From Clostridia bacterium (lineage in GTDB: Bacteria > Bacillota > Clostridia > UBA1381 > UBA9506): 64,000 nt of DNA. Positions within the stretch are counted from its first letter, which is position 1; every line of letters starts with the position of its first letter. A program made the translations under genes and the position numbers. Below are positions 1 to 64,000 of this stretch, piece after piece. The stretch covers positions 1-64,000 of the forward strand of contig JAFQBK010000012.1 of NCBI GenBank assembly GCA_017399695.1, in the 5' to 3' direction. The notes under the pieces are model-generated. The model saw only the letters and a program-made list of their open reading frames with translations. It ran no database searches and was not told where the DNA came from.

Positions 1-40
1 CAGTTTTGGGTTAGAGATTTTTCGTTTTAAGACAAGACAT

Positions 41-79
41 AAAAAATCCCGTAATACTGTCGTATTTCGGGATTTTTTT
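41..79. terminator. Rho-independent terminator downstream of the sugar ABC operon
   Basis: A stem of about 16 base pairs with one mismatch (AAAAATCCCG arm pairing with CGGGATTTTT) is followed by a T run on both strands. It lies 85 bases past the stop of the binding-protein gene and could also serve a gene left of the window. Bases 80-163 hold only a weak GCCC/GGGC hairpin near 130-145. Confidence 0.8.
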
Positions 80-163
80 GCGCGGGATTAACGGAAAATA
101 ACAAGCCAAAACCGATTCATCCCTAAGCGAGGACGCCCTTTCTCGGGCTCTTTTATTTTTTGA

Positions 164-1198
164 TTAACCTTCGTAAACGAGGTTGTTCGCAATCATTTCG
201 TCAACATTTTCTGCATTCCACCATGCACCGGAGATATCAACCTTCTTGGTGATTTCCTTTGCTTCTACAGCGAATACAGCCTGCTCAACTGCCTGATAAC
301 CAATCTGGAAGGAATCCTGTGCAACAGAACCAACGAGCTTCGGACCTGTGGTGGACTTCATCCATTCAATCTGCTTGGTACCTGCATCATAGCCTGCGAA
401 TTTGATTCCGTCATATTTCGCACCTGCAGCTGCGATTGCATCGTAAACCTGCTTAACAACACCTTCGTTGGTCATGAATATTGCGTTAGCTTTCTTCTCA
501 GCCAGAGCTTCCAATGCGGTTTTGTAAGCATTGTCAGCATCGCCCGGTTTGATTTCGTGTTCGATGGTGTATTTGCCCTTGGTAGCAGCGTCAGCATCTG
601 CGAGTTCTTTGAACTTGTCGATAAAGCCGCCTGCTCTGTCGATACCCGTCTGGGTTTCGTCGTGCTGGATAACACCTACAACATACTTATCAGCTGCTGC
701 GATGTCGTCTTTGAGTGCTTCAAAGAATTTTTCTGCAACGAGGCCTGCTGCTAAGTAGTTGCTGGTTGCAACAGAAGAAACAATCGGGTTTTTGTTTGCT
801 GCATCCAGTGCTTCAATATCTTTTGCCCAGATACCGCTGTCAAACTGAACTACCGGAATGTTTGCATCTTTTGCCTGGGAAAGCATATCTACAAAGCCTT
901 CACCGATGGTACCGAGTACGATAGCAGATGCGTTGTTGGAAAGTGCGGTCTGAACCATTTCCATCTGAGACGGAAGGTCTTTTGCGGACTCACTTGCAGG
1001 ACCGCGGAACGTAATGTTATAGCCATATTTTGCGCCTGCTGCTTCTGCGCCGGCTTTAACCGACTGCCAGAATGCGTGGGATTCACCCTTTGCAATCACT
1101 GCGATGGTTTTGCCATTGGTCTCTGTAGTGGTTGCACAGCCTGCAAAAACTGCGACTGCCAAAACAGCTACCATAAGTAACGCGAATAGTCTTTTCAT
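164..1198 (-). CDS. Sugar ABC transporter substrate-binding lipoprotein
   Basis: This is the extracytoplasmic receptor of a CUT2-type (ribose/galactose family) sugar importer. A signal peptide of about 20 residues ends in a lipobox with Cys21 (VFAGC), so the protein should be lipid-anchored outside the membrane. The remainder has the type 1 periplasmic-binding fold typical of RbsB/MglB relatives, and 344 residues is normal for the family. It is the last gene of an ATPase-permease-receptor operon, 50 bases after the permease. AGGAGG lies just ahead of the ATG. No sugar kinase or isomerase is nearby, so the substrate cannot be named; a ribose-, galactose- or xylose-like sugar is only an inference from the family. 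Confidence 0.9.
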   Translation of the reverse strand: MKRLFALLMVAVLAVAVFAGCATTTETNGKTIAVIAKGESHAFWQSVKAGAEAAGAKYGYNITFRGPASESAKDLPSQMEMVQTALSNNASAIVLGTIGEGFVDMLSQAKDANIPVVQFDSGIWAKDIEALDAANKNPIVSSVATSNYLAAGLVAEKFFEALKDDIAAADKYVVGVIQHDETQTGIDRAGGFIDKFKELADADAATKGKYTIEHEIKPGDADNAYKTALEALAEKKANAIFMTNEGVVKQVYDAIAAAGAKYDGIKFAGYDAGTKQIEWMKSTTGPKLVGSVAQDSFQIGYQAVEQAVFAVEAKEITKKVDISGAWWNAENVDEMIANNLVYEG

Positions 1199-1248
1199 AG
1201 TAATTTCCTCCTTATTATTAGCTTTTGAATCAAAAGCTATGATACAAA

Positions 1249-2325
1249 TTAATTAGCAACCTGGTCTTCTCCCGCTTTTTTAGCGAGACGCTTTTTCTTT
1301 TTGGCACTGTCAAGCTTGACTTTGCCTGCATTTTTGTTCTTGATAACGTCCATCAGAACAGCTACAACAACGATAATACCTGTTAAAACATAGGTGACAT
1401 AAGTAGAGTTCACATTTAAGTTAAATCTTGCCAGTACGAAGTTTAAACCGCTTCGGATAACAACCAGCATGATCGCACCGATGACAGAACCTGCAATCGA
1501 AGCAACGCCGCCTGCCGCACTCGTTCCGCCGATGTATACGCCGGCAATCGCGTCTAGCTCCATACCGTTACCGGTTGCCGTTGCAACCGTTGCAAAGGAA
1601 GCTGACCAGAAAATTGCCGCAATACCGGTAGAAATACCTGCGATGGTATACGCGATAATCTTATACTTATCCGTGTTGATACCGGAAAGTCTCGTTGCTT
1701 CTTCATTACTGCCAATCGAAAGAATGTAGCGACCGATTTTACATTTATACATAAGATACATACAAATTGCCGCAAACAAAACGACCCAGATAAGACCAAC
1801 CGGGATTCCGTTGTAGTTGGAAAATACCTTATTAAACCAGGTACCATTCGGGAAAAAGATGTTTGGAATCGAAACGATAATAGCACTTAAGCCTCTGCCA
1901 AACATCATCGTACCAAGGGTTGCAATAAATGCCGGAATTTTGAGCTTTGCAACCAAAAGACCGTTGATAAAGCCAACCAGTGCACCGATGGCAATCATCA
2001 CCGGAATCGTATACTCCAGCGGCATTCCTGCCATATAAAGCTTACCTGCGATAACCGCCGCCGCAATACAAGTGGTACCGATAGAAAGGTCAATACCGCC
2101 TGTTGCGATAACAAAGGTAACACCAAGACCCATAATTGCGTACGGAGCAAGAGACTGCGCCATACTGACAATATTGAACGGGCTTAAGAAATTCGGGTTA
2201 AGAGCAGCAAAAATCAGCACCAAAACCGCAAGAGCAATGATAATGATAAAGTTCTGCTTACCTTTGACTGCGATAAAGTTTGCCGCATTTTTGCCGATAT
2301 TTTTGAAATTGAATTTATCACTCAT
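1249..2325 (-). CDS. Sugar ABC transporter permease, RbsC family
   Basis: This 358-residue integral membrane protein forms the translocation channel of the sugar importer. It has a cytoplasmic N terminus of about 25 residues, then roughly eight to ten hydrophobic segments, with the conserved GGIDLSIG region near residue 75 that is typical of RbsC/MglC-type permeases. The C-terminal 25 residues are strongly basic (KKKKRLAKKAGED) and presumably cytoplasmic. The gene follows the ATPase gene by 4 bases and precedes the receptor gene, so all three should be co-transcribed. Assignment to the family is secure; substrate is not predictable. Confidence 0.92.
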   Translation of the reverse strand: MSDKFNFKNIGKNAANFIAVKGKQNFIIIIALAVLVLIFAALNPNFLSPFNIVSMAQSLAPYAIMGLGVTFVIATGGIDLSIGTTCIAAAVIAGKLYMAGMPLEYTIPVMIAIGALVGFINGLLVAKLKIPAFIATLGTMMFGRGLSAIIVSIPNIFFPNGTWFNKVFSNYNGIPVGLIWVVLFAAICMYLMYKCKIGRYILSIGSNEEATRLSGINTDKYKIIAYTIAGISTGIAAIFWSASFATVATATGNGMELDAIAGVYIGGTSAAGGVASIAGSVIGAIMLVVIRSGLNFVLARFNLNVNSTYVTYVLTGIIVVVAVLMDVIKNKNAGKVKLDSAKKKKRLAKKAGEDQVAN

Positions 2326-2329
2326 AGCA

Positions 2330-3829
2330 TTATTCCTCTCTCATTGTGGCATATGCCATAATTTTTTCCTGAGTTGCATCCTTGATATCCAGTGTTCCGG
2401 TAATCCGGCCCTCACACATCACAACAACCCGGTCGCTTAATCTCTGTACCTCCGAAAGCTCGGAAGAAATCATAATGATTGACTTGCCCTGCGACGCAAG
2501 CTCTTCCATCAGCGTATACATTTCGCTTTTTGCGCCGATATCAATGCCGCGTGTCGGTTCGTCAAAAATAAAGATATCAGAGTTTTTCAAAAGCCAACGT
2601 GCGATAATAACCTTCTGCTGATTTCCGCCCGAAAGGTTTCTGAGCAACTGCTGCATCGACGGCGTTTTTGTCTTCAGTTTCGCATTTTCACGCTCGGCAT
2701 CCTTTGTAATTTTAGAATCGTTAATCCAACCGGCGATAATATAATCGTCAAGGTTACTCAAAACAGAGTTTTCTGCTACCGATTTATCCAACAAAAGTCC
2801 GTATCTCTTTCTGTCCTCGGAAAGGTAACAGATGCCGTTCTTTACTGCTTCCTCCGGCGATTTAATGTTGACCTTTTTGCCGTTTATGTAAATCTCACCG
2901 CTATCAAAGCCGTCCGCACCGTAGATAGCTCTTGCAACCTCTGTTCTTCCCGAACCCATAAGTCCTGAAAAACCGAGAATTTCTCCTTTGCGGAGCTGGA
3001 AGCTGACATCCTTGATTTCTTTGCCGCGGTTTAATCCCTTAACCTCTAAAACGACTTCGGCATCCTCCGGCACATTACTTGCCTCTTTTTTATCACCAAA
3101 GATAACACGGCCGACCATCATTTTTACAATCTCATCCTTCGTGGTATCCTTCGTAATCAGCGTACCGACATACTCGCCGTCACGCATAACCGTAATTCTG
3201 TCCGAAATGCGATTGATTTCGTCCATACGGTGAGAGATATATATCATACCTATGCCTTTTGCTCTTAAGTCATTCATAATCTTAAACAGTTCTTCCACCT
3301 CAACCTGGGTCAAAGCTGCCGTCGGCTCATCCAGAATCAATATCTTGGAGTTTCTGGAGATTGCCTTTGCGATTTCAACCATCTGCTGCTTACCAACGGT
3401 TAAAGTACCCAAAATAGCCGAAGGGTCAATCTTTACACCGATGCGGTCAAACAGTTCCTTCGCGTCCTTTTCCATTTGCCTATCATCAATATAAACGCCC
3501 TTTTTCATTGGCTCTCTTCCAATATAAATATTCTGCGCAACGGTCAAATGATTCATCATGTTCAGTTCCTGATGTATAATACTAATGCCAGCGTCCTGCG
3601 ACTCTTTAATTGTATTAAAATTTACCGGCTCACCAAACAGTATCACATCGCCTTCGTCCCGCTTATAGATTCCGCACAGCACTTTCATAAGCGTAGATTT
3701 GCCTGCACCGTTTTCACCCATTAGAGCGTGCACTTCGCCTGCGCGAAGTTCCATATTGGCGGATTTTAAAGCATGAACTCCTGAAAATCGTTTATCGATA
3801 TTCTTCATTTCAAGAATTACTTCGCTCAT
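2330..3829 (-). CDS. Sugar ABC transporter ATP-binding protein, RbsA/MglA type
   Basis: This protein of about 499 residues has two fused nucleotide-binding domains, the layout of RbsA and MglA, and powers sugar uptake. Domain 1 has Walker A GENGAGKS at residues 38-45 and Walker B ILILDEPTAAL. Domain 2 has the degenerate P-loop GLMGSGRTE, signature SGGNQQK and Walker B IFIFDEPTRG, as is usual for this family. An upstream in-frame ATG exists at 3889, but the start at 3829 is preferred because GGGGAGGGA lies 4-5 bases ahead of it and the family begins here. First gene of the operon, controlled by the promoter and palindrome at 3878-3915. Confidence 0.93.
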   Translation of the reverse strand: MSEVILEMKNIDKRFSGVHALKSANMELRAGEVHALMGENGAGKSTLMKVLCGIYKRDEGDVILFGEPVNFNTIKESQDAGISIIHQELNMMNHLTVAQNIYIGREPMKKGVYIDDRQMEKDAKELFDRIGVKIDPSAILGTLTVGKQQMVEIAKAISRNSKILILDEPTAALTQVEVEELFKIMNDLRAKGIGMIYISHRMDEINRISDRITVMRDGEYVGTLITKDTTKDEIVKMMVGRVIFGDKKEASNVPEDAEVVLEVKGLNRGKEIKDVSFQLRKGEILGFSGLMGSGRTEVARAIYGADGFDSGEIYINGKKVNIKSPEEAVKNGICYLSEDRKRYGLLLDKSVAENSVLSNLDDYIIAGWINDSKITKDAERENAKLKTKTPSMQQLLRNLSGGNQQKVIIARWLLKNSDIFIFDEPTRGIDIGAKSEMYTLMEELASQGKSIIMISSELSEVQRLSDRVVVMCEGRITGTLDIKDATQEKIMAYATMREE

Positions 3830-3877
3830 ATTCCCTCCCCTTTCTTTTATTATAGATTCTATTATACTTACACTAAA

Positions 3878-3915
3878 ATAATAACACATTGTCTAAAATT
3901 AGTCAATGTGTTATT
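3878..3915 (-). promoter_or_regulatory. Promoter embedded in a 36-bp palindromic operator
   Basis: On the minus strand a -35 TTGACT (3901-3906) and a -10 TATTAT (3878-3883) are separated by exactly 17 bases. The promoter is enclosed by a perfect 12-bp inverted repeat, AATAACACATTG at 3880-3891 and CAATGTGTTATT at 3904-3915. Inside it sit further symmetric CTAA/TTAG arms, so 36 bases are palindromic except for the centre and one pair. A dimeric repressor bound here would block RNA polymerase. The regulator is not encoded in the window. The 50 bases upstream (3917-3966) are almost pure A+T and may act as an UP element. Confidence 0.8.
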
Positions 3916-3966
3916 TGTATATTTTTTATAAAATTTAATTAAATTTTTTTTATTTTTTATCAAATA

Positions 3967-4512
3967 TTACTTAATATTGCTGTTTTCCAGCCCTTTGACG
4001 CCATATCGCAGAAAAGAAACAACAACCGAAATCATATTAAAGGTTTCGCAAATAATTCCGCCAAGACTGAAATTAATGCAATTGTGTACAATCCATGCCG
4101 GCGACATCATGAAAAATTGGAAAATACGGATGTGTTTTCCATTGCCCAGCCACATTAAAACGGTCATTGCAAGAAGTGTCACATAAGGAAGCGCTGCGAT
4201 AAAGATACCAAACCAATCGCCCCAGGTAAGATACACTGAAAATGCGAAACACACCGTATAAAGTATTTCTGTCAGCGTAAGCTTCCACGCTCTTTTGGCA
4301 TTTTGGGAAAAGAGCACACCTCGCACCAGATTTGTCAGGTTAAATAGTGCGCCTGCGTATGCATCAATCAACAGAAAGTTAACGACGAACATCAGACTAC
4401 CAATGCCCTGCATTAGAAAAAAATTTCTATTCTTTTTACACTGGAACGAATAAACGATAATAATAAAACCAAAAATTCCAAAAACCTGTGATATGATTTC
4501 TTTTAATTCCAT
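3967..4512 (-). CDS. YgjV family inner membrane protein
   Basis: A small, strongly hydrophobic protein of 181 residues with about five or six membrane segments. It resembles the YgjV family (Imp-YgjV), recognisable from the N-terminal GFIIIVYSFQ...KKNR stretch and the following Gly-rich helices. The function of the family is not established; some members sit beside transport genes. GGAGGA lies 5 bases before the ATG. It follows the VIT1-like gene by 31 bases in the same direction, so the two are probably one transcript. Its end is 50-90 bases from the sugar-operon promoter and no clear terminator lies between. Confidence 0.75.
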   Translation of the reverse strand: MELKEIISQVFGIFGFIIIVYSFQCKKNRNFFLMQGIGSLMFVVNFLLIDAYAGALFNLTNLVRGVLFSQNAKRAWKLTLTEILYTVCFAFSVYLTWGDWFGIFIAALPYVTLLAMTVLMWLGNGKHIRIFQFFMMSPAWIVHNCINFSLGGIICETFNMISVVVSFLRYGVKGLENSNIK

Positions 4513-4543
4513 AACATCCTCCTAAACAAGTTACTTGCGCATT

Positions 4544-5425
4544 TTATAAGTCAACACCCAGGAAGTTTTTTGCCAAAATACCGACAAAGAACGACAGAAC
4601 CGCTACACTGATACTGATGAGAGACATTTCCAAAAATCTCGGTCTGAACTTTTCACCTTTGGCTACAGAAATATAGTATGTAAAGCCTGCGATAATGAAA
4701 ACTACCACCGCAATCATGATAAACAGCGCCGTCATATACCGGCTATTGTCCATTAAAAGATACGGCAAAACCAAAAGCGCAACCGTAATCAGATAGGCAA
4801 TTCCGGTATAGCAGCAGGACTTAAACGCATCCGTTCTGCCCTCACTTTTCGCCGAAAGGAATTCACTCGATGCCATCGAAAAAGTAGCCGAAATGCCCAT
4901 AATTAAACCGGAAAGAGCAATCAGGCGCGTGTTTTGCATTGCAAAGGTAAAACCTGCCAAAGAGCCTGTCAACTCAACCAAGGCATCGTTCATACCCAAA
5001 ACCATACTGCCGACATACTGCAGACGCTCCTCGTCAAGCATCGAAAGCAGTGCTGCCTCGTGCTCTGCCTCCTGCTCTTTGATATGCGCGCTTTCCTCTA
5101 CCTCCTGCGCTAGTATTTCATACTCTTTCTGCGAGCTTTCCTCCCCGTTTTCCATCAGCTTTACCGCAAAGGTAAACCCGAGAATACGGGCAAGCCACTT
5201 ATATTTGAAAATCTTTCTCTTCTGCGGCTTCATTTCGATACCCGTATAATTTTTCCAGATTTCGTAATGCGCTTTTTCCTCTGCCGCAAGGCGAAGAAGT
5301 GTCGTCTTGTTCTCTTCTCCCTTGGCAAATTTCGCGATTTCTGCATAAATCACGCTCTCCGTCAGTTCGCTCTGCTGCATCTTCTTAATAATCGACAGTG
5401 CTTTTTTGGATAACTCTTTTGTCAC
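4544..5425 (-). CDS. Ferritin-like / VIT1-CCC1 family membrane protein
   Basis: A 293-residue protein in two parts. Residues about 5-130 are helical and acidic with Glu and His residues spaced as in rubrerythrin-like ferritin domains (EEKAHYEIW and a later EEVEESAHIKEQEAEHE). Residues about 130-290 hold five hydrophobic segments with the MNDALVELTGSLAG motif of the VIT1/CCC1 iron and manganese transporters. This arrangement matches the MbfA-type membrane-bound ferritin exporters, which move iron out of the cytoplasm or into a compartment. Function here is inferred from that family. Translation starts at a GTG with GAGGTGA ahead. I could not find a convincing Fur or PerR box upstream. Confidence 0.82.
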   Translation of the reverse strand: MTKELSKKALSIIKKMQQSELTESVIYAEIAKFAKGEENKTTLLRLAAEEKAHYEIWKNYTGIEMKPQKRKIFKYKWLARILGFTFAVKLMENGEESSQKEYEILAQEVEESAHIKEQEAEHEAALLSMLDEERLQYVGSMVLGMNDALVELTGSLAGFTFAMQNTRLIALSGLIMGISATFSMASSEFLSAKSEGRTDAFKSCCYTGIAYLITVALLVLPYLLMDNSRYMTALFIMIAVVVFIIAGFTYYISVAKGEKFRPRFLEMSLISISVAVLSFFVGILAKNFLGVDL

Positions 5426-5572
5426 AATCTCACCTCATAAATTCATATTGCTATGGCTATCATATTTGTTAGTTGCATTTCCAATTTTAATCCACCTATA
5501 CTCAATACAAATTGATTCTACCACAAATCTCTGAATATTTCAATGATGCACCGCCGCAAGCAAACATCATTC

Positions 5573-5612
5573 AAAAAGACCGCATTTGCCCGATAGACAA
5601 ATACGGTCTTTT
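5573..5612 (-). terminator. Terminator after tRNA-Arg
   Basis: On the minus strand AAGACCG-TATTTG pairs with CAAAT-GCGGTCTT and a run of five T follows. It sits 4 bases beyond the encoded CCA end of the tRNA and closes the acn-icd-rex-tRNA group. Confidence 0.85.
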
Positions 5613-5615
5613 GGT

Positions 5616-5692
5616 TGGCGCGCCCGACAGGATTCGAACCTGCGACCTTGTGAGTCGGAGTCACACGCGCTATCCAGCTGCGCTACGGGCGC
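5616..5692 (-). tRNA. tRNA-Arg (anticodon CCG), CCA encoded
   Basis: The minus strand folds as a complete tRNA. A 7-bp acceptor stem GCGCCCG/CGGGCGC is followed by discriminator G and an encoded CCA (5616-5618). The D arm contains AGCTGGATA. The anticodon arm TGTGA-CTCCGAC-TCACA gives anticodon CCG, which reads Arg codon CGG. The T arm contains the canonical TTCGAAT loop. It begins 21 bases after the rex stop codon without an obvious promoter of its own, so it may be processed from the acn-icd-rex transcript. Confidence 0.96.
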
Positions 5693-5713
5693 CTATCAAG
5701 TGGAATCGAAAGA

Positions 5714-6367
5714 CTACTCTTTCGATCCCATTTCTTCTTTGGTTAATTTATATGCCAGAGTCATTAAGCTGTCTGTTAAGTGAACATTTTCGACAGCTAC
5801 GTGCTCCGGTACATCAATATCAGTATACGAAAAATTCCAAAGTCCTTTGATTCCAAGTGCGACCAAGCGGTCTGCCACTTCTTTGACGCTGCTCTTCGGC
5901 ACAGCCAAAATTGCAATATCCGCTCCCTCTTTTTCGAAAAACTCCTCCAAGTGGTCCATAGGCTGAATCGTAAGACCATGGATTTTCTTTCCAATCACTG
6001 CTTCATCATTATCAAACAGAGCCATCAGGCGGAAGCCGCGCTTTTCAAAGCCCGCATGATTTGCAAGTGCACGACCTAAGTTGCCGGCACCGACGATCAC
6101 GGTCTTATAGCCGCGGGACAGACCTAAAATCTCCCCGATTTCATAATACAGATTTTCAATTTTATAGCCGTATCCCTGCTGTCCAAAGCCGCCAAAGCAA
6201 TTTAAATCCTGACGGATTTGCGATGCCGTAACGCCCATTTTCTCACTTAAGCTCTTGGAGGAAATACGGGTCACGCCCTGCTTTAGGAGCTCGCCCAGAT
6301 AACGATAGTATCGGGGCAGACGGCGAATGACCACCATGGGTACATTTTTACTGTTTTCACTCTTCAT
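5714..6367 (-). CDS. rex: Redox-sensing transcriptional repressor Rex
   Basis: Rex is a homodimeric repressor that senses the NADH/NAD+ ratio and releases DNA when NADH is high. It usually controls fermentation and respiration genes. The 217-residue protein has an N-terminal winged helix (about residues 1-80, with SEKMGVTASQIRQDLNCFG as the recognition region) and a Rossmann domain with VGAGNLGRAL near residue 90. A C-terminal helix completes the domain-swapped dimer. AAAGGAAG precedes the ATG. It lies 39 bases after icd and likely belongs to the acn-icd-rex transcript, so the sensor would be made together with the NADH-yielding arm of the TCA cycle. Confidence 0.96.
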   Translation of the reverse strand: MKSENSKNVPMVVIRRLPRYYRYLGELLKQGVTRISSKSLSEKMGVTASQIRQDLNCFGGFGQQGYGYKIENLYYEIGEILGLSRGYKTVIVGAGNLGRALANHAGFEKRGFRLMALFDNDEAVIGKKIHGLTIQPMDHLEEFFEKEGADIAILAVPKSSVKEVADRLVALGIKGLWNFSYTDIDVPEHVAVENVHLTDSLMTLAYKLTKEEMGSKE

Positions 6368-6406
6368 CGGGTACTTCCTTTTCTTTCAAAATTTCTTCAG
6401 ATTCGA

Positions 6407-7567
6407 TTACAGTTTCTTGATTGTCTCCATGACATACTCTGCAAACTCATCGCCTGTTGCGCCGGTATCGCGACCGGTGATGACAAGTTTCTTCTCTTCA
6501 TACATACAAATATCAAGCGCACGCTCGAGCTTCTTCGCCTCATCCGCATAACCGATATGTGCCAAAAGCATTACCGCTGCACGAATGATACTGCAGGGGT
6601 CAGCGTACTTATCTCTGCCCTCGGCTACCATACGCGGTGCACTGCCGTGGATTGCCTCAAACATTGCATAACGCTTACCGAGGTTTGAGCTTCCTGCGGT
6701 GCCTACACCACCCTGGAACTCTGCTGCCTCGTCCGTAATAATATCACCGTAAAGATTCGGCAGTACAACCACCTGGAATCCCGTACGACGTTTTTCATCG
6801 ACGAGTTTTGCGGTCATAATATCAATATACCAATCGTCAAAATCAATCTCCGGATATTCCTTTGCAACTTCTTTGCAGATGTTTAAGAATTTACCGTCGG
6901 TGGTTTTGATAACATTTGCCTTGGTAACTGCGGTTACCCTGGTTTTTCCGTTCTTTTTTGCATACTCAAATGCAGCACGGGCAATACGCTCCGAACCCTC
7001 CTGCGTAGTAACCGTAAAGTCAATTGCGAGGTCATCGTTTACGTGAACACCCTGACTTCCGACCGCATACGCGCCCTCCGTGTTTTCACGGAAGAAGGTC
7101 CAGTCAATTCCCTGCTCCGGCACTTTCACCGGTCGGACATTGGCAAAGAGGTCGAGCTCTTTTCTCATTGCAACATTGGCGCTTTCAATATTCGGCCACG
7201 GGTCACCTGCGCGCGGAGTCGTGGTCGGGCCTTTTAAGATGACGTGGCATTCTTTGAGTTCTGCCAGTACATCCTCCGGAATCGCTTTATTGGCTTTTAC
7301 GCGGTTTTCGATGGTTAAGCCGTCAATGACGCGAAACTCAACCTTGCCCTTGGCTACTTCGTCTGCAAGCAAAAATTCTAAAATTTTGTGTGCAGATGCG
7401 GTAATTGCAGGTCCGATACCGTCGCCGCCGCAAACACCGATAATAATGGTGTCAAGCTTATCATAGTCCAAAAAATCCTTTTGGGTTTTCATCATTTCTA
7501 CACGCGCCAGCTGTTTCTCTAAGAGCTGCGCGAATTTTTCAGTTGCATTTTTAATCGCTTCGTTCAT
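6407..7567 (-). CDS. icd: Isocitrate/isopropylmalate-family dehydrogenase, probably NAD-dependent isocitrate dehydrogenase
   Basis: A 386-residue beta-decarboxylating dehydrogenase expected to convert isocitrate to 2-oxoglutarate. After an N-terminal extension of about 38 residues comes the nucleotide-fold start GVCGGDGIGP. The substrate-binding stretch NIESANVAMRKELDLFANV matches isocitrate rather than isopropylmalate enzymes. FRENTEGAY and the metal-binding Asp region near YGDIITDEAAE are present, as is EAIHGSAPRMV. Direct linkage to aconitase, 29 bases upstream, supports the isocitrate assignment. Cofactor choice is inferred and not visible with certainty. No citrate synthase gene is in the window. 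AAAGGA lies about 11 bases ahead of the chosen ATG. Confidence 0.9.
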   Translation of the reverse strand: MNEAIKNATEKFAQLLEKQLARVEMMKTQKDFLDYDKLDTIIIGVCGGDGIGPAITASAHKILEFLLADEVAKGKVEFRVIDGLTIENRVKANKAIPEDVLAELKECHVILKGPTTTPRAGDPWPNIESANVAMRKELDLFANVRPVKVPEQGIDWTFFRENTEGAYAVGSQGVHVNDDLAIDFTVTTQEGSERIARAAFEYAKKNGKTRVTAVTKANVIKTTDGKFLNICKEVAKEYPEIDFDDWYIDIMTAKLVDEKRRTGFQVVVLPNLYGDIITDEAAEFQGGVGTAGSSNLGKRYAMFEAIHGSAPRMVAEGRDKYADPCSIIRAAVMLLAHIGYADEAKKLERALDICMYEEKKLVITGRDTGATGDEFAEYVMETIKKL

Positions 7568-7596
7568 CGGTTCATTCGTCCTTTCGTCTTTCGGCT

Positions 7597-9525
7597 TTAT
7601 GCGTTCATTTTCTTAATGAAATTAATCAAACCGCCTGCGTAAAGCATTTCCTTCTGTCTGTCGGAAACGGTCAGAATCGTTACATATTCTTTCTTCTTCG
7701 TCAGATTCTTTACGACGATTTTATCCCCTGCCGCAATCTGGTCAGGTGCATTTTCAATTGTAAGCTCATCCATTAAGTCAATCGTATCGTAATCCGCTTC
7801 GTTTTCAAACACGAGCGGCAGAATACCCGAGTTAATCAGGTTTGCCATGTGGATACGGGCAAAGGATTTTGCCAGTACCGCTTTGATTCCCAAATGGAGC
7901 GGTGCGAGTGCCGCGTGCTCACGCGACGAGCCCTGACCGTAGTTCGAACCGCCGACGATAAATCCGCCCTTATTTTCCTGCGCACGTTTTGGGAAATCCG
8001 GGTCGCACGGGGTCAAACAGAATTCCGACAAATACGGAACATTGGAACGAAACGGCAAAAGCTTTGCATTCGAAGGCATAATGTGGTCGGTGGTGATATT
8101 GTCGCCGACTTTAATGAGTGCTTTTCCTTTGACATTGTCCGGCAAATCCGTATTCAGCGGGAACGGTTTAATATTCGGGCCACGAACCACATCAACATCC
8201 TCACATTTTTCTGCCGGGTCAGCCACCATATTGTCGTTTGTAAGGAATACCTCCGGCATCTCAACAACCGGTGCATCTCCCCACTCTCTCGGGTCGGTCA
8301 AAACGCCGGTAATGGCACTGACTGCCGCGGTTTCAGGGCTGACCAGATAAACCTGCGCCGAAACGGTTCCGCTTCTACCCTCAAAGTTACGGTTAAAGGT
8401 ACGCAGGGATACTGCATCCGTTTTCGGAGACTGTCCCATGCCGATACACGGACCACAAGAGGACTCTAAAATTCTTGCGCCTGCCGAAACCATATCAGCA
8501 AGGGCACCGTTTTGTGCAAGCATTGTAAGCACCTGTTTTGAGCCCGGTGCGATAACCAAGCTTACATCCGGATGAACAGTCTTTCCTTTTAAGATTTTGG
8601 CTACTTTCATCATATCTGCATAAGAGGAGTTGGTGCAGCTACCGATCGCTACCTGATCCACCTTGATTTTGCCGATGCTTTTAACCTCTTCTACATTATC
8701 AGGACTGTGCGGTTTTGCCGCAAGCGGCTCGAGTGTCGATAAATCAACCGTAATTTCTTCATCATAAGTGCAATCTGCATCAGGAGCAAGCGCAACATAA
8801 TCACTTTCTCTGCCCTGTGCTTTTAAGAATGCGCGGGTGGTTTCATCACTCGGGAAAATTGATGTAGTTGCACCAAGTTCTGCACCCATATTGGTAATGG
8901 TTGCACGTTCCGGAACGGAAAGCGTTTTTACACCCTCGCCAGCATACTCAACGACCTTACCGACGCCGCCTTTGACGCTCAACACGCGCAGAACCTCTAA
9001 AATAACGTCTTTTGCCGTTACCCAGGGTTTCAATTTTCCAACCAGGTTTACCTTTAAGACCTTCGGCATCATCAGATAGTATGCGCCGCCACCCATCGCA
9101 ACAGCAACATCGAGGCCGCCGGCACCGATGGCAAGCATACCGAGACCGCCACCCGTCGGGGTATGGCTGTCAGAGCCTAAAAGCGTCATACCCGGCACGC
9201 CGAAACGCTCGAGCTGTACCTGATGGCAGATACCGTTGCCGGGGCGGGAAAAATACACGCCGTGCTTTCCGGTTACTGTCTGGATATATTTGTGGTCGTC
9301 CGCATTTTCAAAACCGGACTGAAGCATATTATGGTCGATATATGCGACCGATTTTTTCGTTTTTACGCGATCGATGCCCATTGCCTCAAACTGCAGATAA
9401 GCCATCGTTCCCGTCGAATCCTGCGTCAGCGTCTGGTCAATCCGAATCGAAATTTCCGTCCCCGGTATCATCTCTCCGCTGACTAAATGTTCTTTGATAA
9501 TCTTTTGTGCTAAATTAAGTCCCAT
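7597..9525 (-). CDS. acn: Aconitate hydratase (monofunctional, about 642 residues)
   Basis: Aconitase isomerises citrate to isocitrate through a [4Fe-4S] cluster. Cluster ligands are visible in GSCTNSSYADM (about residue 345) and SSCGPCIGMGQSP (about residue 405). The C-terminal swivel domain carries GGSNYGQGSSREHAALAP and SFARIHMANLINSG with catalytic Ser and Arg. The size, below 700 residues, fits the compact bacterial/archaeal (Aquifex-like) type rather than the 890-residue AcnA. An in-frame ATG at 9579 exists, but the ATG at 9525 is preferred because GGGAAGGA lies 6 bases before it. First gene of acn-icd-rex under the promoter at 9586-9613. Confidence 0.95.
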   Translation of the reverse strand: MGLNLAQKIIKEHLVSGEMIPGTEISIRIDQTLTQDSTGTMAYLQFEAMGIDRVKTKKSVAYIDHNMLQSGFENADDHKYIQTVTGKHGVYFSRPGNGICHQVQLERFGVPGMTLLGSDSHTPTGGGLGMLAIGAGGLDVAVAMGGGAYYLMMPKVLKVNLVGKLKPWVTAKDVILEVLRVLSVKGGVGKVVEYAGEGVKTLSVPERATITNMGAELGATTSIFPSDETTRAFLKAQGRESDYVALAPDADCTYDEEITVDLSTLEPLAAKPHSPDNVEEVKSIGKIKVDQVAIGSCTNSSYADMMKVAKILKGKTVHPDVSLVIAPGSKQVLTMLAQNGALADMVSAGARILESSCGPCIGMGQSPKTDAVSLRTFNRNFEGRSGTVSAQVYLVSPETAAVSAITGVLTDPREWGDAPVVEMPEVFLTNDNMVADPAEKCEDVDVVRGPNIKPFPLNTDLPDNVKGKALIKVGDNITTDHIMPSNAKLLPFRSNVPYLSEFCLTPCDPDFPKRAQENKGGFIVGGSNYGQGSSREHAALAPLHLGIKAVLAKSFARIHMANLINSGILPLVFENEADYDTIDLMDELTIENAPDQIAAGDKIVVKNLTKKKEYVTILTVSDRQKEMLYAGGLINFIKKMNA

Positions 9526-9585
9526 ACTGATTCCTTCCCGAAAGTACTTGCTACCTTCTCCACTCAAATTAATACACATTATATA

Positions 9586-9613
9586 ATTATATCAAAATTT
9601 AACAATTTGTCAA
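9586..9613 (-). promoter_or_regulatory. Sigma-A promoter of acn-icd-rex
   Basis: A consensus TTGACA (9608-9613) and a consensus TATAAT (9586-9591) lie 16 bases apart on the minus strand. The spacer contains TTGTTAA, which equals one half of the clostridial Rex site, but the matching second half is poor (3 of 7). Feedback by Rex is therefore possible but not shown by sequence. Confidence 0.85.
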
Positions 9614-9645
9614 GGATTCCACCGCATAATTCTGCGCTTTTAGAG

Positions 9646-9683
9646 TAAAAAAACAGGGCGGCAAAACTTACGTTTTGCTGCCC
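9646..9683 (-). terminator. Terminator of the zinc-ribbon gene
   Basis: GGGCAGCAAAACG pairs with GTTTTGCCGCCC around a short loop on the minus strand and is followed by TGTTTTTTT. It isolates the zinc-ribbon gene from the acn promoter just downstream. Confidence 0.85.
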
Positions 9684-9690
9684 TTGGCTA

Positions 9691-10074
9691 TCATTCGTCT
9701 GCTTCTTCCTCTTCTTCGTCCACAAGCGGATATTCCTTGCCGCAGCGGCTGCAGAATGCCGCCTCTTTTTCGCACACCTTACCGCAATCGGGACAAACCT
9801 TTTGGTTGGTCAGCGCAGCAAGTCTCGCCTCTCGCGCCTCTAATACCTCATAAAGCTCATCAATCTCCCAGATGATTTCTTCTGCCTCATCCGAAAAATC
9901 CTTTTCGTTTTTCTGCGCCTCGTAAACCAGCTTTCCGAGCACGGCAAAATTCGATTTCAGTTCACTTTTCGTATCGCTGATTGCCATCTTTGTTTTCGTA
10001 ATTTCCAAAAGCTCGCCTGACTTTTTCACTGCGGATGCCGCTGATTTTTTAATATTTGAAAAAATTTCTTCCAT
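9691..10074 (-). CDS. Small zinc-ribbon protein with helical N terminus
   Basis: A 127-residue soluble protein. Residues 1-90 are predicted helical and possibly coiled (SAVKKSGELLEITKTKMAIS and later EEIIWEIDELYEVLEAREAR). A zinc ribbon follows with CPDCG and CSRCG (CxxC...CxxC, about residues 93-112), and the protein ends in an acidic tail of Glu and Asp. Similar small proteins are frequent in Firmicutes and have no established function. The gene is monocistronic with its own extended -10 promoter and terminator, and is divergent from htpG. I do not assign a role. Confidence 0.8.
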   Translation of the reverse strand: MEEIFSNIKKSAASAVKKSGELLEITKTKMAISDTKSELKSNFAVLGKLVYEAQKNEKDFSDEAEEIIWEIDELYEVLEAREARLAALTNQKVCPDCGKVCEKEAAFCSRCGKEYPLVDEEEEEADE

Positions 10075-10096
10075 ACAAAACCCTCCTTACGATATC

Positions 10097-10105
10097 ATTA
10101 TACCA
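10097..10105 (-). promoter_or_regulatory. Extended -10 promoter of the zinc-ribbon gene
   Basis: TGGTATAAT on the minus strand is an extended -10 element 23-31 bases ahead of the gene. No good -35 is visible, as is common for extended -10 promoters. Confidence 0.6.
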
Positions 10106-10165
10106 CATTTTTCGTAAATAGAACAGCTTTATTTCATTCTTTTTCCAATGTTTACAATTTATTCA

Positions 10166-10193
10166 TTGACAATCCCTAAGGTTGTGTTACAAT
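10166..10193 (+). promoter_or_regulatory. Sigma-A promoter of htpG
   Basis: Consensus TTGACA (10166-10171) and TACAAT (10188-10193) are 16 bases apart. The predicted transcription start falls inside the CIRCE palindrome immediately downstream. Confidence 0.88.
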
Positions 10194-10230
10194 AGTTTTA
10201 GCACTCAAGCAAAGAGAGTGCTAAAACTAT
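10192..10230 (+). promoter_or_regulatory. CIRCE operator (HrcA binding site)
   Basis: The core TTAGCACTC-N9-GAGTGCTAA at 10198-10224 equals the CIRCE consensus exactly, and the perfect inverted repeat extends to 15 bp per arm (10192-10206 and 10216-10230). It overlaps the -10 element, so HrcA binding should block initiation. HrcA itself is not encoded in the window. Confidence 0.96.
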
Positions 10231-10249
10231 TTCAGGAGGCGCACAAAAC

Positions 10250-12142
10250 GTGGCTAAAAAACAATTTAAGTCGGAATCCAAACGATTGCTCGATTTGATG
10301 ATTCATTCCATTTATACGCATAAGGAGATTTTTCTTCGTGAGCTGATTTCAAACGCAAGCGATGCGATTGATAAGCTTTACTACCGCGCACTCACCGATG
10401 AGAATATGACGTTTCATGCTGCGGATTATTATATCCGTCTTTCGGTCGATAAAGAGGCGCGCACGCTCACGATTACCGATACCGGTATTGGTATGAGCGA
10501 AGAAGAGCTTGAGGCAAACCTCGGCACGATTGCGAAAAGCGGTTCGCTTGACTTTAAGCAAAATCACGAAATCACGGAAGATGCCGATATTATCGGTCAG
10601 TTTGGCGTTGGTTTTTACTCTGCCTTTATGGTTGCCGAAACCGTGACTGTGACCACGAAGCAGCTCGGTGCTGACAGTGCGTTTTGCTGGGAATCCTCCG
10701 GTGCGGACGGCTACACCATAAGCCCTTGTGAAAAGGATTCGCTTGGAACGAAAATCGTATTGAAATTAAAAGCGAATACGGATGAAGAAAACTATGATGA
10801 GTTTTTGGAAGAATACCGCCTGCGTGCACTCGTTAAAAAATACTCAGACTATATCCGCTACCCGATTCATATGCTGATGACTAAATCCCGTCCCATCGAA
10901 AAAACGGACGAGAATGCGCCGACAGAATATGAGACCTATCAGGAAGATGAAATCTTAAATTCAATGGTGCCTATCTGGCGCAAAAACAAGTCAGAGCTTT
11001 CCGAAGAGGAATACAATAATTTCTACAAAGAAAAATTCTATGACTATGAGGACCCGCTGCTCACCATCCACACCAGCGCAGACGGCGTCACCAGCTACAA
11101 AGCGCTTTTATACATTCCTGCGCACGCACCCTTTGATTACTACACCAAAGAGTATGAAAAAGGGCTCAAGCTCTATAACAGCGGCGTGATGATTATGGAT
11201 AACTGCGCAGACCTTTTGCCGGACTCTTTTGGTTTTGTCAAGGGTTTGGTGGACTCTGCTGATTTATCCTTAAATATTTCAAGAGAAATCCTGCAGCACG
11301 ACCGTCAGCTCAAGGTCATTGCAAACCACCTGCAGAAAAAAATCAAGTCTGAGCTTTTAAATCTCTTGAAAAATGACCGTGAAAAATACGAAAAATTCTA
11401 TCAGGCGTTTGCCCGTCCGTTAAAGTTCGGTGTTTATAATGAATTCGGCAGAGACAAAGACCTCTTAAAAGACCTCCTGATGTTTGTTTCCTCGAAAGAA
11501 AAGACGCTCGTAACGCTTTCCGAGTATGTTTCCCGTATGCCCGAGGAGCAGAAATACATTTACTACGCAAGCGGCGAAAGTGCGGATAAAATTGAAAAGC
11601 TTCCGCAAGCGGAGCTTGTACGTGAAAAGGGCTACGAGATTCTCTATTTTACCGAGGATGTAGATGAATTTGCCATTCAGATTCTGCACGAATTTGAAGG
11701 CAAGGAATTTAAGTCGGTTTCCTCCGGCGACCTTGGCATTGAAAACGAGGATCAAAAGAAAGAGGAAGAACAGAAAGAAACCGAAAACAAAGAGCTTTTC
11801 GTGTTTATGAAAGATGTCTTATCCGGCAAGGTCAAGGACGTCAAAGCCTCCACCCGATTAAAGTCACACCCGATGTGCATCACGAGCGAGGGCGCCATTT
11901 CGATTGAAATGGAAAAGGTCTTAAATGCGATGCCGACCGACCACAAAGTGCAGGCAGAGCGCATTTTGGAAATCAATGTGAACCATCCGATTTTTGCAAA
12001 GCTTACAAAGATGCTTTCTGAGGATAAGGACAAGCTGAAAAAATATACCGAAGTACTCTACGGCGGGGCACTCTTAATCGAGGGACTCACCCCGGAAGAT
12101 CCGGTAGAATTTTCAAATCAGATTTGCGATTTGATTGATTAA
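10250..12142 (+). CDS. htpG: Molecular chaperone HtpG (bacterial Hsp90)
   Basis: HtpG is the cytosolic ATP-dependent dimeric Hsp90 that remodels client proteins. The 630-residue length is typical. The N-terminal GHKL ATPase is clear, with [13 protein letters not shown] (ATP/Mg Asn), [10 protein letters not shown] and [15 protein letters not shown] middle domain carries the conserved LNISREILQ catalytic-loop region near residue 340, and a C-terminal dimerisation domain completes it. A charged linker near residues 500-515 ([13 protein letters not shown]) separates middle and C-terminal parts. Translation begins at GTG with AGGAGG 10 bases ahead. Control by CIRCE is unusual for htpG in Firmicutes. 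Confidence 0.97.
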
Positions 12143-12147
12143 ATTAC

Positions 12148-12184
12148 AAACGGTCTGCGGAATATATCCGCAGACCGTTTTTTG
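12148..12184. terminator. Terminator of htpG
   Basis: A perfect 13-bp stem, AAACGGTCTGCGG with its complement, encloses the 7-base loop AATATAT and ends in six T. It begins 5 bases past the htpG stop. Confidence 0.93.
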
Positions 12185-12247
12185 TCATAATGTCATTCCG
12201 CTTTGCATATATTGTACCGCTACGGACAAGAACCAAGGAGTGATTTT

Positions 12248-13432
12248 ATGATAAAGAAAATGGTATTTTTAGCGGCAGTGATTGCCGTTTTTATTTCCTG
12301 CTCACACGATGCAATCAACTCACTTTCCACCGCATCAAAAGCCGCCCTCACCTTTAACGACTTGTCAGGAGACTTTTCCTGGGCGAAAGAGGCCGTTTCT
12401 GTTTTGGCACAAAAAGGCGCAATCAGCGGTATTGATGAACACGTGTTTTCACCGAAAGCAACCATCAGCCGCGAGCAATTCGCCAAAATTTTAGTTACGG
12501 CACTGGATTTGGAAGCCCCCGCAGCAAAGGAACAAACCTTTTTGGATGTTCCGTCCAGCCGCTGGTCTTTTTCTTGCGTTGAAGCGGTAAAAGAGTTCTT
12601 CCCGAAAGTTATTGACGCTGATGAAACCTTATTTTTACCGGAACGCTCACTTTCCCGCGAAGACGCGGTTTTTGCAGTTGTTTCTGCAATCAAAGCTGAG
12701 ACTCCCAACCCAGAAAAAACCAATGCCCTGCTTGCCCCGTTTTCCGATGTTCAGGATATCAACCCATCCTATTCCCCACAGATTGCTTTTGCAGTAGAGA
12801 AAAAAATACTGTCAGGGAGCGATGGACTCTTAAATCCAAAAGCGACGTTAAGCCGTGCGGAAGCGGCAGTTTTGGTACATCGTGCACTTTTGGTTCGTGA
12901 TGGAAAAGAGGTAAGCCTAAAATCGAAAACAGCGGGCACGCCCATTGTCGGACAAAGCACTGTAAGCCTTGCCAGTGCCAAACGCTGGGCAGAAGCAAAA
13001 GGCGCGCACGAGCGTTTTATTTCTGTTGCTGACCTCTACTGGGAATATGGAGCAAAAACCGGAATCCGCCCGGAAGTGTTATATGCACAAGCCGCAAAGG
13101 AAACCAATTACGGAAAATACACGGGAAATGTCATCCCGACCCAAAACAACTGGGCAGGCATTAAAACCAAGGATGCCACCGGCGACAAAACCGAAGACCA
13201 CGAAAGCTTTTCTAGCCCTGAAGACGGCGTGCGAGCACATTTTAATCACATGGCGGCATATCTCGGAAAAAACCCCATCGGTGACACCCACGACCGTTAT
13301 GCCGTTGCCGCAAGCGCCACCTGGGCAGGGAGTATTTCCTCCGTCGAGGAGCTCGGCGGTCACTGGGCGCCGGACAAAAACTACGGTTTTGATATTGTAG
13401 AAAAGTATATAAAGCCAATGGAAATGATGTAA
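12248..13432 (+). CDS. SLH-domain lipoprotein with C-terminal glucosaminidase domain
   Basis: A secreted protein of about 394 residues. It starts with a signal sequence ending in a possible lipobox (VFISC, Cys18). Three S-layer homology-type segments follow at about residues 40-215, each with aspartate or serine followed by conserved Trp/Phe and a terminal SREQFAKIL- or SRAEAAVLV-like stretch. The last 130 residues match endo-beta-N-acetylglucosaminidase domains: VLYAQAAKETNYG with the likely catalytic Glu, then NNWAGIK. The protein should cleave peptidoglycan glycan strands at the cell surface. The start at 12248 is preferred over an upstream ATG at 12203 because AAGGAG precedes it by 7 bases and the signal peptide begins there. 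Confidence 0.88.
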   Translation: MIKKMVFLAAVIAVFISCSHDAINSLSTASKAALTFNDLSGDFSWAKEAVSVLAQKGAISGIDEHVFSPKATISREQFAKILVTALDLEAPAAKEQTFLDVPSSRWSFSCVEAVKEFFPKVIDADETLFLPERSLSREDAVFAVVSAIKAETPNPEKTNALLAPFSDVQDINPSYSPQIAFAVEKKILSGSDGLLNPKATLSRAEAAVLVHRALLVRDGKEVSLKSKTAGTPIVGQSTVSLASAKRWAEAKGAHERFISVADLYWEYGAKTGIRPEVLYAQAAKETNYGKYTGNVIPTQNNWAGIKTKDATGDKTEDHESFSSPEDGVRAHFNHMAAYLGKNPIGDTHDRYAVAASATWAGSISSVEELGGHWAPDKNYGFDIVEKYIKPMEMM

Positions 13433-13436
13433 ACAC

Positions 13437-13474
13437 ACAAAGGGCTGTGGCAAACTGCCACAGCCCTTTGTTTT
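13437..13474. terminator. Bidirectional terminator between the glucosaminidase gene and prfA
   Basis: AAAGGGCTGTGGCA pairs perfectly with TGCCACAGCCCTTT around a three-base loop. T-rich flanks on both strands let it serve the two convergent genes. It shares the GGGCTGT core with several other terminators in the window. Confidence 0.92.
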
Positions 13475-14546
13475 ATTCCTGCTGTCCTTTTAACATTTCG
13501 CTTTGATGCGTTGTAATCAGTGCATCAATGATTTCATCCACGTCGCCATTTAGGATGCTTTCCAAACGATGCAGAGTCAGACCGATTCGATGGTCGGTGA
13601 CACGTCCCTGCGGGAAGTTATAGGTGCGGATACGCTCACTGCGGTCACCCGTTCCTACCTGGCTTTTTCTCTCCTGCGCAATCTCGTCGTGACGTTGGCT
13701 CTCTAAAAGTTCATACAGGCGGGAACGCAGGATTTTCATTCCCTTTTCTTTATTTTTCAGCTGGGATTTTTCATCCTGACATGAGACCACAAGACCTGTC
13801 GGCAGATGCGTAATACGTACCGCAGAGTCCGTCGTGTTAACGCACTGTCCGCCCGGACCACCGGCACGGAACACATCGATACGAAGGTCGTTCTGATTGA
13901 TTTCGACCTCGACCTCCTCCACTTCGGGAAGAACGGCAACCGTTACTGTTGAGGTGTGGATTCTGCCGCCCGACTCGGTAGACGGGATTCTCTGTACACG
14001 GTGAACACCGCTTTCAAACTTAAGGCGCGAGTATGCGCCCTGACCCTCGATGCTGAACGAAACTTCCTTAAAGCCGCCAAGTTCCGTGGCGTTGGAGTTC
14101 ATCACGTCAACCTTCCAGCGCTTGGACTCGGCATACATCGAATACATACGGAACAAATCACCTGCAAAGAGTGCCGCCTCATCACCGCCGGCACCGCCGC
14201 GGATTTCCACGATGACGTTTTTATCGTCATTGGGGTCCTTGGGAAGAAGCAGAATTTTAAGCTCATCATTGATTCTTTCCAGACTCTTTTTGCAGTCTGC
14301 GATTTCTTCTTCCGCCATTTCGCGAAGTTCTTTGTCGAGACCGCCCTCGGAAAGCATTGCCTCGGAATCTTCTAAATTCTGCATCAGTTTTTTATATTCC
14401 CGATATTTTTCCACAATCGGCGTAATATCCGACTGCTCTTTACAAAGCTTTCTGAATTTATCCTGGTCGCTAATGACTTGCGGGTCACTGATTTGCGCCG
14501 ACAGCTCGTCATAGCGTCCTTCGATAAATGATAATTTTTCAAACAT
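13473..14546 (-). CDS. prfA: Peptide chain release factor 1
   Basis: RF1 reads stop codons UAA and UAG and triggers peptide release on the ribosome. The 357-residue length is standard. The catalytic GGQ motif is in GGPGGQCVN near residue 230. The codon-recognition region after [14 protein letters not shown] contains the RF1-type sequence. A helical N-terminal domain covers about residues 1-100. The upstream neighbour often found in Clostridia, prmC, is absent. The gene has its own promoter at 14594-14622 and GGAGGAG before the ATG. Confidence 0.97.
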
Positions 14547-14593
14547 AAAAAGAATTCTCCTCCACCGCTTGTCTGCTTTTTACTATCTTTTTC

Positions 14594-14622
14594 ATTGTAA
14601 CACAATATTTTATAAATTGCAA
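14594..14622 (-). promoter_or_regulatory. Promoter of prfA
   Basis: TTGCAA (14617-14622) and TACAAT (14594-14599) are 17 bases apart on the minus strand, with an upstream TG giving an extended -10. It lies 48 bases before the prfA ATG. Confidence 0.82.
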
Positions 14623-14761
14623 TTACAACAAAAAACTTTCCTCAGCATTTTTATTTTTTCAAAAAAACTCTTTACAAGTTCCAAAATTTGTAGTAACGTA
14701 TATAAGTAAGTTTAGAAAATTTCTTCTAATATATTGTGTCGAAAAAAGGAGGCGTGGTTTT

Positions 14762-15961
14762 GTGACGGAATTAAAGTACTGGCTTTGGCTCTCACTTTCT
14801 CTCCACCAAAACAGTCGCAAAATTACAACCCTTTTAGAACGTTTTGATACGCCGCTTGACATATATAATGCAAAGAAAGAAGATTTTTACGGATTTGAAA
14901 ATCTGACTCCCAGGGATGTCAGACAGTTGGCAAACAAAAATCTTAAGAAAACCGAAACAGTGATGGAAGACTGCCGAAAGCTCGGGATCCGCATTATGAC
15001 TTTCGATAGTCCATATTACCCGAAACGGCTGGCAAATATTTTTGACCCGCCGTATGTGCTTTATGTCAAAAGCCGTGAGCGTTTGGACTTAAATGAGACG
15101 CTCCCGATTGCAGTCATTGGCACACGTAAATCCACACCTTATGGTCGTGCCGTGGCGCGCCAACTGTCCGAAGACCTCGCGCGTGCCGGTGTATTGGTCG
15201 TTAGTGGTTTAGCACGCGGAGGCGATGGAGCGGCTCATATGGGTGCCCTGCGCGGCGGCGGAAAGACTGTTGCTGTTTTAGGCTGCGGTCTTGATACCGT
15301 TTATCCGCCGGAGCACGATGAGCTATGTCTTGCAGTCGCGGAAAACGGCATGGTGATTTCCGAATATCCACCAGGAACCGCTCCGCTTCAGAAAAACTTT
15401 CCCGTTCGCAACCGTATCATCAGCGGTCTTGCTGCAGGAATGGTTGTTACGGAGGCCCCAGGACGTAGCGGCACGCTCATTACAGCAAGCAATGCATTGG
15501 AACAGGGACGGGATATATTTGCAGTTCCCGGCAACATCACGGACCCTAACTACGCCGGATGCAATCAATTAATTCAAGAGGGTGCGCATCTCGTGACATC
15601 CGCCCTTGACGTTATTTCGGAATACCGCGAGGAATATATTCATATTTTTGAAAAAGCAGTTCAAACTGAACATACAACCGTCACCGAAATCAGTGGCGGA
15701 AATAACGTGCCCCGCGAGGAAAACGCAGGCGATACGCCGACTGCCTCCAAGGCACCGAAAATAATTCATGAAATTTATCAGAATTTGCCGGATGAGGAAC
15801 AGAAAATTCTTGACTGTCTGTCGATTACCCCGACACACGTCGATACCCTCTCCGAAAAAACCGGTCTGCGTCCCGAAGTGCTCAACGCAACGCTGACGAT
15901 GCTTGAAATGAAGGGACTGATAAAGCAAATCGCCGGACGGCATTTTCTTTTGAATGTATAA
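14762..15961 (+). CDS. dprA: DNA-processing protein DprA
   Basis: DprA binds single-stranded DNA entering during transformation and loads RecA on it. The 399-residue protein has an N-terminal helical region, then the extended Rossmann fold: AVIGTRKSTPYG, SGLARGGDGAAHMGAL, VLGCGLDTVYPPEH, then SEYPPGTAP and FPVRNRIISGL, and TEAPGRSGTLITA. A C-terminal winged-helix (about residues 335-395) is present. Start is GTG with AAAGGAGG 7 bases ahead. It is followed 23 bases later by topA, the common Firmicute order. No other competence gene is in the window, so a transformation role is not proven. Confidence 0.95.
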   Translation: MTELKYWLWLSLSLHQNSRKITTLLERFDTPLDIYNAKKEDFYGFENLTPRDVRQLANKNLKKTETVMEDCRKLGIRIMTFDSPYYPKRLANIFDPPYVLYVKSRERLDLNETLPIAVIGTRKSTPYGRAVARQLSEDLARAGVLVVSGLARGGDGAAHMGALRGGGKTVAVLGCGLDTVYPPEHDELCLAVAENGMVISEYPPGTAPLQKNFPVRNRIISGLAAGMVVTEAPGRSGTLITASNALEQGRDIFAVPGNITDPNYAGCNQLIQEGAHLVTSALDVISEYREEYIHIFEKAVQTEHTTVTEISGGNNVPREENAGDTPTASKAPKIIHEIYQNLPDEEQKILDCLSITPTHVDTLSEKTGLRPEVLNATLTMLEMKGLIKQIAGRHFLLNV

Positions 15962-15984
15962 GCACACTTTTAAGGAGGAAACCG

Positions 15985-18075
15985 ATGGCTAGCAATTTAG
16001 TAATCGTGGAGTCGCCTGCCAAGGCGAAAACCATTAAGCAATATCTCGGAAAATCGTATAACGTAATCGCATCGATGGGTCATGTCAGAGACCTGCCGAA
16101 AAGTCAGATGGGTGTAGATATCGAAAAGCATTTTGAGCCAAAATACATTACCATTCGCGGCAAAGGTGATTTGATTGCCAAGCTGAAAAAAGAAGCAAAA
16201 ACGGCAAAAAAAGTGTATCTCGCAACCGACCCTGACCGTGAGGGTGAGGCAATCAGTTGGCATTTAGCCCAGCTCCTTGAGATTGATGAAAAATCTCCCT
16301 GCCGGATTGCCTTTAATGAAATTACCAAATCGGCGGTTCAGACTGCTGTCAAAGATCCGCGCCCGATTAATCTTGATTTGGTTGATGCACAGCAGGCACG
16401 CCGTGTGCTTGACCGCGTGGTTGGTTATAAAATCAGCCCTCTGCTTTGGAAAAAAGTAAAGAAGGGCTTGAGCGCCGGTCGTGTGCAGTCGGTAACGACC
16501 CGTTTGATTGTTGACCGCGAACGCGAAATCGAAGCCTTCGTTCCGGAAGAATTCTGGAATCTGGATGCGATTCTTTCCAAGCAGTCCAAAAAGGAAGAAT
16601 TCACGGCAAGCTTCTACGGCAAAAATGGAAAGAAGCAAAAGCTTGCCACAAAAGAAAATGTGGAGCGCATCATCGCTGACATCAGCGGAAAAGATTTTAT
16701 CGTAAAAGACGTTACTGTCGGAGAGAAAAAACGCTACCCCGCGCCGCCGTTTACCACCAGTACCCTCCAGCAGGAGGCATCCCGTAAGCTGAACTTCACC
16801 GCCGCACGCACGATGATGGCGGCACAGCAGTTATACGAAGGTGTCGCTGTAGAGGGACATGGCACAGTTGGTTTGATTACCTATATGAGAACGGATTCCA
16901 TGCGTATTTCACAGGATGCACTTAAAGATGCGCGTGACTATATCGGAACGAAATACGGAAGCACTTTCCTGCCGCAATCTGCGCGCGTTTACAAGTCAAA
17001 GAGCAATGCGCAGGATGCACACGAAGCCATCCGTCCGACCTATGTCGCATTAACGCCGCAGGAGATTAAGTCCTCTTTGACCGGTGATATGTATAAGCTT
17101 TACAAGCTGATTTGGGAGCGATTTATTGCCTGCCAGATGCAGAATGCAGTTTATGACACAGTAAATGCCGACATCACTGCAGGAGATTATCTGTTTAAGG
17201 CAAGCGGCTCCAAGCTGAAATTCAAAGGGTTTATGGCTCTTTATGTCGAGGGCAGCGATGATGAGGCGGAAGTAAAGGATAAGATGCTTCCCGAGCTCTC
17301 TATAGGTGACAAGTTAGACCTGAAAAAGCTCGCACATGAACAGCACTTTACCCAACCGCCGCCGCGCTATACGGAAGCAACACTGGTAAAGGCACTCGAA
17401 GAAAAGGGAATCGGACGTCCGAGTACCTATGCTCCCACCATCACAACCATCACCGCACGTGGCTATGTAGCACGCGATAAAAAGCAATTAAAGCCCACCG
17501 AGCTCGGCAGTGTGGTTACCGATATTATGACGCAATATTTTACCGATATTGTCGGGGTTGAGTTTACGGCAAATATGGAAAAACAGTTAGACTCCATCGA
17601 AGACGGTGCTCTCCCGTGGCAAGACCTGATGGAAAGCTTCTATCAGCCGTTTGCTAAAACCTTAAAGGTGGCAGAGGATGAAATCGGAAAAATCAAGATT
17701 GAGGATGAGGTTTCCGATGTTCCTTGTGACAAATGTGGTCGTATGATGGTTTATAAAATGGGACGCTTCGGCAAGTTCCTTGCCTGCCCCGGTTTTCCGG
17801 AATGCCGCAATGCGAAACCGATTATCAAGGAAAGTGGTGCACTTTGCCCCTTATGCGGTGGTAAGATTTTAGAGAAAAAATCTAAGCGCGGCAAGCTCTA
17901 CTACGGTTGTGAGCACAATCCGTCCTGCTCCTTTATGTCCTGGGATGAACCGGAAACAAAGGAAAAATGTCCGAAATGCGGCGGACTGCTCTTAAAGCGA
18001 AAAAGCCGCAAGGGAACGACCCTTGTTTGCTGGAAAGAAGATTGTGGTTTTGAAAAGGAACCGAAAAAGAAATAA
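15985..18075 (+). CDS. topA: DNA topoisomerase I
   Basis: Type IA topoisomerase that relaxes negative supercoils behind polymerases. The 696-residue protein opens with the Toprim motif VIVESPAKAKTI and carries the acidic DPDREGEAISWHL motif near residue 85. The catalytic Tyr lies in GLITYMRTDSMRIS at about residue 300. Three C-terminal zinc ribbons are visible: CDKCG...CPGFPEC, CPLCG...CEHNPSC and CPKCG...CWKEDC. A lysine-rich tail ends the protein. It forms an operon with dprA and ends at the terminator 18083-18118. Confidence 0.97.
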   Translation: MASNLVIVESPAKAKTIKQYLGKSYNVIASMGHVRDLPKSQMGVDIEKHFEPKYITIRGKGDLIAKLKKEAKTAKKVYLATDPDREGEAISWHLAQLLEIDEKSPCRIAFNEITKSAVQTAVKDPRPINLDLVDAQQARRVLDRVVGYKISPLLWKKVKKGLSAGRVQSVTTRLIVDREREIEAFVPEEFWNLDAILSKQSKKEEFTASFYGKNGKKQKLATKENVERIIADISGKDFIVKDVTVGEKKRYPAPPFTTSTLQQEASRKLNFTAARTMMAAQQLYEGVAVEGHGTVGLITYMRTDSMRISQDALKDARDYIGTKYGSTFLPQSARVYKSKSNAQDAHEAIRPTYVALTPQEIKSSLTGDMYKLYKLIWERFIACQMQNAVYDTVNADITAGDYLFKASGSKLKFKGFMALYVEGSDDEAEVKDKMLPELSIGDKLDLKKLAHEQHFTQPPPRYTEATLVKALEEKGIGRPSTYAPTITTITARGYVARDKKQLKPTELGSVVTDIMTQYFTDIVGVEFTANMEKQLDSIEDGALPWQDLMESFYQPFAKTLKVAEDEIGKIKIEDEVSDVPCDKCGRMMVYKMGRFGKFLACPGFPECRNAKPIIKESGALCPLCGGKILEKKSKRGKLYYGCEHNPSCSFMSWDEPETKEKCPKCGGLLLKRKSRKGTTLVCWKEDCGFEKEPKKK

Positions 18076-18082
18076 AATAAAG

Positions 18083-18118
18083 CGACTGCGAAGGACTCCC
18101 TTTGCAGTCGTTTTATTT
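18083..18118 (+). terminator. Terminator of topA
   Basis: CGACTGCGAAGG pairs with CCTTTGCAGTCG (one wobble) and is followed by TTTTATTTT, 8 bases after the topA stop. Confidence 0.88.
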
Positions 18119-18134
18119 TGCTAAAATTCCAAAA

Positions 18135-18168
18135 GCAAAAAGCCGAAGAGTTACTCCTCTTCGGCTTT
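18135..18168 (-). terminator. Terminator of ftsZ and the dcw cluster
   Basis: On the minus strand AAAGCCGAAGAG pairs perfectly with CTCTTCGGCTTT and leads into TTTTTGCTTTT. It sits about 40 bases past the ftsZ stop and is convergent with the topA terminator. Confidence 0.88.
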
Positions 18169-18209
18169 CATTTATATCTTGTGTAAGTTCATCTTATGTA
18201 AGAAATGGA

Positions 18210-19373
18210 TTAGTCCATTCTTCTGCCCTGGCTCAAAAACGGCGGTACATCAATTGCATCCTGACCATTTTCTTTTGCAGCTTCACGCTGTGCGCCAAAG
18301 GCCGGGCGACCTGCGCCAAATGCCGGACGGCTTGCGCCAGCCTGAGCGGTGCCTCGGAAAATCGGATTGTTTGCAAACGGGTTGCCTAAACCATTAGCGG
18401 AGCCAATTGCACGCAACGGAGCATCCTCAAAACCCGTAGCAATAACAGTAATAACAATCTCATCGTTAAGAGTCTCATCAAGAGCTGCACCAAAGATGAT
18501 GTTTGCGTTCGGATCAGCAGCCTCGTTAACAAATTCAGCAGCATTGTTGATTTCAAACATACCAAGGTCAGAACCGCCGGTGATGTTAATGAGCACGCCG
18601 CGAGCACCTTCGATAGAGGTCTCGAGTAGCGGGCTCTGAATTGCCATACGAACAGCATCCTCTGCGCGGTTTTCTCCGCTTGCACGGCCAACACCCATAT
18701 GAGCAATACCGGTATCCTTCATAATAGCAACAACGTCAGCAAAGTCCAAGTTAATGTAACCCTGACCGGAAATCAAATTAGAAATACCCTGTACACCCTG
18801 ACGAAGAACATCGTCAGCCATCTTAAATGCGTCAACAAAGGTTGTATGCTGATTGGAAATCTGAAGCAGTCTGTCATTCGGAACAGTAATCAAAGAGTCA
18901 ACATGGCTCTTTAATTCTGCAATACCCTCTTCTGCACGAACCATTCTCTGACGGCCCTCAAAAGCAAACGGCTTGGTTACGATACCAACGGTCAAAATTC
19001 CCATTTCCTTTGCAATGCTTGCAACAACAGGAGCCGCACCGGTACCGGTACCGCCACCCATACCGCCGGTTACAAATACCATATCTGCACCGGACAGAGC
19101 CTGCGTAATTTCATCGCGACTTTCTTCTGCAGCTTTTGCGCCGATTTCCGGGTTCGCACCTGCACCCAAGCCCTTGGTCAGCTTGTCACCAATCTGAATC
19201 TTCTGCGAAGCCTGCGAAGACATCAGTGCCTGCTTGTCCGTGTTAACCGAAATAAAGTCTACACCCTTTAAGCCAAAATCAATCATGCGGTTTACCGCAT
19301 TGTTTCCGCCGCCACCTACACCTACTACTTTAATTTGTGCGACGTTTGCATTTTCAGTGTCAAATTCAAACAC
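18210..19373 (-). CDS. ftsZ: Cell division protein FtsZ
   Basis: FtsZ is the tubulin-like GTPase whose filaments form the division ring. The GTP-binding signature [14 protein letters not shown] lies near residue 105, with [11 protein letters not shown] at the N terminus. [13 protein letters not shown] and the C-terminal core are intact. A short linker rich in Ala, Gly and Phe leads to the conserved tip [11 protein letters not shown] that binds partner proteins. I choose the GTG at 19373 because GAGGAG lies 7 bases ahead of it; an ATG 30 bases upstream lacks a site. It has its own promoter and follows sbp. No ftsA is present nearby, and no spoIIGA-sigE-sigG follows. Confidence 0.97.
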
Positions 19374-19435
19374 CCTAACTCCTCCTCTTTCGTATATAAA
19401 CAAAATTTTAATATCGACTGAATTCTCCAGTTACC

Positions 19436-19465
19436 ATTATAACATATTACAATTAGGTTACACAA
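19436..19465 (-). promoter_or_regulatory. Promoter of ftsZ
   Basis: TTGTGT (19460-19465) and an extended -10 TGTTATAAT (TATAAT at 19436-19441) lie 18 bases apart on the minus strand. They are in the 174-base AT-rich gap between sbp and ftsZ, suggesting independent ftsZ dosage. Confidence 0.78.
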
Positions 19466-19547
19466 GTGTAAATTTTCAATTACATGAAATTTTTTTGCAA
19501 AATTCACATTTCTTTCACAAAAGATGGTATTTATTCCCATTTTATGG

Positions 19548-19895
19548 TTATTTTTTCAATTTTTCTCTCCATAAATCAATGTAGTAGCGTCTAATTATGG
19601 AAAAATTTGTAAAAAGTCGCGTACCAAAAACGATGAGCGCAACCAAATATAAATCCACATCCAGTTTTTTGCCAATAAAAGTAAGCAATGCGGCAAGGAT
19701 AGAATTTCCAATGAACCCCGACAGAAAAACCTGCATATTAAATGTCTTTTTGGATATGGAAGATAATCCTCCAAAAACGGAGTCAATAGACGCTAAAATA
19801 ATAATGGCAATATACGGGCTTGCCTGCATCGGCACATGCCACGGACCAATTAAGCCGACAAGAATGCCCACCAATATAAAAATCAACACAATCAT
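19548..19895 (-). CDS. sbp: Small basic protein Sbp (DUF1290)
   Basis: A 115-residue membrane protein with three or four hydrophobic segments and a basic C terminus (RRYYIDLWREKLKK). It matches the small basic protein family that sits just ahead of ftsA/ftsZ in Bacillus and Clostridia. The conserved ASIDSVFGGLSS stretch is present at about residues 36-47. Its biochemical role is unknown. The ATG overlaps the stop of the DUF881 gene by 4 bases (ATGA), so translation is probably coupled. Confidence 0.88.
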   Translation of the reverse strand: MIVLIFILVGILVGLIGPWHVPMQASPYIAIIILASIDSVFGGLSSISKKTFNMQVFLSGFIGNSILAALLTFIGKKLDVDLYLVALIVFGTRLFTNFSIIRRYYIDLWREKLKK

Positions 19896-20623
19896 TGCGC
19901 ACCCTCCTTCTCCGCTTCTACTGCCGTAGCGCTTCTAAAATTAAGGGTTCCGCTGTATTTTGGAATCAAAAGCTCCTCTGATTTTGCAATATCAATCTCA
20001 AAGCCCCACACGCGCAGTCCGTCAATCACACCGCCGTTTAGGTTGAGAGCCGCCTCTAATTGTTCCGGCTTTCCAATGGCGGAAATCTGATAGGGCGGAG
20101 CCATTTTTGTGTCATTTACGAGCACTGTCGGCCCTACACAACGCACTGCACTGGTACTGATAATACGAGAATCGTTAATTGCAATCGCCTCGGCACCCGC
20201 CGCAGAAAGCTCATTGATCACGCGGCGAAGGTCCTCATCGTGAATCAAAGTACTGTTGACCTCAATGCCGCTGCCATTCGTTCGGTTTTTCGCGTCATCT
20301 AAAGTAACAACCACACCCGGACCCTTGACATCCACGAGTCCTGCCAGGATTTCCGCGCGATTTAACTGTTCTTCCATAAACGCAAGGCCCGACTCACTGC
20401 GGTACTGCGCAATACTTGCCTCATATTCGGTAATCTGCGTTTTCAGTTTCTCATTTTCTTCCTGTTGCTTACCCAGCTCCGAAAGCAAATCCTCCATACG
20501 CTGATTGCTTTGATTTACCGCCGCATTGTTGATTGTCACGCTGCGGAACTGTATGGTAATTAAAAACGCCAGTATCATAAAAACGATACCCAAACTAATT
20601 TGCGCTTTATAATTCTTTTTCAA
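19892..20623 (-). CDS. DUF881 family protein (YlxW/YlxX-like)
   Basis: A membrane-anchored extracytoplasmic protein of about 243 residues. It has one transmembrane helix near the N terminus (QISLGIVFMILAFLITI), a coiled coil at about residues 35-85, then the conserved DUF881 domain with GPGVVVTLDDAK and EAIAINDSRI. The family sits between divIB and ftsZ in many Firmicutes and is thought to assist division, without a known activity. I prefer a TTG start at 20623 because GAGGTG lies 7 bases ahead; a GTG at 20638 overlaps that site. The alternative adds five residues. Confidence 0.85.
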   Translation of the reverse strand: MKKNYKAQISLGIVFMILAFLITIQFRSVTINNAAVNQSNQRMEDLLSELGKQQEENEKLKTQITEYEASIAQYRSESGLAFMEEQLNRAEILAGLVDVKGPGVVVTLDDAKNRTNGSGIEVNSTLIHDEDLRRVINELSAAGAEAIAINDSRIISTSAVRCVGPTVLVNDTKMAPPYQISAIGKPEQLEAALNLNGGVIDGLRVWGFEIDIAKSEELLIPKYSGTLNFRSATAVEAEKEGAQ

Positions 20624-20637
20624 CCAAAAGCACCTCA

Positions 20638-21510
20638 CTATTCCTGTGCATTTTCCTCTTCTTCTACTTCTGTATTTTCCTCGGTTGTTTCAGCGTTTTC
20701 CTTCTCTTCCCCTTGCTCGCCCGACGGTTCTTCTTCAGGCTGTATTTCCGGCTCCGGTTTCGGCTCCTCTTTTCCCGTAAACACCTTGGACGGATTGGTC
20801 AGGTCAATATAGGTTCCCTCCGAACGATCTACCTGCGGAAGAACGATATCCAGCATCTGCATTTTTCGTTCCATATCCTCAAACTTCGCAAAATTGACGC
20901 GGTAGCCGTCCTGATAAGTGACCCAGATATTCGTAATATCAGAAAAATCCATACTGCGGATTTGGGGAAGATGTTCTTTCTTTTTTAAATAGTCGATACA
21001 GTTTAGTATTATATCAAATTTTACGTCATCTTGTACAGTTATTTTTTCAGAAATTTTTTCCTCTGTAATATCTGCCCCATAAACGACGGGAAGACCCCAT
21101 CCGCTGTGGTCTGAAATCTCTTCTAAAACCTTTGCCTTGCCATCTGTTAAAAGATAACCCGTCATGTACGGAAACACGAGCTCGGCGCTGCATTCTGTCA
21201 CATGGATTTCGAGCGCAGAAGGAAGGTTTCTTTTGATTTCTATGGTGTCAAGATACGCCAGCGGTCGCAAGGTATCTGCTATTTTTCCTTGATTAATTTT
21301 GAAAATATTAGTGCCTTCCAAATAGGCAACCCGTTCATATATTTCTTCTGTAGAAACCATTGCGTTACCATGCATTGAAATATTGGTAATATTAAAAATG
21401 GGTGAAAACAGGCAAAAGCATAGAAGTCCTGTCGCCAGTAGTAAGCAAAGGACTGCTATGCCTCTTATTTTATTGAATTTGTATCTTTTTTTCTTTTGTG
21501 TTTTCGCCAT
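20638..21510 (-). CDS. divIB: Cell division protein DivIB/FtsQ
   Basis: A bitopic divisome protein that with FtsL and DivIC bridges the Z ring and septal wall synthesis. The 290-residue sequence has a basic cytoplasmic tail, one membrane helix (about residues 14-36), then the POTRA domain beginning FNITNISMHGNAMVSTEEIY. The FtsQ beta domain follows. The last 45 residues are very acidic (mostly Glu with Pro) and are likely disordered outside the membrane. It lies 23 bases after murA, a common order in Firmicutes. Confidence 0.9.
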   Translation of the reverse strand: MAKTQKKKRYKFNKIRGIAVLCLLLATGLLCFCLFSPIFNITNISMHGNAMVSTEEIYERVAYLEGTNIFKINQGKIADTLRPLAYLDTIEIKRNLPSALEIHVTECSAELVFPYMTGYLLTDGKAKVLEEISDHSGWGLPVVYGADITEEKISEKITVQDDVKFDIILNCIDYLKKKEHLPQIRSMDFSDITNIWVTYQDGYRVNFAKFEDMERKMQMLDIVLPQVDRSEGTYIDLTNPSKVFTGKEEPKPEPEIQPEEEPSGEQGEEKENAETTEENTEVEEEENAQE

Positions 21511-21533
21511 TTCCCTGCCTCCCCCAACTGAAG

Positions 21534-22793
21534 TCAGTATTCTACTCTCTTTATTTTCGCCCCTAATTGTTCAAACGCCTCCACGAGATGAGCATATCCT
21601 CTGTCGATATAACACGGGTTTTCAACCTCGGTGACGCCCTCGGCACAAAGTCCTGCAATCACGAGTGCCGCGCCGCCACGCAGGTCTTTTGCGCTTACGG
21701 TCGCGCCGGACAGTTTTTTGACACCCTGCACAATCGCAATCCGTCCATCGACAGTTATGTCAGCGCCCATACGCACCAGTTCTTCCGCCGGTTTAAATCG
21801 GCTTTCAAAAATTGTTTCCTTTATAATAGAGGTTCCGTCTGCCACCGCCAGCATCGCCAAAAACAAAGACTGTGCATCGGTGGGAAATCCCGGATACGGC
21901 ATCGTCGTAATTTCTCTTACCGCCTGGAGCCTTTCCGGAGCACAAAGCGAAACCCAATCTTCGCCCGAAGAAATTTCACAGCCACTTTCACGCAAAACGG
22001 AAAGCGTTGCCGATAAATGTTCGGGGACAACCTTTCGTATTTCCACTCTTCCGCCACTTGCTGCTGCACCACATAAATAGGTTGCCGCTACAATTCGGTC
22101 AGGCATCACGGTATATTCTGCCGCGTAAAGCTCTTTTACTCCATCAATCGTAATCTGCGAGCTTCCCGCGCCTGAAATCTTTGCACCCATACGGTTCAAA
22201 AAGTTTTGTAAATCTAAAATTTCCGGTTCTTTTGCCACGTTTTCAATCACCGTTCTTCCCTCGGTCAGGCAAGCGGCAAGCATAATATTTTCCGTTGCTC
22301 CCACGCTGGGGAAAGAAAGATGAATGTTTGCGCCACGCATCTGCGAGCCGTTACAAATGATATAGCCGTGACTTTCGCGGATGGACGCGCCCAATTCACG
22401 CAGTGCTTTTATATGCAAATCAATCGGCCTCGGACCCAGCTCACAGCCTCCCGGCGCTGATATCTTCGCCCGCTTGTTGCGCGCTAGGATTGCGCCCATA
22501 AACACAATGGATGAACGAAGCTCCCGCATCAGTTTTTCGGGGATATGATTTCCCAAATGGCCCCGGGTATCCACTATGAGTGTATCATCCTCGCGCGTGA
22601 CTTTTGCACCGAGATAGCGAAGCATCTCTACAGTGATGCTCACATCCTTTAATTTAGGACAATTATGTATGACATGAACACCCTCACTCAAAACTGTTGC
22701 CGCCAGGATTGGCAACACGGCATTTTTCGCGCCGTGCACATCCACTGCACCGGCAAGTGGTGTGCCTCCCTCTATCAGTATCCTGCTCATCAT
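21534..22793 (-). CDS. murA: UDP-N-acetylglucosamine 1-carboxyvinyltransferase MurA
   Basis: MurA transfers enolpyruvate from PEP to UDP-GlcNAc, the first committed step of peptidoglycan synthesis. The catalytic Cys is in APGGCELGPRP at residue 117, so the enzyme should be fosfomycin-sensitive in principle. HGAKNAVLPIL near residue 22 binds substrate. The protein has about 419 residues from the ATG at 22793; GGAGGTG lies 4 bases before it and a second ATG follows directly. An in-frame upstream ATG at 22889 is unlikely. It is part of the dcw cluster after murG. Confidence 0.96.
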   Translation of the reverse strand: MMSRILIEGGTPLAGAVDVHGAKNAVLPILAATVLSEGVHVIHNCPKLKDVSITVEMLRYLGAKVTREDDTLIVDTRGHLGNHIPEKLMRELRSSIVFMGAILARNKRAKISAPGGCELGPRPIDLHIKALRELGASIRESHGYIICNGSQMRGANIHLSFPSVGATENIMLAACLTEGRTVIENVAKEPEILDLQNFLNRMGAKISGAGSSQITIDGVKELYAAEYTVMPDRIVAATYLCGAAASGGRVEIRKVVPEHLSATLSVLRESGCEISSGEDWVSLCAPERLQAVREITTMPYPGFPTDAQSLFLAMLAVADGTSIIKETIFESRFKPAEELVRMGADITVDGRIAIVQGVKKLSGATVSAKDLRGGAALVIAGLCAEGVTEVENPCYIDRGYAHLVEAFEQLGAKIKRVEY

Positions 22794-22899
22794 ACTGCAC
22801 CTCCGGATATTGTCATTTACATCATCATACAATATCATTCTATGCAGTATGCTCTGTTTGGTTACTTTAGCCGAAAGAGAGCAATCCAAACTCTGATTT

Positions 22900-24021
22900 T
22901 CAGAGGCGGATTTCCGCTTTCGACTTAATCAGCTCGCACACACGCGCTGCAATACGCTTCGCTCCGTCTGTAATGCCGAGTTTCTTTGCGTTTTTGCTCA
23001 TTTCTTCTCTTTTTTGCTCGTCAGAAAGCAAACCATCGATTTCCTTTTTTAATTTTTCTGCACTGAGTTCTGATTCCGGAATCAAAACTGCTGCACCAGC
23101 AGAAGCTAAACTCTTCGCATTATAGGTCTGATGGTCATGTGCCACATTCGGCGACGGAATTAAAATGGACGGTCTGCCAAGAGCCGTAAGCTCACCAATG
23201 GTGAGTGCGCCTGCGCGGGCAATCACAACATCTGCCGCCGGCAGAACTTCTTCCATATTATAAATGTAGGGTTCAACACGGATCGAATCGGAAAGCTTTT
23301 CCTTGTCTACCTGCCCCATAAATTCATCATAATAACGCTTGCCCGTTGCCGCAAGAACCTGCACTTTGGACGCATCAACGGAATTGATATACTCTGCCAC
23401 TGCCTGATTGACTGCACGTGCACCCAGGCTTCCGCCGAGTGCGACTACAAAGGGGCGCAAATCAAGTTCTAAGCGCGCTCTTGCCTCTTCATAGCTAATA
23501 TCAAGCATATTCTCACGCAGAGGGTTACCTGTGAGGAAACATTTTTCTGCGACTTTTGGCTTAAAATATTTCGTTGTGTCTGAAAAACTGATAGCAATCG
23601 CATCTACGATAGATGCGGTCAGCTTCACGGTAAAGCCCGGAATAACATTTTGCTCGTGAATGAGCGTGGGAATTCCCAGCTTATGCGCTGCCACCATCAC
23701 CGGCGCGCAAACATAGCCACTGGTTCCGATAACAATATCAGGCCCGAATTTGCGGATAATTTTTTTTGCATCCGAAACAGCCTTTATAAAGTGATATAAC
23801 ACCTTCACATTTTTGAAAGTAAGTTTTCTGATTAAGCCCTCGACGACCACGGTTTCCATCGGATAACCTGCCTTGGGAACAAGCGTGCTTTCCATACCTG
23901 TCGGAGTGCCTACAAACAGAATTTCTGCATTATGGTATTTTTCGAGATGTCCGGCAATAGCGAGTGCCGGATTGATATGCCCTGCCGTACCGCCACCGGA
24001 AATGATTGCCTTCAATTCCAT
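22900..24021 (-). CDS. murG: UDP-GlcNAc:undecaprenyl-pyrophosphoryl-MurNAc-pentapeptide GlcNAc transferase MurG
   Basis: MurG adds GlcNAc to lipid I to form lipid II on the inner face of the membrane. The Gly-rich loop ISGGGTAGHINPALA at the N terminus and the second Gly loop ALGGSLGARAVN near residue 185 are typical. RAGALTIGELTALGRPSILIPSPN near residue 260 binds the UDP-sugar. About 373 residues from the ATG at 24021. A GTG at 24039 is an alternative but has no ribosome binding site. It follows ftsW closely in the dcw cluster. Confidence 0.95.
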   Translation of the reverse strand: MELKAIISGGGTAGHINPALAIAGHLEKYHNAEILFVGTPTGMESTLVPKAGYPMETVVVEGLIRKLTFKNVKVLYHFIKAVSDAKKIIRKFGPDIVIGTSGYVCAPVMVAAHKLGIPTLIHEQNVIPGFTVKLTASIVDAIAISFSDTTKYFKPKVAEKCFLTGNPLRENMLDISYEEARARLELDLRPFVVALGGSLGARAVNQAVAEYINSVDASKVQVLAATGKRYYDEFMGQVDKEKLSDSIRVEPYIYNMEEVLPAADVVIARAGALTIGELTALGRPSILIPSPNVAHDHQTYNAKSLASAGAAVLIPESELSAEKLKKEIDGLLSDEQKREEMSKNAKKLGITDGAKRIAARVCELIKSKAEIRL

Positions 24022-24042
24022 CGCCCCATTTCTCTTCACAGA

Positions 24043-25224
24043 TTATATCGATGCTTGCTTTTTATGTTTGGATACATTCATTACGATTCCCATCGCCGCC
24101 ATTAAAAATACCAGCGAAGAACCGCCCGCACTGAAAAACGGAAGCGGAATACCGGTGGTAGGAATGGACGAGGTTACAACCGCGATATTAAGAACTGTCT
24201 GGATACCAACCAACGCCACCACACCGATAACCAAAAGACTGCCGAAGCTGTCCGGCGCATCCATTGCGATTCGGATGCCGCGGTATATCATATACCCAAA
24301 GAGTGCCAAAATTGCCACCGCACCGATGAGTCCCATTTCTTCACAGATAATAGAAAAAATAAAGTCGTTCTGTGGCTCGGATACATACATAAATTTCTGT
24401 CTGGAATTACCGAAGCCCACGCCGAACAAGCCGCCGGAACCGATTGCATAAAGTGACTGGATGATCTGCCAGCCATCACCCAAACGATCCTTAAAAGGGT
24501 CGGTAAAGGTAATCAGTCGCTGCAGGCGGTAAGGCTCAAAGATTGCCATCCATACGCCAACCGGGATGACCGGCAGAGCCGCAATCGCAAAGTAGCGCAC
24601 GCGCGCACCTGCAACCAGCATCATAACAACCGAAGTCAGACCGATGATGATACAAACACTAAAATGCGGTTCGAGCAAAAGAAGCACAACAAAAAAGCCG
24701 AGCACTGCCCAATAACGCACCAAATAACGAAACTCTTTAATTTTTCCTTTGATGGTAGACATCGAATATGCGAAGTAGATAATTAATCCGATTTTTGCAA
24801 GCTCCGACGGCTGAAAGCTGATGCTTCCAAAGCCAAGCCAGCGTTTCGCGCCCTTATTCGATATGCCGGCAACCAAGACCGCCAAAAGCAGGAGCACGCA
24901 AACAACAAGAATCGGAACGGCATATTTTTTATACTTATGATAATCAAATTTAGCAGTAACAATCATCGCTCCAACGCCGATGACCGCCCATAAAAACTGT
25001 TTTTGGATAAAGTAAAAGCCGTTACCGAACTGATAATATGCCGAAGGATAGCTCGCGGAAAAGACCATAATGAGGCCCAGCACCAAAAGCAGCATCACGC
25101 TGACCAAAAAGCCGAAATCCACCGTACCCATATGGGCACCGGTTGCCTGGCATACAGAATCGCGTGATCGTTTTTTAGGAACCGTTTTATCGGGCGCTTT
25201 TCTTTGCTTCTCTGTATGTGTCAC
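24043..25224 (-). CDS. ftsW: Septal peptidoglycan glycosyltransferase FtsW (SEDS family)
   Basis: A polytopic SEDS protein, expected to polymerise lipid II at the septum with its partner class B PBP encoded upstream. After a basic N-terminal region of about 35 residues come roughly ten membrane helices. SEDS landmarks include MVFSASYPSA, the KRWLGFGSISFQPSELAKI region and the C-terminal GIPLPFFSAGGSS. It has 393 residues and a GTG start with AGAGGTGA ahead. In many Firmicutes murD lies between mraY and this gene; here only 30 bases separate mraY and ftsW. Confidence 0.94.
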   Translation of the reverse strand: MTHTEKQRKAPDKTVPKKRSRDSVCQATGAHMGTVDFGFLVSVMLLLVLGLIMVFSASYPSAYYQFGNGFYFIQKQFLWAVIGVGAMIVTAKFDYHKYKKYAVPILVVCVLLLLAVLVAGISNKGAKRWLGFGSISFQPSELAKIGLIIYFAYSMSTIKGKIKEFRYLVRYWAVLGFFVVLLLLEPHFSVCIIIGLTSVVMMLVAGARVRYFAIAALPVIPVGVWMAIFEPYRLQRLITFTDPFKDRLGDGWQIIQSLYAIGSGGLFGVGFGNSRQKFMYVSEPQNDFIFSIICEEMGLIGAVAILALFGYMIYRGIRIAMDAPDSFGSLLVIGVVALVGIQTVLNIAVVTSSIPTTGIPLPFFSAGGSSLVFLMAAMGIVMNVSKHKKQASI

Positions 25225-25253
25225 GGTCTTTCACCTCTACCTTTCCTCTAAAA

Positions 25254-26231
25254 TTACGAAAGTACACCACTAATTCCGGCATACGCCAGAATGCAAAGAA
25301 CAAGGGTTACACCTGAAAATAACAGTACAATCTTAACCTCGTTCATGCCGCACATTTCAAAATGATGATGAATCGGACTCATCTTAAAGATTCGTTTCCC
25401 CGTCAGCTTAAAGGATGCCACCTGCAGAATCACCGACAAGGTTTCCATCAGGTACACAAAGCCGATAATGATTAAAATCAGCGGCAGACGAAGCGCAATC
25501 GCTGCGATCGCCGTAGCTCCACCCAAAAACAAGGAGCCGGTATCGCCCATAAACACCTTTGCCGGATGTGCGTTAAATACCAAAAATGCAAGGCAGCTTG
25601 CGCTGACTGAACCGATAAAAACAGCAACCGCGATTTCGTTCATATAAAATGCAACAACAGTTAAAAACAGAGACACAATCAAGGTCACCGTTGCTGCAAG
25701 ACCGTCTAAACCGTCGGTAAGATTCACGCTGTTTGTCATTGCAAGCAAGACAAAAATTACAAAAGGAATGATGAAAAGTCCGATGTCAACACTAAAGTCC
25801 AAGAACGGAATAATAATTTCTCCGCCCAAATAACCCATATAACTGAGCAAAACGGTAATTACGACACTGACTAAAATTTGTGCGGAAAACTTTTGTTTTG
25901 CAGATAATCCAAGATTGCGTTTCATCACAACCTTGATAAAATCATCAACAAAACCAATCACGCCAAATAAAACCGCACAGGCAAGCAGAATTAAAATTTC
26001 ATAATTCTGCATTTCGGGAAAATAGCCAAACCAAAGCGTTGCCACCACGACGGAAATAATCATCGTAATACCGCCCATCGTCGGTGTGCCGCTTTTTTTC
26101 TGATGCCAGCTCGGCCCCTCCTCACGAATACTCTGACCGAATTTTAAGCGTCTTAAAAACGGAATCAGAATCGGCGTAAGCACGAGGCAGATAAGCGCTG
26201 AAAGCGAAACGCTACTTAAAATCATTTCCAT
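25254..26231 (-). CDS. mraY: Phospho-N-acetylmuramoyl-pentapeptide transferase MraY
   Basis: MraY joins phospho-MurNAc-pentapeptide to undecaprenyl phosphate, giving lipid I. About 325 residues with ten membrane helices. Characteristic motifs are GFVDDFIKV (Mg-binding Asp pair), NLTDGLDGLA and FMGDTGSLFLGG, then the cytoplasmic MSPIHHHFE loop near residue 285. I choose the ATG at 26231, with AAGGAG 11 bases upstream; a GTG at 26243 abuts that site and an ATG at 26225 is also possible. It follows murF by about 40 bases. Confidence 0.95.
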   Translation of the reverse strand: MEMILSSVSLSALICLVLTPILIPFLRRLKFGQSIREEGPSWHQKKSGTPTMGGITMIISVVVATLWFGYFPEMQNYEILILLACAVLFGVIGFVDDFIKVVMKRNLGLSAKQKFSAQILVSVVITVLLSYMGYLGGEIIIPFLDFSVDIGLFIIPFVIFVLLAMTNSVNLTDGLDGLAATVTLIVSLFLTVVAFYMNEIAVAVFIGSVSASCLAFLVFNAHPAKVFMGDTGSLFLGGATAIAAIALRLPLILIIIGFVYLMETLSVILQVASFKLTGKRIFKMSPIHHHFEMCGMNEVKIVLLFSGVTLVLCILAYAGISGVLS

Positions 26232-26271
26232 CTTCTTTCCCACTCCTTATCCAGAATATCGTATCATAAAA

Positions 26272-27642
26272 TTAGCATTCTTTTTGCAAAAACTCTGTCA
26301 CTCGTTCAAGCTCCATCACGCGCGATGCTTTTACCAGCACATGGCAATCCGGAACAATGCTTTCTCTTAATGCCTCATATATTTCTGAAACATCTTCTGC
26401 GCTTTTGACCTGCTCGGGCATAAGTCCTAAGGAAAGTGCAGCAAGCGCAATTTCTTTTGCTTCTTTACCAATGGTAAAGAGCATATCTACGCCCTCGCTT
26501 GCTACCGTCTCTCCCACAAGTTTATGCGCTGTTTTCGAAAACTCGCCCATACACGCCATATCACCGAGCACCGCAATCTTTTTGCCCTTGGTTTTGCCAA
26601 GTACAGAAAGCGCGGCGTTCATCGAATCCGGCGCGGCATTGTAGCAGTCATTGATAATTGTATAGCCGTTATGACGGATGTAATCCATTCGCATTTTGGT
26701 CGCTTTGAGTTCTTTGAGTGCGAGAAGAATTTCTTTTTCAGGAACTCCCAGCACAAAGCCTGTCGCAATCGCAAAAAGTGCATTATAGACATTGTGCTCG
26801 CCCGGCCGATTAACTCTTACACGAAAATCTCTACCAAAACCTGAAAAATCAAAGTTAATACCTTCTTCATCCGAAGTGATATTTTTTGCAACAACGTCGC
26901 AGGCTTCGCTCTTACCCACAGTAATCACCCGATACGGGATTTCGTCTTTATGGTTTTTTAAGATGGGGTCGTCGCCGTTTAGAACGACCGTGCCTCCGGG
27001 TTTTATATGGGCAAACATCTCTGACTTTGCGCGGTAGATATTTTCCTGCGAGCCCAACAGTTCGATGTGGGACATACCAATATTGGTCACAATGCCAATT
27101 TCAGGTTTGGCAATCGCCGCCAAGCGGTCAATTTCGCCAAAGCCACTCATACCCATTTCCAACACTGCTGCCTCGATTCCTTCCTCCATACGAAATACCG
27201 TTAGTGGCAAACCAATCTCATTATTAAAATTTCCCTCTGTTTTAAGAGTTTTGAATTTTCTCTCTAAAACCGCCGCAGTCATTTCCTTGGTAGAGGTTTT
27301 GCCGACACTGCCTGTGATTCCTACCATATGAACCGGGAACAAATCACGGTAATAAGAAGCGAGGCTCTGCATTGCGCGCAGAGTATCCTCTACTAAAATT
27401 ACACAGACATCTCTAGAAAGAGTCACTGTTTTCTCGGTCAGAACTGCCTTTGCACCGCTTTTTGCCGCCATCTCCAAAAAATCGTGACCGTCAAATTTTT
27501 CTCCTTTGATTGGGATAAACAAGGAACCGCCTGGCACATTTCGGCTATCTGTCGTAATTTGTACGATGGAAGCCTCAGCATTTCCCGAAAGCAGCTTGCC
27601 TCCGGTTGCCTGCACGATTTCTAAAACACGAAGCGTCTTCAT
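26272..27642 (-). CDS. murF: UDP-N-acetylmuramoyl-tripeptide--D-alanyl-D-alanine ligase MurF
   Basis: MurF adds D-Ala-D-Ala to the UDP-MurNAc-tripeptide. The 456-residue protein has a small N-terminal substrate domain, the central ATPase with P-loop GITGSVGKTSTKE near residue 110, and a C-terminal domain containing NDCYNAAPDSMNAAL near residue 335. The stop is 40 bases ahead of mraY, and murE lies 7 bases before its start. Both ligases are translated from the same message. Confidence 0.95.
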   Translation of the reverse strand: MKTLRVLEIVQATGGKLLSGNAEASIVQITTDSRNVPGGSLFIPIKGEKFDGHDFLEMAAKSGAKAVLTEKTVTLSRDVCVILVEDTLRAMQSLASYYRDLFPVHMVGITGSVGKTSTKEMTAAVLERKFKTLKTEGNFNNEIGLPLTVFRMEEGIEAAVLEMGMSGFGEIDRLAAIAKPEIGIVTNIGMSHIELLGSQENIYRAKSEMFAHIKPGGTVVLNGDDPILKNHKDEIPYRVITVGKSEACDVVAKNITSDEEGINFDFSGFGRDFRVRVNRPGEHNVYNALFAIATGFVLGVPEKEILLALKELKATKMRMDYIRHNGYTIINDCYNAAPDSMNAALSVLGKTKGKKIAVLGDMACMGEFSKTAHKLVGETVASEGVDMLFTIGKEAKEIALAALSLGLMPEQVKSAEDVSEIYEALRESIVPDCHVLVKASRVMELERVTEFLQKEC

Positions 27643-27649
27643 TCTTCCC

Positions 27650-29092
27650 TCACCCCTCCAGGAGTTCTTTTATAATTACTCTTTCATCAAAATCCTTTTT
27701 TTCTTTTCCTATAATTTGATAGGTCTCGTGACCCTTCCCCGCCAAAATAATACAGTCGCCCTCTTTGCCAATTTCCAGCGCATAGCCGATTGCATCGCGG
27801 CGGTTTTCTATTAAAATGTACTCGCAATCCGTACGCTTCATTCCCTCTTCAATCTCATAGATAATAGACATCGGTTCTTCGGTGCGCGGATTATCGGATG
27901 TGATGATGCAGAAATCGGAAAGATTCCCTGCAATTTCTCCCATTATCGGGCGCTTGGTTCTGTCGCGGTCACCTCCGCAACCAAACACGGTAATCACTCT
28001 GCCTTTGGCAAATTCTTTCACTGTACGGATAATGTTATCCAATCCGTCGGGGGTGTGCGCATAATCAATAATCACCGTATAATCCGTATTGGTATAGACA
28101 GTTTCGGCTCTGCCACGGACCCCCTGCGCTACTGTCAGCGCAGTAAAGACATCCTCCGGCGAAAATCCTAACTGAATAGCGCAGACCGCCGCCGCCATTG
28201 CATTGTAAACAGAGAATTTACCCGGAATACCCAAGCGAACAGCGTAGGACTTATCTTCGTGCTTAAAATCGAATAAAATGCCTCGCGCGGAAATTCTTAC
28301 GTTCTCCGCCTGCCACTCGGCTTTCTCGTCAATCGAGTAGCTCGTCATCGGGCAAGCCGCATCATCTACGATTTTTTTGCCTGCCGCATCATCAATATTT
28401 ACAATCGCCGTTTCACACATCAGAAACAGCATTTTCTTGGCCTCTAAATACTTCTCCATCGTTTCGTGGAAGTCCAGATGGTCCTGCGTCAAGTTTGTAA
28501 ATACGCCGCAGGCAAACGGGATTCCGTACACACGGGAAAGGACAAGCGAGTGGGAGGAAACCTCCATCACGACGTATTCTACCCCGCGGTCACGCATGGC
28601 ACGGAACAATTCGTGCAGTTCATACGATTCCGGCGTCGTGCGTTCGGACTCTAAAAGCTCATCGCCAATCATATTACCGTTGGTACCGATGAGTCCTACT
28701 TTTTTACCGCTGAATTCTAAAATCTGTTTGATGAGCGAGGTTACGGTTGTTTTGCCGTTGGTTCCCGTAACACCGATAATTTTCATTTCTTTTGCCGGGT
28801 GCAAAAACCATGTGGCACTCATTTGCGCAAGCGCCTTTCTGCTATCAGGGACACGGATTTTCACCGCACCCTCGAATGAAACATCGTCTTCTACCACAAC
28901 TGCTTTTGCACCGCGATGGATGGCGTCTTCGATATAGCGATGTCCGTCCGCCTGAAATCCTTTGATACACACAAACATACAGCCCTCGGTGGCTTTTTGT
29001 GAATTATAGCAAATCGCAGAGACAGACAAATCCTCTTTTTCCCATTCAGCCTCTACTCCGCAAAGCAACTGTGATAATAGCATTGTTTTCAC
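27650..29092 (-). CDS. murE: UDP-N-acetylmuramoyl-tripeptide synthetase MurE, meso-DAP type
   Basis: MurE adds the third amino acid to UDP-MurNAc-L-Ala-D-Glu. The P-loop is GVTGTNGKTTVTSL near residue 110. The specificity motif reads DNPRTEEP near residue 400; DNPR is the form associated with meso-diaminopimelate, while lysine-adding enzymes differ at this Arg. I therefore infer a DAP-type peptidoglycan. The 480 residues include the N-terminal UDP-binding domain and the C-terminal domain with AGKGHETYQ. The gene starts 5 bases after the PBP gene. Confidence 0.95.
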   Translation of the reverse strand: MKTMLLSQLLCGVEAEWEKEDLSVSAICYNSQKATEGCMFVCIKGFQADGHRYIEDAIHRGAKAVVVEDDVSFEGAVKIRVPDSRKALAQMSATWFLHPAKEMKIIGVTGTNGKTTVTSLIKQILEFSGKKVGLIGTNGNMIGDELLESERTTPESYELHELFRAMRDRGVEYVVMEVSSHSLVLSRVYGIPFACGVFTNLTQDHLDFHETMEKYLEAKKMLFLMCETAIVNIDDAAGKKIVDDAACPMTSYSIDEKAEWQAENVRISARGILFDFKHEDKSYAVRLGIPGKFSVYNAMAAAVCAIQLGFSPEDVFTALTVAQGVRGRAETVYTNTDYTVIIDYAHTPDGLDNIIRTVKEFAKGRVITVFGCGGDRDRTKRPIMGEIAGNLSDFCIITSDNPRTEEPMSIIYEIEEGMKRTDCEYILIENRRDAIGYALEIGKEGDCIILAGKGHETYQIIGKEKKDFDERVIIKELLEG

Positions 29093-29097
29093 CCTTT

Positions 29098-31296
29098 CTA
29101 GTCGACATCTAAGAAGCGGAACTCAACTCTTACGATGCTTCCTGCCTCCAGTACTGTTCCCGGTGCGGGGTCCTGTCTGATGGCAATCGTGCGCTGCGAG
29201 GTGCTTCCTGTAGCGCCTGCACTGCTGACATTTAAGTTCAGCTTATTTGCCGAAAGGCTCGCCTGGACCTCATTCAAGGACAAATTCAGCACATTGGGAA
29301 CGGTTACTTTATTGTCCGTATTATCTTCTGTATACAAGATGACCGTAGAGTTTGCCGTCATATTCGAACCGGCTTTCGGCATCTGGTCTTTCACGGTTTC
29401 GCCGCCGCCGACAATTGTGTAGGTTAGATTCTGCGCTCTGACATCTTTAATCGCCGCCTGCGTGCTCTTTCCTCTGACATCCGGAACGTAAACGTCCAGA
29501 TTTTCTTTTTCTTCTTCGGTGTACTGCGGTTCAATTTTCATATAATTTAGAACATCATCCATAATTTTACCAACTACCGGTGCCGCAATACGTCCGCCGT
29601 AGTATTCGCCGTTGGATGCTTCATCCAGCATAACCAGACAAACAACCTTCGGGTCATCCGCCGGTGCAAAGCCGATAAACGAAGAAACATATTTGCCGTT
29701 TCCACGCGGAATTTTCTCCGAGGTTCCGGTCTTGCCTGCTAAGCGGAAGCCTTTGATATAAGCATTCTGTCCCGAACCGTTGGTGACTACATTTTCTAAA
29801 AGCGAGCACATCAGCTCGGAGGTTTCACTTGAGATGACCTGTCTGACAACCGTCGGCTCATAACTCTTTAAGACGTTGCCGTCATCGTCTACCAGTTCTT
29901 TGACCAGATACGGCTTTAACAGTTCTCCACCATTTGCCACAGCACCCACTGCCGCGATCATCTGAAGCGGCGTTACTTTCGGGCCCTGACCGAATGCGGA
30001 GGTAGAAAGCTCCATCAAACCGAAATTTGAATCGCCATAGAATACGCCGTTTGCCTCACCGGGCAAATCGAAACCTGTGGTTTCCGTAAAGCCAAACGCA
30101 CGATAATATTTCTTAAACAGGTCCGGTCCTACCATTTGGCCGACCTCGATAAATACAGGGTTGCAAGAGTTCTTAACGCCGTCTTTAAAGCTCTGTGCAC
30201 CATGACCGTTTCGGTTTGCGCAGGCAATCTTTCGTCCGGCAACCTCTTTATAACCGGGACAGAAGAACGGTGTGGTGACCGAAACAATTCCCTCTTCGAG
30301 CGCCATCGATGCTGTAAAAATCTTAAAGCAGGAACCCGGCTCATAGGAATCTACAACTGCTTTATTTCTCCACATTTTCTGAAGCGCGTTGGAACGCTCC
30401 TTATTTCGTTCTTCCTCATTGGTAATCGCATCAATTCTCGCCTTTTCCTCTTCATCCACCAGTTCAAACGGGTGATTTAAGTCAAAGTCAGGTTTTACCG
30501 TCATCGCAAGAATTTCGCCGGTTTCCACGTCCATTACAATTGCCGCCGCACCCTGCTGAACCTTTTCTTCACGGAATACGGTTTCTAAATGCTTTTCTGC
30601 AAAGTGCTGGATGACCTCGTCAATCGTCAACACGACATTGGTTCCGTTCTGCGGGTCGATATGCGTTTCCTCCTGAAACGGCATATCGGTATCCAGTGCA
30701 TTTTTCAGCGCTATAACTCTGCCCGGCACGCCACGAAGTGCCTCATCGTATACCATTTCGATACCACCGAGACCGGTGTTGTCTGTGCCGGTAAAGCCGA
30801 TGACATGGGACGCAAAGTTTCCGTAGGGGTAATAACGCTTCGAATCCTCCTGCAGATATACACCGACCAAATCAAGCTCGCGCACACGGGTCGCAACCTC
30901 GACGTCAATCTTACGCTTGATGGTGACGTGGTTGGTCTGTTTATCCAAAAGCTTCTGAATCTCTGCCGCATCCATTTCCAACACGACGCTGAGTTCAGCC
31001 GCAATTTTTGCTGCATCTTTTTTGGCTTTTCGTATCTCATTCGGGTTCGCAGTAACCGTCTCAACAGACGAGCTCTGTGCTAATACCTTGCGGTTTCGGT
31101 CAAAAATCGTACCGCGCTTTGAGGTAACGATATTGTCTCGCGTCTGTTGCTCGATTGCCTCCCGCTGAAGCTTCGGTCCGTCAATGACTTGCAAAAAGAC
31201 CAAGCGCACGCCCAAAGCGCCGAGGCAAAAGGCAAACACAACGAACATTACGAGCATTCGGATTTGTAGTTTTCGCTTCGGTTTTTCCATCGTCAT
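29098..31296 (-). CDS. ftsI: Division-type penicillin-binding protein (class B) with two PASTA domains
   Basis: A septal transpeptidase of about 732 residues. A single N-terminal membrane helix (about residues 14-35) is followed by the PBP dimerisation domain. In the transpeptidase domain the active-site motif is SxxK in EPGSCFKIFTA, with KTGTSEK near residue 545. Two PASTA repeats end the protein (VYVPDVRGKS and VTVPNVLNLS), as in Bacillus SpoVD and pneumococcal PBP2x. I choose the ATG at 31296 because GAGGAG lies 6 bases ahead; an ATG at 31314 covers the ribosome site. A long hairpin lies in the leader (31334-31374). Only one such PBP is present, so a sporulation-specific copy is not seen here. 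Confidence 0.93.
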   Translation of the reverse strand: MTMEKPKRKLQIRMLVMFVVFAFCLGALGVRLVFLQVIDGPKLQREAIEQQTRDNIVTSKRGTIFDRNRKVLAQSSSVETVTANPNEIRKAKKDAAKIAAELSVVLEMDAAEIQKLLDKQTNHVTIKRKIDVEVATRVRELDLVGVYLQEDSKRYYPYGNFASHVIGFTGTDNTGLGGIEMVYDEALRGVPGRVIALKNALDTDMPFQEETHIDPQNGTNVVLTIDEVIQHFAEKHLETVFREEKVQQGAAAIVMDVETGEILAMTVKPDFDLNHPFELVDEEEKARIDAITNEEERNKERSNALQKMWRNKAVVDSYEPGSCFKIFTASMALEEGIVSVTTPFFCPGYKEVAGRKIACANRNGHGAQSFKDGVKNSCNPVFIEVGQMVGPDLFKKYYRAFGFTETTGFDLPGEANGVFYGDSNFGLMELSTSAFGQGPKVTPLQMIAAVGAVANGGELLKPYLVKELVDDDGNVLKSYEPTVVRQVISSETSELMCSLLENVVTNGSGQNAYIKGFRLAGKTGTSEKIPRGNGKYVSSFIGFAPADDPKVVCLVMLDEASNGEYYGGRIAAPVVGKIMDDVLNYMKIEPQYTEEEKENLDVYVPDVRGKSTQAAIKDVRAQNLTYTIVGGGETVKDQMPKAGSNMTANSTVILYTEDNTDNKVTVPNVLNLSLNEVQASLSANKLNLNVSSAGATGSTSQRTIAIRQDPAPGTVLEAGSIVRVEFRFLDVD

Positions 31297-31302
31297 CGCA
31301 AA

Positions 31303-31397
31303 CTCCTCATTCATATAATATTTCTTCTAAACCAAAGTTAGTGCGGAAGAGTTATCCTCCCCCACACTAACTTTACAGGCGTCTCCTCATTCATATA
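31303..31397 (-). repeat. 15-bp direct repeat flanking a strong hairpin in the ftsL-PBP gap
   Basis: The 15-mer CTCCTCATTCATATA occurs at 31303-31317 and again, exactly, at 31383-31397. Between the copies a perfect 10-bp inverted repeat (AAAGTTAGTG 31334-31343, CACTAACTTT 31365-31374) encloses further G-rich/CTCTTCC pairing, giving about 17 bp of stem. On the minus strand the upstream repeat copy opens a possible 18-codon reading frame (31394 to 31338) that ends inside the hairpin. Confidence 0.7.
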
Positions 31398-31424
31398 TAG
31401 TGCCCGTTTCGATCAAATATTCCT

Positions 31425-31919
31425 TTACTCCACTTCCCCATGTACGGTTTTTTCCACATGGTCAACCTGTGGCAAGGTGACATATACTGTCTGGTATTTT
31501 TCCGGTCTGCGCATCCCCAGTTTTTCTGTTGCAACACTTTCCACATTCTTTAAATCCAGCGCTTCTTCAATTTCCATTTCCATTCGTTTATTGGTAGCAA
31601 CCAGATTACTTAATTCCTTTTGGCTTTTCTCGATCCGGTTGGTCGTTTCCGTAATCATAACACCACGGCACAAAACGAAAAACGCAGCCATTGCAACCAG
31701 CAAAATTGCTCCCAGCACCGACAACTTGGCGCGGACATTTGCTCTACGCTGTGCCGCTGTTTGTCGGCTGACCTTCTTTTTCGGCGCAGGTGCGGCTTTG
31801 ATGCGCACATTCGGGGCATAACTCGGTAATTCCGTTTTTCTGACAGCGCTGCCATCATAATAGTTTCTGCCGTAATAGCCTTGCTCGTAATAAAACGACG
31901 CACTCTCTGCTCTGGCCAC
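31425..31919 (-). CDS. ftsL: FtsL-like cell division protein
   Basis: A bitopic protein of about 164 residues. The first 75 residues are cytoplasmic, rich in Tyr at the start (FYYEQGYYGRNYYDG) and very basic later. One membrane helix follows (LSVLGAILLVAMAAFFVLC), then an extracytoplasmic coiled coil (RIEKSQKELSNLVATNKRMEMEIEEAL). This layout and its position between rsmH and the septal PBP identify FtsL. The start is taken as the GTG at 31919, with AAGGAG 8 bases ahead; the longer frame from 31970 has no ribosome site. The long Tyr-rich cytoplasmic tail exceeds that of Bacillus FtsL. Confidence 0.85.
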   Translation of the reverse strand: MARAESASFYYEQGYYGRNYYDGSAVRKTELPSYAPNVRIKAAPAPKKKVSRQTAAQRRANVRAKLSVLGAILLVAMAAFFVLCRGVMITETTNRIEKSQKELSNLVATNKRMEMEIEEALDLKNVESVATEKLGMRRPEKYQTVYVTLPQVDHVEKTVHGEVE

Positions 31920-31975
31920 CTGCTTCACTCCTTTTCGTTTTTGTTTAAGCCGAGGGGAATCAAACCCCATAAGCC

Positions 31976-32923
31976 TTAAACTTGATAAATTTTCACCTTT
32001 TCAAACACCCGCAGCTTTGCACTGCGCGCACGTGGATTGTCCAAAAGTTCGGCCTCGCCTGCCACGATAGGCTTGCGATTGACCGGGCGTCCCTGCGGCT
32101 TTTTGCCGCAGACACACACCGGGAACTCTTTGGGGCAGGTACAACCTGCCGCGATGTCAGCAAACGCCGTCTTCACAATTCGGTCTTCGAGGGAGTGGAA
32201 GGTGATGATCGCTAAACGACCGCCGGGTGTCAAGCAGTCTACGAAGTCAGAAATGGCTTGTCTTAGGATAGTTAGCTCCCCATTGACCTCAATGCGAATA
32301 GCTTGAAACGTGCGTTTCGCCGGATGCGGACCGTCTTTTCGCGCCCCCTTTGGTACTGCTTTTTTAATGATTTCGACCAGCTGCAGTGTCGTTTTGATTT
32401 CCCCCGCCTGCCGCTCTTTTACAATAAATTCAGCAATACGCCGCGCCCAACGGTCCTCTCCATATTGGAAGATGATTTCTTCTAACTGTTTTTCGCTATA
32501 ACTGTTTACAACATCGTATGCGCTGAAGCTGTTTCTTCGGTCCATGCGCATATCAAGCGGCGCATCCGCCTGATAGGAAAATCCGCGCTCGCCCTCATCC
32601 AGCTGATGAGAGGATACGCCCAAATCCATCAGCGCACCATCGATTCTATCAATCCCAAGCTCCGAAAGAGCGGATTTTACATTCTTAAAATTCTGATTGA
32701 CATAAGTCACTTTGTCGCCAAACCCGGCTAATCTTTTTTGGCTGGCAGAAATTGCCGCTGCGTCCTGATCAAAGCCAATCAGTCTGCCTTCTGTCAGGCG
32801 GCTTACAATTTCGAAGCTGTGCCCTGCACCGCCCATCGTCGCATCGACATAAACGCCGTTTGGACGAATGGCAAGCATTTCGATGGTTTCGTCCCGAAGC
32901 ACAGGAACATGATGAAACTCCAT
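31976..32923 (-). CDS. rsmH: 16S rRNA (cytosine1402-N4)-methyltransferase RsmH
   Basis: RsmH (formerly MraW) methylates C1402 of 16S rRNA in the decoding centre. The SAM-binding motif [10 protein letters not shown] lies near residue 30 and [12 protein letters not shown] near residue 100. The conserved C-terminal [12 protein letters not shown] is near residue 245. A CxC...CxC cluster ([13 protein letters not shown]) follows. About 315 residues from the ATG at 32923; GGAAGGTGG precedes it. Second gene of the dcw cluster, 21 bases after mraZ. Confidence 0.96.
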
Positions 32924-32944
32924 CCGGCATCCACCTTCCAATTT

Positions 32945-33373
32945 TTACAGTAAGCCTTCCAGTTTCTCTGAAAGTACATCCGGGCTAAAGTGGTCAAAGC
33001 TGTAATCGTCATCCCACTTCTTCGAATCCCAGATTTCCAAGCGAGTGGATGCACCGACGACGGTAACTTCCTTTTCTAACCCAGCATAACTGCGAAGCTT
33101 TGCCGGAATCATAATTCTTCCTTGCTTATCAGTCTCGCACTCACATGCACCGGCAAAGAAAAAGCGAACAAATTGTCTGGCATCCTTGTTGGAAAGCGGA
33201 AGTGAATCAAGCTTATTCTTAAGCTTTTCAAATTCATCCAAGGGAAAGGCAAACAAACAGTTGTCAAGACCCAATGTTACAATGACAGTATCGCCAAGCT
33301 CCTCGCGGAACTTCGACGGCATAAACATTCTGCCCTTATTATCAAGCGAATGTTGATATTCTCCCATTAACAT
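32945..33373 (-). CDS. mraZ: Transcriptional regulator MraZ
   Basis: MraZ is a ring-forming DNA-binding protein that represses the dcw cluster. It has about 142 residues with two SpoVT/AbrB-like halves, MLMGEYQHSLDNKGRMFMP at the start and CETDKQGRIMIPAKLRSYA in the second half. The start at 33373 is chosen because homologues begin M-x-MGEYQH and AGGTGGTGAGG lies just ahead; an upstream in-frame ATG at 33436 would run through the operator boxes. Four GTGGTG boxes upstream (33380-33436) are probable autoregulatory sites. Confidence 0.96.
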   Translation of the reverse strand: MLMGEYQHSLDNKGRMFMPSKFREELGDTVIVTLGLDNCLFAFPLDEFEKLKNKLDSLPLSNKDARQFVRFFFAGACECETDKQGRIMIPAKLRSYAGLEKEVTVVGASTRLEIWDSKKWDDDYSFDHFSPDVLSEKLEGLL

Positions 33374-33379
33374 TGGCCT

Positions 33380-33436
33380 CACCACCTTTCCTGGCTTTTC
33401 ACCACTTTTATGGGCTACTCCACCACAATTCACCAC
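33380..33436 (-). promoter_or_regulatory. Four helically phased GTGGTG boxes, probable MraZ operator
   Basis: GTGGTG occurs on the minus strand at 33431-33436, 33421-33426, 33400-33405 and 33380-33385. Three of the four are preceded by AAA or AAAG. The steps are 10, 21 and 20 bases, so all boxes face the same side of the helix. MraZ of Mollicutes and E. coli binds repeated GTGG/TGGG-type boxes. These lie between the promoter and the gene, and the last one overlaps its ribosome binding site. Confidence 0.85.
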
Positions 33437-33445
33437 TTTTATTTT

Positions 33446-33474
33446 ATTGTACTCTATTTTACTGCTTTTTGCAA
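33446..33474 (-). promoter_or_regulatory. Promoter of the dcw cluster (PmraZ)
   Basis: TTGCAA (33469-33474) and TACAAT (33446-33451) are 17 bases apart on the minus strand. The predicted start lies at the first GTGGTG box. The gene-free stretch 33374-33752 otherwise holds two terminator hairpins, a 7-bp inverted repeat CTATATC/GATATAG at 33509-33533, and an isolated fifth GTGGTG at 33681-33686. Confidence 0.85.
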
Positions 33475-33564
33475 CAGTTTTTCGAAAAAAAATTTATTTT
33501 TTTTGCATCTATATCCCCGTATACAAGATATAGTATTTTTTATTTTTCTTAGCACAATAATTAG

Positions 33565-33615
33565 AAAAAGCGATGCTTTTCCGCTTGCCTTTTTCTTGGA
33601 AAAACATCGCTTTTT
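33565..33615. terminator. Terminator-like hairpin upstream of PmraZ
   Basis: AAAAAGCGATG pairs with CATCGCTTTTT over 11 bp, with additional CTTTTCC/GGAAAAA pairing inside. Runs of T follow on both strands. It insulates the dcw promoter from the upstream operon. Confidence 0.75.
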
Positions 33616-33704
33616 TAAATGATTTTTATCTTTTTTCTTTCATACCCAATGGATTTATAAAATTATCTTTTCAAAAAATTCACCACTTTACTTTTCGGGC
33701 ACAG

Positions 33705-33738
33705 AAAAACCCGAAACCAAAAACGGTTTCGGGTTTGT
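33705..33738. terminator. Terminator of the holB-ricT-hypothetical operon
   Basis: AAACCCGAAACC pairs perfectly with GGTTTCGGGTTT and leads into T5 on the minus strand, 15 bases after the stop of the hypothetical gene. Confidence 0.9.
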
Positions 33739-33752
33739 TTTTTGTATTTGTC

Positions 33753-34088
33753 TTATGCCTGTGCTGCAGCAAGCTTTGCCAGAAATTCTCTTTCCATCTC
33801 GAGAATATCTTCCAGCCAATATACGCCGAGGTCGAGTGCTGCCCAAATGCTGGTGCGCTCTGCCTTTTTCGTCAGGCGCGCAGTTTCAATCGAATCGCCG
33901 TGTTTTTCCAAAAGCTCAATGCTGACTTTGGTGGCAATTTTTAACTGATTGATTTTCTTTGTCTCTGTAACCGTCATTCTGACGATAAAATTGTCGTTAA
34001 AATCACCGTAATAGAGTACACTTCCGTCACGCAGAAGCGGTTTTCCGCGATAGAACAAAATCTTTTCCTTGGCTTTTTTCTCTGCCAC
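33753..34088 (-). CDS. Conserved-looking hypothetical protein, 111 residues
   Basis: I do not recognise this family. The first 60 residues look like an all-beta domain (KILFYRGKPLLRDGSVLYYGD, then FIVRMTVTETKK). The second half is helical, with Lys/Glu-rich stretches and an amphipathic C terminus (WLEDILEMEREFLAKLAAA). No signal peptide or Cys residues are seen. It is the third gene after holB and ricT, 32 bases downstream, and ends at a strong terminator. The position is where Bacillus has yabA, but the leucine-zipper and zinc-binding features of YabA are absent. Confidence 0.75.
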   Translation of the reverse strand: MAEKKAKEKILFYRGKPLLRDGSVLYYGDFNDNFIVRMTVTETKKINQLKIATKVSIELLEKHGDSIETARLTKKAERTSIWAALDLGVYWLEDILEMEREFLAKLAAAQA

Positions 34089-34120
34089 TTAAATCATTCC
34101 TTTCCGAATTTTATGTCAGT

Positions 34121-34996
34121 TTAATCTTTTTCCAATTCCTTTAAGAGAGCGATGTCCGCCTCGTCATCCATACGTTTATCTCTACCGTCTTTGATGATGA
34201 CAACCTCATCGACTTTAAACTCGCTCAAAACCTTTTCATTCTGTGAATCCATTTTGACCTGAACCAGACCTTTTAAGAGATTGGTCGACGCCACGATTCC
34301 TCGACCCGCAGGCGTATCCACCACAGCGCCGGGATTTGGTGTTTTAGAAAGCAAATCTTCATATGCTTCCTGCTCATATTTCAAGCAGCACATGAGTCGT
34401 CCGCAGGTTCCCGAAATCTTGGTCGGATTTAAAGACAATGACTGCTCTTTTGCCATTTTAATTGACACGGGTTCAAAATCTCCTAAAAATAGCGAGCAGC
34501 ATAGCTGTCGTCCACAGATGCCGAGACCACCAAGCATTTTTGCTTCATCGCGCACACCAATTTGCCGAAGCTCAATGCGCGTACGGAAGACAGATGCCAG
34601 GTCTTTTACCAACTGACGGAAGTCTACTCTGCCGTCCGCGGTAAAGTAAAACAGAATTTTACTTCTGTCAAAAGTATATTCTACATCAATCAGGTTCATT
34701 TCCAGCTCATTTTCCTTGATTTTTTCAAGGCAAATGCGCCGTGCTTCCTGCACTTTTTCCTTGTTTTCTTCCAGTTGCTTATAATCCTGCTCGGTTGCCC
34801 TTCTCACAATCGGCTTGACCGGAATGGCGAATGCCTGCTCATCAATTTCCTTTTCCGGCATAACTACCTCACCGAATTCCGTTCCCCGTGCGGTTTCCAC
34901 AATAACACCTTCGCCGGGCAGAACACGGGTATCACCACAACTGAAATAATAGATTTTACCGACAGATTTAAATCTGACTCCTATTACTTTTAACAT
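34121..34996 (-). CDS. ricT: PSP1-domain protein RicT (YaaT)
   Basis: RicT is a subunit of the iron-sulfur RicA-RicF-RicT complex of Firmicutes that promotes RNA processing by RNase Y and phosphorelay signalling. The 291-residue protein carries the PSP1 domain with conserved cysteines: GLGICGRQLCCS near residue 160 and GTCGRLMCCLKYEQEAY near residue 195. These cysteines are candidate cluster ligands. The gene begins within the last 29 bases of holB, a typical Firmicute linkage. RicA and RicF are not encoded in the window. Confidence 0.92.
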   Translation of the reverse strand: MLKVIGVRFKSVGKIYYFSCGDTRVLPGEGVIVETARGTEFGEVVMPEKEIDEQAFAIPVKPIVRRATEQDYKQLEENKEKVQEARRICLEKIKENELEMNLIDVEYTFDRSKILFYFTADGRVDFRQLVKDLASVFRTRIELRQIGVRDEAKMLGGLGICGRQLCCSLFLGDFEPVSIKMAKEQSLSLNPTKISGTCGRLMCCLKYEQEAYEDLLSKTPNPGAVVDTPAGRGIVASTNLLKGLVQVKMDSQNEKVLSEFKVDEVVIIKDGRDKRMDDEADIALLKELEKD

Positions 34997-35984
34997 TCAT
35001 TTCCTCCCGAATACTCATTAACAATTCCAGCGCCGCGCAAGAGCCGTTTGCGTTTTGCGAAAGGCGCTTCTGATATAAAAGAACAGCATCCATTGCGGCA
35101 ACCAAGGCTTTCTTGCTTTTTGCTCCTGCAATCTGCCGAATGGCTTGTTCCCGTTCCTCCAAAAGTATCTTTTCGTCTTTTCCCACGGACACAAATACGC
35201 AGTCACGAAGAAAGACCAGCATAATGTCTGTAATGAAATCTGTTTTTTCTTTATGGTCTAAAATAAAGCGTTCAAACTCACTGATTACGGCACCGCCGCG
35301 AAGCAGTCCCTCGGTCAATCGGACCGTTGTTTCAAAAAGCTCGGCGTATTCTTCGTTTTCTAAAAGTTTTAAGCCTCTGCCGATGATGCCTTGGGAAAAG
35401 CGTGCGGCAAACCGGCATTTCGACTCCTCCGCATCCGTATGCTCCTCGAAATAACGCAGCGCTTCCGTTTCCGCAAGCGGCAAAAATGCCAAACGAACGG
35501 AACGGGAAAGCACGGTATCCAGTAGCAGCGATGCTTTTGATACCATCGTGATAAACACCGCATAGGACGGGGGCTCTTCTAAAATTTTCAAAAGGCCATT
35601 TTGTGCACCTACGGTTAACAAGTCGCCTTCATCAATCAGATAAATCTTATAGCCGGAAAGCAAAGGTTTAACATAAACTGTTTCCATAATCTGCTCACGC
35701 ACATCATCAATACCGAGCGTTGCTTTATCTTTCTTTTTCCGGACATAAATAATATCCGGATGATTCTGTGTCGCCGTTTTAGCACAAGTCGAACACACGC
35801 CGCAGGGTACATTTTGCTTGTTCTCACACAAAAGCGCCGCCGCGAAAATTTCCGCCGCCGTTTTTTTGCCGATGCCCGCAAGCCCCTCAAACACATATGA
35901 ATTCAGCGCATCTCCGCTTTTTGCTGTACTTTTCAGTTTTTCTACCACACGGCGATTACCGTAGATATCTTCAAACTTTTTCAC
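34968..35984 (-). CDS. holB: DNA polymerase III delta-prime subunit HolB
   Basis: Delta-prime is the stator of the clamp loader that places the beta clamp on DNA. The 338-residue AAA+ protein has GLAGIGKKTAAE as its P-loop region near residue 35 and a zinc module with Cys residues in CENKQNVPCGVCSTC. LKILEEPPSYAVFI near residue 130 and the SRS-type arginine motif (TVLSRSVRLAF) are present. Translation begins at GTG with AAGGTG ahead. The gene overlaps ricT by 29 bases. Its clamp-loader partner dnaX is 2 kb away on the same strand. Confidence 0.93.
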   Translation of the reverse strand: MKKFEDIYGNRRVVEKLKSTAKSGDALNSYVFEGLAGIGKKTAAEIFAAALLCENKQNVPCGVCSTCAKTATQNHPDIIYVRKKKDKATLGIDDVREQIMETVYVKPLLSGYKIYLIDEGDLLTVGAQNGLLKILEEPPSYAVFITMVSKASLLLDTVLSRSVRLAFLPLAETEALRYFEEHTDAEESKCRFAARFSQGIIGRGLKLLENEEYAELFETTVRLTEGLLRGGAVISEFERFILDHKEKTDFITDIMLVFLRDCVFVSVGKDEKILLEEREQAIRQIAGAKSKKALVAAMDAVLLYQKRLSQNANGSCAALELLMSIREEMNVKSNRSQI

Positions 35985-36048
35985 CGCTTGTTACACCTTC
36001 TCAAAGCGTTCCATATCATCGACAAATATCTAGTCTTTAGAAACAAGT

Positions 36049-37167
36049 CTATTTTTTCTCGTTACAGATTTCCAACAAAAAGTCGCCCATTTCCTTTGCC
36101 GCATTCGGTTTTGCAATATATTTCATATTTTCTTTCATCCGTTCCATGCGGTAGGGGTGATGAACCAACTGATAAATCGCCTCATCTACCGTAAAGAATT
36201 CCGAAATAGACATTGCCGCACCGTTATTTAACATAAACTCGGCATTTCTGTCCTCCTGACCCGGAATGGGGTCGAGCATAATAATGGGCAGATTCTTTGC
36301 CAGTGCCTCAGAGGTCGAAAGACCGCCCGGCTTGGTAATGATACAGTCTGCCGCATCCATCAAAAGGTCAACCTCGTGGGTAAAGCCGTAATTGATGATT
36401 TGCTTGTTTTTCTTCATTTTATCAATGCGGAGCTTCAGCTTTTTATTATTTCCGCAAACGGTAATAATCTGAATGTCTTCCGCCATTTTGTCAAGGCGTT
36501 TGATGTTGCGCATCGTACTGCTTCCATAGCCCATCGAGCCCATCATCAAAAGAACGGTAAACTTGTCTTTTAAGCCAAGTTTTTTCCTTGCTTCTTCCTT
36601 CGGCACTTTATTGGCAAATTTCGGGTTAATCGGAATACCGAACGGCTTCACTTTCTCCAGTGCATAGCCTTTTTTTACTGCCTGGTACTCTAAAAGCTCA
36701 GTTGCCGTAATATAGTAATCAATATCAACATCTTCCCAGAACGGATGCACGGTAAAGTCAGTAATAACTGCTACCATTTTCGCTCTGATTGGGTGCTTGC
36801 GACGAAGATAGCTGATTGCAATCGCTGCCCAGACGTGCGTCGCCACGATGACATCAGGGTCATATTCTTTTAACACACGGAACAGTTTTTTGTTCAGAAT
36901 CATTTTAATCAAATAGCTCAGGCTCGGCGTTTTTTCGACATCTCTTTTCTCCGCCATACCGTAAAACTTACCGTACATACCCGGGGTCACCTTGGTAGAC
37001 AGAATATATCCCTCAGACAGTGCCTCGCCTAAAAACGGAGCTACATTATCAACAACATCAAGTGTTCTGCACTCTACATTTTCCATCCCTGCATAATATG
37101 CTTCCAGCGCCTTACAGGTCTGATGATGTCCCTGACCCGTTGGCACGGATAAAAACAAAATCCGCAC
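36049..37167 (-). CDS. MGDG synthase/UgtP-type processive glycosyltransferase
   Basis: A 372-residue GT-B fold enzyme of family GT28. It starts with RILFLSVPTGQGHHQTCKA, the glycine-histidine loop of MGDG synthases and UgtP, which transfer sugar from a UDP donor to diacylglycerol. The C-terminal donor-binding domain has ADCIITKPGGLSTSEALAKNLPI near residue 275. Expected product is a glycosyldiacylglycerol membrane lipid; sugar identity is unknown. GTG start with AAGGAGGA ahead, and own promoter at 37226-37254. No recR is found where it would often follow ybaB. Confidence 0.87.
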   Translation of the reverse strand: MRILFLSVPTGQGHHQTCKALEAYYAGMENVECRTLDVVDNVAPFLGEALSEGYILSTKVTPGMYGKFYGMAEKRDVEKTPSLSYLIKMILNKKLFRVLKEYDPDVIVATHVWAAIAISYLRRKHPIRAKMVAVITDFTVHPFWEDVDIDYYITATELLEYQAVKKGYALEKVKPFGIPINPKFANKVPKEEARKKLGLKDKFTVLLMMGSMGYGSSTMRNIKRLDKMAEDIQIITVCGNNKKLKLRIDKMKKNKQIINYGFTHEVDLLMDAADCIITKPGGLSTSEALAKNLPIIMLDPIPGQEDRNAEFMLNNGAAMSISEFFTVDEAIYQLVHHPYRMERMKENMKYIAKPNAAKEMGDFLLEICNEKK

Positions 37168-37225
37168 AAATATTCCTCCTTGCTACCGGACTCTTTATCG
37201 TTTGTTTTATGATATATCTCTTTTT

Positions 37226-37254
37226 ATTTTATATCTTTTTGCCGTTTTTTTCAA
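37226..37254 (-). promoter_or_regulatory. Promoter of the glycosyltransferase gene
   Basis: TTGAAA (37249-37254) and TAAAAT (37226-37231) lie exactly 17 bases apart on the minus strand, about 60 bases ahead of the GTG. Confidence 0.75.
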
Positions 37255-37270
37255 TATAAATTTTTATTTC

Positions 37271-37615
37271 TTAAAACAAGCCAGGCATGCCAAAGCCACC
37301 GGTGAGTTTTCCCATACCGTCTTCTACCATCTCCGCGACCTGCTTGCTTGCCTCATTGACCGCTGCAACAATCAAGTCCTCCAGCATTTCCACATCGTCC
37401 GGGTCTACCACCTCGGGTTTGATTTTAATCGAAACGATTTCCTTGTTACCTTTCATCGTTACAGCGACCGCACCGCCGCCGGCAGAAGCCTCTATGGTCT
37501 TTTCATCCAGTTCAGCCTGAATGCGCTCCATTTCCTCCTGCATCTGTTTTGCCTGACGGAGCATCGTATTCATATTGTTGTTTCCGCCGCCTGTAAATTT
37601 ATTACCGTTTGCCAT
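37271..37615 (-). CDS. ybaB: YbaB/EbfC family nucleoid-associated protein
   Basis: A 114-residue DNA-binding dimer of the YbaB/EbfC family, found directly after dnaX in most bacteria. A Gly/Asn/Met-rich N terminus leads to the long helix MLRQAKQMQEEMERIQAELDE. The conserved core EASAGGGAVAVTMKGNKEI follows, then KIKPEVVDPDDVEMLEDLI. The C terminus ends in a Gly-rich tail. It follows dnaX by 37 bases. The usual third member, recR, is missing here. Confidence 0.94.
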   Translation of the reverse strand: MANGNKFTGGGNNNMNTMLRQAKQMQEEMERIQAELDEKTIEASAGGGAVAVTMKGNKEIVSIKIKPEVVDPDDVEMLEDLIVAAVNEASKQVAEMVEDGMGKLTGGFGMPGLF

Positions 37616-37652
37616 TTGTTTTCCCTCCGTAAATACTCGTCAAAATTTAAGT

Positions 37653-39308
37653 TTATATAATTTCAATTACGCTGTTTGTTTTAGAAAGCTCGGCAAGCCT
37701 TGCTAAGGGGTCATCTGCCGGCTTGTCTTCACCGACTTCTTTCTCGGTAAAGCACACAACATCCACTGTTTCACCTAAAACCGCCAGCACCGCTTTTTTT
37801 ACAAGCCCTAAATTCGCAGGCTTGGATACCAGACTTTTACTCATCAATCCCGCATCGCCAAACACCAAACCGAGTTTTCCGCGTATCATCTTCGGCTTCG
37901 CTTTTTTGAGGTGCGAAAAAATGGGCATTCCGCCGTTTAATTTGACATGCGCCACGATTTCATCCCAACGACCAACGAGTCCGTTATCTTCATTCGCTGG
38001 TTCCGGCTCTTTTTCTTCTGGTTGGGGCAACTCTTGTTCATCAAAAACAGGCGGTGCCTCCTCCGGCATTGGCACACTTTCTTCCCACGGCGCGACCTCG
38101 ATGGGTTCTTGCGCCGGTTCTTCTTTTTTTACCGGGGCTTTCGCCGCCGTGGCTACTCCCTCACGCAGTTTCTTCTCCAGCTCTGCCACGCGGTCAGCAA
38201 GTGCAAGTGCCCCGTCTTCTGCTAAAGGGTCACAGATTTTCACAAGCGCAAGCTCATAAATGGTGCGTGCAAAACCGGACAGCTTTGCATCAATAATGCT
38301 TTGATTCAAAAGTGTCAGCGCGCGCACCAGTTTTTCCTTGGTAATACGAGATGCAAGCGCCTTGATTTTATTTAATTTTTCCTGCGAGCAGGACAGTATT
38401 TTTTCCGGCTCCCCTGCCAGCTTGGCAATCATCACATCACGCAAAAAACCGACAAAACGCTCGATAAATACGCCTGTCTCTTTTCCCGCGAGGCTGATTT
38501 CATCCAAAATGCCGAGTGCTGTTTTACTGTCGTTTTTGGATACTGCCTCACCCAAAGAAAACAACGCGCGGTCATCGGTAATACCGATAATATTTACGAT
38601 ATCATCATAGGTAATTTCCTCATCGGAAAATCCTAAGCACTGGTCTAAAATACTGAGCGAATCACGCATCGAACCGTCCCCGAGTTCTGCTACAAGAGAA
38701 AGTCCCTCATCCGTAACCTTTCGACCATCGCCTGCTAAAATCGTTTTTAGACGGCCTACAATATCTGCATTGGTGATGCGTCTGAAATCAAACCGCTGGC
38801 AGCGGGAAAGCACTGTTGCCGGTACTTTATTAAGCTCCGTTGTTGCCAGAATGAACACCACGTGCTCCGGCGGTTCCTCGAGCGTTTTTAAGAGTGCATT
38901 AAAGGCCTGCGTTGTGACCATATGCACCTCGTCAATGATATATACTTTTTTACGCGCGACCGAGGGCAGAAACATAACATCATCAATGATATCACGGATG
39001 TTTTCTACCTTATTTCTCGAAGCACCGTCAAGCTCTACCACATCCACAATGGACTCATCCAAAATACCGCGGCAAACCTCGCACTCATTGCAAGGGTTTC
39101 CGTCTTTCGGCGAAAGACAGTTCACCGCACGGGCAAGGATTTTTGCCGTAGAGGTTTTTCCGGTTCCCCGTGTTCCGCAAAACAGGTATGCGTGCGCCAG
39201 CTTGTCGCTCATCACCTGATTTTTCAGTGTTCTTACAATATGCTCCTGACCAACAACATCATCAAAGACGAGCGGTCTCCATTTTCGATACAGTGCCTGA
39301 TACGCCAA
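37653..39308 (-). CDS. dnaX: DNA polymerase III gamma/tau subunit DnaX
   Basis: DnaX is the motor of the clamp loader. The 551-residue AAA+ protein has P-loop GTRGTGKTSTAK near residue 45 and zinc-finger cysteines CLSPKDGNPCNECEVC near 64-79. It also has IIDEVHMVT as Walker B and TVLSRCQRFDFRRI as sensor region. Domain III ends near residue 375, followed by an acidic proline-rich linker and a C-terminal domain. Translation starts at TTG with GGAGGTG ahead. An A7 tract with a following stem-loop (38088-38130) may direct a -1 frameshift to make a 422-residue gamma-like form. It follows the SRP RNA gene as in Bacillus. Confidence 0.95.
   Translation of the reverse strand: MAYQALYRKWRPLVFDDVVGQEHIVRTLKNQVMSDKLAHAYLFCGTRGTGKTSTAKILARAVNCLSPKDGNPCNECEVCRGILDESIVDVVELDGASRNKVENIRDIIDDVMFLPSVARKKVYIIDEVHMVTTQAFNALLKTLEEPPEHVVFILATTELNKVPATVLSRCQRFDFRRITNADIVGRLKTILAGDGRKVTDEGLSLVAELGDGSMRDSLSILDQCLGFSDEEITYDDIVNIIGITDDRALFSLGEAVSKNDSKTALGILDEISLAGKETGVFIERFVGFLRDVMIAKLAGEPEKILSCSQEKLNKIKALASRITKEKLVRALTLLNQSIIDAKLSGFARTIYELALVKICDPLAEDGALALADRVAELEKKLREGVATAAKAPVKKEEPAQEPIEVAPWEESVPMPEEAPPVFDEQELPQPEEKEPEPANEDNGLVGRWDEIVAHVKLNGGMPIFSHLKKAKPKMIRGKLGLVFGDAGLMSKSLVSKPANLGLVKKAVLAVLGETVDVVCFTEKEVGEDKPADDPLARLAELSKTNSVIEII
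38088..38130 (-). promoter_or_regulatory. Candidate programmed -1 frameshift site in dnaX
   Basis: In the reading frame GTA-AAA-AAA-GAA the heptamer A-AAA-AAA (38130-38124) permits simultaneous -1 slippage. Seven bases later CGGCGC (38111-38116) can pair with GCGCCG (38088-38093), a GC stem at the spacing of stimulatory structures. The -1 frame runs 27 codons and stops at TGA 38041-38043, giving 422 residues. This resembles the E. coli dnaX site that produces gamma. Transcript slippage at the A7 run would have a similar result. Confidence 0.6.
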
Positions 39309-39341
39309 GCCTCACACCTCCTTTTTTCATCCTCACAGTTA

Positions 39342-39369
39342 TAAAAAAAAGCCGTACCGAGATACAGCC
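39342..39369 (-). terminator. Terminator of the SRP RNA gene
   Basis: GCTGTAT pairs with GTACGGC (with wobbles) around CTCG and is followed by eight T on the minus strand. Confidence 0.78.
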
Positions 39370-39373
39370 TATG

Positions 39374-39478
39374 TTCACGCCGGGGGAGCCTGCATCACAC
39401 CCGAAATTCCGCTTATCGCTGCTTGGTTCCCCACCTGACGAGGTTCACGGGCTCAAGTTGCGCAGGACCCGGCAGACA
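39374..39478 (-). ncRNA. ffs: Signal recognition particle RNA (small bacterial type)
   Basis: The minus strand contains the SRP domain IV signature: GTCAGG on the 5' side, a GGAA tetraloop closed by GG/CC, and AAGCAGC on the 3' side (centred at about 39430). Outer pairing GCCGGG...CCCGGC-like and TCCTGC/GCAGG extends the rod. It binds Ffh to target nascent membrane proteins. Length of about 100 bases indicates the short form rather than the 270-base Bacillus scRNA. It has a promoter, a terminator and sits before dnaX, its usual Firmicute position. Exact mature ends are estimated. Confidence 0.9.
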
Positions 39479-39501
39479 GCACCGAAGTGCCGAACATATA
39501 C

Positions 39502-39530
39502 AGTATAGCACAAAGCGTCAAAACTTTCAA
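39502..39530 (-). promoter_or_regulatory. Promoter of SRP RNA
   Basis: TTGAAA (39525-39530) and TATACT (39502-39507) are 17 bases apart on the minus strand. The predicted transcript begins with a UUCG-capped hairpin (GCAC-TTCG-GTGC) just ahead of the mature RNA. Confidence 0.82.
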
Positions 39531-39610
39531 CTGTTTTTTCGAATTTCACATAGTTTTTATTGACAAGTTTTGTGCTCCTGTTTAAAATAAAAATAAGAGG
39601 TGAACAAAAT

Positions 39611-40087
39611 ATGGCAAATCCAAAAACCAACGCTATGCGCATGGCTGAAAAAGAGAAAATCCCCTTCGAAACATATACCTATGAGGCAAAGGACGGCGCC
39701 ATCGATGGTGTAAGCGTGGCACAAAAGCTTGGGCAAGACGAAACGAAAGTTTATAAAACACTGGTCACACAAGGCACAAGTAAAAACTATTATGTGTTCG
39801 TGATTCCTGTGGCAGAAGAGCTCGACTTAAAAGCGGCTGCGCGCTCCGTCGGAGAAAAGGCTGTGGAAATGATTAAAGTCAGCGACATTAATAAGGTCAC
39901 GGGCTACATCCGCGGCGGCTGTTCTCCGATTGGGATGAAAAAGCAATACAAAACGGTGATTGATGCTTCCTGCCTTTTGCTTGATACGATGATTTTTTCC
40001 GGTGGGAAAATCGGTTTTCAAATGGAAATGGCACCCGATGCGTTGATTCGTTTGGTGGGCGCGGAAACGGCAGAAATTATAAAGTGA
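39611..40087 (+). CDS. ybaK: Cys-tRNA(Pro)/aminoacyl-tRNA deacylase YbaK
   Basis: A single-domain 158-residue editing protein of the YbaK/EbsC family that hydrolyses Cys-tRNA(Pro) formed by mistake. Conserved stretches include EDTKVYKTLV-like DETKVYKTLVTQG near residue 40, the Lys-containing SVGEKAVEMI and GYIRGGCSPIGMKKQ near residue 100. I choose the ATG at 39611, 10 bases past AGAGGTGA. An in-frame ATG at 39560 is upstream of that site. The gene stands alone between the SRP promoter and a strong terminator. Confidence 0.93.
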   Translation: MANPKTNAMRMAEKEKIPFETYTYEAKDGAIDGVSVAQKLGQDETKVYKTLVTQGTSKNYYVFVIPVAEELDLKAAARSVGEKAVEMIKVSDINKVTGYIRGGCSPIGMKKQYKTVIDASCLLLDTMIFSGGKIGFQMEMAPDALIRLVGAETAEIIK

Positions 40088-40121
40088 AAAAGGACTGTGA
40101 TGATTCATCACAGTCCTTTGT
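40087..40121. terminator. Bidirectional terminator of ybaK and the YcdB/SLH gene
   Basis: AAAGGACTGTGATGA pairs perfectly with TCATCACAGTCCTTT and T-rich ends lie on both strands between convergent genes. Confidence 0.92.
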
Positions 40122-42158
40122 TTATCGGCTCAAATAGTTATGTAGGATGATTAGTGCATCTCCGCGTTTGAGAGGAGTGCTCGCATAAAACGTATCGGTT
40201 TTTCCATAAACCAAGCCCAATCCTGCCGCAATCGCGCCGTAGCCTTGATCCTCTTTGGAGACATCGGCAAACGGGCAAAGGAAAATGCCCTCAATTTGTG
40301 CGAATTCTCGATAACCCAAAGCATTTAGAAGATAGCGCACGCCCTCGATTCTTGTAATCGCTTCTTCCGGTCTTACATCGCCTTTTTCCAAAACGCCCGT
40401 GCGCAAAAGATACTGATAAAAAGCCTCCTTATCGTTGTCATAGCGTTTTGTGCCAAGCACCGCCTGCATCACCAATTCCAGATATTCATACTGTGTAACG
40501 CTCTCATCCGGACGAAGTGCTCTACCCGCGTATCCGATACCGAGCGTAAGCAATCGGTCGGCATACGCTCTTGCATAATGACCCTCATGGTCATCATAGC
40601 CAAGCTCCGATTCCTCCGCCTGCGGTTTTAAGTTTCTACTCAGTGGCTTTAAGCTTTCCGCATCATAGATAGCTGCATTTTCCATCGCATAGCAAAGACT
40701 CGTCTTGACTTCTTTGCCCTCGCTGTATGAGACGTAGTAGCGCGCACGGAAATTCTCATCTGCGAGTGCTTTTTCATTTGCCGCAGATACCGGGCACGCC
40801 TCATTTGTCGGCATTTCCGCCTCGGTCCAGTTCAGAGAAAAATAGGAAAGCTGCTTCGTCGTCGGGTGAAACTCTAATGTCATTCCGTTATTGTAAAAAC
40901 GGATGCCGTTTTCCACTCTTTGATACTCCGCGCGACCTGGCATTTTGGTAAACAGTTCTTTTGGCACGATGGATGCTGCTTTTTCTGAATAATACTTATC
41001 TAAAAATGCCTTTGCAAGCTTTTCTGTTTCTGCATCAGATATCGTCGCTTTTTCGTCTCCGAAGGCATAGTAGCCCGAAAAGGACAACACTTCTCCCGTC
41101 ATCGCATTCATCGTCACGTTCCGGAACCCATCCTTTGCGTCCTTATCTTTCTTGGCAAACGATAGCTGGGCAACATAAGTTCCGTTTGCACCCTTTACGA
41201 TATAAAAACTTTCCGAAATAAAATCCTTTGTAATACCGAATTCAGAGATTCCTCTTGCGATACTTTCTGCTTTTTCGTGCGAGAGCATTTTCGCAATTTC
41301 TCCCACCATTTCCAGTTCTTCCGGGCTGAGTCTATCTGCCGCCGAATCCATCATTGCTTCATTTTTATTTGCAAGCGTTCCACCTGCCAAAGAGCTTCTC
41401 ATTTGCTCAAAATTAACAAGCTCACCCGATGTGGCGTCCACATACAGACTCTCATCATATTTCGGTCGAAACACCTTATGTACGCTGTCTGCGCCCTTTT
41501 CTGCGACGACCTGATAAAACAGCTCATACCCCGCTTTGGATGCAAAAATTTCTTTTGCTTTTTCCGGCGAAATGATTTCTTTTTCAGCCGGAACCAAGCC
41601 ATTATCCCAATTTACATAAAAGTCCGTGACGGTCAGCGTATCTGCGTTTAGCTGAATAGATACGTTGTTCGCATAAACAGGAAACTCACCAAGCACCCGT
41701 TCGGCTGTAAAATGATAGACATTCATCTCCGGATAATAACGGATATCTTCTTCGGCAATCTGTTCACTCTTATCTTTTGCGACCCTAGCCAGCCATTGTT
41801 TCGCGGCAGAAAGTGCCTCTTCTTCCGTTTTCTTTGGAAACTTCGGCTTGGTCATCTGATTCTCGGTGTTATATAAATGATAGTTTATAATATCTCCGTT
41901 TGCATTGATTGTGACATAAACGGAGGAAGATGCAAGCTCGTCTCGGCTTTTCCAGTTCAAGCTATACAGGATTTCTCTTGCGGTTTCCTGACGGTGATAA
42001 TTCTCATACGCAAAGATACTGTCATCAATTTCGAGCTTATCTTTGGCAATCAGAATCAACTCCGCAACCTTTTGGCTCTCGGCTTCATCCGCAAAAGCAA
42101 AAGGAACCACTCCCAAAAGCATAATAAATACCAAACACACAGAAAGCACACGTCTCAT
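40122..42158 (-). CDS. Secreted YcdB/YcdC-repeat protein with C-terminal SLH domains
   Basis: A secreted protein of about 678 residues. The signal peptide ends near VPFAFA (about residue 24). About residues 25-500 contain YcdB/YcdC-type, PepSY-like repeats, with recurring motifs such as EEALSAAKQWL, SPEKAKEIFA and NAMTGEVLSFSGYY. The C-terminal 150 residues hold two or three SLH-type segments (YADRLLTLGIGYAG, ITRIEGVRYLLNALG) that would tether it to the wall. The function of YcdB proteins is unknown; PepSY-like folds often inhibit proteases. Start at 42158 rather than 42164 gives GGAGGA a spacing of 7. The gene is monocistronic with an extended -10 promoter. Confidence 0.82.
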   Translation of the reverse strand: MRRVLSVCLVFIMLLGVVPFAFADEAESQKVAELILIAKDKLEIDDSIFAYENYHRQETAREILYSLNWKSRDELASSSVYVTINANGDIINYHLYNTENQMTKPKFPKKTEEEALSAAKQWLARVAKDKSEQIAEEDIRYYPEMNVYHFTAERVLGEFPVYANNVSIQLNADTLTVTDFYVNWDNGLVPAEKEIISPEKAKEIFASKAGYELFYQVVAEKGADSVHKVFRPKYDESLYVDATSGELVNFEQMRSSLAGGTLANKNEAMMDSAADRLSPEELEMVGEIAKMLSHEKAESIARGISEFGITKDFISESFYIVKGANGTYVAQLSFAKKDKDAKDGFRNVTMNAMTGEVLSFSGYYAFGDEKATISDAETEKLAKAFLDKYYSEKAASIVPKELFTKMPGRAEYQRVENGIRFYNNGMTLEFHPTTKQLSYFSLNWTEAEMPTNEACPVSAANEKALADENFRARYYVSYSEGKEVKTSLCYAMENAAIYDAESLKPLSRNLKPQAEESELGYDDHEGHYARAYADRLLTLGIGYAGRALRPDESVTQYEYLELVMQAVLGTKRYDNDKEAFYQYLLRTGVLEKGDVRPEEAITRIEGVRYLLNALGYREFAQIEGIFLCPFADVSKEDQGYGAIAAGLGLVYGKTDTFYASTPLKRGDALIILHNYLSR

Positions 42159-42190
42159 AAACATTCCTCCTTTGATATTTAGGTTACCAT

Positions 42191-42199
42191 ATTATAACA
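42191..42199 (-). promoter_or_regulatory. Extended -10 promoter of the YcdB/SLH gene
   Basis: TGTTATAAT on the minus strand lies 33 bases before the start codon; no clear -35 is visible. The rest of the divergent gap up to 42298 is T-rich and I see no convincing promoter for the plus-strand gene. Confidence 0.6.
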
Positions 42200-42298
42200 G
42201 ACGATGCAAGCAGGAAAAAGTTCCTTTGATTCTCTATTTTTTCTTCCCGTTCTTTTTTTCCCCAATTTTGCATACATTAAACAAAAAAGAAGGAAAGG

Positions 42299-43579
42299 AT
42301 GAGTCCTTTGCAGGAATATCTGTTAGCTGCAGATGGCGTATGGTGGCACTTTTTTTATAAAAATACCTACGGTTTGTGCTTCCGAAAAAAAGCAGGTGCT
42401 TATTTTAGTGATTTTGAGATTTTAGAAAAAGATTGTCAGGAAGATTTTTGCGTCACACTCGTCGGCAACACCATTCATCTCGTTTGTCAGGGAAATGACG
42501 GTTCCATCTTATATTTTTGCTACGAACAGGCGGTTTGGCAAAAAGAAATTATTTTAAAATCGCGTGACCAGACCCCCTCGCCCAAGCATTTTGCACTTTC
42601 TGTCATTTCGGGTAGCATCAATCTGTTTTATATCCTTTCATATCAGGAAAAAATGATGCTCATCCACCACATCTTAAACCGCGCAGATGAAAAACCGCAT
42701 GTCGTGGATTATCTCGACCCGACAGATGTAAACTTTTGCCTTGCCCCGCATAACGGAACCGAGCTCAGCCTTTGTTATAAAAACGCGAACGGCGCGTGCG
42801 GCCTGCGTTCCTTTCGCTGGTCCTCCAAAAGCTTTTCTCCTTTTTTCGTAATTGACGCTTCCGGAAATATGTCCTCACCGGTGCTTTGGGTACACGAGGA
42901 TGATTCCGTCTCCATTGCTGCCGTTTTACGTGTGGAGGGGTTTTACAATCTGGTAGTTTTCCACCGCGAGACCGACGGGGGCCTGACGCCGCCGACAACC
43001 GTTTATTTGGATTGCGCAAGACATCCGGCGCACACGTTATCTGCCCGTGATTCTGCTCTCGTGCTGGAATGGCTCGACGGCGGTTCAGTGATGACAAGCA
43101 CCAAAGCCTCCGAGGCAGAAAAATGGCGCAAACCCACCAAATATATGCGCGTCACCTCCGGCGAGGTTGTTCTGTATCATATTTGTCAAAAAGGGAAAAC
43201 CGCGCCATATTATGGCTCGAATCACGGAAACGACATCCGCCTTTACGGTGCGGAGCACCTGCTTTCTATGCCGCCGGAAAAGACCGAAAAAACCGGTTTT
43301 CGTCCTGAGGGGTCGGATGCTTTGGATTTTGCCCGAATGTTCGGTTATAAACGTCCCGAAAATGACGCATTCCATCCAGACTATGTCACGCGCGAAGAAC
43401 TCTCAAAAGAACTTTCTGCCATTAAAAAATTGCTCAAAGAGCAGGAAAAACGCATCAAGGAGCTTTCTCGTTGGCTGGATAATCACAAAACAGAATCCAT
43501 TGCCGAAAACGAGGCGGATATTGACGCCATTTTGTTAAAAGAACACAGAAGCGCAAAAACCGTTGTAACGGGAACTTAA
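42299..43579 (+). CDS. Unrecognised protein, beta-rich with C-terminal coiled coil
   Basis: I do not recognise this 426-residue protein. No signal peptide is present. Residues 1-300 alternate short hydrophobic strands and polar turns with many aromatic residues (WWHFFYKNTYGLCF, ILYFCYEQAVW, INLFYILSYQEKMMLIHH), suggesting a beta-propeller-like repeat fold. A linker with GFRPEG follows, then a coiled coil at about residues 360-400 (REELSKELSAIKKLLKEQ, KRIKELSRWL). The start has AAGGAAAGG directly ahead; a TTG four codons later is also possible. It lies alone between a divergent SLH gene and efp. A cytoplasmic or surface-associated structural role is speculation. Confidence 0.7.
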   Translation: MSPLQEYLLAADGVWWHFFYKNTYGLCFRKKAGAYFSDFEILEKDCQEDFCVTLVGNTIHLVCQGNDGSILYFCYEQAVWQKEIILKSRDQTPSPKHFALSVISGSINLFYILSYQEKMMLIHHILNRADEKPHVVDYLDPTDVNFCLAPHNGTELSLCYKNANGACGLRSFRWSSKSFSPFFVIDASGNMSSPVLWVHEDDSVSIAAVLRVEGFYNLVVFHRETDGGLTPPTTVYLDCARHPAHTLSARDSALVLEWLDGGSVMTSTKASEAEKWRKPTKYMRVTSGEVVLYHICQKGKTAPYYGSNHGNDIRLYGAEHLLSMPPEKTEKTGFRPEGSDALDFARMFGYKRPENDAFHPDYVTREELSKELSAIKKLLKEQEKRIKELSRWLDNHKTESIAENEADIDAILLKEHRSAKTVVTGT

Positions 43580-43640
43580 ATCCTCTTTTTTGCAAAAAAT
43601 AAGGATAATTTCAAAAAAACGGAAAAAAATGAAAAAAGAC

Positions 43641-43669
43641 TTGCATTTTTAAGCGGAATCATATAAACT
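43641..43669 (+). promoter_or_regulatory. Promoter of efp
   Basis: TTGCAT (43641-43646) and TAAACT (43664-43669) are 17 bases apart, about 53 bases ahead of efp. Confidence 0.65.
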
Positions 43670-43721
43670 ATAAGTATCATTATAAAGTGATACAAGTGAT
43701 TAATTTTTTGGAGGTTAGTAT

Positions 43722-44279
43722 ATGATTTCAGCAGGTGAATTCAGAAACGGTATTACATTTGAGTTTGAAGGTAACGTGTATCAGATCGTTGAGTTCCAGC
43801 ACGTAAAACCGGGCAAGGGTGCAGCTTTCGTTCGTACGAAGCTGAAAAACGTAATTACCGGCGGCGTGGTAGAAAAGACCTTCCGTCCGACCGAAAAATG
43901 CCCGAAGGCGCATATTGAAAGAAAGAGCATGTCTTATTCTTACAACGACGGCGACCTTTACTACTTCATGGACAACGAGACCTTTGATATGCTTCCGCTT
44001 TCTCCCGACCAGCTGGGCGATGCTTTAAAGTTCGTTACGGAGAATATGAATGTAACCATTCTTTCTTATAAGGGTAACGTATTTGGCGTTGAGCCGCCGA
44101 CGTTTGTTGAACTCGAAGTTTCCGACACTGAGCCGGGCTTTAAAGGCGATACCACAACGGGCGCTACCAAACCGGCAACGCTTGAGACCGGCGCAGTTAT
44201 CAACGTACCGCTGTTTGTAAACCAGGGCGACAAAATCCGTGTAGACACCAGAACCGGCGAGTACATGGAGCGTGTTTAA
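43722..44279 (+). CDS. efp: Translation elongation factor P
   Basis: EF-P relieves ribosome stalling at polyproline stretches. The 185-residue protein has three beta-barrel domains. The tip of domain I reads [12 protein letters not shown], with Lys as the residue usually modified. Domain II includes [10 protein letters not shown] and domain III ends with [24 protein letters not shown]-like signature (C-terminal 24 residues). GGAGG lies 7 bases ahead of the ATG. It is followed 43 bases later by the CD1247-type gene, a pairing known in Clostridia. Confidence 0.97.
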
Positions 44280-44322
44280 TAAAAACTGAAAGGAGAGAAC
44301 GCTCAGGCGTTTAGTAACCGAT

Positions 44323-44790
44323 ATGGGATATTTAGTTGAAAAGGTTGCTTATCTGCGCGGCTTGGCAGAGGGCATGAAAATTGATGAGAAAACCAACGAA
44401 GGTAAAATGATTGGCAAAATTCTGGAGGTTTTAGAGGAGCTTTCCGCAAACTTCGAGGATTTAAGCGATGAAGTTTTAGAAGGCGAAGCTCGCATCGATG
44501 AGCTTGAAGAGTGCTTCGACGAACTCTGCGAAGAGCTGGACGAAGGTTGTGACTGTGATTGCTGCGGCGGCGACGATGACGACGATGACGATTTCTTCGA
44601 CGAACTGGATGACGAGGATTTTGACGATGTTGATTTTTATGAAACCGTTTGCACACATTGTGGCGAGAAAATTTATTTCGATGAGGATATGATTGAAGAC
44701 GACGGTCTGATTTGTCCGAATTGCGATAAAGAAATCAAGTTTGACCTTGATGGTTGCGATTGCGGTTGTGACTGCGGTTGCGAAGACTAA
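44323..44790 (+). CDS. CD1247-type acidic zinc-ribbon protein
   Basis: A 155-residue, very acidic protein. Residues 1-75 form a helical domain (YLVEKVAYLRGLAEGMKI) matching the clostridial CD1247 N-terminal domain. A Cys pair and a run of seven Asp follow, then a zinc ribbon CTHCG...CPNCD at about residues 108-135. The C terminus is Cys/Gly/Asp rich (CDCGCDCGCED). The function is unknown; linkage with efp hints at a translation or ribosome role by context only. The ATG has no ribosome site at normal distance: AAAGGAGAG is 25 bases upstream, with an AACGC/GCGTT hairpin between. Confidence 0.85.
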   Translation: MGYLVEKVAYLRGLAEGMKIDEKTNEGKMIGKILEVLEELSANFEDLSDEVLEGEARIDELEECFDELCEELDEGCDCDCCGGDDDDDDDFFDELDDEDFDDVDFYETVCTHCGEKIYFDEDMIEDDGLICPNCDKEIKFDLDGCDCGCDCGCED

Positions 44791-44802
44791 TTAACACAAA
44801 TA

Positions 44803-44839
44803 AAAGCCGTCTCTTCGTATGAGGAGACGGCTCTTTTTT
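44803..44839 (+). terminator. Terminator of the efp-CD1247 unit
   Basis: AGCCGTCTC pairs with GAGACGGCT and six T follow, 12 bases after the stop. Confidence 0.92.
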
Positions 44840-44865
44840 CAACAAAAAGACACTTGGAGGACTCT

Positions 44866-45339
44866 ATGAGGGAAAAAACTTGTTGCTTTACCGGTCATCG
44901 GGAGCTTTCTGGTGCTACGCAAGAGAGGCTATACAGCGCAATTTATGATGCAGTGCTTTCTCTTTTATCAAAGGGCGTTACCGAGTTTCATTCCGGCGGT
45001 GCACTAGGCTTCGATACCGCTGCTGCTCTCGTGGTGTTAGACGTCAAAAAACTGCATCCTGAAGTCCGTTTGGTTCTGGACCTTCCCTGTGCTTCGCAGA
45101 GCAACGCCTGGAAAACTGAGGATAAGAAAGTGTACGAATATTTACTTGCCGTTGCCGACGAAACACATATTCTCGCCCCTTACTACTACAAAGGATGTAT
45201 GCAAATGCGAAACCGTCACATGGTTGACCAAAGCGCTTATGTCATTTGCTACTGTACGAAAAGCACTGGCGGCAGTGCGTATACCATCCGCTATGCCAAA
45301 GAATTGGGATGTGAAATTATTGATCTATCTGGGCTGTAG
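44866..45339 (+). CDS. SLOG-domain protein (DUF1273/YpsA-like)
   Basis: A 157-residue Rossmann-like protein of the SLOG superfamily. TCCFTGHREL at the N terminus and FHSGGALGFDTAAALVV near residue 45 are the typical nucleotide-binding features of DUF1273 proteins. SQSNAWKTEDK and QMRNRHMVDQSAYVICY near residue 115 are also conserved. YpsA of Bacillus is a relative linked to cell division, but activity is unknown and its substrate is likely a nucleotide derivative. The ATG at 44866 has TTGGAGG 5 bases ahead. The stop codon lies inside the stem of its own terminator. Confidence 0.88.
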   Translation: MREKTCCFTGHRELSGATQERLYSAIYDAVLSLLSKGVTEFHSGGALGFDTAAALVVLDVKKLHPEVRLVLDLPCASQSNAWKTEDKKVYEYLLAVADETHILAPYYYKGCMQMRNRHMVDQSAYVICYCTKSTGGSAYTIRYAKELGCEIIDLSGL

Positions 45340-45390
45340 AAAAATGCGCATAACGCATAAGGCAAAAATTGCTTTTCTACAGCCCTTTTT
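45331..45390 (+). terminator. Terminator overlapping the end of the SLOG gene
   Basis: GGGCTGTAGAAAA (45331-45343) pairs perfectly with TTTTCTACAGCCC (45373-45385) and TTTTT follows. The TAG stop of the gene is part of the 5' arm. Confidence 0.85.
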
Positions 45391-45477
45391 GATTTTAAAA
45401 AACGGACAATAACCTGCGCACCCATTTCCCCTCTTTCGCATAGTATGTAGCATAACAACGAAAAGGAGGTAAGCGTT

Positions 45478-45570
45478 ATGGGATGCGATAAAGGCTTCTT
45501 TGGCTTCGGTAACAACAGCTGCCTGTGGATTATCCTCATCATTATCCTTCTGTCTTGCTGCTGCGACTAA
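45478..45570 (+). CDS. Cys-rich 30-residue membrane peptide
   Basis: A short frame of 30 residues that begins MGCDKGFFGFGNNSC, continues as a hydrophobic helix (LWIILIIILLS) and ends CCCD. AAAAGGAGGT, an excellent ribosome site, is 6 bases before the ATG, and a terminator follows the stop. Similar tiny Cys/Gly-rich membrane peptides occur in Clostridia, often misannotated as chorion-like or YjcZ-type sporulation peptides. The function is unknown. The reading frame is short but the combination of site, composition and terminator supports a real gene. Confidence 0.75.
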   Translation: MGCDKGFFGFGNNSCLWIILIIILLSCCCD

Positions 45571-45601
45571 TCTCGCTCGTTAGAAGAATCGGGAAATCCT
45601 A

Positions 45602-45644
45602 AAAAAGGGACTGTGACATTCGTCACAGTCCCTTTAATCTTTTT
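45602..45644. terminator. Bidirectional terminator of the peptide gene and prsA
   Basis: AAAGGGACTGTGAC pairs perfectly with GTCACAGTCCCTTT; T runs lie on both strands between convergent genes. Confidence 0.93.
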
Positions 45645-45646
45645 AA

Positions 45647-46696
45647 TTAATATACCTTAATTCCATCGATATCCTTTTTATCAAACTGAATATCGAAGTC
45701 TGGCTTATAGGTGTCAATCAGTGCATTATATTTATCCTGCATCAAAAGACCCTTAACCGTCTGCGTTGCTGCATCATAAGCCTCACCCGAGGTCGGCAGC
45801 TTATAACGTTTTAAGATATGCCAGCCGTAAGCAGTTTCAACAAGCTCCGTGGTCTGACCGACCGCAATAGAGAATGCTCCTTTCGCAAACTCGGAAACCA
45901 TCGTTCCCTTGCTGATGACATCATAACCGGAGGAATCAAGCATATAGCCTTCCGGCTGCTGCTCCATACCCGGATCTTCGCCATACTCTTTAAGCAGAGC
46001 TTCAAAGTTGCCTCCTGCTTTTACCTTTGCCAGCACTTCTTCTGCGCGAGCTTTCTGCTTGGTTTTATATTCCTCTGCATCCATCTGCTCTTCGCCCTCT
46101 GCCGCCTGCTGCTGACTTAAAACCAAAATGTGTTTTACCAAAGAATAATCTGCCTGATATTTTTCTTCGATTGCCTTATCGGTAACTGCCAATTTATCCG
46201 CCTCGGAAACCATCAGGTCCTGAGCATATCGTGCTGCCAGTTCAGTTTTTTCCAAAAGCGAAATCATGCCCTGATCTGAAAGACCGGTCGCTGATTTGAT
46301 ATTATCAATCTGTGTCTTGGAATCCCCTTCCGGCTTGGTTACCATCTGTTTGATTTGTGCCAAAACGGAAGAATCCAGGCTGATGCCCTTCTCCTCTGCC
46401 TTCGCGCAAGCAATTTCAATGCGAATTAATTCCGCCAAAGCACGCTCTTTTGCAACATCCGTTGCCTTTTTCCCATCAATCTCACCGTTCCAGAAAGCAG
46501 CCTCGTCGGTTGCTGCCGCTTCTGTCAGCATCTGTGCTTTGATGTTTTCCAAATAGTAATTATACTCTGCGGTCGAAACCATCTCTCCGTTAAAGGAAAG
46601 CAGTTCCTTTTCAATCTGCAATCTGCCGCAGCCGCTAAAGCCCAAAATTAAAACAAGCGCCACTAAAAGTGCAGTTATTTTTTTCATATACTTCAC
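45647..46696 (-). CDS. prsA: PrsA-like peptidyl-prolyl isomerase lipoprotein (parvulin)
   Basis: An extracytoplasmic foldase of about 349 residues. The signal sequence ends in lipobox LGFSGC, so it should be lipid-anchored. An N-terminal SurA-like helical region is followed by a parvulin domain at about residues 185-310 (VKHILVLSQ, FEALLKEYGEDPG, FAKGAFSIAVGQTTELVETAYGWHILKR). It helps secreted proteins fold. I prefer a GTG at 46696 with AAAGGAG 8 bases ahead; an ATG three codons later is too far from the site. It is the last gene of the mutL-to-prsA run. Confidence 0.9.
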   Translation of the reverse strand: MKYMKKITALLVALVLILGFSGCGRLQIEKELLSFNGEMVSTAEYNYYLENIKAQMLTEAAATDEAAFWNGEIDGKKATDVAKERALAELIRIEIACAKAEEKGISLDSSVLAQIKQMVTKPEGDSKTQIDNIKSATGLSDQGMISLLEKTELAARYAQDLMVSEADKLAVTDKAIEEKYQADYSLVKHILVLSQQQAAEGEEQMDAEEYKTKQKARAEEVLAKVKAGGNFEALLKEYGEDPGMEQQPEGYMLDSSGYDVISKGTMVSEFAKGAFSIAVGQTTELVETAYGWHILKRYKLPTSGEAYDAATQTVKGLLMQDKYNALIDTYKPDFDIQFDKKDIDGIKVY

Positions 46697-46735
46697 AAAA
46701 AACACTCCTTTACTTAATATCAAGTTCATTATACA

Positions 46736-49700
46736 CTACTTTTCTTCGGTATGCAAGTCAATATAGCATTGTAACAAACTTTTAATACGCTCGGTCGGAT
46801 TTTTTTTCTCCTCTGCATTCAGTTTCATCGTAAGATAGGGCTTTGCCCCTGCAGACAAGAGGATTCTTCCCTGATAATTCGAAATCAGACCGGAAACGGA
46901 TTCAAAATCAATCGCATCCTTAAAATAGCAGGTCACCTTTTCACCGTTATACGAAATTTCGGAAAACATTGCTTGTTTCGCCAATGCTTTCATCACAGCC
47001 ACATCTAAAAGCGCAACTACGGATGCCGGCGGTTCTCCAAAACGGTCAATCATTTCATCGAGAACATCCATGTAATCCTGACTATCCTCCACCGCCGCTA
47101 TCTTTTTATAAATATCAAGGCGCATACTGTGGTTTTTAATATAGCGCGGCGGGATGTATGCCTCTACGGTCATATCAACCACCGGCGACCACGGTTCCTC
47201 TTTTGGTTTACCGGAAAGCTCATCCACGCTCTCAGATAAAAGTCTGCAGTACATATCGTAGCCGACGCTGTCCATATGTCCGTGCTGCTCGTCGCCCAAA
47301 ATATTTCCTGCGCCGCGGATTTCCAGGTCACGCATTGCAATCTTAAAGCCGGAGCCAAACTCCGTAAACTCACGGATTGCCTGTAGGCGTTTGACCGCTG
47401 TTTCATTGAGCGTTTTCATTGGGCGATAGGTCAGATACGCAAACGCGCGGCGGCTGGAGCGCCCGACTCGTCCCTTTAACTGATAGAGCTGTGCAAGACC
47501 CATCCGGTCGGCATCCTCTATCACGATGGTATTGACATTCGGGATATCGAGACCCGTTTCAATGATGGTCGTGCAAACCAAAACATCAATTTCGCCCTCG
47601 AGCATATCCATCATAATATCCTCAAGCTCATCCTCGGGCATCTGCCCGTGGGCAAACCGCACCCGCGCATCGGGGATCGCCTCGGAAATGCGGCGCGCAC
47701 ACGCCGCAATGGAATCCACGCGGTTATGCAGATAGTACACCTGTCCGCCGCGGGCAAGCTCTTTGCGAACGGCATCTAATACAATCGCCGGATTGTGTTC
47801 CATCACAAAGGTCTGCACCGGATAGCGTTCTTCCGGTGGCTGTGTGAGGATACTCATATCACGGATGTTCACCATTGACATATGAAGCGTTCTTGGAATC
47901 GGCGTCGCCGAAAGCGTTAGAACATCCACATTGTTTTTAATTTCCTTTAAGCGTTCTTTGTGCTTGACGCCAAAGCGTTGCTCCTCATCCACCACCAAAA
48001 GACCCAAATCACGAAACTCCACATCCTTACCAAGTAGTCGATGCGTTCCGATCACGATATCGGTCTCTCCGCTTTTTAAGCGTTTTAAGATTTTCTTCTG
48101 TTCGGTTGGCGTGCGGAATCGGGACAGCATTTCAATTTGAATCGGATAGTCTTTCATTCGTTGACAAAAGGTATTAAAATGTTGCATCGAAAGCACAGTA
48201 GTCGGTGCCAGATATGCGACCTGCTTGGAGTCCTGCACTGCCTTAAATGCCGCACGAAGCGCAATTTCCGTCTTGCCGTAACCAACATCACCGCAAAGTA
48301 GGCGGTCCATCGGGCGCGTGCTTTCCATATCGGCTTTGACCTCTACAATACTTCGAAGCTGGTCCTCGGTTTCCTCATAAGGGAACTGCGCCTCAAACTC
48401 ACCCTGCCACGCAGTGTCTTCGGAAAAGGCAAACCCTTCTGCCTGTTGACGCGCACGGTACAGCCGCAAAAGTTCTTCGGCAAGCTCCTTGGTGGACGCC
48501 TTAACCTTTGCCTTTTGGCGTGCAAACTCTGCGCCGCCCATCTTGTTCAGGCGAACCTTCCCCTCTTTTCCGATATACTTCTGGAGTAACTCCAGCTGGT
48601 CGGTGGGGACATACAAATAGTCCTCGCCGTTATATTTGATTTTCAGATAATCCTTGCGGCAACCATCTACCTCTAAAGTATCCAGTCCCACATATTCACC
48701 GATACCGTGAGTCTGATGCACGACATAGTCCCCGATATCAAGGTCGGTAAAGTTTCGGATTTTGCTGGCGGAATCTACTTTTTTCTTGCGTCCCGGCTTC
48801 CTCGTTTTTCGTCCGAAAATTTCCTCATCGCTGATGATAACCATCCGCAGCAAAGGATAATAAAAACCTTTTCGCAAAGAGCCGTCGGCTAAATAGACCG
48901 TGCCACGCTCTGCCTCCGTCATTTCTTCATTCCAAAACGCTGCGCGAAAGCCCTCTTCTTCTATTTTTTCTTTCAAATCGCGGCGCTTTGCCTCTGCTCC
49001 GGCAAGAACAAAGATATAAGCATCCTTTTCTTTCCATTCACGCAGGTCGTTATAGAAAAACTCACTTTTTCCTGCAAAGGAGTTGGTTGCCCCCATCGTG
49101 ATTCCAAGCGTCTGTTTCGGGCGGTAAAGCTTACAGGAATGCGGCAAAGCATAAAGACCAATCACATCCCTTGTGCAAAGCTGGGAAAGCATCTGTTCAA
49201 AGTCGTGGATATAGCGTTCTTTACTTTCCGTAATAACCTCTTTTTCCAGCAGGCTTTTCACGGTTTCCTCGATTTCCCAACGAAGCCCCTCTGCCCGTTC
49301 ACTGATTTTATGCGGCTCATCCAAAAAGACAAACGCATTCTTACTGATATAATCCAAAATGGAGGGTTCTCTGTCATCTGCTCCATAGTTTTCACTCACT
49401 GCGCTCACTGTCACCGAATCGACACGGGAAACGGAAATCTGCGAAAGCGTATCAAACTCACGAATCGAATCAATCTCGTCACCGAAAAACTCGATACGGT
49501 ACGGATTGTCTGCCCCCGGCGTAAAGATATCCAAAATGCCGCCGCGCACGCTGAATTGTCCTCTGCCCTCAACCATTTCCTCGCGCACAAATCCCATATG
49601 GACTAAGCGCATACTGAGGTCTTCGATTTTCTGTTCCTGACCGACTGCAAGCGTCATCATACTGCCCACATAGGCCTCATAGTCAATCGTAAACTCTAAG

Positions 49701-50074
49701 AGTGCATCCGTACTCATCACAACAAGTGTCGGACGAGTGCTTTCTACCAAACGTTCAAGGACCGAAAGGCGTTGATTGACAAACTCATTACTTTTTGCAT
49801 CCACCGAATAATACTCAATTTCTTTTGCCGGATAGTAAAGCGTATCTTCCCCGAAAAAGAACGAAAGGTCGGTCGCTATTTTCTTCGCACTGTACTCGCT
49901 GTCTGCAATATATACACCGGACCGCTCAAAAGAATGGCAGCAAAAAGCGGCAAGATGCGCCTTTCCCGACTCTGTCAATCCTGACACATTTACGGGAGTT
50001 TCACCTTGCCTGATTTGCTCTGAAAGCATCTGATATTCTGCTGATTCTTTTAAGAGCTCCGATAAAATTCTCAT
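46736..50074 (-). CDS. mfd: Transcription-repair coupling factor Mfd
   Basis: Mfd removes RNA polymerase stalled at lesions and recruits UvrA. The 1112-residue length is normal. The N-terminal UvrB-like region has RGGILDIFTPG near residue 165. The RNA-polymerase interaction domain (GDYVVHQTHGIGEY near 465) and the RecG-like motor follow. The motor has GDVGYGKTEIALRA as Walker A, VDEEQRFGVKHKERLK as motif II, and TTIIETGLDIPN. The C-terminal TRCF domain with RLDIYKKIAAV closes the protein. It is preceded by pth with a 4-base gap, a frequent Firmicute pair. Confidence 0.97.
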   Translation of the reverse strand: MRILSELLKESAEYQMLSEQIRQGETPVNVSGLTESGKAHLAAFCCHSFERSGVYIADSEYSAKKIATDLSFFFGEDTLYYPAKEIEYYSVDAKSNEFVNQRLSVLERLVESTRPTLVVMSTDALLEFTIDYEAYVGSMMTLAVGQEQKIEDLSMRLVHMGFVREEMVEGRGQFSVRGGILDIFTPGADNPYRIEFFGDEIDSIREFDTLSQISVSRVDSVTVSAVSENYGADDREPSILDYISKNAFVFLDEPHKISERAEGLRWEIEETVKSLLEKEVITESKERYIHDFEQMLSQLCTRDVIGLYALPHSCKLYRPKQTLGITMGATNSFAGKSEFFYNDLREWKEKDAYIFVLAGAEAKRRDLKEKIEEEGFRAAFWNEEMTEAERGTVYLADGSLRKGFYYPLLRMVIISDEEIFGRKTRKPGRKKKVDSASKIRNFTDLDIGDYVVHQTHGIGEYVGLDTLEVDGCRKDYLKIKYNGEDYLYVPTDQLELLQKYIGKEGKVRLNKMGGAEFARQKAKVKASTKELAEELLRLYRARQQAEGFAFSEDTAWQGEFEAQFPYEETEDQLRSIVEVKADMESTRPMDRLLCGDVGYGKTEIALRAAFKAVQDSKQVAYLAPTTVLSMQHFNTFCQRMKDYPIQIEMLSRFRTPTEQKKILKRLKSGETDIVIGTHRLLGKDVEFRDLGLLVVDEEQRFGVKHKERLKEIKNNVDVLTLSATPIPRTLHMSMVNIRDMSILTQPPEERYPVQTFVMEHNPAIVLDAVRKELARGGQVYYLHNRVDSIAACARRISEAIPDARVRFAHGQMPEDELEDIMMDMLEGEIDVLVCTTIIETGLDIPNVNTIVIEDADRMGLAQLYQLKGRVGRSSRRAFAYLTYRPMKTLNETAVKRLQAIREFTEFGSGFKIAMRDLEIRGAGNILGDEQHGHMDSVGYDMYCRLLSESVDELSGKPKEEPWSPVVDMTVEAYIPPRYIKNHSMRLDIYKKIAAVEDSQDYMDVLDEMIDRFGEPPASVVALLDVAVMKALAKQAMFSEISYNGEKVTCYFKDAIDFESVSGLISNYQGRILLSAGAKPYLTMKLNAEEKKNPTERIKSLLQCYIDLHTEEK

Positions 50075-50078
50075 ACCA

Positions 50079-50645
50079 TTAACCCTTGCCGTTATATAGA
50101 TTCATTGCACTTTGCGTGCCATTTTTAATCATTTCTCTCACTATATCGGGAATAAGTTCTACTGACTTTGATAAGGTCTTAATTTCTTCGTCCGTAAACC
50201 GTCCTGTCACCCAGTCTGCCATATCCCAGCCGGTAGGTGCTGCTCCGATACCCAAGCGGATACGGGGGAAACTATCCGAGCCAAGCTGATAGATAATGGA
50301 CTTCATGCCGTTATGCCCACCATCGCTTCCTTTCGGGCGGATACGGATTTTACCCGTCGGAAGACTAACATCATCATAGATTACAATCAGATTTTCCGGC
50401 GGAATTTTATAGAAATTCACAATCTCGCGGAGACTTTCACCCGACAGATTCATAAAGGTCTGCGGTTTTACAATCAGTACCTTCTCCCCGCCGATGCGGC
50501 CCTCTCCGAATACGGCTTTGAACTTTAGCTTATTCAGCTCAATTCCCTCTTTTGCCGCTAAGTAATCTGCACTGATAAAGCCGACATTATGACGCGTACT
50601 CTCATATTGTTTTCCCGGATTTCCCAAACCAACGATTACAAACAT
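50079..50645 (-). CDS. pth: Peptidyl-tRNA hydrolase
   Basis: Pth recycles peptidyl-tRNA that drops from ribosomes. The 188-residue protein has the signature VGLGNPGKQYESTRHNVGF with catalytic His19. KPQTFMNLSGES near residue 65 and VIYDDVSLPTGKIRIRPKGS near residue 90 complete the active site. GSDGGHNGMKSI follows. It starts within the last 10 bases of the methyltransferase gene, so translation may be coupled. Confidence 0.97.
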   Translation of the reverse strand: MFVIVGLGNPGKQYESTRHNVGFISADYLAAKEGIELNKLKFKAVFGEGRIGGEKVLIVKPQTFMNLSGESLREIVNFYKIPPENLIVIYDDVSLPTGKIRIRPKGSDGGHNGMKSIIYQLGSDSFPRIRLGIGAAPTGWDMADWVTGRFTDEEIKTLSKSVELIPDIVREMIKNGTQSAMNLYNGKG

Positions 50646-51301
50646 TTTTCCGTCTCCTTTGATTCTTTCACCTTGGTAATTGCCATTCCGTCGCCAATCG
50701 GCAGGATGGCTGTGTCAAAACGCTCGTCTTTGCACAGCATATCTAAAAATTCTCTTAATCTCGTAATAATGGTGCGGTGCTTGTGCCCGACCTCGCCCTC
50801 GCCTGCCACTGTGCCCCGATAAAGTACATTATCCGTAACAATCACGCCGCCGGGAGCAAGCTTTTCAAGTGCCAATGCAAAATGCACGGGCGACTGCCCC
50901 TTTGCCGCATCAATAAAGATAAAATCGAAACCACCGGGCAGATTCCGGACCTCGGTTTCCGCATCGCCGTGAAGTAAGCGGATACGGTCTTTCATCCCGC
51001 AGGCACTGATGTTTTCAATCGCCTGACAGAACATTTCTTCGTCCCGCTCTACCGTCGTAATTTGCGCCTCGCAAGCGTTTGCCATCAAAAGCGCCGAATA
51101 GCCAATAGCCGTCCCCATTTCCAGAATGCGCTTTGGTTTTAACATTGCCACCAAAACGGACAGAAAGCGACCTGCTTCCCGCTGAATAATCGGGATGTAA
51201 TTTTCTCTTGCGTATTCTTCCATTTCGTGCAGTCTGCCCGTCTCCGGACGCAAGGTCCTGCGGAGGTAATCGGTGACTGCCTGTCCTGTAATATGTTCCA
51301 T
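50636..51301 (-). CDS. SAM-dependent O-methyltransferase (YrrM-like)
   Basis: A 221-residue class I methyltransferase of the catechol O-methyltransferase-like group. The SAM loop EMGTAIGYSALLMA lies near residue 65 and FIFIDAAKGQ, the metal-binding acidic region, near 130. VTDNVLYRGTVAGEG matches motif IV of this family. Bacillus YrrM acts as a tRNA 5-carboxymethoxyuridine methyltransferase (TrmR), so the same role is possible here. The start overlaps the recD2 stop by one base. Confidence 0.87.
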   Translation of the reverse strand: MEHITGQAVTDYLRRTLRPETGRLHEMEEYARENYIPIIQREAGRFLSVLVAMLKPKRILEMGTAIGYSALLMANACEAQITTVERDEEMFCQAIENISACGMKDRIRLLHGDAETEVRNLPGGFDFIFIDAAKGQSPVHFALALEKLAPGGVIVTDNVLYRGTVAGEGEVGHKHRTIITRLREFLDMLCKDERFDTAILPIGDGMAITKVKESKETEKCL

Positions 51302-53523
51302 TATGCTTTCTCCTCGGTCAGTCGGCGCAAAAGTCCGGAATAGCGTTTTGCCTCAAAATCGTTATCCACCATCGTTTCAACCGCACTCTTTTTGCCGACT
51401 AAAGTTACAAAATCCTTAGCGCGTGTAATCGCCGTATAAATCAGGTTGCGGTTCATCAGCATAGGTGCACCGTGAAACACGGGAAGTACCACGCAGGGAA
51501 ACTCACTTCCCTGACTTTTATGTACCGTAATGGCATAGGCAAGCTCTAATTCCTCTAACATACTATTCGGATACTCCACCTGTTTTTCTTCGTCAAAAAT
51601 AACCGTAACGGCATTTTTATCCACTTTGGAAATAAAGCCGATGTCACCGTTATAGATTCCGACGCCCTCTTTGTCCGAATGGATGCTTTCCCAGACGATA
51701 TCGTAATTGTTTTTGACCTGCATTACCTTGTCGCCCTCACGCAGGATACGGGAAAGAAACGCTCTTTCATTTTTCCCCTCCTCCGGCGGATTTAACGCCT
51801 CCTGAAGTGCGCGGTTTAATTCTATCACGCCTGCCGGCGTTTTCTTCATCGGTGAAATCACCTGAATATCGTGCATCGGGTCAAAGCCGTAAGCACTGGG
51901 CAATCGGTCACATACCAAGGAAACAACGGTACGCGTGATTTCATCTCCTGTACGTTCGGGGAGGAAGAAAAAGTCCTTCTCCTTTTCGTTATAAATCGGG
52001 TATTCTCCCCGATTGATGCGGTGGGCATTGACGACAATCATGCTTTCCTCTGCCTGACGAAAGACGGTATCTAATCGAATCACGGGTACAATCCCTGACA
52101 CTATCACATCTTTTAGGACATCACCTGCACCCACGGACGGAAGCTGGTCGCTGTCTCCGACTAAAATCACCCGCGCACTCGGACGAACCGCCGACAAAAG
52201 TGCCTGCATCAAAGCGATATCTACCATACTGACCTCGTCGACGATAATCACATCGGCATCGAGCGGGGTATTACAAAGGCGCACATATTCGCGCTCTGTT
52301 TCATCGCCCGTATAGCCAAGCTCTAACAGACGGTGAATGGTTTTTGCCTCCTCGCCCGTCACGCTCGTCATTCGTTTGGCAGCTCTTCCCGTCGGCGCGG
52401 TCAGAGCAATCCCAAACCCTCTCTTTTTGAGCAGTTCTATGATAAAACGAATGGTCGTTGTTTTTCCCGTACCCGGACCGCCCGTAATCACGGTAAAGCC
52501 GCAGGACAATGCGCTCATTACCGCATTTTTCTGTTTTTGTTCCAATTTAATTCCGTATTTTTCTTCCAACTCTTTGATTTCTTTGTTGTCTTTTTGCGGT
52601 TTTTCTTTTGATGCTTTACCTGCAAGCAAGCGAATCTGATCTGCCACGATTCGCTCACATTCATAATAGTACGGAAGATAAATACATTCTTCCTCTTCAG
52701 TTTGCACGCTGACGAGTCCACCGGATACCAAAAGCTCTACGATGGCATTTTCTATCTCTAAAGGATCCACGCCAAGCATTTTTTGTGCCAGGGAAACGAG
52801 AAGTGTGCGTGGCAGGTAGGTATGTCCTCCGCTTGCCGCATAAAACGATAGCGTATATTTAATTCCCGAGCGGATGCGGTTTTCATCCTCAGCCCGAATC
52901 CCCAGATGTGCCGCAACAGAGTCCGCCGTCTTAAAGCTGATGCCACGCACACGCTCGCAGAGCGTATAGGGATTTTCCTGAATCACAGAAAGCGCGTTCT
53001 CGCCAAAGCTGTCAAAGATGCGCACCGCAAAATTCGGTGTAATCCTGAATTTCTGTAAGAACAGAATCAGTTGTTCCTTTTCAAAAATCTCCATATATGC
53101 CGTCTGGATATCCATTGCTTTGGCAAGGCTAATGCCTTTAATTTCCGCCAGGCGTTCCGGCATATCCACAATGACATGGAGTGTATCCTCTCCAAAGCGG
53201 TTTACAATTTTTTCTGCCGTGGATTTTCTGACGCCGCGCACAACGCCCGAAGACAGATATGACAGAATCTCGTCTCTCCCCGTCGGCTCCTGGCGCTCGA
53301 AATATTCCACTTTGAGTTGTTCGCCATAGCTTGCGTGGTTAGTCCACTTGCCACTGACGACTAAAATTTCCCCCACCTTAATATAAGGAATATAACCCAC
53401 ACAGGTAATGATGCCGGTATCGTTTGCATCCAGTTCAAACACTGCATAGCCGTTGTCATCATTGGAATAAATGACTTCTTCCACCGTTCCCTGATAGGCA
53501 TCCAGCTCCTGCATCCGGCTCAC
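51301..53523 (-). CDS. recD2: ATP-dependent 5'-3' DNA helicase RecD2
   Basis: RecD2 is a helicase found in bacteria whose RecD is not part of RecBCD; it takes part in mismatch and replication repair. The 740-residue protein has an N-terminal extension with OB-type start, then helix-hairpin-helix motifs (EIKGISLAKAM). The motor begins with GGPGTGKTTTIR near residue 350, followed by VDEVSMVDIALMQ, GDSDQLPSVGAGD and the C-terminal AYAITVHKSQGSEF. Its neighbours miaA and mutL are related to genome maintenance. The gene lies 8 bases after miaA. Confidence 0.95.
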   Translation of the reverse strand: MSRMQELDAYQGTVEEVIYSNDDNGYAVFELDANDTGIITCVGYIPYIKVGEILVVSGKWTNHASYGEQLKVEYFERQEPTGRDEILSYLSSGVVRGVRKSTAEKIVNRFGEDTLHVIVDMPERLAEIKGISLAKAMDIQTAYMEIFEKEQLILFLQKFRITPNFAVRIFDSFGENALSVIQENPYTLCERVRGISFKTADSVAAHLGIRAEDENRIRSGIKYTLSFYAASGGHTYLPRTLLVSLAQKMLGVDPLEIENAIVELLVSGGLVSVQTEEEECIYLPYYYECERIVADQIRLLAGKASKEKPQKDNKEIKELEEKYGIKLEQKQKNAVMSALSCGFTVITGGPGTGKTTTIRFIIELLKKRGFGIALTAPTGRAAKRMTSVTGEEAKTIHRLLELGYTGDETEREYVRLCNTPLDADVIIVDEVSMVDIALMQALLSAVRPSARVILVGDSDQLPSVGAGDVLKDVIVSGIVPVIRLDTVFRQAEESMIVVNAHRINRGEYPIYNEKEKDFFFLPERTGDEITRTVVSLVCDRLPSAYGFDPMHDIQVISPMKKTPAGVIELNRALQEALNPPEEGKNERAFLSRILREGDKVMQVKNNYDIVWESIHSDKEGVGIYNGDIGFISKVDKNAVTVIFDEEKQVEYPNSMLEELELAYAITVHKSQGSEFPCVVLPVFHGAPMLMNRNLIYTAITRAKDFVTLVGKKSAVETMVDNDFEAKRYSGLLRRLTEEKA

Positions 53524-53531
53524 TCCCTTCT

Positions 53532-54461
53532 CTATCGTATCCTCTCTTGGACATACGCCATTGCGCGCTCTAAAAAATTTTCCTCGCTAATATCAAACCA
53601 CTGATACCGCTCATCCCTTTTAAACCAGGTGAGCTGGCGTTTGGCGTAATTGCGGCTGTTTTTCTTAATCAGCTCAATGCACTCAGAAAGCTCACATTCG
53701 CCCTCAAAGCAGGACAAAACCTCTTTATAACCGATACCCTGCATCGACTGCATCGAACGCGTCATTCCACTATCTGAAAGCGCCTTAACTTCCTCAAAGA
53801 GACCTGCTGCGACCATACGGTCAACACGCAGATTGATGCGCTCATACAAAAGCTCACGTTCCCCGGTCAGCGCAAGCATCACCGGCTCATACGGAGATTC
53901 AATCAGCTTTGAGCGCGCATTCTGCTCCGAAAGCGTCAGCCCCGTGCTTTCATAAAGCTCCAGTGCACGCACCACACGTTTGACATTATTCGGGTGCACC
54001 GCCTCTGCCGCCTTGGGATCTAATTCCGCCAGCCTTTGCCACAGGACTTCCGTGCCCTTTTCTTCTGCTTCACTCATCAGCCTTTCGCGCAGGGAAAAGT
54101 CTGTTTGCGACTCTGTAAATTTTACATTATCTACAAAGGACGAGATATAAAGCCCCGTACCTCCGCACAGAATCGGGAGTTTTCCCCTTTCCAGAATATC
54201 CTCTGCCGCCTCGTTTGCCTTTTGCACGTACTGTGCCACGCTAAAGGTTTCGTCCGGCTCTAAAATATCGATTAAATGATGTGGGATGCCTTCGGTTTCT
54301 TCCGGTGTTACTTTGGCGCTTCCGATATCTAAGCCTTTGTATATCTGCATAGAGTCTGCCGAAATAACTTCACCGCCGAACTGCTTTGCCAAAGCAACGG
54401 AAAGTCTCGTTTTTCCCGTTCCCGTGGGACCTGCAACCACAACAATCTTTTGTTTTTTCAT
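53532..54461 (-). CDS. miaA: tRNA dimethylallyltransferase MiaA
   Basis: MiaA adds the isopentenyl group to A37 of tRNAs reading UNN codons, using dimethylallyl diphosphate. P-loop GPTGTGKT is at residues 11-18, ISADSMQIYKGLDIGSAK near residue 35, and the signature QVYRxL-like region is replaced by family-typical GTGLYISS near 100. About 309 residues from the ATG at 54461; the longer frame from 54569 overlaps mutL and is not used. It begins just past the mutL stop (gap of one base). The usual hfq does not follow. Confidence 0.95.
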   Translation of the reverse strand: MKKQKIVVVAGPTGTGKTRLSVALAKQFGGEVISADSMQIYKGLDIGSAKVTPEETEGIPHHLIDILEPDETFSVAQYVQKANEAAEDILERGKLPILCGGTGLYISSFVDNVKFTESQTDFSLRERLMSEAEEKGTEVLWQRLAELDPKAAEAVHPNNVKRVVRALELYESTGLTLSEQNARSKLIESPYEPVMLALTGERELLYERINLRVDRMVAAGLFEEVKALSDSGMTRSMQSMQGIGYKEVLSCFEGECELSECIELIKKNSRNYAKRQLTWFKRDERYQWFDISEENFLERAMAYVQERIR

Positions 54462-54462
54462 C

Positions 54463-56370
54463 TTAAACAATCCTCTTAAACTGCTTCTCAATAAATGTTT
54501 TGGTAAATGAAATCGTAATCGGCCTTCCATGCGGGCAGGTATTGATGCCTGAAAGGGAAAATACCGCATCCAACAGTGCTTTCATTTCTTCTTCGTGCAA
54601 GCGGTGATTTGCCTTGATGGCACCTTTGCAGGCAATGCTATAGAGCATACGGCTGACTAAGTCCTCGCTAATGTTCTTTCTGCTGTTGGCTATCATTGTC
54701 AGTATTTCAAGCAAAAGCTCTCCCAAATCTCGTTCCGCAAGCTCTTCCGGTGTCATACGAATCGCCACGGATTGCTTACCGAATTCCTCGGTTTCAAACC
54801 CAAGCGCATCGAGCGTTTCCCGATATTCTCGGTATGTAGCCATCTCCTGTGCGGAAAGGTTTACAACGGCAGGAATGAGCATCGTCTGAGACACAATACT
54901 GCGATTCCGATACTGCGACAAAAGCTCCTCATAACGCAATCGCTCGTGCGCTGCGTGTTGGTCGACCAACAGCATTTCACCGTCTTTTTCGACGATAATA
55001 TAGGTATCAAAGACTTGTCCGCAAATCTGATATACCGGCGCCTCATCTTTTGTTTCTTCGCTTTCTCGCTCTGGCTGTACTGTCTCTTTCTTCTCTTCAA
55101 AAAGGATGATTTCTGCTTCCTCATTTGTTATCGGTTCCGCTATTTTTTCTTCCGTTTTTGGAAGCTCCGGCGGAATCAGTTCGGGAATCGGCCACACTCC
55201 TGCGGTTGGCTCCCGCATCGAAAAGCTCGGCTTTTTCATGGGTTTCATCTCCGGTTTTGTTTCTTCCGGAATCTTTGGCGCAGGTTTTGCTTCTACACGA
55301 ATCGGCTCTGCCACCTTGGGCTTTTCCACAACTGCCGGGAAGACTGATGTTTTCGGCGGGGTTTGAACCTCGGGGATGCGTGTTTCTTGGGTCAGCGCAT
55401 TTTTTACCGCCCAATAGACACAATGATACATCTGCTTTTCATCGGCAAACTTTACTTCCAGTTTCGTCGGATGGACATTGATGTCCACCATTTTGGGATT
55501 GACGGACAGAGACAGCACACACGCCGGAAACTTTCCAACCATAATTTCATTTTTATAGGCTTCCTCCACCGCGTGCGCAAGCATCGCGCTTTTCACGTAA
55601 CGTCCGTTGATAAAGAAATTCTGCATATTTCGGTTTGGTCTTGCCATAAGACCGCTGGCAACAAGACCTGAAACTGCTACCTCATCTTCACAAAAGCTAA
55701 CAGGGCGCATCGCTTCTTTCATTTCTTTACCGTAAACCGCATACACACAGGCAGAAAGGTCGCCGTCACCTGATGTAAACAACGCCTCTTTTCCGTTATT
55801 GATAAACTTAAAGGAGATATCCGGATGGGAAAGCGCCAGACGGTTTAAGATGTCGGCGATATACCCCGCCTCCGTAAAGTCCTTTTTTAAGAATTTCATT
55901 CTTGCGGGCGTCGAACAAAACAGGTCCCTTACAATAACCGTTGTACCCACCGGGCAACCTGCATCGGACAGTTCCACCTCTTCTCCGCAATCGGCGCTAA
56001 GATGCGTTCCCAAGTCCTCACCCTGTGCCCTTGTATAAATTTCAAGTCGGGAAACCGCTGCGATACTTGCCAATGCCTCACCACGAAAGCCCAGGGTTTC
56101 TATTCCCTCCAAGTCCTCCGCCGTAAAAATTTTACTGGTCGCATGGCGCACCAGACAGGTCTCGGCATCCTCGCGCGACATACCGTAGCCGTCATCTGCC
56201 ACACGGATATAGCTGATACCGCCGGCTTTGATTTCCACCACGATATGTTTAGCGCCGGCGTCCATCGCGTTCTCAAGTAGCTCTTTCACTACCGATGCCG
56301 GACGCTCAACCACTTCGCCTGCGGCAATCATATTGGATACCGCTTTATCTAACACACGAATTCGTCCCAT
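54463..56370 (-). CDS. mutL: DNA mismatch repair protein MutL
   Basis: MutL couples mismatch recognition to repair. The 635-residue protein has the GHKL ATPase with ELLENAMDAGAKHI, DDGYGMSREDA and TLGFRGEALASI. A Pro/Lys/Glu-rich linker spans about residues 335-440. In the C-terminal domain the endonuclease motif DQHAAHE with the following Glu is present near residue 470, as are GAIKANHRL and CPHGRPI, so it is a nicking-type MutL. MutS is not found upstream in this window; rseP precedes it by 35 bases instead. Confidence 0.96.
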   Translation of the reverse strand: MGRIRVLDKAVSNMIAAGEVVERPASVVKELLENAMDAGAKHIVVEIKAGGISYIRVADDGYGMSREDAETCLVRHATSKIFTAEDLEGIETLGFRGEALASIAAVSRLEIYTRAQGEDLGTHLSADCGEEVELSDAGCPVGTTVIVRDLFCSTPARMKFLKKDFTEAGYIADILNRLALSHPDISFKFINNGKEALFTSGDGDLSACVYAVYGKEMKEAMRPVSFCEDEVAVSGLVASGLMARPNRNMQNFFINGRYVKSAMLAHAVEEAYKNEIMVGKFPACVLSLSVNPKMVDINVHPTKLEVKFADEKQMYHCVYWAVKNALTQETRIPEVQTPPKTSVFPAVVEKPKVAEPIRVEAKPAPKIPEETKPEMKPMKKPSFSMREPTAGVWPIPELIPPELPKTEEKIAEPITNEEAEIILFEEKKETVQPERESEETKDEAPVYQICGQVFDTYIIVEKDGEMLLVDQHAAHERLRYEELLSQYRNRSIVSQTMLIPAVVNLSAQEMATYREYRETLDALGFETEEFGKQSVAIRMTPEELAERDLGELLLEILTMIANSRKNISEDLVSRMLYSIACKGAIKANHRLHEEEMKALLDAVFSLSGINTCPHGRPITISFTKTFIEKQFKRIV

Positions 56371-56405
56371 GCGTTTTCCCTCGCTTTTCTTTCGTATTCA
56401 ACCAT

Positions 56406-57434
56406 TTAGAATTTCATCAAATCCATCACCGCAACAAAAACGGATAACAGGATTAAAAGTGCAAAACCGACAAAATGAATGACTCCCTCTTTTTCCGGTG
56501 GAATCGGTTTTCTTCGAATCATTTCCACAAGCACAAAGAAGATGCGTCCGCCATCTAATGCAGGGATGGGCAAAAGATTAAAAATACCCAAATTGATGGT
56601 CAGTAAAATTGCTAAATTCAGTAACGTCAAAAATCCGTCCATTCCCGTTTTCGCCGTTTGCTCTACCGCTGAGCCGATTTCCGACACAATACCAATCGGA
56701 CCGGAAAGCTCGGTGAGTGCCACATCGCCCCGGAACAAATCGACAATCGAGCCAATGACCAATTTCGAATAGAAAAATGTTCCGTGATAAGAAAGCTTTA
56801 AGGTCTTGCCAAAATCATTTGGCTCATTTTTAAGCACAAACCCATAACGATATACTCCGTCGGTTTCGCGCGGCGTCACGGAAATACTCTTTTCTTGACC
56901 GTCTCTTCGAACCAAGAATTCGGTTTCCTCTGCACCGCGACGCTGGACAGACCACATAACCTCTGCGCCGATGGGCGTCCGCGAACCTTGAATCCTTACA
57001 ATTTCGTCACCCGCCAATAGTCCGCTGGCTTCTGCCGCTGTGCCCACCTGTACCTCGCCGATGCGATTTGTTACCACGTGAGTTCCCTGTGCGGTCATCA
57101 CAATCAAAAGCACAAAGCCGAGCAGAATATTCATGAATGCGCCGGACGCCAGTACAATCAGGCGCTTGTATGCCGGCTTATTGTTAATCGCGCGCGGGTC
57201 AGAAGAGTTTTGGTCCTCGCCCTCCATGGCGCAATAGCCGCCAATCGGAATTAAGCGAAGCGAATAGGTCGTCTCTTTTTTGCCCCAGCTAAAAAGCTTC
57301 GGCCCCATACCGATAGCAAATTCGAGCACGCGGATTCCCATCAGCTTTGCCGTGATAAAATGTCCAAATTCGTGGACAAAAATCAGCAGTGCAAAAATCA
57401 AAATTGCGACCAAAACAGTTAAAACAGTCGTCAT
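56406..57434 (-). CDS. rseP: Intramembrane zinc metalloprotease RseP
   Basis: A site-2 protease that cleaves membrane proteins such as anti-sigma factors. HEFGH at residues 21-25 is the zinc motif. A PDZ domain spans about residues 115-195 (AEASGLLAGDEIVRI). The second catalytic region is LLPIPALDGGRIFF near residue 290. 342 residues with three or four membrane helices. GGAGG precedes the ATG. A GGGCTGT-type hairpin separates it from dxr, so transcription may be partly reduced here. Confidence 0.94.
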   Translation of the reverse strand: MTTVLTVLVAILIFALLIFVHEFGHFITAKLMGIRVLEFAIGMGPKLFSWGKKETTYSLRLIPIGGYCAMEGEDQNSSDPRAINNKPAYKRLIVLASGAFMNILLGFVLLIVMTAQGTHVVTNRIGEVQVGTAAEASGLLAGDEIVRIQGSRTPIGAEVMWSVQRRGAEETEFLVRRDGQEKSISVTPRETDGVYRYGFVLKNEPNDFGKTLKLSYHGTFFYSKLVIGSIVDLFRGDVALTELSGPIGIVSEIGSAVEQTAKTGMDGFLTLLNLAILLTINLGIFNLLPIPALDGGRIFFVLVEMIRRKPIPPEKEGVIHFVGFALLILLSVFVAVMDLMKF

Positions 57435-57461
57435 ACTCTGCCTCCAAAACTATGCATAAAA

Positions 57462-57498
57462 AAGGGAAAGCGGGCCTATCGCTCTGCGACAGCCCCTT
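57462..57498 (-). terminator. Terminator-like hairpin between dxr and rseP
   Basis: On the minus strand GGGGCTGTCGC pairs imperfectly with GCGATAGGCCC, and a C/T-rich tail ending in six T follows. It lies directly after the dxr stop. The imperfect stem suggests a partial terminator. Confidence 0.5.
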
Positions 57499-57505
57499 GT
57501 TCTTT

Positions 57506-58675
57506 TTATTTTATTTTATGTAGTGCGCCCCGGACATATTCACGCGCCCAAAGGTCTGCTTCCAAAATGTCCCGGGCGCTCGGCGATGCGATTGTCTTAT
57601 GTGCATCCATCGCTTGTTCTACCACTTCTGCAATTTCTAAAAACTCTATTTTATCATTTAAGAACAAGCTGACCGCTTCCTCGTTTGCGCCGTTTAATAC
57701 CGTCGGCATTGTGCCTCCGATGTTACCCGCCTGATATGCCAGCGAAAGACAACGGAAGGTCTCGGTATCCGCCTCTTCAAAGGTCAGCGGACCACAGGAT
57801 AAGAAATCCAGTTCATTCCCAGTCATCTCCATACGGGCAGGATAGGTAATCGCATACTGAATCGGGAGCTTCATATCCGGCGCACCAAGCTGAGCAATCA
57901 CGGCGTTATCACAAAAACGAACCATGGAATGAACAATGCTCTGGCGGTGCACCAAAACCTTAACGCGTGAAAGCGGCATGGAAAATAAATGCCCCGCTTC
58001 AAGCACCTCGAGTCCTTTATTCATGAGCGTTGCGCTGTCGATGGTAATTTTTGCGCCCATGCTCCAGTTAGGGTGTTTCAGCGCCTGCTCTTTCGTGACT
58101 CCTAAAAGACTTTCCCGCGCGTGGCCGAAAAACGGACCGCCCGATGCTGTTAATATAATCTCCGAAACCTCACGGTCATATTCTTTGGGATTCACCCTTG
58201 CTGCCAGGCTTTGAAAAATCGCACTGTGCTCACTGTCTACGGGAATAATCTGCGCGCCGCAGCGTTTTGCCTCGCTCATCACGATATCGCCTGCGGTCAC
58301 CAGCGTTTCTTTATTGGCAAGACCAATGCGTTTGCCTGCACGAACGGCGGCCAGGGTTGGAACGAGTCCCGCAATTCCCACGATACCGGTAATAACCGTA
58401 TCGCTTTTTTCACCCTCGGCAAGCTCAACTAAACCCTCACTTCCCGAAAGCACCTTAACCTCTGTATCCGCAAGTTTAATTTTCAGTTCTTTGGCGTGCG
58501 GCTCGGACACCACGCACACCTTTTTGGGTCGAAACTTTCGCGCCTGCTGTTCCAAAAGCTCTATTTTCGAGTATGTGGAAAGCCCCTCCGCGCGGACGCC
58601 CTCCATCTTTTCAATGACCTCCAGCGTCTGTACACCGATAGAACCGGTGGCACCAAGTACGGTAATATGTCTCAT
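57506..58675 (-). CDS. dxr: 1-deoxy-D-xylulose 5-phosphate reductoisomerase
   Basis: Dxr commits carbon to isoprenoids through the MEP pathway, which feeds UppS and MiaA encoded nearby. The 389-residue protein starts with the NADPH loop GATGSIG at residues 8-14. The metal and substrate regions VDSEHSAIFQ near 150, LTASGGPF near 182 and NWSMGAKITIDSATLMNKGLE near 210 are intact; the enzyme is the fosmidomycin target. It follows cdsA by 15 bases. Confidence 0.96.
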   Translation of the reverse strand: MRHITVLGATGSIGVQTLEVIEKMEGVRAEGLSTYSKIELLEQQARKFRPKKVCVVSEPHAKELKIKLADTEVKVLSGSEGLVELAEGEKSDTVITGIVGIAGLVPTLAAVRAGKRIGLANKETLVTAGDIVMSEAKRCGAQIIPVDSEHSAIFQSLAARVNPKEYDREVSEIILTASGGPFFGHARESLLGVTKEQALKHPNWSMGAKITIDSATLMNKGLEVLEAGHLFSMPLSRVKVLVHRQSIVHSMVRFCDNAVIAQLGAPDMKLPIQYAITYPARMEMTGNELDFLSCGPLTFEEADTETFRCLSLAYQAGNIGGTMPTVLNGANEEAVSLFLNDKIEFLEIAEVVEQAMDAHKTIASPSARDILEADLWAREYVRGALHKIK

Positions 58676-58690
58676 ACGCGTTCCTCTATT

Positions 58691-59524
58691 CTACGAAATA
58701 ACCGGAATATATAAAATAAAATAATAGACCAAAGGTGTTACGAAAATAAGACTGTCGATACGGTCAAGCATACCGCCATGACCCGGAATCAAATTGCCGA
58801 AATCCTTTGCCTTATATTCTCTTTTAATCACCGATGCCGCAAGGTCTCCAAGCTGTGCAACCACACCGCACAAAAGCGAAAGAAATACAATTGCATCATA
58901 ATGTGCTTTAAGACCGAAATAGCTTTCAATGATGACGCCGTAAACCAGCATAGAAATCACCGAGCCAATCACCGCACCAATTGCACCCTCAACGGTCTTA
59001 TTGGGGCTGACACTCGGAATCAGCTTATGACGTCCGAAAAACTTGCCCGCAAAAAAGGCGAAGGTATCCGGCATCCACGCACCAATCAGCGGAAACATCA
59101 CCAAAACCACACCGTGCTCCATGGAACGAATAAAGGTTAAATGGAACAAAAAGAGTACGGCATAAATCAAAGTAAAAAGCGATGAACTGACATCATAAAA
59201 CTTAATTCTGTCATTCCAGAAAATCGAGCAAATCATCAGTAGCATCAAATATAAAACCAACACAAAGGTAAATAATTCCCTCGGATATGTACCGGCAGTC
59301 AGATAGGGAATCGCCATAAAGACCGCAGCAAACGCATAGTTAAGCGTTACCATCTGCCACTTGGTTTCCTGCTTGAATGTCATATAAAGCTCATGGAGTG
59401 ACAAAAAGCACGCAACCACAACAGCGGCATGGAACAACCAGTCGGGACCGCTGAAGATTAAGAAAAGCACACAAATACCGCCAATGACGCCGCTTAGTAT
59501 TCTGACTCCTGTTTTTGACCACAT
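58691..59524 (-). CDS. cdsA: Phosphatidate cytidylyltransferase CdsA
   Basis: CdsA makes CDP-diacylglycerol from phosphatidate and CTP, the precursor of phosphatidylglycerol and cardiolipin. The 277-residue protein has about eight membrane helices. The family signature is near the C terminus: SVIKREYKAKDFGNLI followed by PGHGGMLDRIDS. WMPDTFAFFAGKFFGRHKL near 150 is also conserved. AGGAGGA lies ahead of the ATG. It follows uppS by 21 bases. Confidence 0.94.
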   Translation of the reverse strand: MWSKTGVRILSGVIGGICVLFLIFSGPDWLFHAAVVVACFLSLHELYMTFKQETKWQMVTLNYAFAAVFMAIPYLTAGTYPRELFTFVLVLYLMLLMICSIFWNDRIKFYDVSSSLFTLIYAVLFLFHLTFIRSMEHGVVLVMFPLIGAWMPDTFAFFAGKFFGRHKLIPSVSPNKTVEGAIGAVIGSVISMLVYGVIIESYFGLKAHYDAIVFLSLLCGVVAQLGDLAASVIKREYKAKDFGNLIPGHGGMLDRIDSLIFVTPLVYYFILYIPVIS

Positions 59525-59545
59525 AACTGTCTTCCTCCTGATGAA

Positions 59546-60301
59546 TCAAACTCCGCCAAAACGTCTGTTTCGATTCTGATAATCCAAAATTGCCTGTGCA
59601 AAATCCTTTGTTGTAAAATCAGGCCAGTTGATTTTTGAGAACCAAAATTCACTGTACGCCGACTGCCACAAAAGAAAATTGGAAAGGCGCTCTTCTCCGC
59701 TGGGTCTGATGATAAGGTCTGCATCCGGAGAAAACGCCGTATAAATCTGCGACGAAATTAAGTCCTCTGTAATTTCCTCCGGCATACGCTCGCCGTTTTT
59801 GATTTCCTCGCCAATTGCGCGCATCGCACGAACAATCTCCTGACGTCCGCCATAGTTAATTGCCAGATACAAAACCGTTCCCTTACGATCTTTGGTATAT
59901 TCTTCAATCGCATCAATCTCACGATTGATTTCCTCCGACAAGGCACTGCGGTCGCCGACCACCAAAATGCGAACATCATTTCCTGCCAGCTGGTCTTTGT
60001 CACGTAGGTATTCAAGTAGCAACTCCATAAGAGCATCCACTTCTGCTTTCGGACGCTTCCAGTTTTCCGTAGAAAATGCATAGGCAGTAATGTATGGAAT
60101 TCCTAAAGTTACCGCGTATTCCGTAATCGTTTTTAGGTTCTGCGCGCCCGCCTTGTGACCCGCATTTCGCGGCAGACCTCTCTTCTTCGCCCAACGGCCG
60201 TTGCCATCCATAATAATACCGACATGGCGCGGCAGATTATTTCTGTCAATTTGCTGTTCGATGTCTTTTAAGGCCTTCTTTTTTCCCCATTTTTGAAACA
60301 T
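59546..60301 (-). CDS. uppS: Isoprenyl transferase UppS (undecaprenyl diphosphate synthase)
   Basis: UppS extends farnesyl diphosphate to the C55 carrier lipid used for lipid II. The about 251-residue protein has HVGIIMDGNGRWAKKRG at residues 26-42 with catalytic Asp32. AFSTENWKRP near 85 and ELRLVIRPSGE-like DADLIIRPSGEERLSNFLLWQSAYSE-region near 200 complete the active site. The ATG at 60301 has GGGGTG 7 bases ahead; the 80-residue longer frame overlaps frr and is rejected. It lies between frr and cdsA. Confidence 0.95.
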   Translation of the reverse strand: MFQKWGKKKALKDIEQQIDRNNLPRHVGIIMDGNGRWAKKRGLPRNAGHKAGAQNLKTITEYAVTLGIPYITAYAFSTENWKRPKAEVDALMELLLEYLRDKDQLAGNDVRILVVGDRSALSEEINREIDAIEEYTKDRKGTVLYLAINYGGRQEIVRAMRAIGEEIKNGERMPEEITEDLISSQIYTAFSPDADLIIRPSGEERLSNFLLWQSAYSEFWFSKINWPDFTTKDFAQAILDYQNRNRRFGGV

Positions 60302-60324
60302 CGCAATCACCCCAATAATGCCCG

Positions 60325-60351
60325 AAAAGGGGCGCCACAAGGCGTCCCTTT
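60325..60351 (-). terminator. Hairpin between frr and uppS
   Basis: On the minus strand AAAGGGACGCC pairs with GGCGCCCCTTT (one weak pair) and TTTT is near the end of the stem. It may be a partial terminator or processing site within the pyrH-to-rseP run. Confidence 0.5.
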
Positions 60352-60371
60352 GCAAGCGGATACTAAAAAAA

Positions 60372-60917
60372 TCAAACTTCCATAATTTCCTTTTCTTTCT
60401 TTGCGGAAATTGCATCAATATCCTTGATGTATTTATCTGTAATATCCTGAATATCCTTTTCGCAAGTTTTGAGGTCATCCTCTGTAATTTCGCCCTGCTT
60501 TTTCTGTGCCTTAAAGCCTTCAATCGCATCACGGCGAACACCGCGAATGACTACCTTGCCCTCTTCTGCGCGCTTGGAAATGGCTTTCGCAAGCTCACGT
60601 CTGCGCTCTTCTGTCAGCGGCGGGAAGTTTAAGCGGATGGCCTTGCCGTCATTGTTCGGGGCAATACCGATGTCTGCCTCGACAATCGCTTTTTCAATAT
60701 CGTGCAAAATGCTTGCGTCCCACGGCTGAATCATCAGCTGTCTTGCATCCGGAACGGAAATCGTTCCAACCTGACCAATCGGAGTCGCTGTTCCGTAGTA
60801 GTCAACCATAACCTTATCTAAAATCGCAGGATTTGCTCTGCCTGCACGGATTGCCGCGTAATCAGATTCGAGCGCTGCAATCGCTTTATCCATCTTTACC
60901 TTTACTTCCTCGTACAT
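60372..60917 (-). CDS. frr: Ribosome recycling factor
   Basis: RRF splits post-termination ribosomes with EF-G. About 181 residues form a three-helix bundle and a beta-alpha domain, with RAGRANPAILDKVMVDYYG near residue 29 and IPPLTEERRREL-type FPPLTEERRRELAKA near 107. RRDAIEGFKAQKKQGEI near 133 is conserved. The ATG at 60917 has AAAGGTGGA ahead; the longer frame from 61007 overlaps pyrH. It is co-transcribed with pyrH, 16 bases upstream. Confidence 0.97.
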   Translation of the reverse strand: MYEEVKVKMDKAIAALESDYAAIRAGRANPAILDKVMVDYYGTATPIGQVGTISVPDARQLMIQPWDASILHDIEKAIVEADIGIAPNNDGKAIRLNFPPLTEERRRELAKAISKRAEEGKVVIRGVRRDAIEGFKAQKKQGEITEDDLKTCEKDIQDITDKYIKDIDAISAKKEKEIMEV

Positions 60918-60933
60918 CTTATTTCCACCTTTC

Positions 60934-61641
60934 TCAATTTGAAACTGTTGTGCCGATTTTCTCGCCGCTAAGAACACGGATGATATTCTTCGGGTCCTCA
61001 AGACCAAATACGATAATCGGAATATTATTGTCCATACAAAGCGAGGTCGCCGTTGAATCCATAACGCCCAGACCCTTGTTCAGCACCTCAATATATTTGA
61101 GTTCATCAAATTTCTTTGCATTGGGATTTAAGTTCGGGTCACTGTCATATACGCCGTCTACTTTTTTTGCTAAAAGAATTGCTTCCGCGTCGATTTCAGC
61201 TGCACGCAATGCTGCACCGGTGTCCGTTGAGAAGAACGGATTTCCCGTTCCGCAACCGAAGATAACAACTCTGCCTTTTCCTAAATGGCTGATTGCCTTT
61301 CCGCGAATGTAAGGCTCTGCAATCTGTCTCATTTCAATACCTGTCTGCACGCGCGTTATAACGCCTGCTGCCTCTAAAGCACTTTGAAGCGCCAACGAGT
61401 TGATTACCGTTGCCAGCATTCCCATATGGTCAGCGCGGGTACGGTCCATATCTTTTCCTGTTCTGCCTCTCCAGAAATTGCCGCCGCCAACTACGACTGC
61501 AATCTCTACGCCCATCTCCGTTGCTTCTTTAATTACAGCGGAAATATCAGCTAAGGTATCCTCATCAAGTCCAAATCCGCGCGGACCTGCTAAGGCTTCG
61601 CCGGAGAGTTTCAGGAGAATTCGTTTAAATTTCGGTGTCAT
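60934..61641 (-). CDS. pyrH: UMP kinase PyrH
   Basis: PyrH phosphorylates UMP to UDP and belongs to the amino-acid-kinase fold. The 235-residue protein has [18 protein letters not shown] at the N terminus, [11 protein letters not shown] near 50 and the UMP-binding [13 protein letters not shown] near 72. It starts the pyrH-frr pair, without tsf and rpsB upstream as is common elsewhere. A consensus promoter lies at 61694-61722. Confidence 0.97.
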
Positions 61642-61693
61642 AACTGCCTCCCATAAATCTTATGTATTTCATCAAACTGCATTCCTAGTTTAT

Positions 61694-61722
61694 ATTATAT
61701 AATTTTTTAAACAAAGATTCAA
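61694..61722 (-). promoter_or_regulatory. Promoter of pyrH-frr
   Basis: TTGAAT (61717-61722) and TATAAT (61694-61699) are 17 bases apart on the minus strand, about 53 bases before the pyrH ATG. Confidence 0.83.
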
Positions 61723-61831
61723 GTGTTACAACCATTATTTTCGAAATTTTCCCGTTCTTTCTTTCCAATGTTAGAATATCTTTCAAAATCGGTTTACATA
61801 ATATTCAAAATAACTTTTTTCTTTTGTAAAG

Positions 61832-61932
61832 TTATTCACATTGTCAACAAAGTTATCAACAGTTTTTCCTTAAAACAACCCCTCGAAACATCGGTTTTCG
61901 TCAGTTTTTTGAATTTTTTCAGGTTTTCCACA
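61832..61932 (+). other. Cluster of four DnaA-box-like 9-mers
   Basis: On the plus strand TTATTCACA (61832), TTGTCAACA (61841), TTATCAACA (61853) and TTTTCCACA (61924) lie in the same orientation. The first and last fit TTWTNCACA exactly; the others have one or two mismatches. They sit in the 360-base AT-rich gene-free gap 61642-62001, which otherwise contains the pyrH promoter and a weak terminator. Whether DnaA binds is not known from the sequence. Confidence 0.45.
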
Positions 61933-61972
61933 GGAGTTTTACACGGTACCGCAAGTTAACATAACGTCGTTC

Positions 61973-61996
61973 CAAAAAATTCCATTTATGGATTTT
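61973..61996 (-). terminator. Weak terminator of the fumarase gene
   Basis: On the minus strand AAAATCCA pairs with TGGAATTTT across TAAA with one bulge, then T6. It is AT-rich but placed right after the fumarase stop. Confidence 0.4.
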
Positions 61997-62001
61997 GTTA
62001 G

Positions 62002-62844
62002 TTAAATTATTGTCTTCATATGCCTTGTTGCATGGCAGTTTATATTGACTGCGCACGGAAGTCCGGCAATATGAGTCGCAAAGGTCTCTACCTTTACAGA
62101 AAGTGCTGTTGCGCCTCCTCCAAAGCCCTGAGGACCGATTCCTGTGCGGTTTATCTCATCTAACAGCTCTTCTTCAAGCGCCTCATAAAACGGATTGGGG
62201 TTTTTCTCCTCCAGATTTCTTGTCAAGGCAACTTTGGCAAGCTGGCAACACTTCTCCATCGTTCCGCCGATACCGACGCCGATGACCATCGGGGGACAGG
62301 GGTTAGCTCCTGCCGAACGCACTGTATCAAGCACAAAGCGTTTGACACCTTCTATGCCATCCGAGGGCTTTAACATTTTGAGCGCGCTCATATTCTCGCT
62401 GCCAAAGCCTTTCGGCGCAAACGTAATTTCAAGCCGGTCGCCCGGCACGATGTCATAATGAATGACTGCCGGCGTATTATCATTTGTATTGATTCGTTCA
62501 AGCGGGTCGCCAAGGACTGATTTGCGCAGGTATCCCTCCCGATAGCCTTGTCTGACACCTTCATTGATGGCGTCAGACAGTCCGCCGCCCGTAATATGTA
62601 CCTCCTGCCCTACACGAACAAAGAATACTGCCATCCCCGTATCCTGACAAATGGGGATTTCTTTCTCTTTTGCGATATCAGCATTTTGAATTAAGTCTCC
62701 CAAAATATCTTTGGCAACTGCCTTTTCTTCGCTTGCCTCAGCTTTTTGGAGCGCGCGAAAGACATCCTCAGGCAAAAAATAGTTCGCACGAATACACAGT
62801 TCCCTTACCGTTTCCGTTATTTTTTCCGTCTGTATTTCTCTCAC
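62002..62844 (-). CDS. Fumarate hydratase class I alpha subunit
   Basis: The alpha (iron-sulfur) part of two-subunit class I fumarase or a related tartrate dehydratase. The 280-residue protein carries the [4Fe-4S] cysteines in IPICQDTGMAVF near residue 75, ANPCPPMVIGVG near 190 and GGTMEKCCQLA near 205. The C-terminal GPQGFGGGATALSVKVE and GLPCAVNINCHATRHM are conserved. A beta subunit gene would be expected immediately downstream but is absent; a terminator and the DnaA-box gap follow. It starts at GTG overlapping the gtrA stop (GTGA). Confidence 0.9.
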   Translation of the reverse strand: MREIQTEKITETVRELCIRANYFLPEDVFRALQKAEASEEKAVAKDILGDLIQNADIAKEKEIPICQDTGMAVFFVRVGQEVHITGGGLSDAINEGVRQGYREGYLRKSVLGDPLERINTNDNTPAVIHYDIVPGDRLEITFAPKGFGSENMSALKMLKPSDGIEGVKRFVLDTVRSAGANPCPPMVIGVGIGGTMEKCCQLAKVALTRNLEEKNPNPFYEALEEELLDEINRTGIGPQGFGGGATALSVKVETFATHIAGLPCAVNINCHATRHMKTII

Positions 62845-63326
62845 GAGGCTTCACCGCTTTCTTTTTTATTCTTACCGAACACCCATAAGCGATTTCCCAA
62901 AAAATTAACTGCCAAAGATACGGGCATTGCCAAAACCTTAGCCAGCATCACCGCCGCATCACCGTAAAAGCGATAGGATGCACCACAAAACGCAAGTAAC
63001 GCATTGACCGGCTGTTCAATATGCAGTTCGTATAAGAGATTCATGCCTAAAATCGTAATGCTCATCGATATTAAATTCACAACGATGAATCGCCCAATCT
63101 CACGCACACGGACCGAGCCAGTCTTTCGAAAGGTAAAATAGCGATTCCATACATAGCTGTTTGCCATTGCAACGAGCGTTGCAAAGACCTGCGCTATGCT
63201 TTTATCCAAATCAACCAGCGTAAGCAGGAGATAAAACACCACATAATCAACGGCAGTATTTAATAGACCGACCAGACCAAACCTGACTGCCTGCCACACG
63301 CTTTCCTTTGCTGTATTACTTTTCAT
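62841..63326 (-). CDS. GtrA family membrane protein
   Basis: A 161-residue protein with four hydrophobic segments (FGLVGLLNTAVDYVVFYLLL; FATLVAMANSYVWNRYFTF; two more). GtrA proteins help flip undecaprenyl-phosphate-linked sugars for cell surface glycosylation. The signature NSYVWNRYFTFRKTG is present. It begins 11 bases inside the end of the GT2 glycosyltransferase gene, which is the usual GtrB-type partner. Start at 63326 has AGGA 8 bases ahead; a GTG at 63341 is an alternative. Confidence 0.9.
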   Translation of the reverse strand: MKSNTAKESVWQAVRFGLVGLLNTAVDYVVFYLLLTLVDLDKSIAQVFATLVAMANSYVWNRYFTFRKTGSVRVREIGRFIVVNLISMSITILGMNLLYELHIEQPVNALLAFCGASYRFYGDAAVMLAKVLAMPVSLAVNFLGNRLWVFGKNKKESGEAS

Positions 63327-64000
63327 CTTTGGTATCCTCACTAAATCCTATGGTTTCCCGCACAATGTAAAGCGGTCGGTTTTTTGTTTCATCATAAATT
63401 CTGCCGATATATTCCCCAATGATGCCCAGCATCATTAAAACAACACCGTTGGAAATTAAAAGCACCGCCAAAATAGACGCCCAACCAGCGACCGTCACGT
63501 CGGTAAACAGTCGCAGGCAAAGAACTACGATTAAATATACAAAGCTGAAAAACGCGAGAATAAAGCCAATATAGGTTGAAATTTTCAGCGGCTTATATGA
63601 AAATGTAGTAATGCCGTCCATCGCAAAACGCAGCATTTTCCGAAGCGGATATTTCGTTTCTCCTGCAAAACGCTCCTCACGCACATAGCTGACCGCCGTC
63701 TGCCGAAAGCCTGTCCAACTGACAAGACCGCGTACATAGCGATTCTTTTCCGTCAGGCGCGACATCACGTCACACACCTTTCGGTCAATCAGGCGGAAAT
63801 CGCCTGCATCTACAGGGATATCAACACTGGTCATAGCCGCAAGCAAGCGGTAAAACATCTTCGCCGTCGCTTTTTTGAAAAGGCTTTCCCCTTTCCTTTT
63901 TTCGCGTTTTCCGTAGACGACATCATATCCTTCCTTCCATTTTTCAATCATCTGTAAGATGACAGCAGGAGGGTCCTGAAGGTCTGCATCTATGACAACC
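63316..64000 (-). CDS. Family 2 glycosyltransferase (GtrB/DPMS-like), 5' end outside the window
   Basis: The visible 227 residues are the C-terminal part of a polyprenyl-phosphate glycosyltransferase. The reading frame runs unbroken to the window edge and begins VVIDADLQDPPAVI, the DxD-type nucleotide-sugar site of GT2 enzymes. This lies beyond the ATG at 63951, so that ATG is internal. Two membrane helices near the C terminus (ISTYIGFILAFFSFVYLIVV, ASILAVLLISNGVVLMMLG) anchor it. With GtrA it should make and flip a lipid-linked sugar that decorates a wall polymer or surface glycan. Confidence 0.9.
   Translation of the reverse strand, partial: VVIDADLQDPPAVILQMIEKWKEGYDVVYGKREKRKGESLFKKATAKMFYRLLAAMTSVDIPVDAGDFRLIDRKVCDVMSRLTEKNRYVRGLVSWTGFRQTAVSYVREERFAGETKYPLRKMLRFAMDGITTFSYKPLKISTYIGFILAFFSFVYLIVVLCLRLFTDVTVAGWASILAVLLISNGVVLMMLGIIGEYIGRIYDETKNRPLYIVRETIGFSEDTKDEK

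Follow-up and report, generated by a model that had tools for sequence, protein, structure and literature searches.

The window analyzed here, the whole 64,000-nt stretch, carries on its minus strand a 14-gene dcw cluster headed by mraZ. We take the gene order to be mraZ rsmH ftsL pbp murE murF mraY ftsW murG murA ftsQ DUF881 sbp ftsZ, all names except that of mraZ being our own assignments from the sequences. The mraZ product scores 155 bits against TIGR00242, above the cut-off of 98, and resembles the solved MraZ structures 1n0e, 9qlr, 9qlg and 9sx6. Upstream of mraZ lies a predicted promoter (PmraZ) that is kept across the family, with a conserved A/T-tract (UP-like) block on its 5' side. 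Since this promoter ends at 33446, transcription would start near 33439, which would place the first of a series of GTGGTG boxes at about +3. The features at the locus are as follows:

18210-33373, minus strand: 14-gene dcw cluster, mraZ to ftsZ, from the listed open reading frames
32945-33373, minus strand: mraZ, dcw transcriptional regulator, 142 aa (TIGR00242), ATG at 33373
33380-33385, minus strand: box 4, best read as the Shine-Dalgarno sequence of mraZ (AAGGTGGTGA); at most a weak extra MraZ box
33400-33405, minus strand: putative MraZ box 3, 21 bp after box 2 and 31 bp from box 1, in 4/4 congeners
33421-33426, minus strand: putative MraZ box 2, 10 bp after box 1
33431-33436, minus strand: putative MraZ box 1, AAAGTGGTGAATT, at about +3 of the predicted start, in 4/4 congeners
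33446-33474, minus strand: predicted PmraZ, with -35 TTGCAA at 33469-33474, 17 bp, and -10 TACAAT at 33446-33451
33521-33536, minus strand: NrdR-type box B, ATACTATATCTTGTAT, 14.8 bits, the top score of the window (next, 8.7)
33552-33567, minus strand: degenerate NrdR-type box A, TTTCTAATTATTGTGC (10/16), 31 bp from box B
33560-33607, minus strand: terminator-like hairpin, AAAAAGCGATG...CATCGCTTTTT, between the fifth box and the NrdR-type boxes
33681-33686, minus strand: fifth, MraZ-type box, AAAGTGGTGAATTTT, 250 bp from box 1

A sequence search bore out the four minus-strand GTGGTG boxes of the preliminary description at 33431-33436, 33421-33426, 33400-33405 and 33380-33385, with steps of 10, 21 and 20 bp, on the same strand and just 3' of the promoter. 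Single boxes are not rare, the window containing 28 GTGGTG against 16.7 expected; four within 60 bp on one strand occurred in 0/300 shuffled 64-kb windows. To place the array in context we compared 152 mraZ upstream regions from the genus, the family, the order and a wider set. GTGG occurs in them 394 times in the sense orientation and 62 times in antisense, and sense pairs peak at spacings of 10 bp (118), 20 (71), 21 (27), 31 (39) and 41 (29). Such sharp peaks would be expected of a protein ring that reads one box per helical turn, and this register of 10/20-21/31/41 bp in the examined mraZ arrays agrees with the helical phasing that had been claimed for the boxes of the window.

Boxes 1-3, at offsets 0, 10 and 31, fit the general register and leave its +20/21 place vacant. 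Alignment of related mraZ upstream regions, which the preliminary description had proposed, shows these three boxes conserved in relatives: each of the four congeners has them, in steps of 10 and 21 bp. This supports the suggestion that MraZ has an operator at the dcw promoter. None of the four congeners has a box in the register between boxes 2 and 3. The canonical 3 x 10 bp design has no such gap; L004/L087, a relative that is not a congener, carries the customary three boxes in 10-bp steps. Throughout the order the same design recurs as [A/T/G]TGG boxes. Genome-wide, two-box pairs of the form GTGG-N6-GTGG show no enrichment (15 occurrences, compared with 31 of the reversed pattern), and specificity must therefore come from the array as a whole.

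The window therefore holds at least two same-strand GTG(G) boxes in a register of ~10 bp, at or just 3' of a genuine mraZ/dcw promoter with a predicted start site, and conserved at the same place in congeners, family and order. We conclude that the boxes are very probably the autoregulatory operator of MraZ. Because they follow the register found across the 152 regions, the array is, as judged from sequence, an ordinary MraZ operator of an already known kind, with one register vacant. An MraZ ring would bind boxes 1-3 from one side of the helix and leave the +20 register unoccupied; bound MraZ would block initiation or promoter escape, and rising MraZ would shut down the 14-gene dcw cluster. 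That the effect here would be repression and not activation is taken from other species. The boxes indicate that MraZ autoregulation, through a register that a ring can read, holds in uncultured gut Clostridia, and the array indicates that the box register tolerates a vacancy.

The same G-rich boxes might instead act as a G-quadruplex in DNA or RNA, and a parallel quadruplex has been reported downstream of PmraZ in S. aureus (PMC11796246). We regard this as highly improbable here: the array holds GG runs only, its G4Hunter score is low (mean 0.36, maximum 0.68 over 25 nt), and the one-strand spacing of 10/20/31 bp fits a ring protein but is not required by a quadruplex. An Rfam search near the site returned nothing at gathering score. 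An RNA switch in the 5' leader was also considered, but folding was only somewhat better than that of shuffles (z -1.9), and we make no such claim.

Box 4 differs from the other three. The sequence AAGGTGGTGA stands shortly 5' of the mraZ ATG at 33373 and has complementarity to the 16S tail 5-10 nt ahead of the start codon, as judged against the general anti-Shine-Dalgarno sequence and not the species' own 16S. Within the family the ribosome-site box always lies between -11 and -13 relative to the start codon, and it stays there while arrays shift away to as far as 143 bp upstream of that codon. The 18 mraZ ribosome sites of the family read GGCGGTG (7), GGTGGTG (6), GGAGG (3) and two other forms. 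Relatives have GCGG in place of its GTGG, and its distance to the start codon holds while the array shifts; the best reading of box 4 is therefore the Shine-Dalgarno sequence of mraZ, and we do not count it as an operator box. Were it a genuine fourth MraZ box, MraZ would also occlude the region of the ribosome site. In favor of such a role, the short-leader lineages g1, g3, g4 and g5 have their ribosome sites in phase with the array (50-51, 31, 32 and 62 bp), and GGYGGTG serves as the mraZ ribosome site in 13/18 family members as compared with 3/135 other genes. We nevertheless consider this role quite unlikely, since GCGG, the commonest form of the ribosome site, was not seen as a box in any array, the phase is scattered in long leaders (78-130 bp), and three family members use GGAGG. 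Box 4 had earlier been proposed as a regulatory box, a proposal that finds no support, given GCGG in 7/18 family members and its failure to follow the array in longer leaders. Translational control through it, also suggested, is unsupported, as the box sits where a Shine-Dalgarno sequence must be; MraZ binds DNA, and we know of no precedent for translational control by it. The GGYGGTG form, rare elsewhere but found at mraZ (for example at 33380-33386 in the window), is perhaps a deliberately weak ribosome site.

The lone fifth box lies at 33681-33686, where it had been described, but it starts 250 bp from box 1 and not about 245. The 1.69-Mb assembly contains exactly two copies of the 12-mer AAGTGGTGAATT, one at box 1 and one at this lone upstream box. 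The 13 bases AGTGGTGAATTTT are identical in the window and in two congeners (L083 and L084), amid otherwise diverged, poorly alignable sequence; in these congeners they stand 241 bp before box 1, with an extra GTGGTG 10 bp further upstream. Overall, the fifth box is kept in two of three congeners. We consider it likely to be a genuine auxiliary site for MraZ. Less probable, though by no means negligible, is that the hexamer arose by chance or belongs to an unrelated element such as one of the upstream transcript: the box is missing from the third congener (L082), no promoter was recognized beside it, and the hexamer by itself is common, as the count for the window shows. Against this stand the exact 12-mer, found only twice in the genome and both times before mraZ, and the 13 bases identical in three species, with a second box 10 bp upstream in two of them. 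As an auxiliary site, the fifth box could be bridged to the array by the same MraZ ring; DNA looping through it is conjecture. The terminator-like hairpin on its mraZ side overlaps the edge of box A, and L083 and L084 also have a hairpin there, of different sequence.

The NrdR box consensus is reportedly acaCwAtATaTwGtgt, as given by Rodionov and Gelfand. In 18/18 family members a site like ACACwAyATCTTGTAT, which matches this box, lies ~60 bp before the -35 element of mraZ. In most of them its distance to the first MraZ box is close to 100 bp; in the window, box B is 85 bp upstream of box 1. We scored these regions with a weight matrix trained on 69 sites from nrdD loci only. Within 400 bp of mraZ it found sites in 18/18 genomes of the family and 39/52 of the sister family, counts that come from related species and are thus non-independent, while the controls gave 0/51 for segments 400-700 bp upstream and 8/350 for shuffles. 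The 16-bp box B matches the nrd boxes of its own lineage. In the window's own genome the same motif precedes nrdG and nrdD (gene names partly from sequences), and NrdR is encoded there (G000:C12:77509, 216.6 bits).

The arrangement around box B is less complete. A half-site TTGTGN lies 30-32 bp from box B in all four congeners, and the partner box at this distance is a mere half-site in most members of the family; in the window, box A scores low with the nrdD-trained model, its half-site being 31 bp from box B. No promoter was recognized beside the NrdR-type box in the window's family, and box B, ~80-95 bp upstream of the predicted start, does not overlap the promoter or start site. Furthermore, in genus g3 an NrdR gene was not found in three genomes, all incomplete, and the nrdD genes lack boxes, yet box B before mraZ persists, including in G003 and G004. 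With a half-site as partner, no adjoining promoter and a box in g3 without NrdR, NrdR control of mraZ in the window itself is probable at best. At the G003 and G004 loci (L096, L097), box B is kept together with a tail RTTACA, and another factor may bind there. As a regulon motif this tail was rejected: the genome search gave 23 matches, roughly half of them at mraZ, and the reversed control gave 22.

The sister family (f3) presents a fuller picture. Of 40 boxes, 39 from this family and one from another genome of the order, 35 lie directly 3' of a sigma-70-like promoter, as against 65/1120 at random. The promoter consensus is TTTGTGaTAtAAT, followed by the NrdR-type box; a second box is often present at 31-33 bp, and some genomes have well-formed pairs. 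This arrangement reads as a distal dcw promoter that would be repressed by NrdR at its start site. The boxes lie at 33521-33567 in the window and at loci L083-L098 and L219-L278, covering the whole family and most of the sister family. Outside the order, box pairs precede mraZ in Lachnospiraceae (L040, L041 and L043, 31-32 bp) and in Oscillospiraceae (L072 and L073, 41-42 bp). NrdR-like matches in L028, L030, L066 and L070 were set aside, as they fall within terminator hairpins of upstream genes.

Two further observations were made in passing. Many other exact NrdR-like matches in the family are located within genes or ahead of plsX, rpoB, S-layer or sigma genes; in two congeners each, the motif stands 25 bp before plsX (G005:C42 and G007:C12) and ~118 bp before rpoB (G005:C222 and G006:C41), the gene names being taken from the sequences. 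Separately, LexA-like boxes of the GAACATATGTTC type sit ~180-240 bp upstream of mraZ in Oscillospiraceae (L055, L057, L059, L066 and L070). Such boxes occur in 8/77 regions of the wide set, those of L028, L030 and L037 being doubtful, and in 1/345 other segments, and SOS control of dcw in Oscillospiraceae is possible.

NrdR is a dATP/ATP sensor. We lean slightly toward dual control of dcw in this order of gut Clostridia, in which the proximal promoter would be controlled by MraZ and a conserved operator further upstream would be the target of NrdR. For the sister family, this operator would coincide with the start site of a second, distal promoter; in the window's family, the NrdR site is partly degenerate and may, in the genus without NrdR, be bound by another factor. 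If true, the cell would adjust division and wall synthesis to the state of its DNA-precursor pool. This would be a direct transcriptional link from dNTP sensing to cell division, and the matching of division to DNA synthesis would become testable at one promoter. The NrdR-type site is a more interesting lead than the box array. Described targets of NrdR are RNR genes, with topA added (PMC4409342), and its operator needs two boxes with a spacer of 14-17 or 24-27 bp (PMC12051234). No link between NrdR and either mraZ or the division and cell wall cluster emerged from the literature searched.

Eraso (2014), White (2022) and Fisunov (2016) are said to have described the MraZ sites of E. coli, B. 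subtilis and Mollicutes. Like the window, these have GTG-core direct repeats near the mraZ promoter and, as is proposed here, autoregulation, but the sequence and number of their boxes are unlike those of the window, and an extra site 250 bp upstream is not known to be described for them. For Mollicutes, the direct repeats are reported as AAAGTG[T/G] (PMC8475190). In Burkholderia cenocepacia, the DNA fragment bound by MraZ contains four 7-nt repeats, separated by 3 nt, that lie 3' of the -10 element and over the transcription start site (PMC7761207). By this precedent, both this kind of array and an array that begins at the start site are already known. Both operators have four same-strand repeats 3' of the -10 element, over the start site (a predicted one in the window) and before mraZ. 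The Burkholderia repeats are regular (7 nt + 3 nt), whereas the window has two boxes at 10 bp, a vacancy and a third at +31, and its fourth box coincides with the ribosome site.

NrdR boxes have likewise been described (PMC9110341, PMC12051234). The boxes reported here share with the NrdR operators of RNR promoters (PMC9110341, PMC12051234) the 16-bp acaCwAtATaTwGtgt-like sequence and the occurrence of pairs ~31 bp apart, but they stand before mraZ and not before an nrd operon. In the window, in contrast to the nrd operators, the pair stands 5' of the recognized promoter and one of its members, the second box, is degenerate. In the sister family, as in nrd operators, one box lies directly 3' of the promoter -10.
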